Below, one piece after another: positions 1 through 64,000 of a stretch of 64,000 nt of DNA. The translations under genes were made by a program, and so were the position numbers. Origin of the DNA: Prototheca cutis (lineage: Eukaryota > Chlorophyta > Trebouxiophyceae > Chlorellales > Chlorellaceae); the NCBI GenBank assembly GCA_002897115.2, contig BCIH01000005.1, positions 1,421,639 through 1,485,638 of the forward strand. Reading direction: 5' to 3'. The notes beneath the pieces are model-generated. The model had not been told where the DNA came from. It saw nothing but the letters and a program-made list of their open reading frames with translations, and ran no database searches. Numbering within the stretch: the first letter of the stretch is position 1; the number at the start of each line of letters is the position of its first letter.

Positions 1-2848
1 ACAGGCCACTCAATCCACTCCCCGCACCTGGCGGGTACAAGTGTTCCGGGTGAAGCTGCTGTGGTGTGTGTTGGGTGCCATTTGTCACAGGCGTGGAGGG
101 CCGGGGCTCGGAGGCAGCCGTTAGGGACGGCTCGCTGGATTCCACCGCCGCTGCAATCTCCGCGGCCACAGCGCTGCAGGCTCCTGGAACGTCCTCCAAG
201 CCCCCCAGATAAGATAGGACCTCCGACTCTGGACCATCAATGGTGCTGGGGGCAGCTGCAGGGTCGCCATCCACAGCAGCGACGACAGAATCACCCAATA
301 GCAGGGCATCAGGTCCCTCCTCAATACAGGGGATCATGCGAGGGGACTGGGCACCAGCATTACCCCCAGGCACATCACCACCACCGGTCATGTGCATCGG
401 CTCCAGCACAGGATCACTGCTCTCAGCCAGCACCCCCCCCGCAGTCGGATCTTGATCCTCGCAGTCCAGCATGGCAGCCAGTCCTTCCGCAGTGTAGGCA
501 TTCGGCGACCGTGCCGCATTCTTGACGGCAGCCCATGCCTGCTTGGTAGGTGGTGGTGTCTCGGGCTTTCCGCTTAGACCCTGGGGAGGGTGGGTGGGTT
601 TGGGGGGAGGTTGATGTGGAGTGGTTTATTGTTTATTTTCTTTTTAACTTGACGTCCACCCGGGTCATTCTCCCTGTCAACTCCCACTCAATTGACCAGA
701 TTTTAATCAGGCATCCCAGTGAACAAGGGCAACCCAGTTGTTCCCCATGGAAAACCACACCTCCCCAAAGCAAATGACCGCACCAGGACAGAGCTGAGCG
801 TCTTGCCGATGCCCTTGGCTGCACGGGGAAGCAGGCTCGACCCCGAAATCTCCACCAGCAGGGTTTCCACCGATGCGCAGCTGAGCTTGGGTACGATATC
901 GGCCGCGAGGATGACTGAGGTCACATGGTCACGGCATGCCTCAGCCAGAGGCAAGCTCATCACGGCCGCCGTACCGATGGTAATGCAATGGATGGGGCCC
1001 AGGTCCTTGGGTGCGCCGCCTTGCTTGAGCAACATCGTCAACAGCGCCGCAACACCACCTGGAATTGGTTATTGGTGAAGGGAATGCGCCCATGCGAAAG
1101 CGATGCCTGCATTGGTTCCATTCATTAACCATCCCGCAAACAAAAGTAGCCTTTCACGGGCAAACCCTCACCTCCAAGTGAGTGACCCGTGACAAGAAGC
1201 GGCCAGCCGGGGAACAGCTCCGCGGCCTTGGCCAGGGTCGCTGCCGTCGCGCAATGAATGTACGTCGCCGCAGAGAAGATGCCCTGCATGCTCGATGTTG
1301 TTGCTCTTGTTTTTATGAAAGTGGGTTATGGCCAGATGCGCGTGGGTGGTGGAGGGGGGTGCTTGTGAAGTCAACCCCTTCCTCCCACCCCACCAAAAAA
1401 AGGCCCGGACGCACCTCGTGGACCAAGCCGGAGGTGCCGTCCAGCTGTATCTCGAGAGGGTGGGCCGTGAGATCTGAGAGCAGGTCTCCCAGTTCCAGCG
1501 ATCCCCGGATGCTGAGGACCAGGCAGCCGTTGGTGCGGTCAACTGCCATGTAGTGGCAGGGTCGAAAGGTGGAGTTGACCCACTGTGAGAGGAGGATGTC
1601 ATCGGGGTCAATCCCCGTCAGCCCCGCCACCGCCTCGTTGTTCGCCTCCACTGAAACACCGCCCACCGCATCAAACCTGCATGAGTTGTCGTGTGAGGCT
1701 ACAATCGACGTTGTTGTTTCATGGGGTGCATGGACCCCCTTGCATGCATGTGCACACGCATGCACGCAATCCATCTCGCCGCAGCCCCCCCCCCACCCAC
1801 CCACACACGACAACTCCAATGGTCACCCCAATTCCTAACAACCGACACTCAAACCCACGTGAGTTGCATCAGCGTCTTGAGCTTGATGTAGTTGGATATG
1901 GAGGAGATGTGCCCTGCAGCCATGGGGTAGCCATAGGCCGCTCGAGCGTGCATGGCGGCGCAGAGCAGGTCCTGGAGCAGTGTGCGGCCGGCTGTAGGGC
2001 GCATCGCCGACCGGGGGGCCTCGGCATCGGCGGTGAACAGCCGCCGCTCATACGCTTGGACCTCGAGCGAAGCATAGACAGCCTGGTGCTTTTGATAGAC
2101 TGTCCAGAAGGCTGAAGGATCCCAGGGTGCCAGGGTCCACCAGCTCTGCCTCTCCAGCAGCTCTGCCGCCATCTTCAGGAAACCCTTGACCGCCCGACGC
2201 TGAGCTGCCTCCTCCTGCTCCTTCCTGAGCCAGTTTTCGTGAGCAATTTGGGTGTGGATTTCTTTCATTTTGTCAACATTTCCAAGCATTTCTCGCAAAC
2301 AAGAAACAAAATGGCAGCAGGACGGAAGACAAGCCGCACGAACCTCCGGCGCGTCTCGCTCTTCTGCCGGAGTGGCTGGACTCCTGGGCCCTCGACCAGC
2401 ACCGTGCCATCAACGAGGTGTTCCGGCATCCGCAGGCGATGCCACCGCCGCCGCCGAGTCAAGTCTCCAAACCGCTGCGTGGACCGACCGCCAGGGCGCT
2501 TGTACTCAAGATGCCTGCAAGCGTTTGGAGTGACCTCAATTTCCTGTGCCGATGCACCGTCATTGTTGCAGGGTTCCTGTGTCACAGCAGCCTGCTTCGG
2601 CCATCAACCATTATAACAACGACGCACTTGAACACGGTGCCATATTGCCAGCCCTCATCATCTGTCCCGGTGGTGACCACGACCTCCCAGTCTTCAAGGG
2701 CCGCACTTGGCGGCGGCTCCAGAGCGACGGGACCGCCCTCAGCATCCGTCCATTCGGCACGGTCCAACAGAGCATGCGATGCTTTCCAGCCCAGGATGCC
2801 AAAGAACCGCTCGTTCTGCCAGACCTCGATCGCATCTTGCTCTGCCAT
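1..2848 (-). CDS. DysF-domain lipase, sn1-diacylglycerol-lipase-like (3' end outside window)
   Basis: Predicted class 3 lipase of the diacylglycerol lipase type, which would cleave the sn-1 acyl chain of diacylglycerol at membranes. Exons on the minus strand: 2848-2628, 2514 to about 2370, about 2298-1859, 1676-1415, 1283-1172, 1058-784 and 580 past base 1; junction phases of the last five close exactly. The N-terminus carries Dysferlin/peroxin DysF signatures (WQNERFFGILGWK, EGWQYGTVF, RRRRWHRL). The lipase core shows HYMAVD, IRGSLELGDLLSDLT, the nucleophile elbow GHSLGGGVA (Ser nucleophile) and AADIVPKLS with the likely catalytic Asp. After an acidic low-complexity insert, EHLYPPG matches the late lipase_3 motif; the catalytic His lies beyond the window. 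The junction between the DysF part and the lipase part (about 2300-2370) is unresolved, so two adjacent genes cannot be fully excluded. Start chosen at the ATG just before the first DysF motif. Confidence 0.8.
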
Positions 2849-3903
2849 CGCGGGCTCAGGCTGCGTGCGTTGGGAGAAAGGAGGGGGTCGACTGGTTGGG
2901 AATACACAGCTACGATGCATACCCTGGCAACCCAGCACCATATAGGCACTACCTGAGCGCAGGAACAATGATGGGCGACAATCCAACACGACCTTTAGGG
3001 GATCCTGTTTACCTTGGTTGGCCGGACGCTCAGCTTCCACCCGCCCAGAAACGGAACGCGCTTCGATAACTCGGCAATCCGCCAAGCCGACGTCTTTGTA
3101 TGAGCTCGCTCGGCTCTAATCCGTGGGGGAGAACGTGGGAAGGCAGTGTGCTGGCCCGCCAGAGGACGATCGACCAAGCTGCAGGCAGGGGGCAAGGGCC
3201 GGAGCATATCCTCGCACCTCAACCCTCTCCCACCTCGAACATGCTCGTCATCAGCACATTCACAGTGAACACAACACAATGCGCGCAAGTTTCGGCTGGG
3301 ATGCAGGCTGCCAAGGTAATGGGCGGTGACCGACGCTTTGAAACTCCCGCTCAACGAAGCGGACATCGGGACGGCCGAGGGAAGCTTGCTTTCTGCATGG
3401 TCAATGGAGAGAGCGCGCCAACAGCCCACACATTATCTTGAAAGTGCACGGCAGTCGCCTATGTAAAGTTACAGATGTCACAATCACATGCAATTCATAT
3501 GCCGTACAACACTCGAGAGCCTGGTGGGGAAGGGCAAGCCCTCTGGATCACTTTTGGGGAGCGGGGAGCCGGGAGTCCCTGCTGTACCCGTTTCATTCTT
3601 CGCAAGGTTTTTCGTACCGTCCATCGCTGCGACATGCCATTTCCATGCCTGTCAAAGGCGTTGTATGAGCGCTCTCCGATTCCGGGCTGTGGTGGGCATG
3701 CTCCCTGCCGAACAGCAGACGGTCGGGCTCCCGGTCGCTCGGGCCCAGCGCCGCGAGCCTTCGAGGAGGTGACACACAACTCTTAATCTGCCCGGCGACA
3801 GGTCTACAGACACGGGCGCTCAGAAGCGATGCATCTCACGCAGCGAGGCTCAGTTTTGGGGCACAGGGGACATGGAGTACATGGGGAGGGTGGGAGTGAG
3901 GGC
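2849..3903. other. Intergenic spacer upstream of the lipase gene
   Basis: About 1 kb between the lipase start and the EPSP synthase stop, both on the minus strand. It must contain the lipase promoter. I see no convincing coding frame, RNA gene or repeat; the short open frames here lack conserved motifs. Confidence 0.5.
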
Positions 3904-6262
3904 CTATCGCTTGGCCACAGCGGCGAGCACATCAAAATACGTTGGGAAAGTCTTGCGTGTGCATCCCGGATCCAGAATAGTAATGGGCTGGTCTGCAGCA
4001 CCAGGGATAAGGGCGGCGCAGAGATTCGTTGGTCGGTGCCCGGCGGGCAGGTATCAGCAGGGGTGGGAGAATTGGCCATTTCCCCCATCCCCNCCCCCCC
4101 TTCTTCAANCCCCCAGACCCTAAGGCCCCGCCTAAACAAACCATCCCCATCCAAGCCGTACCTCCGCAGGCGGCGAGGGAGAAGGCCATGGCCATCCGGT
4201 GATCGTCGTACGTCTCGATGGCGGCGGACCGGAGGCGCTGTGGGGGGTTGATTATGCAATAATCAGCCCCCTCTTCCACCTCAGCCCCAAGCTTGGCGAG
4301 CTCGGCGCAGATGGCTTTCATGCGCTCGGTTTCCTTCACGCGCCAGCTGCCCACGTCGCGGATGGCGGTTGGTCCCTCGGCAAACAGGGCTGCTACCGCC
4401 AGGGTCATGGCAGCGTCGGGGATGTCTCCGCACCACGCATCGACGCCCTTGAGTTGACCCCGGCCCGGGCCAGTCAGCGTAATGGCGTTGGGGGCCCACT
4501 GCACACGCGCGCCCATGGACTCGAGCACCTGGGCAAAACGCACGTCACCCTGGAGGGAATCCGAGCCGCAGCCGCGGACGGTGATCGTCGAACCCGTGAT
4601 GGCCGCCCCGGCCAAAAAGTACGATGCTGCGTTTGTTAGTTATTCATCAGTTGATTTGTGTTGGGGTTCAGGCTCTGGCAACACCTGATCACCTGCCATC
4701 CCTGCAAAGAAACCCCAGTCCCTGCCAATCAATTCCACCAATCCTATGCGCACCCGAGGACGCATCGCCCTCGACAAATGCCTTGCCGGGGCTGTGGTAG
4801 CTCTGGCCGGCTGGGATGTGCAGGTGCTGCAGACCGTCCAGCCTCTCCACCTGTTGGGCCAAGCCGACGGGGGGAGGGCAGCTTCCAACTAGCTCCCCGT
4901 CCCTTCTCAAGGAAACACACACACACACACACACACACACAAGAAGATTGTTGCTGTCCCCCCCCCCCTCCCCCGGACAACACCACATCATATCCACACA
5001 ACACACACGTGCGCATACCTTGATGGCAAAGCGTTCCATCAGGCGGATGGTCATGTCGACGTAGGGTTGACTAATCAGCTCGTCGACAATCTTAATGTGG
5101 ATGCCCTCCCCCTTCTGCGCGAGCGGCGCGGCCATGAGCAGAGCGGTCAAGTACTGGCTGCTCACCTTGCCAGACAGCGTCACCTGCTGAGAGGGTGGCG
5201 GTGTTGGGGCGCATCAGGTGCACACAGGAGGTTTGAAACTCCTGGAAGACGACCAGGTCGAGCGTTTTTACAATTCATGGTCTCACACAATCCCGTACCC
5301 CGGGCCAGCATGCGTCCCCAACCCCCCAAAAAAGACAAAGGAAAGCTCACCTCGCCTGAGGGCAGGCCCTTGGCATCCAGACGCACAGGTGGACAGCCTG
5401 TGCCCAGCGTGCACTCGGCGTCAACGCCCAGCTGCGTCAGCCCGTCCACGAGATCCTGGATGGGCCTCTCCCGCATGCGCGGCACGCCGTCCAGCACAAA
5501 AACCCCACGCCCAGCCGCCGCCAGTGCTGCCGTCAGAGGCCTGCTCATATGTTCAGGTGGTTATCTTTCTTGTATTGCATGTGTGCCAGGACTGCTGTTG
5601 TGCTGGGAGAGAGTCGTGCCGTTGTTCCCCACACCGCAATCTCACCTCATGGCCGTGCCGGCATTGCCCAGGAACAGCTCGGCGCCGGTGCAGGGAAACT
5701 GCCCCGCGCAGCCCTGCACCGTGATGCGGCGGTCCGGCCAGTCGACTTCCATGGAAACTCCCAGCCGCTGCAGTGCAGTCACCATGTAGTGGATGTCCTC
5801 CGATTCCTGTGCAGAATGACGAGTGGAGTGTTTTTAGTAGATGAGTGTAAAGTAATTGGAAACATCAACATCATCAACGATGGTGCTCCANCACCCCCCC
5901 CCCCCCAAACCCACCAGGATGTTCTCCACAACGGTCTGGCCCACAGACAGGGCAGCCAGCAGAAGCACTCGGTTGCTCAGGGACTTTGATCCTGGCAGCG
6001 TGACCTCGCCCTCGATGCGCTTGATGGGCTGCAGGACCAGGTCATCCACGGCGGCGGCATCGGTGGCGATGCCTCCGGCCCTGGCAGGGCGGGCACTCAG
6101 GCGGGCTGTCTTCCGCAGCGCTGGCCGCGATGGGCAGGCCAATTTCGACTGGAATGGAATGCATCTCGAGGTGTCACGCCCAACGACATGCACAGGGCTT
6201 CTGCATGACGACACAGCCGGAAGAGGCAGCGCTCTCGAGCTGGCCAGGCTAGCGGGGCCCAT
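3904..6262 (-). CDS. EPSP synthase (3-phosphoshikimate 1-carboxyvinyltransferase), plastid-type
   Basis: Sixth enzyme of the shikimate pathway. It joins phosphoenolpyruvate to shikimate-3-phosphate and is normally plastid-located in algae and plants. The first about 60 residues are Ser/Arg-rich with no family match, as expected for a transit peptide. Conserved blocks in order: [10 protein letters not shown] (about 6010-5970, phosphate binding), [15 protein letters not shown] (across an intron, 5700-5520), [64 protein letters not shown], and the closing [17 protein letters not shown] before the TAG at 3904. First exons 6262-5915 and 5806-5646; the last exon is tiny (about 3990-3904). The intact GNAGTAMRP loop is the class I form. 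Introns contain a (CA)n run and a C-run with an ambiguous base. The gene is divergent from YJU2 across about 460 bp. Confidence 0.93.
4915..4941. repeat. (AC)n microsatellite in an EPSP synthase intron
   Basis: Uninterrupted AC dinucleotides, about 13 units, followed 20-30 bp later by a C-rich run. It lies inside an intron of the EPSP synthase gene. Confidence 0.95.
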
Positions 6263-6723
6263 TGGGGAAAGCCCACGGCAAACTCCCCCGAAAATGGACA
6301 GCGAACCGCCCGTTCCGAGACGGCTGCGTCAATGTGGAACTATTGTTCTCAAATCGGGATGTTTGTTTGGCGTGATGAGACTTGATTCCATATGGTCATG
6401 GAGCAGGAGCAAGCGTTTGCATGGAGCGCCACCCACCATTCACGTGTCTACCGATCTTGCGCGAGCCGATCCAGGCGGACGCCCATCAGGGGATGGGGAG
6501 CCTGGTGATTGCATCGTCTGCGCTCCTTGGGAAAACAGAGCCCTCGCAAAGTCAGGCAATGAATAAACTCGTCGACAACATCTATAACCGTGTTGGAATT
6601 GTGTGATAGAAGCGTTCGGAAGGGACGATACCGCCCGTGGCCGTGTCGGCCACTGTGGAGTGAGGGCCGACAGGTCTGTAGTCCCGTCCGCAAGCCGCGG
6701 CTGCTGTCGCAAGCAAGGGCACC
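6263..6723. promoter_or_regulatory. Divergent promoter region, EPSP synthase / YJU2
   Basis: About 460 bp separate the two start codons, which are transcribed away from each other, so both core promoters and 5' UTRs must lie here. I cannot point to a specific element. Confidence 0.4.
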
Positions 6724-8523
6724 ATGGGCGAGCGTAAAGGTATGATGCTCATCTGAGTACCTTCGTCCTTTGTGTTGGGCGATTCTTGGGAGAGGCTGGA
6801 GAGGTTCATTGCTGAGCGTTCATTGGGGGGGGGTTGGGAGTGTCGGTGACCACTGCCTTCCAACGCCGAGTCCCACGCCCTCTCTCCCCGCAGTCCTGAA
6901 CAAATACTTCCCTCCGGACTTTGACCCGGCGGCCCTGCCCAAGGCCAAGCGTGTCAGGTGCTCTTGCGGTGGTCGCTGTGTGGATGGCTCCAGGACTCTG
7001 ACCCCTCACGGTGCATGTGATGGCTTGGTGCATGCCTGCCTCTCTGCTGTGTGGTTCAGGGTTCAGGAGAGCCTGCTCGTGATATTCTGAAATCCTGCTG
7101 GTTCCCCTGGTCCTGTAAGGGCGCTCGTTCCACATCACCTCCCCGCCTCTCCCTTCCCATCCACCCGACCATTCAAACTCCCGCACGACTAACAGCATCC
7201 ATGAACGCTCCTTCAATCACAGGTCGGAGGAAAAGCAGATGAAAGTGCGGATGATGTTGCCCATGAGCGTCCGATGCAACACGTGCGGCAACTTTATGCC
7301 CAAGGGCACCAAGTTCAACACGCGAATGGAGGACGTCAAGGGCGAGACATACTTGGGCTTGAAGATTTTCCGGTTCTACTACCGCTGCACGGCGTGTTCG
7401 GCTGAATTTTGCATGAAAACCGACCCAAAAAACACGGACTACGTGGTGGAGGCCGGCGCCACGCGCAACTACGAGCCCTGGCGCGAGCGCGAAAAGGCCA
7501 AGATTTTAACCGCGGCGCAGCGCGAGGAGGAGGAGCGTGGCAATGCCATGAAAGCCCTGGAGAACAGGACGTTGGACAGCAAGCGTGAGATGGACATCAT
7601 GTCTGCGCTAGACGAGATGCAGTCGCTCAAGGTGGGGTGGTGCTGGAGTTGGTTGTTGCTTCTGCTGAGATCTCGTTTTTTGTTCCTGGTGGTCTGCTTG
7701 GTTATATATGTATTTACTTACTGTTATTATTATTATAGTATTATTTTGATTTTCTGGGTTGGGGGGGGGATAGTCGGTCAAAGAGTGTACGCATTTGTAG
7801 GTGGGCCAAAAGGACTGGCTCTGACACCCCCGAAATGAACAGGCGCGGCACGAGCATGTGAGTATAGAGGCTGCGCTGGCGGCCCTGAAGCAGTCGGTGC
7901 CGGCCGAGGAACCTGCCGCCCTCAGTGAGCAGGACGAGGCGGCAGTGCAGCAGATGCTGCTCCAGCGGGCCTGGCTCGACCGGCGACTGCCCGGGAGCAG
8001 CAGCAGTGGAAGTGACGAGGAAGCCGGGCCTCCTGGTCGGGGANCCGGTCGCGGCAGCAACGGCGCAGACCGGGCAAAGCCCAGGCAGGCCGCAGCATCA
8101 CTGCCGCCTCGTTCCGCCGCGGCCGCCGCACTGATGGAGGAAGAGGAGGAAGAAGAGGCNGGTGGCGCCCTGGACGATACAGGGGGTGCTGATGGTGCCG
8201 AGGTTTTGAGGCGACGGGACGCCGGGGAGACTGGTGGGCGAGGTGCCGATGCCGAGGGTGGCAATGGTCACAGTGAGGCTGGAAACAACGACAACAGCGA
8301 TGGTCGCCCACAATCCGGCAGGCTCCAGCAGACCAGGGTCACTGAGCCATCATCCACAAAAGCCCAGCAGCGGCCGGCGGCGGAGCTCGCGGCAGCAAGA
8401 CCCAAGCCGGCCCGGCGGCCGGCCGTGGCGGTTGTGGTGAAGAAGAAACAGGTTGAGGAGCCTGAGCCAGAGGGGCTGGCCTCCCTGCTGGGAGGCTATG
8501 GCAGCAGCGGGGACAGCGCCTGA
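6724..8523 (+). CDS. YJU2: Splicing factor YJU2 (CCDC94/CWC16 family)
   Basis: Spliceosome component acting with PRP2 at the first catalytic step, nuclear. Four exons, 6724-6739, 6894-6957, 7223-7631 and 7843-8523, have exact phases and give 389 residues. The start MGERKVLNKYFPPDFDP is the diagnostic N-terminus. It is followed by a zinc-binding CNTC...CTAC pair (RCNTCGNFM, YRCTACSAEF), the family block FKTDP-like CMKTDPKNTDYVVE, GATRNYEPW, and MKALENRTLDSKREMDIM, which opens the coiled coil. The C-terminal 200 residues are low-complexity, acidic and Ala/Gly-rich, with two ambiguous bases (8043, 8160), and end in a basic stretch. The first exon is only 16 nt. Very secure identification. Confidence 0.96.
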
Positions 8524-9075
8524 GATCGCGTGTGATCCAACCACACCGAGCAGCGGCAGATGAGCGCTCCAGCCTTTACGACAGAACGGCTGCTCCCTTG
8601 CAACATCAGCCTTTGAAACTTGAAAAATGAGGGGGAAAGAACCTTTCCGGGACGGGGTTGCAAGATGGGATGTTGAATCAGGGCTGGGGNCTGACAGCAG
8701 CATCTGCTGGGCTGACGGCATGTCGCAGGCTTGGCATCTTGGACGAGCGCGCCTGGTGGTGAGAAACGTGGCCCTTGCGCCGGCCAGGCCGAAAGCCGAG
8801 CTTGCACGCCCACGAAGGGCAGTTGTGGGTCTATTTTAAGTCGAAATGACCGTTGCGTTTTACGCGGTCTGGGACCACCTATGACGCGGAATCTTCAGAG
8901 CTGCTCGACTTCCTCCTTCCGGAAGCCCACCCCGCGGCCCCCGTACGCATTGTCGCAGCGACCTCTATAACGTCATGCCAAACGTGAAACGTTTGACCAC
9001 AGCCTGTCCAATTCATTTCTGGTGATTCAAAGGCATTAGCATAGATTCGTGACGAGCACAGACTTGTGAGTCAGC
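8524..9075. other. Intergenic spacer YJU2 / DJ-1
   Basis: About 550 bp between two plus-strand genes. It holds the YJU2 3' UTR and the next promoter. One ambiguous base at about 8690. I see no gene, repeat or RNA. Confidence 0.5.
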
Positions 9076-9992
9076 ATGGGAGCTCCTGCGTTTGAAGCCG
9101 ATGCGGGTGGCCCGACCGACAGCACCCCCTGGGAGACGGTGGGCATCCTGGTGTTCCCAGGCTTCGAGCCACTGGATGCGTATGGCCCATTGGAGTTGTT
9201 TGGCAGCATGATCCGTGAGGGCCTGCGCAAGGTGAAGCGCATTGTGTTCGTGGCCGAGACCGCGGGCCCCGTGCCCTGCTGCTTCGGGCCCTGCACCGTG
9301 GCTGAATACGGGTTGGACGACTGCCCCCCGCTGGACGTGCTGGTCGTCTCTGGCGGCATTGGCACCCGCATTCTCATGCACAACACCAAGGTCGTAGACT
9401 GGATGAGGAAGCAGATGCGTGACCCCAAGGTCCAGCACATCCTGAGCGTGTGCACGGGTGCGTGGGATCGGCGGGTGGGTGCGGGTGGGGCGTGGCAGCC
9501 ACCGGCGCCGCCAACTGGGATGATGCACGCACGCCGCGCCACCGCAAGCCTGCCAAGCGCAGATCCTGTCTTAGACTGCAATTCCGCGAACAGGGGATGT
9601 CATTTCTTTTTACATTTTGAACAACAACGGCAACAAACACTGTAGGCGCCATGGTTCTGGCAGCAACGGGATTGCTTGATGGCAAGTCTGCAACGACGAA
9701 CAAGGAGCTGTTCAGCTACATCCGGTCGCTGTTCCCAGCGGTGCGGTGGCAGGGCCACGCCCGCTGGGTGCGCGAGGGCAGAATCGTCACGGCATCGGGC
9801 GTCACCGCCGGAATGGACGGCGCACTCTACATCATCGAGGCCGTGCATGGCCCCGCCGCGGCCGAGGCTGTCGCCAAGGACATTGAGTACTCGGGCAATT
9901 GGCGCCAGGCAGGCGACGATCCCTTTGCCCACCACTCGGACGAGGATGGGTTTCCCGAGGACACCCGCGCCGGCGAACCCCTGGTCGCGTGA
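9076..9992 (+). CDS. DJ-1/PfpI family protein, isonitrile-hydratase-like
   Basis: Single-domain DJ-1/ThiJ/PfpI fold protein of 242 residues from two exons, 9076-9457 and 9646-9992, joined exactly through the conserved turn. Key features: strand VGILVFPGFEPLDAYGP, the acidic residue in GPLELFG, LVVSGGIGTR, and the nucleophile elbow LSVCTGAMVLAATGLLDG with the reactive Cys, split by the intron between CT and GAM. The usual AATH motif is replaced by SATTNKELF, closest to the isonitrile hydratase/DJ-1-like glutamine-amidotransferase group. ASGVTAGMDGALYI is the expected C-terminal helix motif. There is no obvious targeting peptide, so it is probably cytosolic. The exact substrate cannot be deduced. 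Confidence 0.88.
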
Positions 9993-10811
9993 GCGCTGCC
10001 TCGATGAATGGAAACGTGCTGAGTAACCGTGGCCGGGCCTGCAGCTGAGCCCACCGATGGCTGACCCTGCTGACACCTGCCGCATCCTATGCATCTGGAC
10101 ACCTGATATCGCGGCGCATGGGAAGAGGAGCATTGATAGAGCAGCCTCCTGTGCCAAGTGTGGGCTGCAGTGAAGACGCCCAGATGGCGGCCGGAGAGTA
10201 ATTTTTTGAAAGGGTGAACCGGCGGCGGTGGCCGCCGGTCTCGACAGCTGGTGGCCGATGCCTTTGGTGGCACCAGCGTCGCTTGCCGTGGCGCGCTCTA
10301 AATGTGCGCGCTAGGCACAGGGAGAAGTGATGTATACTTGCAAATTCCAGAGCGTGACGTACTACTCGTCTGCGGGGACTCCGGGGTTGCATGCGCGCAG
10401 GCCTCCCGGCCATGTCCCCCTGTATTTGTATGGTCTGGCGCGTGCCGGTTGAACCGGCCTTTCCTTTTGCTTGTGGGCTTTGTTTTTGAACGTAGATGCT
10501 TCTTCACTTAGTACTGCACCGCGCCCTTAATGCTTGGTCGTGGGTTTCAGCCGTTGCAACGAATGTGCGAGTTCCGGAGCATGCATGGGAGTTCGGAACA
10601 GGGCCGGAGCCTGGTCGGAAGCTGGCCAAGAGTATAGAGGGCGGGGAGTGGCCTTGGGTTGCCGGGAATGGACACACAAGTCGTTTGTGACTCTGTTACA
10701 GGCGTCCCTCGGGACCTTGATTATTGCATAGAAAAAAAGTTGCTGGCACCTGGTGCTGCATGTGCTCGACCACGCACCATGCACTGTGCAGTGCCCCCCA
10801 TCGATCATCAC
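9993..10811. other. Convergent spacer with two GC-rich hairpins
   Basis: About 820 bp between convergent DJ-1 and Rab GDI genes, so it holds both 3' UTRs. Two perfect inverted repeats are visible: 9-bp arms at 10218-10226 and 10231-10239 (ACCGGCGGC / GCCGCCGGT, 4-nt loop), and 7-bp arms at 10444-10450 and 10452-10458 (GCCGGTT / AACCGGC). No coding frame is convincing. Confidence 0.55.
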
Positions 10812-10974
10812 TCACTCCCTGGTCTCCTGCCTCTTGGCCAGAGATTCACTGGACAGGTCGAGCTGCTTGCCCGTGATCCGGAGGTACAGGTCCAACACAT
10901 CCTCAATCTCCGTCTCAAAGTGCGACGTCGCGTCGTAGCCGCGGCTGATGAAGCAGCCATCCCTGTGGATGTTT

Positions 10975-11005
<31 letters not shown>

Positions 11006-13495
11006 GGGGGTTTGACCTCATGCACACAAGCCTGCCAGGACGCTCGGACAGCTGTGCTCCCCCCAACCCCGCCAACAGAACCCCACCCACCCAACTGCCC
11101 TACCTCTGCCCGCTCTCCAGCGGCTCGTAGACATCCACGACTTCCACAAACTTTTCGTCAATCCTGCCCAGCAGCTGGAGGCCTGTTTTGGTGTTGGCAG
11201 GTGGGCGAAATATATGTTTATGTGTGTGTGGGTGCGCTCTTAGGGGGGAAGAGGGGCGTGTGTGTCCGCTCTGAATGTGCAAGGTGTGCAGAAATCCCGG
11301 CGCACAAGATAACAACTCCCAATCTATGAGCAGCCAGCCAGCCAACGCACCTGCGGCGAGCTCGGCGTGGGGATCGGCCGTTTCAACGGTCGTGGACACA
11401 AAGGCCAGCCACTTGTTCTTGGGCGCGACGTTGTGAGAGTAGGAGCAGCAGAAGACGTAGATGTCTGACCGACGACCCACTTGCTTCTGGGGCAGGATGA
11501 GCTGCAGGACAGAGGGGAGAAGAACGAGAGAAGTGATGGGGCGTTGCCGGATTGGTTTCGGTACGGGGGCTCATCGCAGGAACGTGGGACCCGGTCGTCA
11601 GGCACTTGCCTGTGCGCTGTGTGCGTCGTTGGTGGAGGGGATCGGGTGCGACAGGACGCAGAGGGCGCGCACGACCCGGCTCGTGCGTTGCACCTGGGAC
11701 ACGGGTGATGGACGTGCTGGGATTAAAGGTAGCACTGAGATCACTGCACGGACTACAACAACCAATCGATCGATCTGTCAACACAAGAACCGACAGAAAC
11801 CTTGTCTGGGAAGTAGGAGGGGTCGCCGACGACAAACTTGGCCTTAGCGACCTGACCCTCGCTGCAGACGCCGATGGCACGGCCCGTGTCGGGGTCAAAC
11901 ACGACCTCCGCGTCGGCGCGGGCGAGCATGTAGGTACCGCCGTAGACGGCTGACAGCCGGGCAAAGGCCTGGGGCAGCTCGCCCAGGCCGTAGAGCGGGT
12001 AGATGTAGGGACTGGTCAGACCCTCGTACCGCATCATGCTCTCGTAGTACAGCTTGATCTTCAGCACGCTCTCCAGCGCGGGGCGCCGCATGTATGAGTC
12101 CTCCGAGTGCAGCGCCACCGCATGGCCCAGAAAATCCACCGACATCGCGTCCAGCCCGTACTGGGCATACAAATCCTGCAGCATGCCATGGATGGTCGTT
12201 TGCCCCGCTGCGATGAGAGCGATGCGGGTGGCCACCCAAAGCCTCGATGGCGACACCACCACCCTTTCCAAGAAAACCAAAAAAAAGCCAAACATTTCCC
12301 TTGCCACTCCCGAAGCGGATGGACCTGCCCTGCCCCCTCCCTCCTTCTCAGCTCCCCCAGAAAAACAAGCTGGCCGTACCGCCATGGAGGTGCGGCGAAG
12401 GTCCACGCCCTTGTAGGTCTGTGGGTCGGCCGGATCGTACTGTTGGACGTACCCCAGGAACTTGGCAACGCGCCGCTTCTCAAAAAAGCCTAGCAGCGGC
12501 GACTTGATGGCCTCCCAGTCCGTGGCAGGGACCTATATACTTATTCATTTTATGGTTTGGGGGAGGGTGGCGATGGATTGAGTGAGGACAGGCATTCCGG
12601 CGCAAGAATGCAAGGACCAAGCTTGCTCCCCTCGCGCTGGACATGTGCATGTCCAGCGCGCCACAGGCTTGCTACGGCAGACAACCCATCACCCACACGC
12701 TCACCTTCTCGACGCGAGCCTTGTTCAGCACAAATGACCCATCCACGGCCTTGAACTCCAAATACTTGGTGACATCCGTGTGGATCAAGACCTTGACCAG
12801 ATTGCCGTTGGCCTGCCATTTGTGCAGGGGACATGATGATCATGTTGCCGATTGGGAGTTTGTCATCCTGATCCATGTATGGAAGACCACCATTGCACAC
12901 ACTCAACGTGTGGATGGGAATGGCCCCACCGCCCGACCCATCTCCCCCTGGCCCCAACCCCACATCCCCACTCCCCCAAACACAAAAATTATGCATGCTT
13001 GTGCTCCTCTTCCCTCAGCCATCCCAAACTCCATTCACCACTCAATACCATGATGAATTTGGGCACAAGGTCCACATTGTAGTCCCGGCTGGCGCCCAGC
13101 TCTTGGGGAGGCTTCTGGCCGGGCCTGAACCGCTCATAGAGCTGCAGGGACGGCACGGGGAAGCGGGGCCACGTCAGGGCCAGGGAAGCGAGGGCTCAGC
13201 GACCCTGGCACGGGCACCATGGCCATGCATGCAGCAGAAGCAGGACATGAACGCTTGCCTGGTTCAGATTCAGCGAGGCAGACTGCCCTCCGTAGTAGTT
13301 GTTGCGGTCAATGTGCAGCACCTGCGAAGAGATCACTTTCACCGGCATCGCACATGGTTCGACGGGTAAAAGCGTCACACAACACGCAAAATCGTGTATA
13401 CAACGCGCCTTGTAGCCATCCACGGACAGCAGGCCTGAGATGATGCACTCCTTCAGGCCCGTGCCAAGCACGATGGCGTCGTACTCCTCCTCCAT
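10812..13495 (-). CDS. GDI: Rab GDP dissociation inhibitor (Rab GDI)
   Basis: Extracts GDP-bound prenylated Rab GTPases from membranes and recycles them; cytosolic. The start [18 protein letters not shown] is the canonical FAD-like GDI/REP N-terminus. Exon 1 13495-13409, exon 2 13321-13259, exon 3 13141-13049, then at least five more. Conserved blocks: [125 protein letters not shown], and the C-terminal [18 protein letters not shown] and [14 protein letters not shown]. The first two introns only keep frame if spliced as GC-AG. The last intron holds a compound (TG)n-(G)n repeat. Divergent from the next plus-strand gene. Confidence 0.95.
10972..11010. repeat. Compound (TG)n-(G)n repeat in the last GDI intron
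   Basis: A run of TG dinucleotides passes directly into about 22 G residues. On the GDI sense strand this is a C-run followed by (CA)n. Confidence 0.95.
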
Positions 13496-14063
13496 GCTCG
13501 CTCGTTGCTGTCGGTCCTCCGCGCCAGTGGTAATCGCGGTGTACTCTGTCCAAAGGGGAAATATTTCAGCGTGCGTATGGAGTGGGCTGGGTGAGGGCTG
13601 GTCTGCGGTCGGGCTCAATGGGAGCAGTCCCTGGGGTAACCAGGAAAATCTGGTGGGGAATGCACGGTCGCGGAGTCCGCCCAGAATCGAGATCGCTCCC
13701 GTTCAAATCGCCATGCTCGTCGATCAACAGGCAGGCTGATGCACGATGTGCACTGCGTGCAATCGACTGTAGGGCATTACAACGATGAACGCACTAGAAA
13801 TTTCGTGGCGTGGTTCCTGGTCTGGTGGTGGACGTGGACACCCAGCTGCTGCATCTGGGGTCCCCACCGGTGCAATCCACGTCCACTGGGCTGGCATGGC
13901 CATGGGCCCCGCCAGCATGCAACCGCAAGGGCTGCACGTCCATAAAAATAGGCTTACATCCACATTCATCGGCGTCCCAGCGCCGAAACCCCTGCGCCGC
14001 CAATGGCGCGGTGTCCCATGCGCTCGGAAGAGGGTGGTGAGTGAGGCCGACCTGTATGTAGGC
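13496..14063. promoter_or_regulatory. Divergent promoter region, Rab GDI / small membrane protein
   Basis: About 570 bp between divergent start codons. Open frames here have no recognisable motifs and are treated as 5' UTR or spacer. Confidence 0.35.
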
Positions 14064-15325
14064 ATGCCCACCGGCCAGCAGAACACCGCCGGCCCCTGGC
14101 ACCACGCCGTGCCAACACCAGCTAAGGCAGTGCTGTTTGGTCTGGGCGCTCTGATGGCCCTCCGCATCGTGGCAAGGGCACTCAGGGGGAGGTGGGTGGA
14201 GACCGGTGTGGAGGTGCAACTTTGGTGCTGCCTGACTGGGGGTATACGCATCCACACATGAGCAGGTTGGCTGTCAGCTGGCGGGCCTGCAGGAAATCTG
14301 TGTGTTTAAACCAATCCCCAAACTTGTTGACGGTCACAGTCGCCGGGCTCAACCCCGCACAAGCTCTCGCTGCTTTTCGGAGCGGTGCAGGTCACCCTCT
14401 CCGCATCTCACCTGCTCTGCATCTCACACCCCTGAAACGCAGGCCGAGGTCTGTGTTGGAGGAGCGAGGGTACAAACGCCAGGCTGGCCCCAGCGACAGC
14501 CAGTACAAGCGTGAGTGCAGGGGCCTGAGGGGACGAGCGTGCAGAGTTGGCGAGGGCCCATTGAGCTGGTGCACAGCCGTGGACGGAGAGCGGGTTCCTT
14601 TCTTGCACAGTCCAGGGTGCCATCGCTGTGCCCAATCAACCATGCAGGAATGATGAAGGGAGTGAAGACCACCAAGTACGTCCCTTTGACCCCGGAGCAG
14701 CTCGCCGAAGCCCGGGAACGTCGGCGCCAGGAGTTGGCCAGGTGGGACTTTGGGTGGAGAATTGCAAGGGTATTTTTTTGTGTTTTCCCTCTGGGTTGCA
14801 ATGTCTTCTATCGTGATGGTTCCGGCTGGGCGACCAACAGGGGGGAGAGTTGTCGATTTCATGAGGTGATGGGCCGCGCTCAGTCAACGCCTTGCCATCA
14901 CCCTTGTTTGGTGCAGGGATCGAACCCCTTTGACCCTGGACGATATCCCAATCCCAGAAAACCACCCCTTTGCTGTGCGCGAAGCCATCTCAGAAGGTAG
15001 TAGATGTTTTGGGGGAGGGGGCCATGGGGTTGCCTGTGCTGTGGGGGGGTCTCACCATCCGGCTGGCTGGCACGGTTCCTTGCGGGTTGGAGTCACGATC
15101 ACAGAGATACTGGGCATGGATTCTCGTCTCCTCAATTTTCTCCACCACCCCAAACCCCTGGCAAACTCTAATTCGACAGAGGAGGAGCGGCTGATCGAGC
15201 AGCGGCTCAGCAACACCGGTCGCAGGCGCAACGTGTCATCTGCGGACGCCGAACTGATGCGGAAGTTGCAGGAACAGGCGGCGGCCGCCGATGCTGCCGC
15301 AGGAGACCTCCGGGACATTATCTAG
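14064..15325 (+). CDS. Small single-pass membrane protein with basic coiled-coil tail, unknown function
   Basis: Not recognised as a known family. Five exons with exact phases (14064-14191, 14443-14510, 14648-14741, 14917-14996, 15180-15325) give 171 residues, which strongly supports a real gene. Residues about 17-37 form one hydrophobic segment (AKAVLFGLGALMALRIVARAL). Then come a basic linker, a conserved-looking core KTTKYVPLTPEQLAEARERR, an acidic/proline turn TLDDIPIPENHPF, and a predicted coiled coil (EEERLIEQRLSNTGRRRNVS ... AELMRKLQEQAAAADAAAG) ending DLRDII. It could sit in a plastid, mitochondrial or ER membrane. Start chosen at the ATG nearest the membrane segment. It runs convergently into the RING gene with only 173 bp between stops. 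Confidence 0.75.
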
Positions 15326-15498
15326 CTGCTCTGTATTGCGCTGCGTGCTTGTTTATTGGAATAGATGCATGCCGGCTGCTCTACACGGCTGGCGTAACGC
15401 AGGTGCAATGGGTATTGATGCATGGGTGCAACACAGCACGGATTCTGCAGCTCTCGCCAGCGCTCGCTGTCGCCTGATGCATGGCATCCAGATTCCAA

Positions 15499-17422
15499 TC
15501 AGCCCTGCACAGCCGGCTGCCGAGGCCGCCATGTGCTGCACACCTCGCACTGCGTCGCGTCATGCTGCATGGCGGTGACAGGCAAGGGTGAATGGTTTGT
15601 GTGGATTGGAGGTCAAGCGTATCGGTCGAACCATGCTTGGACAATGGGCCAAACAACCGACGCCGGTATACACGCCACATACTCAGTCAAGTCTTTTCCA
15701 CACAAAAGCACCCACCCTCGAGTTCCAGCCTCATTCCGACATGCCTTGTTGACGAGCGTGCAGGCAGGGCAGCTCCAGGGCAGCAGGCGCTGTGAGCTTC
15801 GGCGCGATTCTGCAGCCTGGAGGGCAACCACGTTGCAGCCGCCTTGCGCTGCTGGCCACACGCCACTCCCACCAGCAGCAGCCCGCCGGCTGGCAGTGCC
15901 GCCGGTCAAACCGGCGGTGACCCCCGTCGCCCGGTCCCGGCGGCTGACTCCTGCCACGCCATGCACACGCTGGCGACCGGAAGAACCACGGTCACGGGGG
16001 CGGGCAGAAGGATTCCGTAGTGCTGTCGGACGACTGGATCGTTGTCGTGTGTCGCCTTTGTCCCCGGACTTCCCACGTCGCTGCTGTCGTCGCAGTGCAC
16101 CACGGCCCTTGGATCGTTGGGTCTCCGCCGCCGGCGTCGTACTCCGCGGCGCTGCTGCGCCAGTCCTGCTGGCGGGGCTGTCTGTCTTCTGCGGTGAAGC
16201 CACGCCAAAGGGCTCCGCTGCAGCGCCAGTGGTTTCCAGGGTTTCAGATTCTTCTTTGCTTTCGTCCGGCTCCTTGGATCTTGTCGATGCCTCGCCGACG
16301 CACCCTTGCTCCTGGATGGCTGGACAGGTGTTCGGATGGCAATCCATCAATGCCGCAGGGACGTTGCATTGTACTGGTACTCTCGCTGCTGCACTCAGGC
16401 TCGAACCATCACCACGTTGTGCTGCTGGCCCGTTCTCGGCCCTGGTGCTGGGCTCTGTGTCAGGGCCCGGCAGGCTGCATGNAGGGCCTGATTGCACCGC
16501 TGGCATGGGCACGCTCTTGTCGTCGGGTGACTGCAGAAGATGGTCCTGCTTCATGTTTGGCTGTGCCTCTGACTGCGAGTTTGGCCGCCACAACTTTTCT
16601 GCACAAGGTGGTAAGGGTGGTGGGTTTGTGGCCACGGGCTGCTGGGGCATATGTTCTGCTGGGTTGGCACCGGCCCTGAGAAGGGCAGGCGGCTGGCTTC
16701 ACTGCGAATACCCCTCCCTTGTCCATGCACACAAACACCTTCATCCGCACCTTTGTCGGATGTCAGCTGGCTGAAGGCTTCAAGGACCCTGTCCATGGTG
16801 GGATCTGTTGTCACAGCCCTCCTGCCCACAACCGCCTTGCAGATGGGGCAGCGGCGGTGATGGTGCATGGCCTGGTCATGGCAGGGGCTGCGTCCCAGTG
16901 GAATCATGGATGGCATTATTCAGTTTGCTCTCGTACAAGCATGTGTGGGTGTTGAGATGCATCAGTAGGATTTCCTGGAAATACATCGTCCCGGGGGACT
17001 CGCTGGGAGACTCATTGCACATTCCCAACACACAGAAATGCATGCAATCATAGATACCGTGGCATTCCATTTTCCTACTGACCCGCAAAAATAATGGCAG
17101 CATGGAAGTCGGGACACCGGGTGGCTCAGCACTCCAAGACTGGTGGTGTTTCAAGGGGGGAAGGAACCTGGCGTACGTTGTACACCCGTGGCGTAATCGG
17201 ACACCCAGGAGACCACACCTCCCTCGTTTTCTCGTGCGAATGCAACACACAAGTCCTTGAAACGCAATTAAATTGCATTTCAGGATACAGAGCAGGATCG
17301 CTCGTCGCTCACCATATGGGGCAGGAGAGGTCTTGGGAGAGCCTTGCAAGCACGCTCTCCACTGAAATCGAGGACCCCAGCCCGCTGCTCCTGCCGGCCT
17401 GGATCATCACTGCACCTGCCAT
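15499..17422 (-). CDS. RING plus C-terminal RanBP2-type zinc finger protein, probable E3 ubiquitin ligase
   Basis: Five exons (17422-17313, 17139-17083, 16887-16751, 16658-15745, 15564-15499) join with closed phases into 427 residues. Residues 34-72 form a complete C3HC4 RING: C34-x2-C37-x12-C50-x-H52-x2-C55-x2-C58-x10-C69-x2-C72 (SCPIC, LPCCHYFCGPC, RRCPIC), assembled across three exons. A long Ser/Thr/Arg-rich disordered middle follows, carrying one ambiguous base. The last about 30 residues are a RanBP2/NZF zinc finger, PWSCPACTLVNK joined to HDATQCEVCSTWRP. RING proteins recruit E2 enzymes and NZF fingers often bind ubiquitin, so a self-contained ubiquitin writer/reader is inferred. The last intron has a GC donor. 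The start of exon 4 has a NAGNAG ambiguity (16658 or 16655). The exact orthologue is unknown. Confidence 0.82.
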
Positions 17423-17796
17423 AACCAGATTGAGACTTGTGGGGCAAGAATACGGTCACTGGAGCACGGCGATGTCAACAAACCTTCCTCGCTGTCGATG
17501 GCCCGTTTCGTAGTGGGAACCCCCCCGAATGAAATGCGTGCGGTGCTGAAGACCCTGCAATCAGAGTTTCGGATCACTTTCACCGCTGATCTCAGCACTG
17601 CGCGGCGGTCCATGCAGCCCAGTTCACGAGAGTGATATTCACAAATACTGAAAACGAATGCAATGGAAATAGCTCGAGGCGCGTGGGCAGAGCACTGATC
17701 CGCAGGCAGGGTTGTCCGGGGGAGGACCTTGCAAGCGATCGCTCACGGCTGCACAACCCGGCTTTGCGCTGCCCCGCCAGCCACCGCCCAGACAGC
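17423..17796. promoter_or_regulatory. Divergent promoter region, RING protein / CSN1
   Basis: About 370 bp between divergent start codons. No specific element can be assigned. Confidence 0.4.
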
Positions 17797-20171
17797 ATGG
17801 ACACTGAAGGAGGGCTTTTGGATGATTTTGATATCGAGGTTGGTGGTTATGCATGGTTCAGAGGGTGGGGTAATCGGTCTTCATGCTTGTGGGTCTTGTG
17901 AGAACCAGGTCCAGCACCACACAGCCCGGCGCCATGCCCGGGCCGCAGGCTTTCGCGGCAGGGTACTCGGGCCCCGCCCGGATCGAAGCCCTGTCCACCG
18001 TGGCGGCAGCCTGCCCCAGCACCACCCTGGAGGCCCAGGCCCTGAGAATGGCCGCCGATCAGTTGGCTAGCGGCTCGGACATGGAGGCCTACTCCCAGTT
18101 CATGAGCGAGCGTGTGGGACACACGCTGGGTCCTGCGTACACCATCGACAGGTATGGCGTGATGGGGGGTTGACTGCCCAGGAGTTTGTTTGGTTGGATC
18201 GGTCGGTGGGGGGGCTTGTTGTACTGGAGGGTGATACTAGAGTGTGATGATGGGGAGAGCGAGAGATGGGGCTAGCAGACTGCCATGCAGAATCACCCGT
18301 GAGACAACAATATTACTACCTTTGGGCCACCATACCTCCTTCAAACCAAACCACAGTGCCATGGTGGCCAGCGTGCGAGCCAAAGCAGCTGAAACCCGGC
18401 GACGGCTGGAAGACACCGTGAGCAATGCAGCAGCGGCGGGGACGCGGCCAGTCCTCCGCACTGCCCTTTTGGATCTCGGCGATGCACACGAGGCTGAGGG
18501 GGAGCATGATTCCGCCCTCAAGTGCTATGTACGGGCGCGGGAGGCGAGTCTCACAGCCGACGACCAAGCCGAGGTGTACCTCAGGTATGCATGCTCGGGG
18601 ATGTGTGTTTGGGGGGGGGGGGGGGGGGATTATTGGGAGTGACCAGTTGCATCCCACCCATGCATGCATGCATGGAATCATCTTTTCCATGCACACCTCC
18701 TTCATCGCCACGCACTGAATCCCCCAGCCCCCTTTGCCCCCTCTCTGTCTCTCCACACCACTGCAGGATTATCAAGACAGCGGTGCACGCCAGGCAGTGG
18801 ACACATGTGGCCATGCACGCCAAGAAGCTAGAGGCCCTGGGACCAGAGATCATGGTATGAATGCGTGGGGACAGGGCTTTTGGAGGGGGAAAGGGGGTCA
18901 TGAGAATGGAAGCCTGCAGGACCCCACACTACCCCACACACCACACCTCCTATCCCACCTTTCCTCCTACTCAAACAATCGCAACAGGATCGGGTGGAGG
19001 TTCGAAGCCCGGTGGGCGTTGCCTGCGGGTTGCATGGGTTGTCACAGTCCAAGTTTGAGGAAGCGAGCCGCTGGTTTGCGCAGGTCGCCCCCGGCGCCGT
19101 CGATACCTTTCACTGCATGGCGTCCCTAGAGGTGTGTATCTTTTGCCAGGTGTGGATTGTGCTGAGATCAAGGGCCACCGGATGTAGACCTTGCTCATCC
19201 TCTGGGGTCCTCCCTGTGCCCCCCATGACCCCCCAAAAGAACAGCCTTTGAGCCAGCCTGGCCATAGACAAAGAGAAACAACTGCCCAGGATCAAACAAG
19301 CAAGCGCCCAATCAACTTGCAGGATGTGGCTGCAGGTCTGGCACTGTGCTCCCTGGCGACCCTGGAACGAGCGGAGCTTCAGGCGAGGGTGCTCGACGGC
19401 CCCGAGCCGCGTGAGTGCCTGGCAGTGCTGCCGGCTGCGCAGCGCGCCGTTCACGCTTTCCAATCACTGCGATTTGCCGATGCGCTGCAGGACCTCCAGG
19501 GCATGCGGTGTGTGGCCTTGTGCTGGTTGTGCATGTTTTTTGGGGCGGGATGAAAGAATGTGTCCCCGGTCTTTTCCCCACACATACAAACATAGACGCC
19601 AGTGAAACTCAAAGGCATCCCACAACAAACACACAGACTGCGGCTGTCATTTAGCCCGGTGCTGGCCCCGCACGTGGAGGCGCTGATGCGTGCGGTGGTG
19701 CGGCGAGCGGTGGAGGCGCTGGCCCGGCCCTACTCTGTGCTGCAGTTGGACACGGCCGCTGAAGGCTTGGGCCTGTCTCGGACTGAGCTCGAGGACGAGC
19801 TTGCCGCCGCCATACAAAGGGGCGGGCTGCGGGCGAGGCTGGACATCGCGGGCGGTGTCCTACGCCGGCGGGAGGAGCTGCCGTCGGAGCGAGCACTGGC
19901 TGCAGCGACGATGGCGGCAGAAACGTACCTGGGAACGGCGAGGGAGTTGGCGCTGCGATGCTCAGTTGTTCGCCATAACCTAGTGCAAGTACGGTTCTCC
20001 TTTTTTGTTTGTTGTCAAGGGGGGAGCTTACGTTGTTTTTGTTGCACCTGGTCTGTGTGACTGCATGTACCGCACACCCATCTCCAGCCAAAACATGCCA
20101 CTCCCTGTCAGCAGCGGGGCTCAAGGCCAGCGTTTCCCGGAGCGGGCTTGCGACTCGAAAGGTGCACTTGA
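17797..20171 (+). CDS. CSN1: COP9 signalosome complex subunit 1
   Basis: Scaffold subunit of the COP9 signalosome, which removes NEDD8/RUB from cullins; nuclear and cytosolic. Eight exons (17797-17838, 17925-18151, 18357-18584, 18767-18854, 18988-19131, 19323-19507, 19655-19988, 20088-20171) close in phase to 443 residues, the usual family length. The N-terminus is FAAGYSGPARIEALSTVAAA, the helical repeat part contains ALLDLGDAHEAEGEHDSAL and AVHARQWTHVAMHAKKLEAL, and the C-terminal PCI winged helix reads RPYSVLQLDTAAEGLG, ELEDELAAAIQRGGLRARLD. After the PCI domain a short basic tail follows, as in CSN1. The third intron holds a long G-run. Exon 8 is the least certain, being supported only by phase and a clean acceptor. 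Confidence 0.92.
18611..18628. repeat. G-homopolymer in a CSN1 intron
   Basis: Eighteen G residues preceded by a short TG/T stretch. Same compound type as the runs at 10972 and 22802. Confidence 0.95.
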
Positions 20172-21306
20172 TGGTGGGCCCGGAGGTGCCATGGCATCCC
20201 GCTGGTGTATCCTCATAGGTGTACATTGCATTCAATGCATTGTACTGGAAGAGTGGTGCACGCATACCATGGTCAAAACCTCAGCCATTAACCCTCCCCC
20301 CCATTCAATTGTAGGCCCTCACGCCAGATCACCCCCCTGGGAGTCGGATAGAACGGGGTGCCCACATTCTTGACAAATGGTCTTCGGGGTCCTCCTACGC
20401 CCACCAACCTCGCCTGCTACACGACAATTTTTATCCCAAACCACTGACGCAGTCTGCGGGGGGTACCCCTGGGAAGGAGGTGGGCGTGCCTGCACGCAGT
20501 CAGTCCTCGTCCAAAGCACCTGCAGAGCGCCGTATCAGGGATCGGGCACTTTGAACAGCGTGGATAGGCCTTTGCAACGCCTTTTTCCTCCAGAATTATG
20601 TACATTAGAAACATTTAGGAGATCAGGAATGGGAAAGAGCACCTGGTATTCGCGACTGAAGTGGTTTCAAGAGCACCCCTACAGGCCTTTAANCATGACT
20701 GCGGGAAGGAAGGTGACTGACAGCAGCCTGCTATTTGCCCTGTTTGGAGGAGCCCTCGGTACAACCCCTATCATCTGGGATATTCCTCGTGGTCTTCCCT
20801 CTGCATTATTATTATTACATTGGTGTATTGACAATCCAAATCAGGGCACGTTTGATCAGGGAGTTGTACAGGCAGTTCAGCCTGGCTGTGAACTTGCGCT
20901 GCCAGGAGCGTCGAGGGAGTAAGCGGCACCCCTGAGATTTTGCCCGGATTGTTGCGCTCTTCTTGGGATTGACATCCAGCCAAGGCTAGTGTATCCTCGA
21001 CGACCTGGTGCTGATATTGCTGTGGGATCGCCGGAAATAGCGGCACTATCGCTTCTGGTGAGCCGCCAACGCAGAGCAGACTAGGGGTTGAGTTCAGATG
21101 CTATTGCATGAAAGCCAGCAGAACTGCATGCATGCTTGCCACGGTATGACAGGCCACCCACGTGGGTCCAGGCCAAGCCATTGACGATGGATGCTGTTAG
21201 CCAGATGGCCATTGCATGCATGTGTGCAGGACGACAAGGAAAGCACCGTGGGCCAGTGCCCGCACGTGGCGTCGCAGTTGCTGCTGCTGCACCGCCTCCC
21301 GGATGA
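20172..21306. other. Long intergenic region upstream of a Fanzor-like relic
   Basis: About 1.1 kb with no recognisable conserved gene. Open frames exist on both strands but lack motifs. A TTA-rich run occurs near 20806 and an ambiguous base near 20695. A segment at 21229-21330 could be translated as a degenerate exon preceding the zinc-ribbon relic, in a different frame. Confidence 0.4.
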
Positions 21307-21630
21307 GATGGCGGGGCTTGCGCGGGTGCGGGGCGAGTGCACGGCCGCACGCGTATGCGCATTGCCATGCACAGGCGGTTTCCACGGGCTGTGGGTCACG
21401 CCTACGCCAAGTGCGCCACACTGCAGGTTTGCTTGGCGTGCAATAAACTATTGCGCCTGGGCGACTGCCCCACCGCCGCGCAGAAGCACTTTGTCCGGCA
21501 GTGTCAGAACGAGGCCTGCGGCGTCGTGCACAACCGCGACAAGAACGCGGCGCAGAACATGTGCTGTGTGGCACTGGGCCTGATCTTCAACGGCGTCCGG
21601 CTGGAGCCTTTTGACAAGCTGCTCCCCTGA
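21307..21630 (+). pseudogene. TnpB/Fanzor-like nuclease C-terminal relic (RuvC-III plus zinc ribbon)
   Basis: The frame ends with the hallmark of OrfB/TnpB and eukaryotic Fanzor nucleases: a four-cysteine ribbon (VCLAC ... RQCQNEAC) followed directly by GVVHNRDKNAAQNM, in which the Asp of NRDxNAA is the third RuvC catalytic residue, then a short tail FNGVRLEPFDKLLP and a stop. A possible splice acceptor (CTGCAG) precedes VCLAC at 21426. I find no RuvC-I or RuvC-II motif, no start codon with an intact N-terminus, and a stop about 120 bp upstream in frame. It is therefore either a 5'-decayed pseudogene or the last exon of a gene whose other exons I cannot recognise. It differs in sequence from the relics at 23.7 and 51.0 kb. 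Confidence 0.6.
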
Positions 21631-22069
21631 CCCGTGCCTGAGTTCTGCCCGAACATTTCCCCACCAACGTGTCCAGCTCCTGATTCTGCTGGTCTTGAAG
21701 GAGGCTTTCGCTTCCTCCCTCCATGCTTGAACAGGCATCGGAAACCCCCCATCTGCACGCACGTTTGTTGCTGAGAAGGGGTTGCTCCAGGGCACCGTCA
21801 ATGTTGTGTTTATTGCTTGCATGTTGTCTTGTGTTTGGCCTGCATGATCGATGGTCCAAAAAATTGGCGGCGCCCATAGAACCACCGCGCCCAAGACTCC
21901 AAGCGGGGCTTCCATTTTGTTCCAACAAATCGCTAACCTGGGGCCCACGTTTTCGCCCAAAGCCCCGGTGACATGACGGAGTCTTTAAGATTCACGGTTG
22001 TTGTAAAAACTTTGTTGGGTTCATTGGACGCGCTTGTAACACTTGACGCGACAACAGGAGCTCATCGCC

Positions 22070-22800
22070 ATGGCAGACGGACAGAGAAACACCGTGCCGG
22101 CCAAGGTCATCATCGGCCTCACGGTGCTGCAGGTAACCCCGCGAGGTGATGCCCTATGGGCTGTAATTTACATGTGAAATGTTTCACTCGCGCTGGGGTG
22201 TGCTGTGAGCGCTCGTTCCACTGGTGGGCACCACCTGTACGACCGGCGGGGGCAGTCATTTAGCTGGCACACTTGACCTCGCCACCTCGCCACTCCCCAG
22301 TCGAGGGCCACAGCTGACGGATGCACTAAGTTTGTGGTGTCATTACCACCCACAGATTATTTTCACGATCGTGGTGGGAGCGGTGACGGGCAGTCGGCTA
22401 TCCTATGACAACCTGTGCCAGCTCAACGTGAACCCCGAGACCGGCCGAGTCTGCGACTTTGTCTACCCCACCATTGGCTTCAGCCTGGCCGTCAACTTGG
22501 CGATCATCTTTGGAACGGTGAGACGTGGTGCCTGGGAGCAGAGTTTATGTAGTGGATGCGTTGTTTGGCGACAGAGACTGGGGTGCTGCGCTTGACCGGT
22601 CATGACCTTCTGGGAATTGTGCTTGTGCTCGCAAGGGCTATGACATGCTGGGCGTGCTCTAACGCACTCATCAATTGTCCGACCACAGATCTATGTGCTC
22701 CGCAAGACGAGCGTCGGTCCAGTCACGCGAGGGGCGACGACTGGCGCAGCTGTGTACATCTTTTTCTGGGGGGGGGTGTTCTCCATCACCATTTCCAGTG

Positions 22801-22831
<31 letters not shown>

Positions 22832-22857
22832 TGGCTCCAGTGACATGCTTTGGATTC

Positions 22858-22888
<31 letters not shown>

Positions 22889-23471
22889 NNNNNNNNNNNN
22901 NNNNNNNNNNNNNGTGTTCGTGGTGCACCGCTCGATTCACAACAAGCTCCCATGGCCCCAACAATGATCCACCTGCAGTCCGGGGTCAGCAGGCAACGGA
23001 TGCTGGACAGCCTCGGACGTCAGACAGGAACACTGTGGTGGGTCTGAGCTGGATCATCACCGTGGCCTTTTTGGCCATCGCCATCATCTCCATCTGGGAA
23101 AAGTGCGGTGGGAGTAAGAGGGGGAGGGAATGCATGGGGTTTGGATTGCTGTGGTAATGAATGGCATTGCTGTTGGACGGAAGCTGCTTGATCCCGGGAT
23201 GATGGCGGGGGCCAGAATGGCAGGCACAAGAGGGCCTGGCGGCCTTGCATCACATTCACGTTCCCTGATGAGACAAAATACAGCTTGACTCAACCGCACG
23301 TCCACTCCGAACCACCCCCACTGCAGGAGGCTGAACAAGGTTCCCCAGGGAGAGCTGGAGCGGGCCTTCATCCTGAAGAAGGACTCTGGTCCCAGCGTCG
23401 ACGAACGCACGAGCTCGGGCACCTCCGGCCCCAAGGGCGAAGGCGCGTCCGGGAGCCTGCCGGCGAACTGA
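22070..23471 (+). CDS. Four-transmembrane protein, unknown function
   Basis: Exons 22070-22132, 22356-22517, 22689 to about 22806, 23028-23102 and 23327-23471 give a small multi-pass protein. Four hydrophobic segments are visible: KVIIGLTVLQ-IIFTIVVGAV (split by intron 1), TIGFSLAVNLAIIFGTIYVL, GAAVYIFFWGGVFSITIS, and LSWIITVAFLAIAIISIW. A loop with paired Cys (NLCQLNV ... GRVCDFV) lies between TM1 and TM2. A polar C-terminal tail of about 45 residues, rich in Ser/Gly/Lys, follows. The topology resembles MARVEL-type tetraspan proteins, but I cannot name a family. The intron between exons 3 and 4 contains two compound (TG)n-(G)n repeats and a 25-N assembly gap, so a further exon could be hidden there. 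Confidence 0.72.
22802..22913. repeat. Duplicated (TG)n-(G)n repeat ending in an assembly gap
   Basis: Two compound repeats, each TG dinucleotides passing into more than 14 G residues, sit about 35 bp apart in one intron. The second runs straight into 25 N (22889-22913), so the true length is unknown. Confidence 0.95.
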
Positions 23472-23657
23472 GCACCCAGCAGAGAGGCACGGTGTGCTGC
23501 CGCTACAAAACCCAAGCACCACCCCTCTGGTTGTCTTTCTCTGCGCTGTACCATTTTGGAACTTCTTTTGCTGTGTCATTATGTGACTTTATCGATGCGG
23601 CAGCGGGCTGCATGTCGCGCTGCTTGTGTAATCGCTGTTTGACCGCTGGTGGAGTGA

Positions 23658-24107
23658 GGAGCCATCGTTCTTGAGCATCAGCAGAAGCAATTCAGGGCTA
23701 CATTCACAGCAGAAGATGACGAAACCTTCTCGAGGTTCTTGAGCAGACCTCCACGTAAACATCAAGGGCATGACTCCCCAACAAAATGCCTGTTGGACCG
23801 CATTCCCTTGCCGCGTCGCTCAGAGAATGGGTTGGGTTCCTTCTTGGCAGCAGGACAGGTCGTGCCCAACCCATGCCCGTATCGCAGGGAGCAGACACTC
23901 ACAGCGGTGTGCCACGGGCTGCTGCGCTGCACCAACGAGGAGTGCCAATCCCCGAACGGCGAGTATCGTCTCTGGAACAGAGACTTGATGGCATGTCTGA
24001 ACATGAGGCACATCGTGCAGAGCCTGCGGAAGACCGGCAAGCGGCCGGAGCGCTTCCAGCACCGCAGAGCTGATGAATATCCATCCATCCATCCTGGGGG
24101 GTTATAG
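23658..24107 (+). pseudogene. TnpB/Fanzor-like nuclease relic, type B copy 1 (C-terminal part)
   Basis: An open frame of about 150 codons runs from just after a stop at 23655 to the TAG at 24107. Its 3' half reads CHGLLRCTNEECQ, then LWNRDLMACLNMRHIV and KTGKRPERF. This is the arrangement seen at the end of eukaryotic Fanzor proteins: a zinc ribbon, the NRD motif carrying the third RuvC Asp, a helix, then RPxxF. The expected first CxxC pair is not evident, and RuvC-I/II are missing, so the gene is truncated at the 5' side. The N-terminal part (TFSRFLSRPPRKHQG) matches copy 2 at 51 kb. Fanzor identity is from motif reading only. Confidence 0.62.
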
Positions 24108-24224
24108 CCTTTCCAACTGGGAGTGGGAACCCCCAGGGCTCCTTCCCTTCCCTGGGAAAGGGAAAGCAGGCCCGGAGGTGGTCCATCATTGAGGTGGCCC
24201 ACCTTCCTATTGCCCTGCAGAGTG
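23700..24224 (+). mobile_element. Dispersed repeat carrying the Fanzor-like relic, copy 1
   Basis: About 525 bp that reappears in the same orientation at about 50960-51456. Similarity starts near GCAGAAGATGACGAAACC and ends sharply after CCTATTGCCCTGCAGAG, beyond the coding stop. It therefore includes about 120 bp of shared 3' flank with the words GGTGGTCCATCATTGAGGTGG. The flanking DNA on both sides differs between copies, which marks the ends of the repeated unit. No terminal inverted repeats or clear target-site duplications were found by eye. Confidence 0.75.
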
Positions 24225-24489
24225 TGAACTTGCGGCCAGTGCTGCCAAGTACCCCCAGCGATACGTGGCGCTGTTGCCCGCTGAGCTGGTTGCAATAGCA
24301 ATGTTTTGGCCCTGCATAGTCCCCTTGCTGTCCTGCAACTGCAACGTCAAGAAGGAGACGCATGTTGCGACCGCTGCATTGGTTTAAAGCACAAATNAAC
24401 GACAGATCTTGCGTCATTATTTCAAACAAATATATGGGATGCCTGTCTGGAGGGACTGAAGCCGGGATCGGCTCCTCCCGATACCGCCA

Positions 24490-27400
24490 TGCTGTCCGGC
24501 ATCGTTAGCGTGGACCGCGACAGGGCCGAGCACTCGGCTGCCAAGGCGCACAAGAGCAAGAAGAAGCACAAATCGTCAAGACACAAGAGCAAAAAACACA
24601 AGGTGTGGTGGTCTGGGCCAGAAGTGGGAATGTCGGGGAATGTCGCACGGCAACCATGGCAGGAAGGTTGAGGCCTTGTCCCTCGTCCCTTTTCCCAACC
24701 TGCGCAGCGCGAGTCCAGAGATGCCGAGTCCAGTCCTTCCAGGTCTGGTAGTGAAGATGGCAGAATGGAGGAACAGCCCGCATCGGCCTCGGGCCACGCT
24801 GAAGACAAGCAGAGGGGGCCAGGGCTCACCAGGGAGGCCTGGATGAGCATGCCACTGGCCCCAAGCCGCCCCGAGCCGGAGTCAGAAACGGGTGCTGGAG
24901 CAGCAGAGAAGGAAGACTCAAAGTCAGAGCGCCCGCACCCCGATGCTCCCGTTGTGCATGTGAGAACGAGGCTGTCGTTGGACGGCACTGGACTGGCCGG
25001 TCCGGGGGCATGAATTTTTGGCCTTGGACGTTTCCATATCATGGGTGCATGTGCTCAACGAAATACTTCATGTCTGTGCATGATAATGAATCCTCGGTTC
25101 CCTGTTGCATTTGTTTGCAGGAGAGGGGGTTGAACCCTGGGCTGAGGCCCGGGGCGGTCCCTGCCACTGAAGGCAGCTGTCCCCGGGCGCCAGTCGTCGG
25201 TGATGGCGGCGCCAGCTGGCGACTCAAGGCGCTGCAGCGAGCGCAGGCAGCAGCCCAGACTGAGGTCTGTTTGCAGTGGTGGGATGGTGGGAGCATTGCC
25301 CTTCCATCTGTCCAACAGACCTTCAACCGTGCTGTCACATACCACCGGGGATAATTGCAGGGGCGGGGATTCAGAACTGAGGTGGCTGAGCGATGGGGCT
25401 CCGTTGCTGAACTGACTGCAGGGCTCCACTCCTCCAGAGCTGCNCATGGTAGGTGGAGAGTGCAGTGGTGATGGCACTGGATCACGGTGGATGGTCTGTC
25501 GACACGCTCTATGAAGCTGGAATCATATGCCATGAAACATGCAGACTCCCCCCCCCCAACAAACACACATATAACCCTCCACCGTGCAGCAAATGCGCAT
25601 CTGCATGCGGCACGGGACAGGGCTCGGGGCGCGGATCGAGATGACCGAGGCCACCGGTCCCGACCGGCAGAAGGCGGTACAGAGGACCGGCGGCTGGGCA
25701 GGGGCAGGATGGCTCGGCCGGGCGAGGGCTCCCAGTCCCAGCCGGGTCTGCGCTGGAGGTAAGCGGCCTTTGGAACAGTGGATGCATAGCGTGGAACGCA
25801 AAAGGAAGGGGTTCTGTTGTGTGGGTGGTGGTAATACAAAGGCGGCGGTGCTGCATCGTACAATCATGCTTCTTGGCGACTGCTGTTGGCAGCGCAGCAC
25901 GTCACGGTAGCTATCGCTCGACGAGTCGATTGCTCTTCCCCTTATGCTATGCGGCCTGGCATTCTGCACAGGAAAGCAACGGAGCCGGCGCCACGACCAA
26001 GCCGGCATGATGCGGGCGACAGGGAACGTGGGAAGGGCAAATGGGAACGGTCGCCCGAGCGATCCGGCGAGCAAAGGACCAGGGGCCCCAGGGACGATGA
26101 CCGCGGGTGCTCGGAGCGCCGGCATGGGGACAGCCACAAGAAAGACAGGGGGGCGCAGACAGCGGCGACCGTGACCTCGGCTGCTCGAGCCCTCAACACA
26201 TTTGCCAACGACGGCAGCTTCATGACGGTTGCCACGTCCTCGCTCAAGCCGGTTGGGCGGGAGGGTTCTGACTCACAGAGCCATGGTGGTGCGGACGTGG
26301 AACAGAACGCATCCCCATCCCCGAGTGGCAGCTTGCCGTCGAGGGACGCGAACCCTGACCTGTTTGGGGAGGAGGCATCGGGTGCTCGGTCAAGGGCACA
26401 CGGAATTCAGCCCGCTGTCAGGGCTGGCGTGGTATCCACAGGACCGACGACGTTGCCCGTCGTGGCACCAGCATCCGCGGATGTCGCAGCGGTCTCCCCC
26501 CAGTCTACACAGGGCAACCTGGGCGTGGCTGCCTTGTTGCGCGCTCGGCTACAGGGCCGCGCTGCTCCGAGCGCCGGGGCTGGGACCGCACCTTCTTCGC
26601 AGCAACAGGGAAAAGATCGGCACCAGCCAGCCGAAGAGATGCTACCGATGGTGGATGTGCGGGGTCGGGCAGTGCCCGGGGCGTTTGGCCGCGAATCTGC
26701 AGGCTCCGGTGCCCCCGCGCCAGGTCAGCGTCCCGCACGACTGACACAGCGGTACAAAGACGGCCAGCGTGTGCGATACCACGCGGACGACGACGAAGCA
26801 GACCTTGCCACGCTCGTCCGCCGCGAACGCCACGGCGGGGGGCCTGATCTGGATGCCGCGCTGGCCGCCGGCATCGCCCGCTCCGCCCGTTTCAAGGAGA
26901 CTGACCTTGACCCCGGTGCGTCGTGTGGTGGATTGGCTTGCTGGTTCTGTTTAGGTTTGTGTGCAAAGGATGTGCCCCAGTGGCAGGGCCGGCCATCAGC
27001 GTGTGCAGGGAGTGCTGTCGTTGCCAGCACCAGTGCCGCCAGTGCCTGAGGGAAATTCACCAACTTCCTGGCACCTCGCCGTAATCCCCATTCCTCAACT
27101 TCCTCCTACTCACACCCCAATAACAAACACATGCATAAAAACAGATGCAGAGTACGACCACGACGCGGGGCTGGATATGGCGGAGGGAAGAAAGCGTGGC
27201 AGGCGGCACGAGGATGTGGTGGCCAGGGACAAGGCCCGGCAAATCCGCGAACTCGCACGGTCCGAAGCTGGCCAGCGCAGGTGCACGAGGTGCTACGGCT
27301 CGGCCGCCCGACCGCATCACCTGGCACTGTCTGTTGGGACGCAGGCCTACCTTGCGCTGCCCGAACGCGGCAGGCTCGTGCCGGGCCACTGCCTCATCAT

Positions 27401-28841
27401 GCCCATTGGTGAGAAAGCTTGCTTTTTTTTTGGGGGGGGGGGGGGGGGGGGGCTTGGTTTTGTGTGTGTGTGCGCGCGCGCGCGCGCGCGTGATGCAGTG
27501 TGACCACCTTGGATGAGGAGCGGCAGCCCATGCCGTGCCCTCGAGGACTGGCTGCTGTTACGTCACCGATTACTCACCAGTGCCAACCACCCCCAAGATC
27601 CACACATGAACCCCAGTCTGACAAAGCTCCACTCCCCGTTCCACAACAGAGCATGTGCCCTCGGTCCGGCTCGCGGATGAACTCGTGGCAACGGAGATCC
27701 GCAATTTCCAAAAGTGTCTCATCCAGATGAACATGCAACAGGTGGGTGGGCCTCGGTTGATTTGGTTTGGGTATCTCTGAGTGTGCGCTGAATTGCAATC
27801 TGGTTCAAGAGAGGTAATGAACCTTGTGGATCAGCAGGCCTCGAGGTCATTACTGCCCTGTGACTGATCCGCTGCAAGGCATGTGCTGCAGTAGCTCTTG
27901 GGGATGTGCTTCTTGCATTGCTCGACAGTCTCCTGCACACCCCAACAACACTGCAGGGCATGGACTGTGTCTTCTTCGAGACAGCGCTGCGGCTGGACGA
28001 CTCCCGCACACACGCCGTGGTCGAGTGCGTGCCGGTTCCTATGGAAGGTATGTGGGGNGTGTGTGCAAATGGCATTGCCTTGTCACCCTTGCATCCACGA
28101 TTGGTAGTGGCACACAGAACGCCACCTCCCAACTCACCCCCTCACGACGCCATACCCCCCCACCACGCCACAGTGGCGAGCAAGGCCCCGCTGATGTTTC
28201 GGACGGCCATCGATGAGGCTACAGACGATTGGGCGCAGCACCAGGCCAAACGCTTTATCGACTGCCAGTCAAAGGCATGTGGCTTGTGTTTATTTGAGGG
28301 AATGTCATACATGTGCATCCCATGGCTGCGGTCGCCCAACCTCCCTTTCCCAGCCAACTCCTGCAGGGTCTGCATGGATCGATCCCTGACAACTTCCCGT
28401 ACCTGCACGTCAGCTTTGGGCTGCGGTCCAGTTTTGTTCACGTCGTCGACAATGAGACGGAGTTCGATGCGGGGCTGGCCAGGAGCGTCCTCATCGGTGA
28501 GTTGCTGCTCCCTGACAATGGCGGACCCAATCTGCTGCATCACATTTTTGATGCTTTGTCAGACAGTGCTGCCCATATTAATGGATGGCTTAGTTTCGAA
28601 GAGCAGAGTTCATGGTTCTGCATGTTGCGTGAGATTTGTCTGGAAGTTTGCCGTCGACCTCCCCTCNCCCCCCACTGTTTTGCTGACCCGCCTGCGACCC
28701 GGAATCCCAGGCTTGCTGGAACTGCCCGAGACCGACATGCACCGGAGAGCGCGCGCGGAGTCGAAAGACCTCCAGCTGCGCTGGGTGCGGGAGTTCAAGG
28801 CGGAATTCGAGGCATTTGATTGGACCAAAATGATCGAGTGA
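24490..28841 (+). CDS. CWF19L2: CWF19-like protein (CWF19L2 type), spliceosome-associated
   Basis: Homologue of Cwf19/Drn1, linked to the late spliceosome and lariat handling; nuclear. It has a Lys/Ser-rich N-terminus (AHKSKKKHKSSRHKSKKHK), LTREAWMSMPL, then ERGLNPGL and VGDGGASWRLKALQRAQ, which are typical. A long Arg/Asp/Glu-rich region with ALNTFANDGSFM follows. The CwfJ C-terminal domain reads RCTRCYGSAARPHHLALSVG, ERGRLVPGHCLIMPI, PSVRLADELVATEI, GMDCVFFETALRL, NFPYLHVSFGL and HVVDNETEFDAGLARSVL. The terminal CwfJ domain 2 block is RWVREFKAEFEAFDWTKMIE. At least ten exons; many junctions are approximate. Introns hold a G-run followed by TG/CG repeats (27432-27490) and several single ambiguous bases. 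Confidence 0.9.
27432..27490. repeat. G-run with adjacent (TG)n(CG)n in a CWF19L intron
   Basis: Twenty-one G residues, a short spacer, then TG dinucleotides passing into CG dinucleotides. A compound microsatellite of the same family as others in the window. Confidence 0.93.
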
Positions 28842-29113
28842 CAGCGCTCTGCAAATGCGGGGTGCTCACCTTAAAACGTGTCGCCCGCTTGCCTGTTTGG
28901 ACGGTACGGGCGACTGTGCATCATGCAAGTGCGAGCAAACGACGAGATGGAGGCATCTCGATGATCCATCGGTGGGGAACTTGCCGGAATTGCTCGAACC
29001 CGGTTGTTTCGTTGGTGTTAACCCGCATTATGTGACCGACTAAACTTGGGACGCCATCCAAGGGGGAAAGCGCGACAGGTGTCTCCCGACGGTGGACGCG
29101 GGTAGTCCCGCCC

Positions 29114-32087
29114 ATGGCTGTAAGCAAGGACTGCGTCGCGATGGAGAATTCGATGTTGCTTGACAGCTTGCTTGGATCTTGTCTCGAGCATGGAGAAGGG
29201 TCGGGGGGTGACAGGCATGGCGCCGCGGAGCGGGCACCTGCGTCGGCGTGGGAGGAGGCCAAGTCGCAGCTCTGGTCCTCCTGCAAAAGGTTGGGACGAT
29301 AAGCGCCGGATGTTTTTTTATTCCTTGTGGGTGTTTGCGGCGTAATTTACTGCATACAATAATCATCGATGTCGACTTGTACCTGATGAACGCCGCCGGG
29401 CGTCGCCGCCGCCGTTCTCGCGCAGGTCGTGGCGGCGGGCCGGCAAGCGATCGCCGAGCGACTGGGCCCTGCTCCTGCTCCCCTGCCTGACCTGGCTCCG
29501 GAGCTATCTGGTGCGTGATTGGTTGATCCATGACCTCCTGGCAGGCCTGGCCGTGGCTGCCATGGCGGTCCCCCAGGGCGTGGCCTACGCTTCGCTGGCC
29601 GGGCTGCCCAGCGCTCTGGGTCTCTACGCCGGGGCCTGGGCCCCGTTGGGCTACGCCCTGTTTGGCTCCAGTCCAAAGCTGGCGGTAGGACCGGTGGCCA
29701 TCACCTACACCATCCTGGGGAGCGCGCTGCCCGATATCATGGACCAACTGGGCTTGCCAGTCAACTGGCACCCCAACCACCCCGAGCACCCCCAGGCCCA
29801 GGCCATCTACAACCAGGCTGCCTGCCAAATTGCCCTGCTGGCAGGCGGCTTGTATTTTTTGATGGCACTGCTGCGACTGGGTTGGGCAGCCAACCTGCTG
29901 TCCCCGTCGGCTGTCTCAGGCTTCACCACGGGCGCCAGCATCCACATTGCCACCTCGCAGGTTGGCTTCTTTACGCGTGGTGGGGTGGGGGTGATTACTT
30001 TGGTCAACATTTGCTTTTACATTTCAATGCCCCCAGGTGCAACACCCCATCCCTGCACTTCTTCTGCGACGCTGCGCAGTTGAAGTTGATCATGGGCGTG
30101 CGCCTGCCTCGAGCACAGTCGACGCTGCAACAGCTGATCAATCTGTTCAAGGCCCGCCGCCGAATCTCGTGAGTTCCCTGATGGCATGATTTTCTGGTCT
30201 CCGTTTTGATAGACGAATTTATGGATGGATGCTCATGAAGAATTTTTGCTTGAGCTATGTCTCCGGACCATGTACCACAGCCATCAAGCGCATGCCTTAC
30301 CGCCCAATTGACCGACCACCTGCCCAGGCCATGGGAGATGGGCATGGGCGGGAGTTTCATGATAGTTCTCTTCCTGCTACGCCGACTCAGCACGGTACAT
30401 GCTCGACTGGCGCCGCTGCGTGCCTTGGGCCCACTGGCGGTCTGCCTGCTGTCCGTCGGGGTCATGTCACTGTGGCCTGAACTGGGCCGCAGCCAGAACG
30501 ATGGGCCCCCGGTGATCATTCCCGTGGGGCCCGTCGCTCCAGGCCTGCCGCACTTGACCCTCGGCTCTGCGCTAACTCTGCTAGCACCTGTTGCACAGCT
30601 CCGCACCGCCGCACTCGTGGTCTTCGTGGACCTTGCGGAGTCACTGTCCATTGCAAGGACAGTGGGGTCGCCGGGTCTGCGGCCGAGTCGCGAACTCATA
30701 GGCCTGGGCGCCGCCAACGTTGTCGCCGCGGCCACCGGTGCTGCCACCCTCACGGGATCATTTTCACGCACTGCGGTCGCGCATGCCGCAGGCTCCCGGA
30801 CGCAGCTCTGCAATGCCGTGGCTGCAGTCGCTGTGCTGGCTGCGCTGGCCTTTGGAACGGGCCTCCTCAGCCGGCTCTCCGCCAATGCCCAGGTGGGCTG
30901 GTTTGCTGGGGTGAACCGGGACAGGAAGGCGGGATGAAGAACGAGCATGTGCCTAATCCACGCTCACCCCCCCTCTCCCCAACACGCACACAAAAACACA
31001 GGGAGCCATTGTCATCATGGGGGTGCTGCATTTGGCCGATCTGGGCCGAGGCCGGCGACTTGCAAAGGCGTCTCTGGCCGAAGCGGCAGTCTGGCTCGTA
31101 GCACTGGCAGGCGTGCTCCTGGCTGGCGTCAGCTGGGGTCTGGGCCTGGCGGCTGGCCTTTCTCTGCTGCTCCTGCTCCGACAGTCGCTGTTTCCTCGGG
31201 TCCGTACTGTGGAACATACTGGCAATCAAAGAACCGCCCTTCCCACTGCTGCGGCTGCTGCTATTGGCGACAAGGAGGCTCCCAGTTGGAAGACTCCCTA
31301 CATTCAAATTCCATCCATGCGCAAGCTCGCGGTGGCAGGGCCAATCACCTTTGTGGGTTCCCAGTACTTGCGGTCACAAGTTCTTCGTCAAACGCACCCG
31401 GACGTGCCAGCGTCAGACAGTGATGGGATTACCAATGTCTCTACCGGAACCGAGACCCCAGATCTCGTGATCCTGGACATTGCCGCATCGCCAGGTGGGC
31501 AAGCTGCTGTTGCGGTCGTTGGGGGCATGGGATGCCGGAAGATGTTTCTGTTGTTGGTGCCACATTTCCCTCGAGACTTCTGGGCAATGGCCGGGTGTCA
31601 TTCCTCGCCGGCAGCCCAGCTTTCTGTACCCACGCCCTTGTCCATGTCCACAGTGGTGGACACTGCGGGGTGCGAGGTCCTTGCCACTCTGGCGGAGGAG
31701 CTGCGGGCGTCCGAGATGGAGCTCGTGGTGGCCAGACCTTCCCGACAGGTGGTGCAGGAGGTGGCAGGATGGGCCTTGTCGGCCGGCTCGTTAGGGTGGG
31801 CGTTTTCTGGCCTGATCAATAGTGTGGGTATCGATGTGCGATTGGAAGAGGAGGTTCACGCAAATCAGAGTGCTAGTGTTACCGCCTGCTCGCAGTCACA
31901 GCCGCCCTCTGACCCCCTGGAACCCCCCACCAACTAATACCCGCAGGCGCTCGACATGCTGCGATACACAGGTGCTGCCGACCGGATTGGCTGGTCAAAC
32001 ATCCTGCCGGTGATTTCTGATCACGAGACCCGGATTGGTACGACTGCGACGGAGGGTCTGTTGGAGCCTGAACTGGTCATTGTTTAG
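29114..32087 (+). CDS. SulP/SLC26 sulfate transporter with STAS domain
   Basis: Anion/sulfate permease with about 10-12 membrane segments and a cytosolic C-terminal STAS domain. The first exon (start 29114, or 29141) encodes a hydrophilic N-terminus ending SSCKR and joins SWRRAGKRSPSDW. Then come LIHDLLAGLAVAAMAVPQGV, YASLAGLPSALGLYAG, YALFGSSPKLAVGPVAITY, LLSPSAVSGFTTGASIHIA, LTLGSALTLLAPVAQL, DLAESLSIARTVG, ELIGLGAANVVAAATGAA and SFSRTAVAHAAGSRTQLCN, all SulP hallmarks. The STAS part contains PDLVILDIAAS, STVVDTAGCEVLATLAEEL and ALDMLRYTGAADRIGW, ending ELVIV at 32087. About seven exons. Substrate assumed to be sulfate by family. Confidence 0.9.
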
Positions 32088-32482
32088 GTGCTGCCTTGGG
32101 GCAGGTGGCCTTTGAGTGACTGTGGGCTAGCTGGGCTCAAGCCCGGCAGGATGCCCTATAATTCGTGCGAATTCTTTTGACAAGATTCACCTTGTCATCA
32201 ATCACGTTGATACAGTTTTCAGTGTCCGGTTTTATGGCTGCAGACACAGCAATGTACCTTATCCTGCTCGCTCCATGCTCTTGTCCTGGCTCTTTCCAAT
32301 TTTCTGCTCAATACGGATCCGGGCACAGACCAGTGATATTCCTGTGTGTTTTGTAAGTGCTGGTTGGCATTCAGCCACACCTGGCTCTGCTTGGCAACAG
32401 AAGGGGTCTCCTTTTCAGGTTCTCTTTCACAATGTGGTTGCCACGCCAGTGAATCCCAGAAGCAGCACACGCTCACGGGTCA
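32088..32482. other. Convergent spacer SulP / NSE1-like
   Basis: About 395 bp holding both 3' UTRs. I searched it for a missing RING-like exon of the NSE1-like gene and found no CxxC pairs in frame. Confidence 0.5.
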
Positions 32483-33667
32483 TCAAGTGTCATCACAGCT
32501 CTCCAGAAGTTTCCGCGTCCGGTCTGGCAGGCAGTCCCGCAGTTCCTGCAGCAGGTAGCCAGACAGTTCCAACAGGGTCCTGGGCCCAAGCGAGTACCCC
32601 GCGCCTGCTGACTCAAGCCAGCCTTGGTCTAGTGCCTGAGAGATGACACTCAGCCTCTCGTCCACTGTCAGGTGCAGGCTGCTGCCAGCCCGCACGGGGC
32701 CCTGGCTGCTCGGGGCTCCGGGGTCCAGGATCTCCAGGCGCAGCGCGTCCTGAGACGCAATGTAGCCCACCTCATCCAAAGGGCAGGGATCCGCCGTGGC
32801 CATCCTCTGCATCTGCACTCATCATGTCCCGGTGCACCAGAGTGGTCAGAAGTCGTGGGAAATTTCAGCACCAGAGCCCTCAGCATGATGCCGACGGCTG
32901 CAGCAAGTGTCCCTCACCTTGTCCACGGAACAGAGCGGTTGCTTCGCAACCAACACCAAGGTCCCGACTGCAAAAGCTCCCCCCCACACACCAGTTGCTT
33001 GAGATAGTTGGTGTCTGCAAAGCTGGATCGGCCGTCCTTGCGCTTGAATGGATGCGACGACCGGCTGGGTCCATCGCTCCTTACGTTCACAAATCCAACG
33101 AGCCGCTCATCGCCTCGCACCTAGCACATTCATAAAGCATGCTGGCCGGTCAACACATGGCCAGTTGGAAGGTCTGTCCCCCCTATCTACCCGCACATGT
33201 TCCATTGCAATGTGTCCTCCTTGAGCAATACCTTCCCTGTAAACCAAACAACTCCTCACCCCTCAACCACCCCCCTCACCGGATGGCGCATCTGTTTGAG
33301 TCTGAACCCAGACAGAGACAGCGGGCGTTGGATCTCGCTCAGGAACTGATAAATCTCATCCGCTGCACGATATTCGGATCATGGCGTCAGGCGATGGTCC
33401 ATTTCTGGGGTGTCTCCAAGATATTGCCTCCAGGTCCAGCAGGCAGCATGATCCAACACCCCAATCCCCACAAGTACCTTGCGTCTTCCCGGTCAAGTTC
33501 TTGAACAGCGCCACGGCATCCACCATTCCAAGGTATCCATGTTGCATGAGAACCTGGAGGAATGCAAACCGCGCGGCCTGCATGTGTCCATCCTCTAGCG
33601 ACGCGGTCGACGTGCTCGGGGGCCCGGCCTCCTGGCTCATGAGCGGTGATCGCAGCATGGCGTCCAC
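32483..33667 (-). CDS. NSE1-like subunit of the SMC5/6 complex, RING-like domain not found
   Basis: Non-SMC element 1 normally pairs with NSE3 in SMC5/6 and ends in a RING-like domain. The start MDAMLRSPLMSQEAG leads into RFAFLQVLMQHGYLGMVDAVALF. Exon 2 joins in phase as ADEIYQFLSEIQRPLSLSGF. Later exons give VRGDERLVGFVNVRS, SSFADTNYLKQL, VLKFPTTSD, and the winged-helix block LTVDERLSVISQALDQGWL with LGPRTLLELSGYLLQEL. The protein then stops after CLPDRTRKLLESCDDT, where homologues continue into the Cys/His-rich domain. Either the domain has been lost or a terminal exon has escaped me. It lies head-to-tail 200 bp behind CNOT10. The family call rests on weak but ordered motifs. Confidence 0.6.
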
Positions 33668-33865
33668 CTTCGGCGCTGATCACAGCGGTCTGATGATTCA
33701 CATCATCTCAAGTAAAAAATAGACCAAACGCGAACAGTCATTGAACAAACAGTGGCATTCGTCACGACGACAGTTACAGCATCGTCCGCAAATATTGAAA
33801 TGCTCCTCGCTCAAAAAGCTCGGCGGAGCATGGGCCAGGACTTCCCTTTCCCACACTTCCAGCCC

Positions 33866-35702
33866 CTACTGCCGAGCGTTCAGCCTGGCCAGGATCCACT
33901 CGCGGCAGGCCTGGGCATGGGAGGCCGCAGTGCCCAGCGCCACGCCAGCCTCGACGTCGCCCATGGTCGCCGGCGTGAGCTCCGCAAGTGCGCTGCTCGC
34001 CCGGGCCAGGTACTTGAGCGCCGCTGAAAGACCCAAATCTGGCAACGGCAGTTGCTCCCCCGCAACACTACCGTCCTGTGCTGAGTCATTGTGCAGCAGG
34101 CCCGCAAGCTCGGCGGCATCGACATCCTGAGCGTTGCCTGATTCGTCGTTCTCCATCTCCAGCCCCTGCTGCGCCCAGTCCAGCTTTGCGGGCAGGGCGA
34201 TGGCCCCGCCGGTTCCCAGGGCCCCTGCCCGGCGTATCGCGCACTCTGCCAGCCGCAGGTAGGCCCAGGGCAGGCGCGGTGCGCGCAGTGCCGCGGCGGC
34301 AAAGCATCGGCCTGCCAGATCCAGTCGGTCCGCCTGCAGGTGCGCCAGGCCAGCCCCGAATGCTGCGGTTGAAGCGTCGCGGGCGATTGCCAGCGCCTCC
34401 AGCGGGGCAGGATCGCTGTGCTGCTGCCGTCGGGTAGCCGAGTTTGTGGGATTGCCAGCGCCGTCACCAAACCTTGCTTCTCTCCCGGCAGTCTCCAGTC
34501 CTTGAAGCGACTCGGAGAAAAGCAGAGCCGCGAGCTCCGGTTTCCGGGCCTCCAGCGCCGTGCAGCCCAGGGCAGCGCTGGTAGCGGGCCCGGCGGCTGG
34601 AGCGAGCCAGGCCCCACGAGCTTCCAATGCTGACTCAGCAGCCCCGACCCGGCAGGCCCGTTCACACTCCAGCGCTGCATGTTCCTGTGCACATGTTTAT
34701 CAGGGGGGTTTTGTTTCTTGGATGTCGTTAACAGAAATTCAGTGTGTGTCCGTGTGGGGGCCGCGTGAAGCCCTCCCGTCAAGCTTGCACCACCTCCCAA
34801 ATGCAATTTCAGGAGGTTTGCCCCAACAACACTCACCCCGCGTGACCAGCCCCCACACGACACCTGCTCGAGCTTCAGTGCGGCGACATCAGCAAACAAC
34901 TGGTCCAGCAGATCGGGGGAGGATCCCTCCAGAGCCGTGGCACGCGCGCTGTGCACGCTGTACAGCGCGGCTGGCTCCTCGCGGACAGCCGGTCCGCCCC
35001 CGGGTTCGGTGGTGTTTGCCACCGGCAGCTGAGGATTCCCACCATGCTTTGCAGCTGAGGCAGTGACACCGCCGACCACGGCCAGACTCACACCTTCCTG
35101 CGCCACGGTGGCCAAGGACTTGACAGACAGGCGCTGGGCCAGCGCGATCTCAGAGGCAAGAAAGTCGCGCTGGAGGGCTTGCACCGGACCGGGCAGGTTC
35201 CGGGCAGCTTCCAGCGCCGCGGTGGCAGCTGGGTAGTCAGACTGGTAGTAGAGCAAAACCGCCTGTGGGCACGCTCTCGCGCGCGCGCGTGTTTGACAGN
35301 AGTTCGATGGCTGGCCGTTTGTTTACTGTCATTTGCTAAAAGCAGTGTTCATCTCAATCAGAAACGCATGCCATGGGGATGTCACTTCACTCCACCATCC
35401 GTCCAGCTGACGCCGTACCTTGTTCAGGGCGCAGAGCGAGCTCAGAGGTTCTCGCTGCATGGCTTTGTTCCTCTCCACTTCCTCCTGCAGATGGCGGCAG
35501 TGGGGCGTCGTCGTGTGCTTCGGTCTTCACCCTCGGGGCATGTTGCCAGGGCTCACTGCTCCACCCACNCAACCAACACACCACCAAAACAGCCACTCAC
35601 CTGAACGGCCTCCAATGTCTTCAGTGCCTCTGTAATGGTGATGGCACCCTCTGTTATCCCCCTGACCACGGCATTATGCCGCTCCGCGGCACTGGACGCC
35701 AT
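33866..35702 (-). CDS. CNOT10: CCR4-NOT transcription complex subunit 10
   Basis: TPR-like subunit of the CCR4-NOT deadenylase complex. Four exons (35702-35601, 35454-35419, 35262-34864, 34684-33866), each a whole number of codons, give 451 residues. The start MASSAAERHNAVVRGITEGA and the helical repeat AVLLYYQSDYPAATAALEAA match the family N-terminus. The C-terminal half has repeats such as ALIARDAS-like ALAIARDASTAAFGAG, RLDLAGRCFAAAALRAPRLP, WAYLRLAECAIRR and GLSAALKYLARASSAL, ending REWILARLNARQ. It is shorter than animal CNOT10, lacking part of the central linker. Introns contain two ambiguous bases. Identification is by repeat pattern and start, moderately strong. Confidence 0.78.
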
Positions 35703-36000
35703 CTGGGTCCCTGGACCGCCGGCTCGGCCCGTCCAGATTGGTCCCCAGGCAGCAGGCCCGCCGGTCTCCGATCGCTACATGCTCGAGAGCTGTGCTTGGG
35801 CAACCATGCGCGACATGATCGAATACTCAATTGAATTGCCGTTACATTTTATGGGCCAGGCCTCGAGACAATTTTGGCATATGAAGTCGCGCTGCGTGTT
35901 TTCAAACCCTCGTTCCTGGAAGGAGTTTCTCTCGGAACCTCTGATGGCCCCTTGGCAGGCCAGCCCTTGGGCAAGGCCAAGGCGGAAGCCCACCAGGACG

Positions 36001-37761
36001 TCATGAAAACTTTGCTGCCTCCTCGAAGTATTCTGGAAATCCGACGGTGGCTTGGATCTCCTGTGCAGTCAGGTGTTCATGGGAGGGCAAGAGTGCTGTG
36101 AGAGATCTGCAGCGTCATTTTGGTGAAAATATCCCCCCACCACCACCACACGCGCGCGCACACACAGAAAGACCCAAACCCTCTCAATCAACACATCAAA
36201 ACAAACCTTGAAACTGGGGAGATTCTCCGGGATCCGGCCCGAGGACAGGGAGTCTAGGGCTTGCCGCATGCCAGAGATGCATGTTCCCATCAGTGACAGT
36301 GGATAGGCTACGAGGCTAAACCCCATGTCCTGAAGCTCCTGCGGCGGCAGGATTGGAGTCCTTCCGCCCTCCAGCATGTTTGCCATCTTGGCTGGACCCT
36401 GAACTGCGCACAACGCGGCCATCTCCTCCCGGCTCTCCAGCGCATCAACGAAAATGACGTCAGCACCTGCGTCTGCAAAGGCTCGCACGCGCCACAGCGC
36501 CTCGCCCATTCCGGAAGCCTGCCGCGCATCCGTCCGCGCCACCACCACAATGTCCTCGCCCTCGTCCCTGGGGCCGGTGGTGAGTGTGGTTGGAGAGGCA
36601 CTGTCTAATGGCCTTTCAACCAGGTACAGAAGGCCCAGGACCCTACAAATCCCCCCCTCTCCGTGTCATCTCACCTGGCGTGGCAGGCTGCTTTGACCCT
36701 GGCGATTGCCTCATTCCTGTGCACCACTTGCTTCAGACCGACATGACCACACGACTTGGGCCACACCTGAGCCCCGGGGGGGGGGGGGTTATTGGCGGTC
36801 GTTGAGAAAGGCATCTGGCTGTGCATTGCAGGCGGAGAAGGATGACAGTCGCTGGTGGTTTTGGCCTGCTATGGGCAGACGTCCCAGCCTGGGATCCAAG
36901 CTCGTGGTCACAACGAGCAGACCGCCTGGTCATTGACTCCTCAAACTCCAGTCACTGACCCTGCATCGACCAGTTCCCTGTTCACCCAATCAAAAGCTTC
37001 GACCCCCTGCTAATCCAGTGACACACCTGGTCCTCGATGAGAATGCCTGCAAACCCCGCCCGGGCGTATCCACTGACTGTGCGCTTGACATTCATGGCAT
37101 TGCCATAGCCTGAAACAGGGAATTTTGAAGAAACACTTGGCATGGAATGGATGCTTGTGAGGTCTATTTCAGGAAGGCTGTGAAACATGACTGATTGATT
37201 TCCCTTGTCATCCCTCATTCCCTCTCGTTACAAAACCTCACCATCACCCAGACCTCCCTCCTCTCATGGCCATCCATCCAGCAAACATCGACTCAAGTCG
37301 CACCAGTGTCGCCGTCTCCGATAATGGGCAGATCCCGGGTAGCTTCCAGGCAGCTTCTGCCCTGGTCGATCATCTCGCCAAACGACAACAGGCCCGCGTC
37401 GGGGGCTCCAAGCCGGGTCCCACTGACGCAGAAGCCAGACATGAAGGCAGCTGGGAAGGCTGCAGCCTCAATCATGCGTGCTGAAAGCCCATCAAAGCAG
37501 CAAGGCATCTGAGAGAAGCAGGTTTTTTTCAGGGGGGTGCAGAGGCTGTGGATGGCAACGGCCGGTTCAGTGACCGTCACTCTGTCTCCTGGGAGCGCAA
37601 TCATGCTACGCGCATGACCACGCAATTAAAACCGCTGCACAAGACCATACCAGGAGGATCTCAGGCTTGGAAAGGTGTTCCCTCAGTCTGGTTGTCCGAG
37701 ATTGCCTTCCTGTGGCAGGAAGTCCTCCGCTGGCGTTGCCGTAGCTCCTCCTTATTGCCAT
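36001..37761 (-). CDS. PEP mutase/isocitrate lyase superfamily protein (carboxyvinyl-carboxyphosphonate phosphorylmutase-like)
   Basis: Alpha/beta-barrel enzyme of the PEP mutase/methylisocitrate lyase superfamily. Exons 37761-37651, 37508-37304, 37109-37027, 36766-36675, 36567-36207 and a last exon ending at 36001; the first five junctions close in phase. Order of motifs: RLREHLSKPEILL, PCCFDGLSARMIEAAAFPAA, FMSGFCVSGTRLG, GDGDTGYGNAMNVKRTV, GILIEDQVWPKSCGHVG (the family K-x-CGH active-site loop), VVVARTDARQASG, ADVIFVDALESREEM and GFSLVAYPLSLM. The C-terminus is QEIQATVGFPEYFEEAAKF. A basic Ser-rich leader suggests plastid targeting, as in plant homologues. The reaction in algae is uncertain. 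The junction before the last exon (about 36104) is ambiguous. Confidence 0.87.
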
Positions 37762-38263
37762 CAATCTTGGTCTCACCGCAGGACCACACCGTGGCCCAGA
37801 ATGGAATGGCGCACAAGAAGACAGCATTGTGTGATGGGATGGCTGCTGATGAGCTTGGAGATTGGGCCAGGCAATTATCCTGGGGTTGGTGCTGGGGGCC
37901 AGGGGCCTCCCAAAACCCAGCCCAGGTTACACGTATACCAAGCCACAGCACGAAATTCAGTTCTTCTTTTGAATCTCCTAATATACTAATCACAATTAAT
38001 ATGAGAGTACTCATTCCTCGCCAGCATTGGCGGAGGATACACTGCTGGGTTTCGATCATCACCTTGCGGGGGTCACGGTGTTCCTCTCATGTCGTCGCAG
38101 ACCCATTTTGCCCCAGAGCGCGAGAACACCGGCCAGAGGACCTCTCATGCGTGGCGGGCAACAGCTTTATGAGCCCCTTTATGCTTTGCAATGATAAATA
38201 TTTGTCGATACGAATGCATTGCAATATGTGTGCATGAGTTGTGCCTAGCGTGCGTTGCCCACC
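37762..38263. promoter_or_regulatory. Divergent promoter region, PEP mutase-like / NOC4
   Basis: About 500 bp between divergent start codons. AT-richer than its surroundings (for example 37975-38010), with no coding motif. Confidence 0.4.
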
Positions 38264-40494
38264 ATGGCTCGCCCGGCGGGCACCGAAAAGAAGCGCACGG
38301 CGGAGCTCCTTTCCGAGCTCTATGCCTCGCACACCAAGCACGCCAACAATGTGCCACTTCTTATTAAGCGGCTGGCAGTGGGGAAAGATTCCCAGGTTGG
38401 TGATGCAGAGGAGAAACGTTGTGTATACGTGTGGGTGTGGGGGGTGTGGGTGTGGGTGTGGGTGCGGGTGCGGGTGCGGAGCAAGAGGGGGGAGCGTGCA
38501 ACGCAATCCTCATGCCCTCTCTTTCGGATTCTATGCAGAGGAGAGCTGTCATCGAAGGGCTGCTGGAGTATTTTATGGCACGACTGGAAGATGGGTCCCT
38601 GATGGTGTCCCGAGGCACAGAGGCTGGCAAGTCAGCCCGTGTTGCGGCGGGCAGCAACACGTATGCCGCCTGGCTCCAACGCCAGTATGCTGCCTTTGAG
38701 ACTGCTCTGCTGGCCCGATTGTCCACTGCGGGGGACAGTGCAGCCCAGATGCAGGCTCTGCGCACGCTGATGGAGTTGGTCGGTGCCACGGCACAGCCGG
38801 ATCTCGACCAGACCCTGCTCGGCTCGATCGTGAGGGCTCTGGTCACGGAGCCGGGTGTTACAGATGACCCGCTGCAGCATTTCATCATGACCTATCTAGG
38901 TATTCTTAGTGTGAATTGGGAAAAGATTTTCCTGAGGGGTGCCTGACAGCAGTGGCAACAGCTGTCCGTTGACACGCCGCTATCTGTTGATCCTCCAGTA
39001 GCAATACATCGTGTGACACAATACCTCCGCACACCGAATATTACAGAGTATGTGGACGTGCGGTACTACACGCTGCGGACACTGGGCTTGCTTGCAGAGG
39101 GCTGGGCCGCGGCGGCCGGAACCCCAGCAGAGCCAGCGCTGCTGAGCGTGCTGGACGTTCTGCTGGCGGTGCCCCCAACAGCCGCAGAGCCCGGGTCGCC
39201 CGGCACCGCGTCGTGGTGTGGCGCGGCCGAGGCTGGCAGCGTGGCAGGCTCGCGGGCGAGCGAGGGCGTCCGTGCCCGACGCAAGCGTGCCCGCGTCGAA
39301 GCTCTTGCTGGCGGCGGTGCCACGCCGACGCCGCAATCTGCGCCCCCCCGTCGTGCGCGGTGGGCGTCGTCGAGGCACCAGGCCCGGGCCTATGGCGAGG
39401 CGTGGCTGGCACTGCTGCGACTGGACCTTCCCGGTCCGGCGCACGCCCGGATTCTCGATGCGTTGCCAGACCGTGTGCTGCCCGCGCTGCCCGCACCTGT
39501 GTTGCTGGCGGACTACTTAACCCGTGCCTTGGGCGCCGGCGGGCTGCTGGGTGTCCGGGCGTTGGGGGCGCTGTTCCTGCTCATCACGCGGCACGGCCTG
39601 GAGTGCCCCCGGGCCTATGAGGGTCTGTACGGTCTGCTGACACCCCGCGCGCTGGGTTCGCGCCACCGCGCACGCCTGGCAGCACTGGCGGATGCTTTTT
39701 TGGCGTCGGGCCTTGTGCCTGCGGCCACGGCGGCCGCATTTGTCAAGCGCTTTGCGCGGCTGGCGATGGTTGCACCGCCGTCGGCTGCGCTGCTGTGCAT
39801 CGCCTTCGTGCACAACCTTCTGCGCAGGCACCCGGCATGCATGCAGCTCCTGCACAGAGCGCCTGGAGTTGATGGTGCCCCAGACGGCGGTGCCGACAGC
39901 GAGCCTGCAGCCCGGGAGGACCCCTATGACCCAGACTGCCACGACCCAGAAGCCGCACGGGCACTGGAGAGCTCGCTGTGGGAGATTACCGCCCTCCGAG
40001 TGCACGCTTGTCCCCAGGTGGGCTGGGTAATGGGGTTGGCTACGTACATGTGGATGCAATCAATTGGGTGCAGCCAAGGGGGAAAGGGATCCATGATGCC
40101 AAACGAACTCGCTTGACCCCACCAACACGTCCCCTTTCTGATCCAGGTGGCGGCGTATGCTGCTGTGCTGGATCGGGATCTGTCCCAAAGGGCAAAGACG
40201 AGCGAGGAAGACTATGCTGCAGCGGCACAGGCCTCTTACTTGACGCTCTTCGATACAGGCGCGCTCGTTGTAAGGGGTTTTCCCTCAAACGTGACATGTG
40301 AATGCTGGAGCTAGTAGGGCCTCCACCAGGCCCTCAAAACCTGTTCCCGCCAGGACATTCCCCCCCCAACACGCGCATCCCATGCAGAGAACAAGCGGCG
40401 ACTCAAGGCTGTCCCGACGGCGTTCTACAGGGAGCATCCCTCTTGTTTCCTGCACAGCAGCATTATGCAGGAGTTCCCTGGGTGGAAAGCCTAG
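38264..40494 (+). CDS. NOC4: Nucleolar complex protein 4 (40S ribosome biogenesis, CBF/MAK21 domain)
   Basis: NOC4 pairs with NOP14 in small-subunit processome maturation; nucleolar. The start MARPAGTEKKRTAELLSELY is followed by a helical N-terminus (RRAVIEGLLEYFMARLED). The conserved run TEYVDVRYYTLRTLG opens the CBF core, with RILDALPDRVLPALPAPVLL, LADYLTRALGAGGLLGVRAL, GLYGLLTPRALGSRHRARLA, SALLCIAFVHNLLRRHPACM and the diagnostic EDPYDPDCHDPEAARALESS LWEI. The last exons read VAAYAAVLDRDLSQRAKTSE and KRRLKAVPTAFYREHPSCF, ending FPGWKA at 40494. The final intron can be read either as GC-AG (40259-40387) or as GT-AG with a GAG acceptor (40270-40389), giving slightly different joins. A G/T-rich run lies in intron 1. 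Confidence 0.9.
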
Positions 40495-40868
40495 TTGCAG
40501 ACCTTGCTCGTCAGGGAGCAGCCAGAAGCCAGGCATGCTCTACAGCCGGTGTGGCACGCCCACTCCGTGCGATGGTGCAGCCTCCCACGCGGGATACGCA
40601 CAAACAAATTGTTGCACATGTAAAACATTAATGGGATTCAGACGTTCCGACCGAGCCCGGCAGATGCTGCTGGTATGATGAACGTGGGCGGCGGCCGGGG
40701 CTTGCGGCACCTTCCGCGTAGCTCTCTGTCGCGGAATGAAAGGGGGCAAAAAGGTTCAGCGCGTGCCTGTGCCAGTGCATCCCCCGTCGACCATTCAAGC
40801 ATAGGATAGCCCATCTTAGGGACTATAACGAATTACAAATACAGATCTTTTTGCAGCCAAGCGTCGTC
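40495..40868. other. Intergenic spacer NOC4 / four-TM protein A
   Basis: About 370 bp between plus-strand genes. No coding or RNA feature seen. Confidence 0.5.
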
Positions 40869-42576
40869 ATGACGGGCTTCAAGGTGACGCAGTCGGGGGC
40901 TGGGGGGCCATCTTGTTCTGACTCGTGAGGCGTGATGAAAGTGCCGTGGCCGCTGTGGCGACTGATTTCTCTCATGGATTTCCTGATGCATTTTGTTTGA
41001 GACGATGGGAAGGCAGCTGCGCGCTTCAGGTTGACGGCCGATACTTGCCACGGTCGCACAACAGTTGCTGACCTTGCTGACCTGCCCCTATGCGCAGGCG
41101 AATGCCGGCTTGATTATCGCCGGGGTGCTGGGCCTGAACGTTTTGGGATGGATCGTGGCCATGGCAGGAGTGGTGCGTGGCGATAGGTGCCTGGATCCGA
41201 TGACTTGTGCCGGTGTCCAGCACAGGTGCCAACTGGTTCCGACTGCTCCTCTGCTTCCGTTCCCCGTCCGCGTAGGCTGCGCTCAGCTCGCACGGCGTGG
41301 GCGGCACAACCACAGGGTTCATCTGGTGGGGAGTGGTAAGTGGATGGCATTCGCGCGAGTCTGTGCAATGGATCCGCCTCTTTCGGGAGGGTTGTTTCGC
41401 ATGGACAGGTGTCCTGCGCCCCGATTTCCGACACGCTTTGCAGGACCAATCCAGTGCGCTCCCCACAACCCCACCCTCCAAACATGCTCGTGCAGTGGTT
41501 CCAATTCTTTGTCCTCGTGACGATCATCGTCACTATGTTTGCCAAGCTTCAGTATCTCAGCAATGCAAACTTCACCTTCCTTGGCATGGTGAGGCGAAAT
41601 GCCCTAATTTATTTAGTTATTATTATTATTATTATTTTTTTTTTTTGGGGGGGGGGGGGGGGGATGATGGGCATCCTGAGGGTTTCAATCTCATCAGGGT
41701 CCCACAGACCACCCTGGAACTGCGGGGCGAGTGATCGACTGATGATTGTTTGCACAGGTATCAATCGCGCCGTGCTGATAACATTCCCACAACCGCTGAT
41801 GCCTTGACCACCAGGTGACGGTGGTTCTGATGGTGACCGCCGATCAGTCCCGTGCCCTTGTGGACAACACCAATGGCGATGTGAAGAGTTCCTCCCAGGC
41901 CAGTCTGGCTGGCACCATCATCGTCATCATCTGCAACATGCTCCTGGTGCGCCGTATGATGAACTGCTTCGTGCAGCGGGGAGTTCCGCCCAAAAAGATC
42001 TTTGTTTTCAATGACGCAACACCAGCACCTGGAAATAGGATCAACCAACTGCATGCGGGCGCAGATCTTTGCGATGGCTGTGGACACGGAGGAGCTGTCG
42101 AGTCTGTCGGCCTCCCACAAGACACCCATGCCTGCCGGCTCCCCTGGTACGTGGGTTTGGGGGAATTCCAGGCGTGTGCCCTGACTGTCAGGCTCGCCGT
42201 TCGCATGCATGGTGGGATATGCGCGCGCGCACGTGTGTGCGCGTGTGTGGTGGGGGACGAGAAGGGGGGTAACAATGTCGCCTGGTGATGATCCTCCTGT
42301 CTCAGGCAACTCAACAACCCCACTCTGCAGCCGGTCCTGCTCCGACCATGACGACAAACCCTGTGGCAACGGTCTAGAGCAGTTTCCTTGCTCACACCCT
42401 GTTCCTGTGAAGAACGAGTGCATCTGGGGTTCCGCTTCTAAGCAGAGCCACAACCTAGTCCACATTGGCCGGCCGGTCAGGGCCTGGGTGTGCCAAAAGT
42501 TTTCCCTGACCTCCCGATACCCACTATGCCATTCTCCCCAGTGATCTCCCCTTACTACTACGAGGACTCCAAATAA
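40869..42576 (+). CDS. Four-transmembrane protein, tandem paralogue A
   Basis: Exons with phase-0 junctions encode ANAGLIIAGVLGLNVLGWIV AMAGV (TM1), AALSSHGVGGTTTGFIWWGV, WFQFFVLVTIIVTMFAKL (TM), YLSNANFTFLGM, VTVVLMVTADQSRALVDN, SLAGTIIVIICNMLL (TM), IFAMAVDTEELSSLSASH, and a last exon VISPYYYEDSK ending at 42576. The proposed first exon is MTGFK at 40869-40883, weakly supported. Function unknown; the four hydrophobic segments suggest a MARVEL-like membrane protein. Exon order and every recognised motif recur in the neighbour at 43.3-44.4 kb, so this is a tandem duplication. An intron holds an ATT-repeat, T-run and G-run (41619-41663). Confidence 0.72.
41619..41663. repeat. (TTA)n-(T)n-(G)n compound repeat in an intron
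   Basis: Several TTA units pass into about 12 T and then about 17 G residues, inside an intron of the four-TM paralogue A gene. Confidence 0.93.
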
Positions 42577-43273
42577 TGCCGAGACAAATCCTGCCATCAT
42601 GTTCGCGACTGTCTTGTAATACTCAATGTCAGCGTATTTGCGAAACCGGAAACAGTTTTCACAGCTTCCATCGGGAAGAGGCGCAAAGAGCCTTCACTGG
42701 CGGCGCGAACGCTGCCCGGATTTGCAAAGTCAACGAAAGCAACAAAGACATCAGAATCTCCTACAATATAAATGTTTTGAATGTCTAGATTTGTGGAAAA
42801 TGGAGAATTCTCCTCCCATTTGAACCCTGTCGGGTTGCAGCTCACTTGGGTATGATCGGCGGCCGAGAAGGGTGTTTGGCACCAGGACGACGATGGCGAC
42901 GTGCAGCCAGCGACAAATGTATTACAACTGTCTCAGTTCAGAGTTCTCCAACTTGCTGATCACATGACCGATGCCCCCAGGCGGCTCACGTCACATCCCC
43001 CCCCCCGGGGGGCTCACGTCACACCGTGGCACGTCTCGGATTTTGCGGGGAGACGTGACAGTCCCGAGTGTCTCTATCCCAGGGATATAAACAACACACA
43101 ACAACCGGACAGAAATACTTGNACACAGTATTTGAATCGATTTTCCTCTGCACTGCTCGACAAATGGTAGGGCGCTGCGAACCTGAAAATGTTGCGCTGT
43201 GCGGATGATCTTGAGCGAGCACCTGATCTCCTCGCGCATCACTCATCAGAAAGCCCATTGATTACTTGCACAG

Positions 43274-44357
43274 GGTTCCCTCGCCAGCATCACTTCTTTG
43301 TTTCTCTTTCTGGACTACTGTGGATGGATCGTGGGCCTTGGCGCCGCGGTGAGTTGATGGTCGAGACTTGTCATGGTGTACTGCGCAGCTGTGGCGCGCC
43401 GTCGCCGTCGAATCTCTTCGAGTCCCCGTCGAATCCCCGTCGAATCCCGTCGAGAGCGACCACTGACCCCATGACAACCGCTTTCGTTTTGCGCAGGCCA
43501 CNCTGTCGGCCAAGTGTGTGGACGGCCTGACTACAGGGATCATCTGGGTGGCCGTGGTAAGTGTCGTGAGATCCGGAAAAGGGGCGTGACGATGTCCTGC
43601 TCGATAGTGTCTCGAGTGCGCGGTGACTGCCGCAGTGCATGGAGAGCGACGCTCGTCCTTTTGCACTATCTTGCACGCAGTGGTTCCAATTCCTGGTGCT
43701 CGTCGTCTTCACCCTCTCACGCTTCAACTCGAAGCTGTCCTTCCTTGACAGCATCAACAATCACTTCCTTGGCATGGTGCGGAGGGCTGTGAAGGCTAAT
43801 GGAGAGTAGCGCATGTGACTATCTCAGGGCGTTTAAGCACATACACTTCAGTTGTTTGTTCGCCGCTGAATCCCTCTGATTCCACCTCCTCCAGTCTGCC
43901 GTCATCTTCATCATCATCAACGACTCTGCCCGGAAGCTGAAGGACTCCACCACTGGCGCAATCTCCAGCGCATGCGCCGCGCTGCTCGCGAGTGGCATCG
44001 TGATTGTCATCACCAATGCCGTCATTGTGAGTCCGAATGCCAGGGACTGTCATGCAAGATGGGACTCGCTGCTCGGGGTCTGATGAACAATAGCAGACGT
44101 CAACCGAACCCTACCCGCTGACACGCTCCCCCACACACACTCCAGATGCTGTGCTTGGCTACTGAGACAGGCTTGCAAAAGGAAGCGGCAACTCGCAGCG
44201 ACCCCAAGCCAGTAACAGCATACCCAGGTATGATACCTTCGGATTGGAGGGCACTGGTTGCAGTACGACTACCATTTTTGTTAAGCCCGAGTAGTGATGG
44301 GTGCGAATCTGTGCCCCTCATGCAGGGACGGGTGATAAGCAGACAAGCCCTGTGTAG
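43274..44357 (+). CDS. Four-transmembrane protein, tandem paralogue B (first exon not resolved)
   Basis: Second member of the tandem pair. Exons: GSLASITSLFLFLDYCGWIV GLGAA, ATLSAKCVDGLTTGIIWVAV (one ambiguous base), WFQFLVLVVFTLSRFNSKLS FLDSINNHFLGM, SAVIFIIINDSARKLKDSTT GAISSACAALLASGIVIVI, and MLCLATETGLQKEAATRSDP. These align one-to-one with paralogue A (WFQF(F/L)VLV, T(T)GxIW, FLGM, D(S/T)xx(A/G)L). The intron phases match. The tail GTGDKQTSPV with stop at 44357 is tentative. The start codon lies upstream in 43100-43270, but no exon could be fixed; a gene start after a conserved DYCGW-type first helix is expected. Function unknown. Confidence 0.65.
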
Positions 44358-44910
44358 ATTTCCAGCGCCACGATCAGTGAATACCCCTCCGAGCCTGGCC
44401 TGCTGGCAAGAGCCACATGGAGCGTGCACAGACGTCCATCGTTTCACAAGGGGATGCTAGGACTACACTGTTGGAGCCCAGCTTTGCTCCAAGGAGTTTC
44501 TGTCAGCAATTCCAAGGGAATGCACAAATGCTGTGACCGCGCCTGCATGAGAAGTGGTGCAGAGTCCAGTCTGTTTGCACCCCGTGTTTTCGAGAGGTCC
44601 TAAACGAGTATCCATCATAAACTGAACAGGCATCCCACTGAATTGTCTTACTACTCAAGAAGATGTACGCACGCACATGTTCCATCACAAGTTCACTGAT
44701 GTGGGGACGGTACACAGGTGGTGTCAGCGTTGCCCAAAATCACCGCCGACCATTCAATGACATCCATTTTGGCGACGACCCACGTCCAACCTGGTCACCG
44801 TATGCTTCCCACCGGAAACGAACGAATGCTTTGGGTCCCTGGTATCGAAAGTTGCATGTTCATCCTTAACATGGGAGGTGATTTACCACGATGATTTCGT
44901 GTACAGAAGC
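44358..44910. other. Intergenic spacer
   Basis: About 550 bp between plus-strand genes. No gene, RNA or repeat recognised. Confidence 0.45.
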
Positions 44911-46089
44911 ATGATGATCGCGGGGGATCTTGGTGGGGGTTTCGGTTTCTTGTCTCGGACCCAGCCGGCGCGGGCTCGAGCCCCTCGACACCCATTCCCA
45001 CTATCGATCGTAAGCGCTGCAGCCGAGAACAGCGGGGCATCCCGACACGTGCCGTCGAATGCACTGGCCAGGTGGTGGCAAAAATGTGTCGCAAGACATG
45101 GGCCCGCAGCGCAAAAATCAGCTGATCGACTGCGCGGGCAGGTTGCCAAGCTGAGAACGGCCCTTCCCCGTCAGGTGATGCTTCCTGCCATGGCGGATGC
45201 TTTGTGCCGTGGCCGGAACTGTGCTCGAGAAGAAAGCATTCCTGGGTTGTGTTTTCTTCAGATGTGCACATGCTGTGTCAGTTTTTGGATGGAAAGCAAG
45301 CAGTTCCCCGGGTGCGGCTGCGTTGGGTACGAATGGCCCGTGGGGAAACCATTACCGGTGCCATCGGTTGGCGTCTTCATTACTAGCACCCAGATCGCCT
45401 GTCCTAAACATTCCCCTCCCTCAATGACAACAACACAAGCAGGCACGATCCCTGCAGCTGAGGCTGCAACCTGTCCAGCAGAATGTGGCTGCGGTCTGGG
45501 CTCGGCTGCCCTGGCAGGCACGGCAGGTTGCCGCGGGTACGGTCCTTGTGCTTGGGACGGCGTTGGCCGTCCACAGCCTCAGTCGCCACTCTATGATGCT
45601 GCAGGCACGAATGCAGGTGTATCTGGAGTGCAATGTGTGCTGCCAATGAGATGCCGGTTGAACCAGGGCATCGTCCAGTGTCTTTGAAGTCGACGACCTA
45701 GTTCCTCCCGCAGGTGCGGGCGTGGGAGCAAGAGAGGTCGACACTGGTCATGCGGCAACTGGAATTGCAATCCCGTATCGCCCAACTGGAGGTGTGTGGT
45801 TGTTTTCCTTTGGTCTGTCAAACCCTGCCATGTGTGCAGCAAGCGTGGGACGGTGCAATCATGATGCCGCGCTTAGTGCCCCTCCTCTTGGTACTCTCGG
45901 CGGTATGGTGCATGAACCAGGGCCATTCACGCTGCGCACTATCTTTACCCTCTGCCTAAGGATGCCGGGCGAGGGAGAAACGAGGCTGAGGCTCGACTGG
46001 CGGAGGCCGTGGCGCAGGCGACGACTGCGGCGGCGCAAGCGGCCCAAGTGGCAGCACAGGCCGCGAATGCCTGCGTCATCACGCGATGA
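44911..46089 (+). CDS. Coiled-coil membrane protein, possibly organellar, unknown function
   Basis: Not recognised. Four exons with phase-0 joins give about 200 residues. The N-terminus (MMIAGDLGGGFGFLSRTQPA, then Arg/Pro/Ser-rich) resembles an organelle transit peptide. Next come a basic helix (LARWWQKCVARHGPAAQKSA DRLRGQ), the helix ARSLQLRLQPVQQNVAAVW, one membrane segment VAAGTVLVLGTALAVHSL, and after it the coiled coil VRAWEQERSTLVMRQLELQS RIAQLE. The last exon is Ala/Gln-rich (EAEARLAEAVAQATTAAAQA) and ends CVITR at 46089. Architecture (transit peptide, coiled coil, TM, coiled coil) is compatible with a plastid or mitochondrial membrane organiser, but that is inference only. Confidence 0.62.
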
Positions 46090-46386
46090 CATTTTGGCTG
46101 AGCTCAACGTTCCTTGACCCGGTTGTGTTTGGAAGGAATTTACTGGGCTCCAGGAGAAGGAAACAAGAGAGGTCTACTGCCTTTCATTTCGCGGCAGATG
46201 CTCGGACGCGGCGAAACCCACACGATCTCTCATGTCGGCGGAAAAATTCTCGAAAAAGGCTGCAAGCGACATGCGCTGCAATGGTAATGGTAACTGCCAC
46301 ACCCCGTTCCGCCCGAGCTCGACATGATGCTTTTGTGAGGGTCTTGTTGAGCCCAATCGGATGTAGGAAGACCGGCAGTCGAGGCC

Positions 46387-48235
46387 ATGGGCCTCATGAC
46401 GGGGTTCAGCGCTTCGCGCTGGGTTTTCGGGCCCCGGCCGCAAGTGCACTGCCGGGCAGCAGCGCACGAACGGCGTGGTGCGCCCAGTCCACATGACGTT
46501 CGCATGCACACCTCTGCATCTGGCAAGACTGCAAAGGGCCAGGACTTGAACAGCCTGCGGAGTGCACACGGCGTGGGCTCTGGCGGGGTCCCCAGCCTGG
46601 GGCAGGCATTCAGCCAGGCACAGCCCCTGAGGCAGCACAGGGCACCTGGAAAAAGCCATGGACCGAAGAAGGGTCCTGCCCCACAGGCAGACGGCAGCAG
46701 CAGGAGGCAACCGCCCGCACGGGAGCAAAGGCCGACGGGCCGGCGGCGCCGCAAGGACAGTCATGATGCCGGATCCGATGCTGAAGATGATGAGGTACGG
46801 ACCTTTGTTCGTCGATGCTCTAACCCATGGGTGGTGATGACTGCTGCCTGTTGGTTGCAGGGGTGTGGCATGCCGGCCACTGGCGACATGGGCGCGGGGT
46901 TCCTCATTGGCTAGGTCACATGACGGCCAATGCCCTCTTTTCCCTTGCTGCAGCTGGCGTTTCGTTGGGAGCAGTTGGCATCAGCCATGCACGATGTCGT
47001 CGTGCCTCGGGCCCCTCCCCCGGCGGACGGCCCAACGGGGGGCGACTGGGATCCACAGATCGCGTTCCTGGAACAAGGGCTCGGTCTGGGGCCGGCAGCC
47101 ATCCACCGCATCGCCAGGGTTCGGCCAAGCCTATTCAACTACAAAGCCGCGACGCTCGAGCGCAAGGCACGATACTTCCGGGAGTCCCTTGGACTCAGGT
47201 ACGAGGAGGTGTTTTTTGAGGAGGTTGGCGACTGGGAGAGGGGAGAAACTTGGCCGGGCTTTCCCCCAAGAAAGGGCAGGACTGGACATCCATGCACACA
47301 CCGCGCCTCCCACAACATACATTGCAACGCTCCATTCCCTAGCCCTCCCATTTAGCTCGGAGGCACTACGGAGCCTGGTCTGCCGGTTTCCCCGGGTACT
47401 GGAGTACGACCCCGAGGCGACGTTTGCGCCCCGACTGGATTTCCTGCGCAACGAGCTGGGCATTGCCGACGGTGTGGAGCTGGCCCGGGTGGTCGTGCGG
47501 TGTCCCTCCCTCCTGGAGCTTCGACCGCAGGAAACGCTCGCGCCGCATGCCAAGGCGATCGGAGACGCGCTGGGTCTGACGCAGCGGGAGGTGGGCCGGC
47601 TCGTGGCGCGGTGCCCGGGGCTGTTGGCTGCTGCGCCTGCAGCCCTGGCAGAACGTCTGGCATTTCTGGAGCATCGCGTGGGTNTGGACTCGGCGCAGAG
47701 GACGGCCGTGGTGAGGCGGCACCCGGCAATACTAGCCAACAGCGTCGAGGCCATGGCCGAGCGCCTGTCGTTTCTGCGCGACGGCGCAGGCCTAGCCCCC
47801 GAGCGTGTGGTGCACGTGGTGTCGAGGCTGCCACAGGTCCTGGGCCTGTCGGTGACCCGCAACCTGTGGCCGAAATGGCGTTACCTCACGCGGGAACTCG
47901 GAGGTGATGCAGACACCCTGGCCACCCACCCCGAGTACCTGAGCTTGAGCCTGGCGGGTCGGATCGTGCCGCGGCACCACCTGCTCCTCGCGCGCGGGTG
48001 CTGGCAGAGCCCCCTGCCCATGAACAAGCTGAAATGCAGCGATGCCGCGTTTTTCGCTGCCCTGGGCGAGGGAGCAGCCGAGGCGCTGGACCGTCTCAAG
48101 CGAGCCATGTCGGCCAATGGGTCCATGGACACCATCCTTGCCTCACTCGGCTGGGGAGGGCCNGGCACCGCCCTGCGCGGGGCACCCAGCGCCCGAGCGA
48201 TTGCGGCGAGGCGTGCCGCGGCCAAACCGCGCTGA
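46387..48235 (+). CDS. mTERF-domain protein, organelle-targeted
   Basis: Mitochondrial transcription termination factor family: helical repeats that bind organelle nucleic acids in mitochondria or plastids. Exon 1 (46387 to about 46796) encodes a basic, Ser/Arg-rich leader ending DAGSDAEDDE, consistent with targeting plus a disordered region. Exon 2 starts LAFRWEQLASAMHD. The repeats are clear: FLEQGLGLGPAAIHRIARVR PSLF, ALRSLVCRFPRVLEYDPE, FLRNELGIADGVELARVVVR CPSLLEL, IGDALGLTQREVGRLVARCP GLL, FLEHRVG (ambiguous base), AVVRRHPAILANSVEAM and RVVHVVSRLPQVLGLSV. The C-terminal block HPEYLSLSLAGRIVPRHHLL, with the basic end AARRAAAKPR, is typical. Stop at 48235. Convergent with SF3A3. Exact paralogue class not assignable. 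Confidence 0.92.
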
Positions 48236-48554
48236 GCGAACTTTGATTGAGCGATGAATGCGTATTGCCTGTGTTGACAGAAAGCGGTGTGAGCTTTTTG
48301 GCCACACATGATTCCACGGCGACGTCCCTTGTGAGTGACAATAGTTCCTTCCTACTTGTCGCGCGGTCAGTGCCTGTGATGCCACTGTACAACCTACCCG
48401 CTTCCTAATACTGTAATGTGACTGATTTCAGAGTGCTGAAATGCACAGCAGGTGGTGTCGTTGCAGCACGGCTGGATTGACATGCCATGCCATCCGTCCA
48501 CAATTTCTATCATTCCACTGCCACCACCGCGACTCAGCCTCGCGCTCATCCTCG

Positions 48555-50675
48555 TCAGACCAGTCCCTGGCGCTTGAGGTCCATCCACGTCTTCTTATTG
48601 TAGACGTTGCCCTCGGCATCTTCAAACTCCTCCTCGGTGGCATTGGCAGCGCCGCCCTGCTCCCCCGCCCGCCGTTCGCGCATGGCCTTCCACAGGGCCA
48701 GGGCGTCGGCAATGCCTGTGACCTCGTAAAACTCCCTGCTCCAGGGAATACCTAGCGCGCGGAGACCCTGCTGGTGCTGGGCCTCCTTGAAGTGGCGCTC
48801 GTACGCGCGCCGGCCCCAGTAACTTGCGCCGCCGCAAATCTCGCACTTGAACTCGATGTTCAGCCCGTGCAGGCGATAGAGCCAAAAGGGAATGGGCCGA
48901 CCATCCCATCCCAACGGCAGCTTGAGCGGGTTGTAAATCGGCGCATCCTCCTCCTCGTCCGATCCGGCGCCTCCCAGGTCACCCTCTTCCTCGGCCTCGG
49001 CTTGCTCTGCAAGCAGCTCCTCGTACGTCTGCGTCGCGCGCTTCTCCACACGGTCGGCCGTCGCGGCCTGAACCCCGCCCAGCGCCTTGAGCAGCCGCGT
49101 GATGCAAGCCTCCAGTTTTGCGGTTTCCAGGGCAGCGGCCGAGCGCTTTGCGCGGGCGGCAGCGGGGTCATTGCCGCCACTGCTACCACTACTCCTGCCG
49201 CCGGCAAACATGGAGGGATCGAGGTCGCCAAGTGAAACCCCCTTTGTGGCCCAGAGCCGGGCGGCACGCTGCGCAGGCGTGCCTCCGATCTTGAGGCCCA
49301 GCGCACGAAGCGCGGCCTTGAGCCGGTCGCCGCCCAGAAGCTCCAGTTCCTCGGCCGAATCAAAGGCCTCCAGGTCCAGCGTGCCCTCGTCCCCGGGAGC
49401 GGGGAGGGCAAGCGGGACTGCTGGCGCTGTTGTCATGGCGACATGACTCCCCGTGGCGGTGTCGCCGTTGTTGCCAGTGCCCTGCGCAACCCCGGGTCCG
49501 AGACCCCGGTCCTCCCAGCCGGGCACCCTTCCGGCTTTCCAGTCCCGGTCAAATTCCTCGTCCACCGCCCTGAGCATCGCAGCCGCTTCTCCAAGAGGCT
49601 GCACCCGCTCCAGAAACCCAGTCAAGTAGCTCTTCAGCTTTTGCAAGTAGCCACGGTAGGCCACGCTCGTGCGCCGCGCCCGCGGCACCCGGCCCCAGTC
49701 GGCCAGGTGCAGGACGTAGCTGTGGTAGTCCTCGCCAGGGACAAACCCGCCGTTGGCGTGCTCGGCGTGCAGCTCGTGCAGGTCAAAGCACCGGCCCAGA
49801 GCTTCCTCGCCGCTGAACGCAGGAACCCGCTCCGCCGCAGCCAGCAGCACCTCTGACGCATCACCCTGCAGCAAAAAGGCGGTGCATCTTTTTGTCTTGT
49901 TCACTGGTCTTCTGAGGAAGCAGACAGGCTGAGCATGCAGGGAAGCTAGATGTGTGGAACAAAATCCTGGTACATCTTTTGCCAAATGCACCGCCGGCAA
50001 CAGAGACCAGGGTCCAAGGTGGCAGCCCACCCGCAACAAACCTGTGTGATGTCGCTCGAGGGGAATTTGCGGTGATACTCCCGGACTTCCCGCAGCCGGT
50101 TGTAGAATGTGCTGTGTGTGTATTGGGGGGGGGGGGGGGGGGGAGCGCTGGAGGCTGGGGGCCCAAACAGCCGACAAGCTGGAACAGCGGCAGCAACGTG
50201 AACACATAACGTGACGTCCATCCAATGCCCGGGCACCCGCCACCGTACGCACGCCATGGGGTCTGGGCCGCGGAGCGCCGCGATCTCCCGCTTGCGAGAC
50301 TCATCCTCGTCGGTGTAGGCGTCCGTCTGGGGTACACATGTGGGAAGGGATGCGTCCGTCATGGTGGCCCCATGGCAGCTGACAACCACCCCCCATAGGC
50401 AGCTGGCAACCGGCCCAACAGGCAGACGGCCGCGTCTCAAGCCAAGGATGCAGTCCCCAGCAGTGCAAGCCCCATCACCGCCGCCCATTTCCCGGGCTCA
50501 CCAGCGCATTGGATCTGTCCTGGATGGCGTCCAGCATCCCGCGGATCCTGTGGCTCTGCATCAGTTTGTCCTTGTGCGTCTTGGTCTCCGTCCGGAGGTC
50601 CTTGACGATGAGCCGCTCCAGGCGCTCCATGTCCTCATGCATCTGCCGAGTGCTTTCCAGCAACGTCGTCGCCAT
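48555..50675 (-). CDS. SF3A3: Splicing factor 3A subunit 3 (SF3a60/PRP9)
   Basis: U2 snRNP component needed for branch-site recognition; nuclear. Four exons. Exon 1 starts MATTLLESTRQMHEDMERLE and ends DRSNAL. Exon 2 reads TDAYTDEDESRKREIAALRG. Exon 3 reads TFYNRLREVREYHRKFPS. Exon 4 runs to the TGA at 48555. Visible domains: SF3a60 N-terminus, RCFDLHELHAEHANG, YLQKLKSYLTGFLERVQPL, a SAP-like motif ELLGGDRLKAALRALGLKIG GTPAQRA, and the C-terminal matrin/U1-type zinc finger EFKCEICGGASYWGRRAYER HFKEAQHQQG, followed by ALGIPWSREFYEVTGI. The end EGNVYNKKTWMDLKRQGLV is diagnostic. The intron before exon 3 has a long C-run on the sense strand just upstream of its acceptor. Confidence 0.95.
50125..50143. 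repeat. G-run (C-run on sense strand) beside a SF3A3 splice acceptor
   Basis: About 19 G residues on the plus strand, next to TG repeats and lying just upstream (in sense) of the exon 3 acceptor. It may act as the polypyrimidine tract. Confidence 0.9.
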
Positions 50676-50959
50676 TGTGATTGTAGCTGCGCACGCTCTT
50701 TCAAAGCTGGACCCTGGCCTTGCGTGGCCCTCCGCCCCCGCCGGTGGGGGCCGAGAGTGATGCTCCCCACCCAGCCGCGCACCAACTCAGTCCCGCACAA
50801 TGCAGCGCATGTGCCAAAATTGTCAGGGCGGTGTCGAACCCGAAATGCAGGCCGCTTGGGTAAGACAGGCTGTGTCCTGGGCTTCCACAGCACCCGGGAA
50901 GTTCCTGCGATTGGCGGAGGATGGTGGGTGAGGGCTCCCAAATGGAGGTTCCCTGCATT

Positions 50960-51456
50960 AACGGCAGAAAATGATGAAGCCTTCTCGAGATTCGTCAGAA
51001 GACTCCCACCTGCACAGCAAGGGCATGTTTTTCAAACAAGATGCCTGTTGGACCGCATTCCCTTGCCACATCGCTCAGAGGATGGGTTGGGTTCCTTCCT
51101 GGCAGCAGGACAGGTCGTGCAGAGAGCAGTCGCCCGAGGTGGTGTGTCATCAGCTGGTGCTGCACCAACGAGGAGTGCCGGCCCCCAAACAGCGAGCATC
51201 GCCTCTGGAACAGAGACTTGATGGCGTGTCTGAACATGAGGCACATCGTGCAGTACCCCTGCGGAAGACCGGCCAGCGGCCTCAGCGCTTCCAGCGACGC
51301 AGTGCTGATGAACATCCATCCATCCATCCTGGGGGGTTACAGCCTTCCCAACTGGGGGTGGGAACCCCGGGGTTCCTTCCCTCCCCCGGGAAGGGAAAGC
51401 AGCCCCGGTGGTGGTCCATCATTGAGGTGGTCCACCTTCCTATTGCCCTGCAGAGC
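50960..51456 (+). pseudogene. Dispersed repeat with broken Fanzor-like relic, type B copy 2
   Basis: Second copy of the repeat at 23700-24224, same orientation. The 5' part reads ENDEAFSRFVRRLPPAQQGH and CLLDRIPLPHRSEDGLGSFL AAGQVV in one frame. A deletion of about 20 bp near 51121 then shifts the frame, and the zinc-ribbon/RuvC part (CTNEECRPPNSEHRLWNRDL MACLNMRHIV) is in another frame. A further small insertion near 51254 disrupts the KRPERF tail. The gene is clearly inactivated. Copy 1 keeps this region open, so the two copies diverged after insertion. The shared 3' flank ends at CCTATTGCCCTGCAGAG. Confidence 0.72.
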
Positions 51457-51864
51457 GAATTTTGTGGTCTCTTGTAGTGCCTCAAACTGATCCTGACAGT
51501 CTCCTCCTAATCCCGAGGTTGACCAACTGGTATACGTCCTCATCCTTGTCTCCACTTCTTCAATGGATATCTCTCTATGATTATCACTAGCGTAGTACTG
51601 TAACCTTGTAGCGAAGGCATACAGTCAGTAAGGGATTGTATGGGGATTAGCTGGTGTGTGTCCAAAAAAAGTGGTACGGGGGTCGCCTGATTGGCTGGCC
51701 ATACCTCATGTGATATTTCATCATCAGCTACCCAGCTTCTGCGGGGCCTCGTTCGGCAAGAATGTCGGCACAGCGCGATATTTCACTGTTCCACAATATA
51801 AAAATAATTTTGTGAAGCCAGTTCTTGATCTGCATGGCGCTCTGTTGGCGACCCCGGCTGTAAC

Positions 51865-53301
51865 ATGCCTGGGCGGAGGGGGCTGTGGGTGTTGCTCAGC
51901 CTGCTCCTGGCCACCGTGGAACAATGCGCTTCGAGGCATGTTCTTCCTAGAGATGAGCCTTGGGACTGGCAATTACCAAGGAGGATACTAGGTAATGCGT
52001 GGGATTGCTCGAGGGGCCTTGCCTGGAGCGTCTGGGGTCGTCGGGACGGTCGTGCTCTGCGCGTTCCCCAGAGGGCAACCGCGTCGAACACCGCGGGCAC
52101 ACTCGGTATGCCTCTGGAACCGAGCGCCATGAGCTTTCATGCTGGTCGATCACTCCCGGGCCGCAGGATCCTCCGGCTCAAGCTCCTGCTCGGATGTCCA
52201 CCTCCACCTACGAAAGCTCGTGGTGCGGGACCCTGACGTGCTCGAGCCGGGTGCCACCGTGACAGTGCAGTGCCACACGACCAAAGGTGCGTCTGCGATG
52301 CAGGGGATGCTGGAATGGTGTCATGGCAGGAGGGGTACGTCGGCGGTCGGGTCGATGGACCAGCAGGCGGACTCCCTAGGGCTTTTGTGGGCCCCTGCTG
52401 GTCCGCTTAGCAGGCAGCCGCCCTGGCAGTTTCATGGTCCCAAACCCCTTATTGGTTCCATTTTTACCTCGTAGGCCGCGTGTTTGACGTGACGAGCCTG
52501 GATGTGGGTCAGATCGGCCAGCCCATTGTGGCCGGGGTCCAGTTCTTTGTGGACCTCCCCGTAGCCAACGTCACGTGTCGGGAGGCGGTGTCGTGCCGCA
52601 TCGACGTCGTTGCCAGCGGCGCTGAGGGCGGCACGGTGTCCGAGATCATCCCCTGGTCCCTGCAGTCGTGCTGGTTCCGGTACGACCAGTTCATGACCCC
52701 TGGCGCGGAGATGTGGGCCTGCCAGGACGGGCTCGACGGGTCCTACGTGCTCCAGTGTGTTGACTGCAATGGCAGCCGTCGTAGCCCCCCGTCTCCGCAA
52801 GGCAGCGGTGATGATGATAGCCATTCGGGTTCCTCGCCCGACTCGGGGACGCTGTCGGGAGCCGACGGTGACGGGGACAGCAGCAACAGCGGCGGGGGCG
52901 GCGGGGGCATGAACATGCGACCGGCCATCCTGTACATCATTCTCATCCTGGGTGCACTGGGTTCCGTGCTGGCCACCACGTTCATCCTGGCATACGTGCG
53001 GGGGGCGAGGCGGAACGCGGTCGCGGCGCGTGCAGCGCGCCGGGCCGCCGCCGGCACGGAGCTGCCCGAGCCGCCACAAAAGCTGCTGCCCATGTACTGC
53101 GTGGCCCCCGACGGGCCCAGCCCCTCGCACCTGGGCGAGCACGTGATGGGGCCGGTGCTCGTTGTGGGCGCCGGGACGGGGAGCATGATGCTCGCGCAGC
53201 GCGACTGGGTGCCCCCGGTGCAACCGCCGGTTCCGAGGAGCGAAGGACCGCTCAAAGCGGCGACCGAGCCGACCCCAGGTGGCGGCCCTCCAGAGCGATA
53301 A
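51865..53301 (+). CDS. Predicted type I membrane protein with Cys-containing ectodomain
   Basis: Not recognised. The N-terminus MPGRRGLWVLLSLLLATVEQ CAS is a classical signal peptide. Middle exons give CSDVHLHLRKLVVRDPDVLE PGATVTVQCHTTK, then RVFDVTSLDVGQIGQPIVAG VQFFVDLPVANVTCREAVSC. The ectodomain contains about eight Cys, N-glycosylation-type NVT and NGS sites, and closes with VLQCVDCNGS. An Asp/Ser/Gly-rich juxtamembrane linker precedes one membrane helix, PAILYIILILGALGSVLATT FILAYV. A basic then Pro-rich cytosolic tail of about 100 residues follows, ending GGPPER at 53301. The layout is that of a surface or vacuolar receptor-like protein. Last exon from about 52473. It starts about 400 bp downstream of the Fanzor-like repeat copy 2. 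Confidence 0.7.
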
Positions 53302-54004
53302 ATGAAGGTCGACTGCGGCCCTGCCGCTCACAAGAAAATGTATACTTTCTCTGTGTGGGACGACTGCATGCACACGATGTGTGTGTGTGTGGGGGGGGAG
53401 GGGGGGTTTGGTGGTGCCTTCAGTACAGATGACCCTCTGGAGCTCGGTGGCAGGGGGCATGTCAGGCTCGACGTGTGGCCCCTCGCGCCGAGAAAACGAG
53501 CCCTACGCACAACACACGTGTACCCCACCATCCAGTGGTGCAGAGGCCATGCGTGGCAGCCTTGCATATTGCTTTACTCATTCTTTGAAAATGGTTGTTA
53601 CTGCGCCGTGCTGGCAACCCCCTTTCTATTTTTTTTTCCGCTTTGGGCACGGGTCTTTTGACCCGTGCCCGGGCCTGTTCAGGCTGCAGCCCCCGGTTCC
53701 CTCCTTGCTGTCCACTTGCGCACTGACCGCAAGGTCTGTCTGACTCTCCTTCCCCGTCGTGGCTGGCTCACAGCAATCTGCGCGCTTGTTCTGCGAGCCA
53801 GGCTCCGAACTCGCATGCTGGCAGCGCAGCCCAGTCAGACGCTGCCCTGGGCCAAAGCATGCTTAACTCTGTAGACAGGCATGGTGATTGAGAAGATTGA
53901 GTCATCATGGCGTGGGCAACATGCACTGCATCGGGCTCAGCGTGGGATCACCGACAAAATGGGGTCGGAAGGGCAAAAGGAAGGCGAGGCAAAAACTCGC
54001 CAAA
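53302..54004. other. Intergenic spacer with (TG)n-(G)n repeat
   Basis: About 700 bp. Contains a TG run passing into G-runs at about 53382-53406 and a T-run near 53628. No coding motif recognised. Confidence 0.5.
53991..53995 (-). terminator. RNA polymerase III T-run after the permuted tRNA
   Basis: Five T residues on the minus strand, 10 nt after the last base of the tRNA 5' half, as expected for a Pol III terminator of a tRNA-type gene. Confidence 0.7.
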
Positions 54005-54086
54005 TACTAAAGTCACGCTCTGCCAACTGAGCTATAGGAGCTCATAATCATGCTCCCACCGTGATTTGAACACGGGACCTTGACCT
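54005..54086 (-). tRNA. Circularly permuted tRNA-Thr (AGT anticodon)
   Basis: Read on the minus strand, the tRNA 3' half (positions 38-73, bases 54086-54051) comes first, then a 9-nt spacer (54050-54042), then the 5' half (positions 1-37, bases 54041-54005). Rejoined at 37/38, the halves make a perfect 73-nt cloverleaf: acceptor GCTCCTA with TGGGAGC plus discriminator A; D arm GCTC/GAGC with loop AGTTGGCA; anticodon stem TGACT/GGTCA (one G-U pair) with loop TTAGTAA, anticodon AGT; variable loop AGGTC; T arm CCGTG/CACGG with loop TTCAAAT. A-box (TAGCTCAGTTGG) and B-box (GTGTTCAAATC) are intact but in reversed order. The break lies at the canonical tRNA intron site. No CCA is encoded. A T5 terminator follows. 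Confidence 0.93.
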
Positions 54087-54339
54087 GCTCATAGGTTTCG
54101 ATGCGGCGCAACGTCATTTTTGCACCATTTGTCGAGATCGCGGCGATCATGCCCTCGCTGGCGGGCGCCCTTGAGCCGTCGGATCTGGCTTGCCTGTGCG
54201 CGAAACAAGTACGCATGCAATGGCGCCTTTAGTGCGACAGGAGAAGGGCTTCTGGGGCGCCAGGACATATTGATTGCATGCATTGTTGACATTATGGCCT
54301 GAATAGGGCAGGGAGACAAGCGCAAGGGGGTGCGGCTCG

Positions 54340-57300
54340 ATGGCCAGTATCGCGGGCCTGCGGGACCCCTGCGCCCACCCCGCCGGGACGCGCTTGGCCC
54401 TGAAACTGGTGGAGGAGCAGTTTGGAGATGTGTGCAAGGTACTCCTCTTGCCAATAAATGTCATTGGAATGTGTAACTGAAGGGTTCAGATTGTCGTTGG
54501 GCCTGTGGAATGCTTCGGGCCACACCCATCCATGCCGTGGTGGCCAGCTGGGCCTGGCCTTGATTGGCCGGGTCCATGCACGGCGCGCTCACGCGCACAG
54601 GTCTACATGCAAGCTGCACGTCCAAGCAGTAGACATACATGGTCATGAACGACCCAACACCCCCCCACCCAATGCACAGGAGGTTGCTTCCGCGCTCCTG
54701 CGCCATGGGCCGCAGAGCCTGCCTGAGCTGCGGCGCAGCAGCGGGCTCCCCGCCGCACAGGTCCGAGCGGCGCTGCTGGTGCTGGTGCAGCACAACGTGG
54801 TGGCAGCTTGGCTTCACGTCGAGCCGCCCAGCCTTCGCGGGGGTGTCGTGGAGGAGCGGCAGTACGAGGCGCTGCCCGGCGCCATGATGGCGGCGCTGCA
54901 TGCGCCGCGCTTTCTTCTGCTCATCAAAGACACCATGGGCGATGCAGCCGAGGCCATCGCCTTCCAGCTCCTGCATCACGGCAGGCTCAAGTGCGTGCGG
55001 GTTGGGAGTTTGGGTGGATGATGGGTGGCGGGGTGGGGAGAGATCGGACTCTGTCAGGTTTTGAGAAGCACCCACCACCACCAACAACAATGTTTGACCC
55101 CGGACTTGAGTACGTGCCAATTTTCCGCAGTACGGACCAGGTGACGGCATCGCTCCAGGGAGAAGAGGCAGCCAACACGGGTGACGAGGCCGTGACCGCC
55201 CCCCGCACGACGCAGGAGATCCATGCCGCGTTGCTTCATCTCGTCCGGAGTCGGTTCGTGGAGCGGGCGCCGCCGTGCGACCTGCCGCCCCCGCAGCGGG
55301 AGGTGCGCGGTTGATGTGGTGGGGGCGTGGGGTTGGGGACTGGGGGGACGAGGGTCATGGGTCGCAGCGGTCATGCCATGTGCATGCAGTCCTCCGTTTC
55401 CAGGGCATGAGTGGAATTGTGGCTGCTGGTGCTGATGCTGCACAGGCACATGCTGTGATCTGGTGATCTGCCAAACTCCAATACGGCTTGTGCGACTGCC
55501 CGCATCGTTTCACACACCCTGGAATGGGGCTGCTTCACCTCACACCATCCCCCATCACACGGAATTCACCAGATCCCTCCGGCCCTCCGGAAGAAGAAGA
55601 CGGCGCCAAAGCCCGGGTCCGAAGCGGACGCAGCTGCGCAGAGATCCCAGACGCAAAATGCCCAGCACGCTGCATACCAAGCTGGTGCGAGGCTGCCTGA
55701 TTTATTTGGTTTGATTCAGTTTCGGGAGCTGCACGGCCTGGGATCAGTTGGACGACTTTGCAGAGGACCGGAGCGTGCAGTTCTGCTGAAAAGCAGGGGG
55801 GGACGCCTGAAACTGCCTGGCAGTCGCAGACCTGGGCATTTTAATTCATCCAGCATCCGACAATTTGCATGCTCCATCCCGCCAACCCCTGGTTGATTGG
55901 GTCCCAACATGCAGAGCGGTTCACGGCCCCGCCGGGCCTCGGGGGGAGTGCGGTCCTTGCCAATGCTGCGGCGCCTGAACCGCACGACGCCGTGGCCACC
56001 GTTACGGCCGAGGAGACTGTTGGCAGCAAGCGCCAAACTGGTCCGTTGCTGGCGCACGCGGTGTTGTTTTTCCAGGGATGGAACTGCGCGGGTGCATGCT
56101 CCTGTTTGCTGTGAAGCTGCAGGCCGCTGCTGGGGTGGAATCCAGGCCCCAGTGTCCCTGTCCCACAAACGCTGCTGACCCCCAATGCATCATCCATTTT
56201 TCTTGGGTTTGCAGAGACCCGGGCTCCGGCCAAGCGTGGGCGCAAGAGGATCAGGGTGGGCGGCCCGACAGATGCCGCGAGCGAAGAGCAGAGCGCCGCT
56301 CGGAGTCCAGCAAAGCCCGGCGCAAACGGCCATGCCGATCGGGCAGCAGTGGGCGCCGGCCGTGCCGCTGCTGCTGTGAAGAGTGAAACTGCCGCGGCAG
56401 CAACAGAGGGTCCCGCCAAGGAAGGCGGCGACCAACCCGTCCTCTGGCGCATGAACTTTGAGGAGTTTTTCACCAGGTCAGTTGGGTTGGGGGGGGGGGG
56501 TCATGAGCCGTTGTCATCATCGTTTTCATTATCATCATCATCACCAGTGTCACCACACCAAAACCCGGGTTCCAGGATGCGGCACGAGGCAGTTGCGGAA
56601 CACCTGGGCGCTCGGCACGGCCCGGCCGCGGCACTCGCGGCACGAGCGCTGCTTTCGGCGGCTCGGCGGCGGCGCGAAGGCTTGAACGATGGTGGCAGTG
56701 CGGGGGCTTTGTCGGATGGCGATGCGACGCCTTGGCTGGGGGAGGCCGAGGTTGTTCGAGCGGCACAAATTCTTGCTGCCGGGGACGAATCGGCAGTCGA
56801 TGGTGTCCCCGCCGCACTGGCCCAGATGGCCGACGACTGGGGTGGCCCCGTGTCTCGCCAAGGCGGCGGCGGCTCCTCGGCCATGACGACCGTTGGTCCT
56901 GCGTCCTACGCCCTTGATCTCACGGCGGCACTTGCGGCGGTGCGGGCACGGCATGTCGAGGCACGGCTGCGGGAGAGGTTTGGAGCCGACGCGCTGCGTG
57001 TGTGGCGGCTGCTGCGGGCAGCACGAGCGCTGGAGCAGAAGCAGGCCGCGGACGGCTCGATGCTGGATGGCCGCGAGGCCAAGCTGGCATTGCATGCCAT
57101 GCTTCGTGGAGGGTTTGTGTCGCTGCAGGACGTGCCGCGAACAGCCGACCGCGCGCCGTCCCGTACTTTCTACCTCTGGCGCGCCAGCATGGACGCTGCG
57201 CTCTCCACCACGGCCGTCGACCTCTTACTCGCCACAGGCAACGTACTGACGCGGCTGACCGCCGAGCTCGAGCAGCGGCGGGGGCTGCTGCGTGTGCTGG

Positions 57301-57446
57301 AGCTGGTCAACGCCGGGGTCGCAGGGCCGGGGGCCATCGCTGACCGGGCGCAGGAGTTCAACCGCATCAAGCACGTCACCGCGCTCCTTGAAGCGGGGCT
57401 GCTGCGTCTCTCCACCAGTCTCGCCCTGTTCATAGGGTCGTCATAG
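54340..57446 (+). CDS. RPC3: DNA-directed RNA polymerase III subunit RPC3 (C82)
   Basis: Pol III-specific winged-helix subunit of the initiation subcomplex (human POLR3C). Six exons (54340-54438, 54680-54990, 55131-55302, 55573-55684, 56215-56476, 56576-57446) close in phase to 608 residues. Motifs: LALKLVEEQFGDVCKEVASA LLRHGP, LPELRRSSGLPAAQVRAALL VLVQHN, FQLLHHGRLNTDQVTASL, LHLVRSRFVERAP, WRMNFEEFF, HEAVAEHLGARHG, YALDLTAALAAVRARHVEAR, ERFGADALRVWRLLRAARAL EQKQ, and SLQDVPRTADRAPSRTFYLW. These follow the RPC82 winged-helix order. Two insertions (Lys-rich in exon 4, Ala/Lys-rich in exon 5) make it longer than animal homologues. It sits about 250 bp from a tRNA gene, its own class of target. 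Confidence 0.93.
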
Positions 57447-58155
57447 ATGAGAATAGCATTGGCCAAATCTTGTTGCTTTCCGAGTGTTTCCTGGAGCAGC
57501 AGCGACACCAAGATTGCTGGGCAGGGTTGGTAGTAAGGCCCCCCTTTGCACCAGCCAATCCAAGTGTAAACACTGCACAGGAGATGTACTGCCCCGTGAT
57601 GAAACAAGCAAGAAACAGCCAAGTAGGTAGGCATGTGAAAAACTGCCTCCTTCCCACCAGCAACTGACGAGGAATTGCAGTCGATCTTTCCTTACACACA
57701 AAGAAGGAAGTGCACGACTGTTCCACGCTGCAACCACTTTATGACCGCAAACCCATGATGCCAAACGACGTGCCGGGCAGAGCGTGGCGCGGACAACCGA
57801 GAAAGAAACACAAGCTCTGGAGGGCCGCCGACCAGAGGCAACAGCACCGCGCACGTCGACAGAAAAACACGCGTTTCTGATGAGCGCGGCGAGCCGCACG
57901 GCGCAGTCGCAATGTCTGCAAACAAACAAAAAAGGGGCACAGCCAGCGCGGGTGCCTCGCATTGCATCCAAGGGCCATCCAATGATAAGAGGGCATTACC
58001 AACCTGCGAGGCATGCACATGCGCAAGGACAGGCACGCACGGGACCAAAATGAGCTTCGATGGAGGGCCGATCGGCATTAGGAAAGGAGCACTGCCACCG
58101 GCCGGCCGGCTTTGAAATGGGACCAAAGCTCACACAGTCGCCAATGAGTCTTCCA
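57447..58155. other. Convergent spacer RPC3 / CCDC6-like
   Basis: About 710 bp between convergent stop codons. It holds both 3' UTRs; the open frames here lack motifs. Confidence 0.45.
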
Positions 58156-59132
58156 TTATGACGCCGGTGAGGCGTGGCGCCGTGACGTAGGCGTGCTGCT
58201 GGAGGCCATAGTAGGAGGAGCAGATGCAGCGCCACCCGTGTGCAACGCTGCAGCCCCGTCTGCCAGCGTGGTGGCAGCGGCTGTGGAACCCCCTCCAGCG
58301 ATCAACAGCCCCGAAGACGTGACGGAGGAGGAAGACCGGCGGGCGAGATCAGGCGCGCCACGGCCCAATCCCAGCTCGTGCTCTGGCGCCGCGGGCGACT
58401 GCGCGGTCCCCGTGGCTGCTCCGCCCACGGCACCGGCAGAGGTGACGCTGCTGGCCATGGGTGTTCCCGGGAGCAGGCCCGAGCCCTGCGCTGCCCGGAA
58501 GCTGCCCGTCGCGCTGGAGGAGCGGGAGCGGGAGCGCCCAGCGGCAAACCCACCCAGGCGGCCCCCCGCCCGGCTGGGGCTGCGNCCATAGACCCACTCG
58601 ATGGTGGCATCCAGCGGCGGATTGCTGGCGTCGTGCGGCACGATGCCAGCGCTTTCCAGCCGCGCCTCCAGAGCGCAGTAGGCCTGTGTCACGGCCTGGA
58701 GCTGGCGCTGCAGGCGGTTGACCACTTGCTCCTCCTCACGCTCGAACCCTGCCTCCATGGAGCAGCGTTCGCGGACCATGCGGTCCACGGCCTGCCGCAG
58801 CTCCGACACCTGTCGCCGCAGCTCCAGCTTCTCAGCCATGACAGCGTTTCGGTCAAGNGCCAGGGCCTCGACGCGCTTGCTCAGGCGGTTGGAAATAAAC
58901 TCCTGCTCAGCTTCCAGAGCGTTCTCTAGCGCCGCCTTTTCCCGGAGGAGCTGCGCCTTGTCGGCTTCTACTTCCCGCACCCGNCGCAGCAGCGTGCCAC
59001 TCACGTACGCCTGCTCTGAAGCCAGTCGAGCCTCAAGTTCCGCCTTGTCGCGGGAAAGCGCTGCCAGCCTCGTCCGGAGCTCGTCCACCAAGCCCTCCTC
59101 CGCCTCCACCTCCGGCCGCAGTGACTGCTGGG

Positions 59133-59210
<78 letters not shown>

Positions 59211-59633
59211 CGCTTGGGGGGGGGGGAGGGGGGATAAGCAACATGCTCCTTGCACATGCAATGCGCTACCATCCATCCCCACTACACACCAGCTTGAGTT
59301 CATCCAGGCGGGCCAAAAGCTTGTTGGTGAGGCGCTCCTCCTCGGCCTCCGCCTCCACCTGTCTCGTCACGGCAAGTTGCCGCTCCCTTTTCAGCTCCTC
59401 CTGCAGGGTCCCGCAGCGCCGGTGCTCCACCGCCAGCTGCAAGCGCCGCAGGGAGGTGAAGCGGGGTGAGCCGGGATGAGCGGGAGCTCGCCACGCTAAC
59501 ATCAACCCCTTTCCCGGAATAAACAACTCCGATCAGCCCTGCAACTACCCCCTCTCCCCCCCAACGGTACCTCATCGCGGAGCTTGAGCGCCTCCCGCTC
59601 CCAATCGATCCCCGTGCCATCCCTATCCGTCAT
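58156..59633 (-). CDS. CCDC6-like coiled-coil protein
   Basis: Three exons (59633-59571, 59436-59290, 59133-58156), each a whole number of codons, give 395 residues. Almost the entire first 270 residues form coiled coil with the CCDC6/H4 repeat style: RLTNKLLARLDELKL, LVDELRTRLAALSRDKAELE, LLREKAALENALEAEQEFIS NRLSKRVEAL, LELRRQVSELRQAVDRMV and EEEQVVNRLQRQLQAVTQAY. The tail is Ser/Ala/Gly-rich and disordered. Three ambiguous bases lie in the coding region (58585, 58858, 58984). CCDC6-type proteins are cytoskeletal or signalling scaffolds in animals; the algal role is unknown. The exon 3 acceptor is formed by the end of a 66-bp (CA)n tract. Confidence 0.78.
59135..59200. repeat. (TG)33 microsatellite abutting a splice acceptor
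   Basis: About 33 uninterrupted TG units on the plus strand, followed by CG units and a G-run to about 59226. On the CCDC6-like sense strand the tract is (CA)n whose last CAG is the exon 3 acceptor at 59133. Confidence 0.95.
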
Positions 59634-59734
59634 TGTGACCCCGTCGCGCGAGTGATCCAGCGCCGCCCGGAGGCCTTTACAGGCCGGGTGCAGAGGCCAT
59701 CAAAGCAATCCCAAAATCACCTCCACAATCTGTA

Positions 59735-59941
59735 ATGTTGTCGGCGCAAGGTGAACAGTGGTCTTGCGAGGTGTGCCGATCTCTCTTCATCCACCCCGAC
59801 CAGGAAGGCGTGACTGGGATGCGCCATCAAATTGGGGGCGAGGGGAGGCCCAACCCCCTCAAGCCCTCGACGGACTCGTCGTCCCCACAAATGGAGCTCG
59901 TACAAGCCCACTTGGCCGGTTTGGCATCGCGCGCACTATGA
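59735..59941 (+). CDS. Small upstream ORF (68 residues) overlapping the RNase T2 start
   Basis: Starts MLSAQGEQWSCEVCRSLFIH and ends at a TGA that overlaps the RNase T2 ATG as ATGA (59938-59941). It has a CxxC and later His but no recognised domain. It could be a uORF in the RNase T2 5' UTR, a first cistron of a bicistronic mRNA, or chance. Only the position is striking. Confidence 0.35.
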   Translation: MLSAQGEQWSCEVCRSLFIHPDQEGVTGMRHQIGGEGRPNPLKPSTDSSSPQMELVQAHLAGLASRAL

Positions 59942-61215
59942 CGATGAGAGTTTGGGCTTGCCTGTTGCCTCTCTTAGTGGGGTTGGCGCAGGCCCGGCCT
60001 GTGTCGCCCGGTTTCGACCTGTTGCTGCTGGTCAGGTCGTACCAGCCGGGCTTTTGCTCGCATAATCACTGCGCACGCGCTCCTAGGTCCGCCATGCCCA
60101 TTTAAATGTGTTTGATGAGAGAATGCAATTGCTGTTTGCGCTGTCGTGGGTGTGGAGTGTGTCGATCCCTCGTCCTTGTCTCCCTGCAGCTCGACCTTCA
60201 CGATTCATGGCCTGTGGCCCGAGTACAAGTCTGGCGGGTGGCCCCAGTTTTGCGGGCACGCCCCGGAGGCTCCCCCGCGGCCCAGCGCCGCCCAAAACTG
60301 CCTGTGGCCCAGCTTGATGGGCCCCAGCGGGGCCTTCTGGGAGCACGAATGGCAGCGACATGGGACGTGCGCCGAGCCCCTGCTGGGCAACCGCACTCGC
60401 TTCGTGCAGACCGTGCTCGATCTGCACAACGAATACAACTTGGACGTGCGTGCTGAGGGAAGGATGGGGGGGTGTTCAGAGTTTGTGACGCCTGGTGTTG
60501 GGAGCGACTGGGGGACCGGCCCAAGGCTTGCTCCCCAGGTGGTGGAGGTGGGAAGTGGTGATGGAATGAGGTCGGTGAGAAGGGTCTCGGTGACTGCCAA
60601 GCCAGGAACTCCCAAGCATCCAATATGCACACCCTGAATTCCATTCCCTGCCCACAGAGTGCATTTGGTGCGGCGGGCGTGGTGCCGTCGTCCTCTCGTA
60701 CATACGACGCGAAGGAGATGCTGGAGGCCTTGCAGACAGAGTTTGGCGCGGTGGGGCGGCTGTCCTGCACGGGTGGGAAGCTGGTTGAGGTGTGGATGTG
60801 CTTGGATCTGGATCTCAAGCCCATGGACTGCCCCGCCACCGTGCACCCGGCTCCGCGCTGCGGTGTGCGAGTGGGGCTCCCTCCCGGTGAGCACATGGAT
60901 GCCGCTTGCAAGCCCTATTTCCCACCCTGGGAACCCTCATCCAGTGAGCGCAAAGCCCGCAAGAGGACGCCATCCTCTGACGGGGCCAGCTCTGGCCGTG
61001 CATCAGCCGACGACGGCGGGGCATCCAAAAAGGATGCCGGCACCGACACGCCGGCGTGGGGCGTGGCACTCGTGTTTGTTATGGTGCTCGTTGTGGCATA
61101 CGCGGGCGTGTTTGCGGTGCAACGCTGCCTGGCAGCCCGCGACACCGCGCTGCGTCAGCCCCTGATGTACGAGCAGATGCCGCAGGGCGACTGGCGTTCG
61201 GTGGCTGACCCCTGA
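59938..61215 (+). CDS. RNase T2 family ribonuclease with C-terminal membrane anchor
   Basis: Secretory-pathway endoribonuclease acting on single-stranded RNA. Three exons (59938-60086, 60190-60445, 60658-61215) close in phase to 320 residues. Signal peptide MTMRVWACLLPLLVGLAQA. The fold starts with GFDLLLLVRSYQPGFC. Active site CAS I is FTIHGLWPEYKSGGWP and CAS II is FWEHEWQRHGTCAE, so both catalytic His and the Glu/Lys-region are preserved apart from a Gln in the usual Lys place (EWQRHG). The conserved Cys (QNCLWP, HGTC, LSCTGG, VWMCLD, DCPA) support disulfides. Unlike ordinary secreted T2 enzymes it continues through a Ser/Lys linker into a membrane helix, AWGVALVFVMVLVVAYAGVF, and a short tail LMYEQMPQGDWRSVADP. 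Confidence 0.92.
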
Positions 61216-61694
61216 TGAAGAACAGTAAGGGGTGTTCTGCTCTGGTAACCGTGCGGCAGGGGTGGAGCCCAGGTTCAAGGTAATGAGGACCAGATGCTGC
61301 TGCTGCTGCCACCCACTCTTCTGGGCACGAGACTGGATCCGGGATGGTCCCCCTTGCCACGGCATACCGTCCTTTCGGCACTGACATACATATTCCGGGC
61401 TCTGTCGATACCCCACAAGCTCTGGAGCACCGCTACCCTACCATGGTAATCACTTGTCGCACTGCATATTTTTTGTGATGGGATGCACCCTGGAAAGGGG
61501 CGCGTGCCCTCATGTGCAATGCTGCCTTCCCGGCCGCTGTTCGAAACGAGTGATGCGGCCTGCTGGTGCCGCGCCAGGGCGTGTTCCCCTGTACCAACCC
61601 AAATGCCCGCCGTCCTGCCTTTCTTATGTCTTCGGTGCCCCCGGAGGTGTTCCGTTTTTCTGCAATACAATGAACAAGCAAGTTGGAGCGGTGC
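61216..61694. other. Convergent spacer RNase T2 / TMEM256
   Basis: About 480 bp with both 3' UTRs. No gene or RNA recognised. Confidence 0.5.
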
Positions 61695-62562
61695 TTAGAA
61701 CGCGAGCGCAAGCCAGGCCGCCATGAGTGCAACGCCCCTGCAGGTTACCGTGATCCATTGGGAGGGGGGAGATCAAGTGAGGCAGTTGGAATGGTGGCAA
61801 AATACGGCACACCTTCAATGACATCCCATGCACCAGAGGCGGCCAGCCCGGATTGCACACGTTTCTTTTGCAATCATCTGAATCACCTTTTCCTGGGCTG
61901 CACAAATATCCCCCCTGGATCCCCCCCCCCCCCGCAATCTTCCCACCCCGGCCTGCAAACAAATAGCCAGACACACCCGAACGGCGCCAGCTTTCCATAC
62001 TTCCGGTCTTGGGTCAAGGCCACCGTGTAGCAGCTGCAGCTCAATGCCATGTATAAAACCAGGCCCCTCAAATGTGCCACGCAGTCGCCAGATTCAGCAC
62101 GTCGTGGGAGCGTTATTCCCTCACAGTGCAGTGCACCCACACAGTGGCCTCACTGCTCCTGCTTTTCAGTTCAAACCCCCAGAGAACAGGCATACCTGCC
62201 GCTGAAGAGGAGCGTGCCTACGAGCGTGAGTGATCCCACAATGTTCGCTCTCCTGCGAATGCAGTGGGGGCCCAAGTGGTCTCCATGCCAGGCACAAGCG
62301 GTAGTCCGGGGGATCCCCACATTCCTGCCCAGGAGTGTGAACCTAACCTGCGACCCGGTTCGGGCACCGTGCACGCAGCTTACCGTGTGAAGGGAGCAAT
62401 CGCCATGAGGAGACCTCCATGGAGTATGTGGTATTTGTTGGCTGTCTCGAACACGGTGCGGTAGGTGGGCTGGAGATGGTTGAGGCCATGTGCCCCATAC
62501 GCCCCAGCAGCCACCGCCGTGGCCCCGCCGATCGCTGCGAGCTTGTGCCAGACGGACGCCAT
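61695..62562 (-). CDS. TMEM256/DUF423 family membrane protein
   Basis: Four exons (62562-62384, 62252-62196, 62033-61977, 61737-61695) close in phase to 111 residues, the normal family length of about 110. MASVWHKLAAIGGATAVAAG AYGAHGL is the hallmark N-terminus (glycine-rich TM1 with GAxGAHGL), then ETANKYHILHGGLLMA, RANIVGSLTLVGTLLFSGSC Y, RKYGKLAPFGG, and the last helix VALMAAWLALAF. A small multi-pass membrane protein of unknown biochemical role, conserved from bacteria to animals. An intron contains a C-run (61921-61933). Secure identification. Confidence 0.93.
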
Positions 62563-62794
62563 AACCGCCGTTCCAATAATGTTTACACGGCACAAATGCG
62601 CTCTCAGTTCGAGCCGGCATGCTGAGATCCAATCGCGGGGCCCCTTCGGCGTGGAAGAAGCGACGTACGTCTCCCGTGGGCGGAACGATGACCGGGGTGT
62701 CGTCAAATGTCGGCATGGAATGCAAACCGGAAAAAAGAGCTCGCCAGCATATCAACCTCATCTCAGGGAGCTATTCCTCCCACAGACAAGCAAA

Positions 62795-63898
62795 TCACGC
62801 CGTCTTTCCATTTTCTATTGTTGCCTGCTTGTCTTGCTTCTCCGCCGCCTCCTTCTCCCACCACAAGGGCGGCGAGTTGGGCGTCCGAGCGGTCAGGATC
62901 TCGCAGCCGTTGGCAGTGATGATGATCTGGTGCTCAAACTGCGCACTGCGCTTGCCATCTTCCGTCACGGCCGTCCTGTGCATGTTTTTTTTGGGGGGGG
63001 GGTAGCTGGTTGGGCCTTTTACCTGACACCATGCATCAACTGGGCAACCCTCCATCCAGTCACGGCCACGGCCACACAGGCGCACCATCCGTCTGGCCAG
63101 GTCTTGTCGCGGTGTGTCCCTGCACAGATCATGGGCTCGATGGTGAACACCTCGCCTTCCTTCATCACGCCGCGGGCCTTGTTCTGGGCGTAGTGGGGGA
63201 CGTTGGGGGCACAGTGGAACAGGTCGCCGATGCCGTGGCCGCAGTACGTCTTGACGACGCTGAAGCCGTTGCGGTGCGCGTGCTGGGTGATGATGTCGCC
63301 AAGGTCACGGTACCGTGTGCCGGGCTTACAGACCGCAATCGCCTTCATCATGCACTGCACCCGGTGGAGTTGAGATTTTGGATGTGTTGAAGGGGGAAGG
63401 TGAATGTCGGCAGAGGGGTAGCGGTGGGTGGGTGGCGGGGCGACTGGGTGGGGGACAGGAGCGCACGTGAGAAGTTCCGAACCAGGGGATGGCCCTGATC
63501 CCTAACAACCGCACCACCGTTCACCTCATGAGTGACCTGGACGAGGCGCTTGGAATCTTCATCGGTTTCGCCCACAACAAACGTCTCATTCAGATCGCCG
63601 TGCCAGCCGTTGAGGAAGACGGAGACATCGACATTGACGATGTCGCCCTCCTGCAGCGGCCGCTTGTCCGGAATGCCATGGCAGATGACCTGGAGGTCAT
63701 TGAGCGGCAGTTGAGGTTGCAGGCCATGACGATGGTGCAGGGGGGGGCATGACACGGTGGCAGGGTGGTGTTCTGAAGACAAGCGCTGGTGTGTCCTCAA
63801 CATGTCGCAATTGCTATCAACCCACACCATTCCAGTCACGAACAAGCAAACAGTCCAGGCACTGGTCTCACCTCGTTCACAGAGGTGCAGACAGATTT
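62795..63898 (-). CDS. MAP1: Methionine aminopeptidase type 1 (5' end outside window)
   Basis: Removes initiator Met from nascent proteins; a dinuclear metal enzyme. Reading the minus strand from the right edge: SVCTSVNE (ends about 63872), then [20 protein letters not shown] and [20 protein letters not shown], then [57 protein letters not shown], and the last exon [20 protein letters not shown], ending IENGKTA at 62795. All five metal ligands are present (two Asp in [13 protein letters not shown], His in HGIG, Glu in TIEPM, Glu in QFEHQ). The C-terminal extension is short. The upstream exon runs into a G-homopolymer block at 63899, so the 5' part is missing or corrupted. Confidence 0.94.
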
Positions 63899-64000
63899 GG
63901 GGGGGGGGGGGGGGGGGGGGGGACTGGGGTAGGCTCCTGGGGGGGGGGGGGGGGGGGGGGCCTGCATGACGTCCGTTTGGGGGGGGGGGGGGGGGGGGGG
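63899..64000. repeat. Homopolymer G blocks at the right end
   Basis: Three G-runs of about 20 bases each, separated by short unique words, fill the last 100 bp and interrupt a MAP1 coding exon. Either a real expansion or a sequencing/assembly artefact. Confidence 0.85.

Follow-up and report, generated by a model that had tools for sequence, protein, structure and literature searches.

A circularly permuted tRNA-Thr(AGU) gene belongs to a set of at least 30 permuted tRNA genes found in a green-algal genome

A real permuted tRNA gene is present in the stretch of DNA analysed here (64,000 nucleotides, hereafter the window): the 3′ half of a tRNA-Thr(AGU) is encoded before its 5′ half. This gene is very probably functional, and it is most likely a functional nuclear permuted gene of type II (junction 37/38), the product of which would be matured via a spliced RNA circle. 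The sequence-only reading of this locus had missed that at least 29 further permuted tRNA genes accompany the window gene in this genome. Judged by its sequence, the window gene seems an ordinary member of a rare known kind, and the extent of permutation in the genome appears to be the surprising part.

Results

Structure and detection of the window gene

The features of the gene are listed in Table 1. The sequence-only reading had placed it at 54005..54086, with the 3′ half first and a 9-nt spacer, which is exact; the strand, which is minus, had been omitted. The 3′ half comprises nt 38, the 3′ strand of the anticodon stem, the variable loop, the T arm, the 3′ strand of the acceptor stem and the discriminator A. 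The 5′ half comprises the 5′ strand of the acceptor stem, the D arm, the 5′ strand of the anticodon stem and loop nt 32-37. Both halves lie on the same strand without a terminator between them, and a T-stretch follows the 5′ half.

When the halves are rejoined at 37/38, they form a full cloverleaf with the conserved U8, U33, TTC and A58. All positions are paired in the acceptor (7/7), anticodon (5/5) and T (5/5) stems, and the D stem is complete in the fold (4/4). The earlier description of four perfectly paired stems is thus correct as far as pairing goes but needs a qualifier, since two pairs, 6.67 and 31.39, are G.U (by eye). The A and B boxes, described as intact and in swapped order, are both present; the loop TTAGTAA and the discriminator A can be read in the parsed gene; and the downstream T-run is a T5 run.

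Table 1. Coordinates of the permuted tRNA-Thr(AGU) gene and its parts (window positions), and of one ordinary gene elsewhere in the genome
Feature	Position	Strand	Remark
Permuted tRNA-Thr(AGU) gene	54005..54086	minus	order 3′ half - spacer - 5′ half; matched by covariance model R1 (trained without Thr)
Leader end	54087..54094	minus	splice-site helix predicted between nt -3 to -6 (54089-54092) and nt 32-35
3′ half, tRNA nt 38-73, 36 nt	54051..54086	minus	identical in C10 copy
B box region, nt 52-62	54062..54072	minus	from sequence
Intervening spacer TGATTATGA, 9 nt	54042..54050	minus	loop of acceptor hairpin; without T4 run
5′ half, tRNA nt 1-37, 37 nt	54005..54041	minus	identical in C10 copy
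A box region, nt 8-19	54023..54034	minus	covered by pattern match G000:C5:1475655-1475672
Anticodon AGT, nt 34-36	54006..54008	minus	
T5 run, likely RNA polymerase III terminator	53991..53995	minus	starts 9 nt past nt 37
Ordinary tRNA-Leu(TAG) with intron, eighteenth ordinary gene	L147, about 180-322	plus	read by eye

The gene was detected with R1, a covariance model of the permuted layout, which was built from eight ordinary tRNAs of the same genome, rotated at 37/38 and aligned. Thr and Gln were left out of the training set to avoid circularity. R1 matched 54086..54005 end to end with 68.6 bits (E 1.3e-16, 67 kb searched). With E values up to 10, the only other match in the window was a 15-nt piece (8.1 bits), and none was full-length. 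As the sequence-only reading had predicted for standard tRNA scans, ARAGORN reported 0 tRNAs in the window and Rfam gave 0 matches at the gathering threshold. Weak Rfam matches over the gene, YrlA among them, were rejected, as they lie far below their gathering scores.

The rejoined 73 nt were predicted to fold into a cloverleaf of -27.0 kcal/mol (z -3.56, a value matched by 0 of 200 shuffles), in which the fold model adds two pairs within the anticodon loop. The fold of the whole unrejoined transcript was uninformative (z -0.57; 55 of 200 shuffles as good). In its centroid, the T arm, an acceptor hairpin with the spacer as loop, the D arm and the anticodon stem all form. The held-out match and the rejoined cloverleaf support the reading as a permuted type II (37/38) tRNA-Thr(AGU) gene.

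It was also considered whether the locus could consist of two half genes joined in trans, like the split tRNAs of Nanoarchaeum. In N. equitans, the tRNA halves lie at separate loci. The halves seen here are indeed separable units that join at 37/38, but they lie 9 nt apart without a T-run between them, the only T-run being the one after the 5′ half, and one transcript is therefore expected. The 9-nt spacer and the lack of a terminator between the halves do not fit a split, trans-spliced tRNA with halves at separate loci, and joining in trans is altogether very improbable.

Permuted and ordinary tRNA genes in the genome

For a census of the genome, loci were chosen by ungapped B-box and A-box patterns, together with neighbouring loci, and judged by R1. 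All permuted genes of the census have their junction at 37/38, because R1 covers, and the search therefore addressed, this junction only. The B-box pattern GGTTCRANYCC occurs at 185 places in the genome (reversed pattern, 151), of which 149 are contained in the examined loci and 36 lie outside.

In this partial census, 30 permuted genes with 22 anticodons were found on 11 contigs, a lower bound. They encode tRNAs for Thr (AGT twice, CGT), Gln (CTG, TTG), Pro (TGG), Asn (GTT twice), Ala (AGC three times, TGC, CGC twice), Arg (TCT), Ile (AAT twice, TAT), Tyr (GTA), Cys (GCA), Gly (TCC, CCC), Glu (CTC three times), Met (CAT), Leu (AAG), Val (TAC) and Ser (CGA, TGA). Inspection by eye of the G1-C72 pair and the anticodon stem suggests that the permuted Met(CAT) is an elongator. 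A chance arrangement or an assembly error at the window locus is so improbable as to be negligible: nothing was found in its favour, and both the E value of 1.3e-16 and the recurrence of this layout at 30 loci, spread over 11 contigs, stand against it. Chance or tandem half genes were likewise rejected on this E value and the 9-nt spacer.

The R1 score was at least 41 bits for 28 of the 30 permuted genes. The remaining two, Leu(AAG) with 30.5 and Ser(TGA) with 28.5 bits, are not clear of the background (28.0 bits for an ordinary Pro gene, 28.7 bits for locus L128) and were accepted on their stems. Manual re-parsing of Leu(AAG) moved the start of its 3′ half 7 nt ahead of the R1 placement, and Ser(TGA) was parsed by hand from L070 (G000:C2:1778000-1778740, minus strand), where an 80-nt spacer with A-rich stretches separates the halves.

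Across the 30 genes, 506 of 510 positions in the acceptor, anticodon and T stems are paired (counted before the Leu(AAG) re-parse), U8, U33, TTC/ATC and A58 are present without exception, and the spacers range from 9 to 80 nt. Paralogous permuted copies keep their halves (72 or 73 of 73, 73 of 74, and 72 of 72 positions), while the flanks have diverged in most pairs, with Glu and Ala as exceptions. The leaders of the Glu copies are about 70% common and their spacers 78-89%; the spacer is identical in two Ala(AGC) copies, and similarity between the Ala(CGC) spacers is 85%. The Glu and Ala copies with similar spacers were probably duplicated after permutation. Some permuted genes lie close together: Thr(CGT), Asn(GTT) and Met(CAT) are found within 3.3 kb at G000:C18 ~44258-47547 (L121 149-232 and 1489-1580, minus; L135 1437-1531, plus).

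Ordinary genes amounted to 18 with 11 anticodons. Seventeen came from the Rfam tRNA search and were typed by ARAGORN, and the count is a lower bound because 63 of 246 Rfam candidates were scored. They are Lys (CTT), Arg (ACG, CCT), Phe (GAA), Met (CAT; an initiator by our reading), Leu (CAG, CAA), Asp (GTC) and Pro (AGG, CGG). The eighteenth, Leu(TAG), was misread by ARAGORN as Phe and is unlisted by the Rfam genome search.

No isoacceptor was found in both forms. For eleven amino acids (Thr, Gln, Asn, Ala, Ile, Tyr, Cys, Gly, Glu, Val and Ser), every gene found was permuted, and this partial census yielded neither a permuted nor an ordinary gene for His, Trp or the Thr(TGT) isoacceptor. B-box places fall within permuted genes in 22 cases and within ordinary genes in 14 (15 with the odd locus L154). 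The resulting 36 or 37 places nearly equal the 34 by which the pattern exceeds its reversed control, so that this B-box class may have been covered almost in full; most genes in it are permuted. The total of 30 is not unbiased, because the A-box patterns favour some tRNA types. From these sequence data, it is likely that tRNA genes of this genome usually have the permuted layout and that translation would depend on RNA circularisation for most tRNAs.

Several loci were left out of the 30: L128, L145:405-467, L147 (the ordinary Leu gene with an intron), L154 and L069 (14.6 bits, chance). L047, L105 and L135 gave further ARAGORN calls with relaxed intron settings, and these calls are outside the census. 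L128 (~1448-1531, plus) carries a degenerate, Ala-like permuted tRNA that may be a pseudogene of the permuted type; its anticodon is GGC and its T arm is shortened. At L154 (~254-322, plus), an odd sequence resembling a tRNA has a good T arm and could not be typed by ARAGORN. At L145 405-467 (minus), a lone 3′ half of tRNA-Phe with one change relative to the ordinary gene is followed by T-runs, and the 5′ half is absent from the ~640 nt upstream (L176). A frame upstream of this half resembles a TnpB/Cas12f-type zinc-binding end (PF07282, E 3.5e-5), with 24.3 bits and thus below the cut-off of 26.3. Such ends are found in Fanzor elements.

Proposed maturation and the splice-site signal at leader ends

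According to the model that we favour, RNA polymerase III would produce one transcript consisting of leader, 3′ half, 9-nt spacer, 5′ half and trailer. In the predicted precursor fold, the anticodon stem would close the molecule, and the spacer would be the loop of a hairpin formed by the acceptor stem. Leader and trailer would be treated by the tRNA-splicing endonuclease as a split 'intron' at 37/38 and both cut off, and a ligase (RtcB or a plant-type ligase) would join nt 37 to nt 38 to give a circle. RNase P and RNase Z would then cut out the spacer, and CCA would be added. For the window tRNA, we infer transcription, the circle, the order of the steps, the identities of the enzymes and charging.

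The genome holds two loci with a tRNA-splicing-endonuclease domain above the cut-off, and RtcB is covered by four exon pieces at one place. Ordinary tRNAs with 37/38 introns (Asp, Pro, Leu) imply that the organism in any case has a working splicing route.

A functional permuted gene could also do without a free circle, if the spacer were removed by RNase P and RNase Z at the outset and the halves, held together by base pairing, were sealed at 37/38 later by endonuclease plus ligase. The acceptor hairpin and T arm that these enzymes recognise do form in the predicted precursor, and the DNA does not show the order of steps. For red- and green-algal permuted tRNAs, however, RT-PCR is reported to have shown circular intermediates, as described in the parts of PMC3978253 considered here, and we regard the circle-free route as unlikely compared with maturation through a circle.

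In the bulge-helix-bulge (BHB) geometry, nt 32-35 are expected to pair with nucleotides 3 to 6 before the 3′ cut. We scored leader-end pairing in nine registers using one gene per anticodon (22 genes), with leaders dealt among genes as the null. In register -3, 59 of 88 positions pair, compared to 45.9 (sd 3.2) after shuffling, and 3 of 10,000 shuffles were as good; in each of the other eight registers this was the case for at least 725 of 10,000. Before the re-parse of Leu(AAG), which raised the helix count of this gene from 1 to 4, 0 and then 1 of 2000 shuffles were as good in register -3. Among the ordinary introns, Asp, Pro(CGG) and Leu(CAA) show 4/4 pairs in this register and Pro(AGG) 2/4. 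The duplex energy of the leader with loop and trailer was -5.15, compared to -3.39 (sd 0.41) for shuffles, with 0 of 10,000 as low. Between paralogues (ten pairs), the last 8 leader nucleotides are 79% identical compared to 38% further up. Because of the register -3 pairing, the duplex energies and the paralogue conservation, the leader ends look like intron ends across the permuted set.

Individual genes vary, and 12 of the 30 have at most 2/4 helix pairs. The sequence-only reading had proposed the BHB motif as a check on leader and trailer, and the outcome was mixed: the relaxed helix is weak at the window locus (3/4 pairs) and significant over the 22 anticodons, but the second helix of a strict BHB, leader with trailer, was not significant across the permuted set.

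A second copy and the search for an ordinary counterpart

Searched by BLAST against the complete assembly (19.9 Mb, 23 contigs), the gene and its flanks matched one further place, on contig C10. The halves of this copy are identical to those of the window gene at 73 of 73 positions. Its spacer of 14 nt is unrelated (identity 0.29), the leader identity is 0.26 ungapped, and the flanks are unrelated. Over the last 8 leader nucleotides the identity is 0.12, i.e. the leader end is not conserved. About 150 nt from this copy, in convergent orientation, lies a permuted tRNA-Gln(CTG) gene with a 39-nt spacer (L002, G000:C10:41257-44345, 1244-1354, plus).

An ordinary tRNA-Thr(AGT) gene elsewhere in the genome had been named as something to look for, and none was found. 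BLAST, which is insensitive to diverged tRNAs, matched only the two permuted loci; as a gauge of its sensitivity, 20 plant-type tRNAs found 6 places in the genome, one being a permuted Gly gene and five being ordinary genes already known. A Thr-type A-box pattern with up to 2 mismatches occurs at 14 places, and Thr halves were found at two of them, both permuted; a divergent ordinary gene with 3 or more A-box mismatches could escape this pattern. Thr(CGT), the sole other threonine tRNA found, is likewise permuted.

These data bear on the possibility that the window gene is a silent relic or pseudogene. The weak splice-site helix and a leader end not shared with the second copy would fit a relic. 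On the other hand, all stems are intact and the T-run is in place, the second copy matches at all 73 tRNA positions despite divergent spacer and flanks, and neither BLAST nor the A-box pattern found an ordinary gene for the AGT anticodon. A relic is therefore a quite improbable explanation, and a functional permuted gene is the reading we retain.

Likely terminators and upstream elements

A run of four or more T within 30 nt past nt 37 is present in 30 of 30 permuted genes, compared to 5.3% of random window positions, and such a run was likewise found in 16 of 16 ordinary genes tested. Upstream, TATA, TTAAA or TAAAT starts 40-52 nt before the 3′ half in 10 of 30 permuted genes, or 6 of 22 when one gene per anticodon is counted. 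Of the ordinary genes, 2 of 16 have such a motif starting in -55..-38. An 18-nt slot that full was obtained in 3 of 1000 shuffles (mean best slot, 5.5), a value that is optimistic since the three motifs were picked after a first look at the data; for this reason, the cluster is only suggestive of a real signal of permuted genes. No TATA-like element is present in the 160 nt upstream of the window gene.

The cluster recalls the red alga Cyanidioschyzon merolae, for most genes of which a TATA-like sequence within 50 bp upstream is reported. For some green-algal permuted genes, only ambiguous AT-rich regions are described upstream, and the swapped order of the A and B boxes is regarded as unexpected for standard TFIIIC binding (these points from the parts of PMC3978253 considered here). 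If our reading is true, RNA polymerase III must start on genes with the B box before the A box, perhaps aided by the upstream TATA-like element in a third of the permuted genes.

Discussion

A 2014 review, considered here in part, counts 34 permuted tRNA genes in six algae and one archaeon, with a maximum of 11 per genome (PMC3978253). The closest counterpart of the window gene in it is tRNA-Thr(AGT) of C. merolae, a permuted type II gene with a 37/38 junction (Table 1 of PMC3978253), which has the same isoacceptor, junction, order of halves and downstream T-stretch; it has a 24-bp spacer instead of 9 nt. According to the same review, 11 of the 43 tRNA genes of C. merolae are permuted, at several junction positions, compared to at least 30 permuted genes here, where only 37/38 was searched. 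The genes listed there for Ostreococcus, Micromonas and chlorarachniophyte nucleomorphs have short spacers, a relaxed hBH motif and, in all but one, the 37/38 junction; they number 2 to 6 per genome and belong to Ser, Leu, Cys, Arg, Asn and iMet, with no Thr among those listed. Two more permuted nucleomorph genes appear in the part of PMC4494063 considered. The longest spacer given in the part of PMC3978253 considered is 74 nt, compared to 80 nt in Ser(TGA). The permuted tRNAs of the archaeon Thermofilum pendens and the split tRNAs of Nanoarchaeum equitans also depend on the tRNA-splicing endonuclease, with a T. pendens junction at 59/60 rather than at 37/38 as in the window gene (same source).

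The carriers named in the sequence-only reading, a red alga, prasinophytes and nucleomorphs, form an incomplete list, to which the trebouxiophyte Auxenochlorella belongs as well. For strain UTEX 250-A, of this related genus, permuted tRNA genes were reported in 2025, found after the tRNAscan-SE set had proved incomplete; this alga is photosynthetic and has haplotypes of 22.0 Mb (from the part of PMC12636532 considered), whereas the genome studied here has 19.9 Mb and no light-harvesting match. A literature search for permuted tRNA with Prototheca or Chlorella returned only this work and its preprint. For P. wickerhamii, tRNAscan gave 64 tRNA genes, with all tRNAs present except selenocysteine, and the part of PMC7941945 considered does not mention permutation for them. 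Such a near-complete tRNAscan set fits poorly with a mostly permuted set in a relative.

Permuted tRNA genes, once a rarity, are seemingly as common as ordinary ones in this genome, or commoner, and they are the only source found for many of its tRNAs. The cell probably must splice RNA circles to make many tRNAs, and standard annotation would miss much of the tRNA set in such genomes. The genome also offers a place where the splice-site needs of the endonuclease when the 'intron' consists of two free ends, RNA polymerase III transcription with swapped A and B boxes, and the spread of permuted genes are testable.

Proteins encoded in the window place the organism. For SF3A3, the closest named species is Auxenochlorella protothecoides (79% over 42% of the query), with an environmental protein ranked ahead of it (62% over 100%). 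For Rab GDI, matches with a species name rank behind others by E-value and include Parachlorella (72% over 53%), Helicosporidium (74% over 53%) and the Auxenochlorella hybrid (81% over 54%); a protein of 190 residues from no named species reaches 97% identity over 45%. A search of the genome gave no match to a light-harvesting protein, so that the organism is probably colourless and Prototheca-type, a member of the Auxenochlorella-Helicosporidium-Prototheca lineage. The label 'alga' used in the sequence-only reading needs the qualifier that the organism is probably colourless. The GC content of the window is 60.4% (base counts). Single N bases are scattered through its assembly and may mark heterozygous sites left unresolved; positions 22889-22913 form a run of 25 N.
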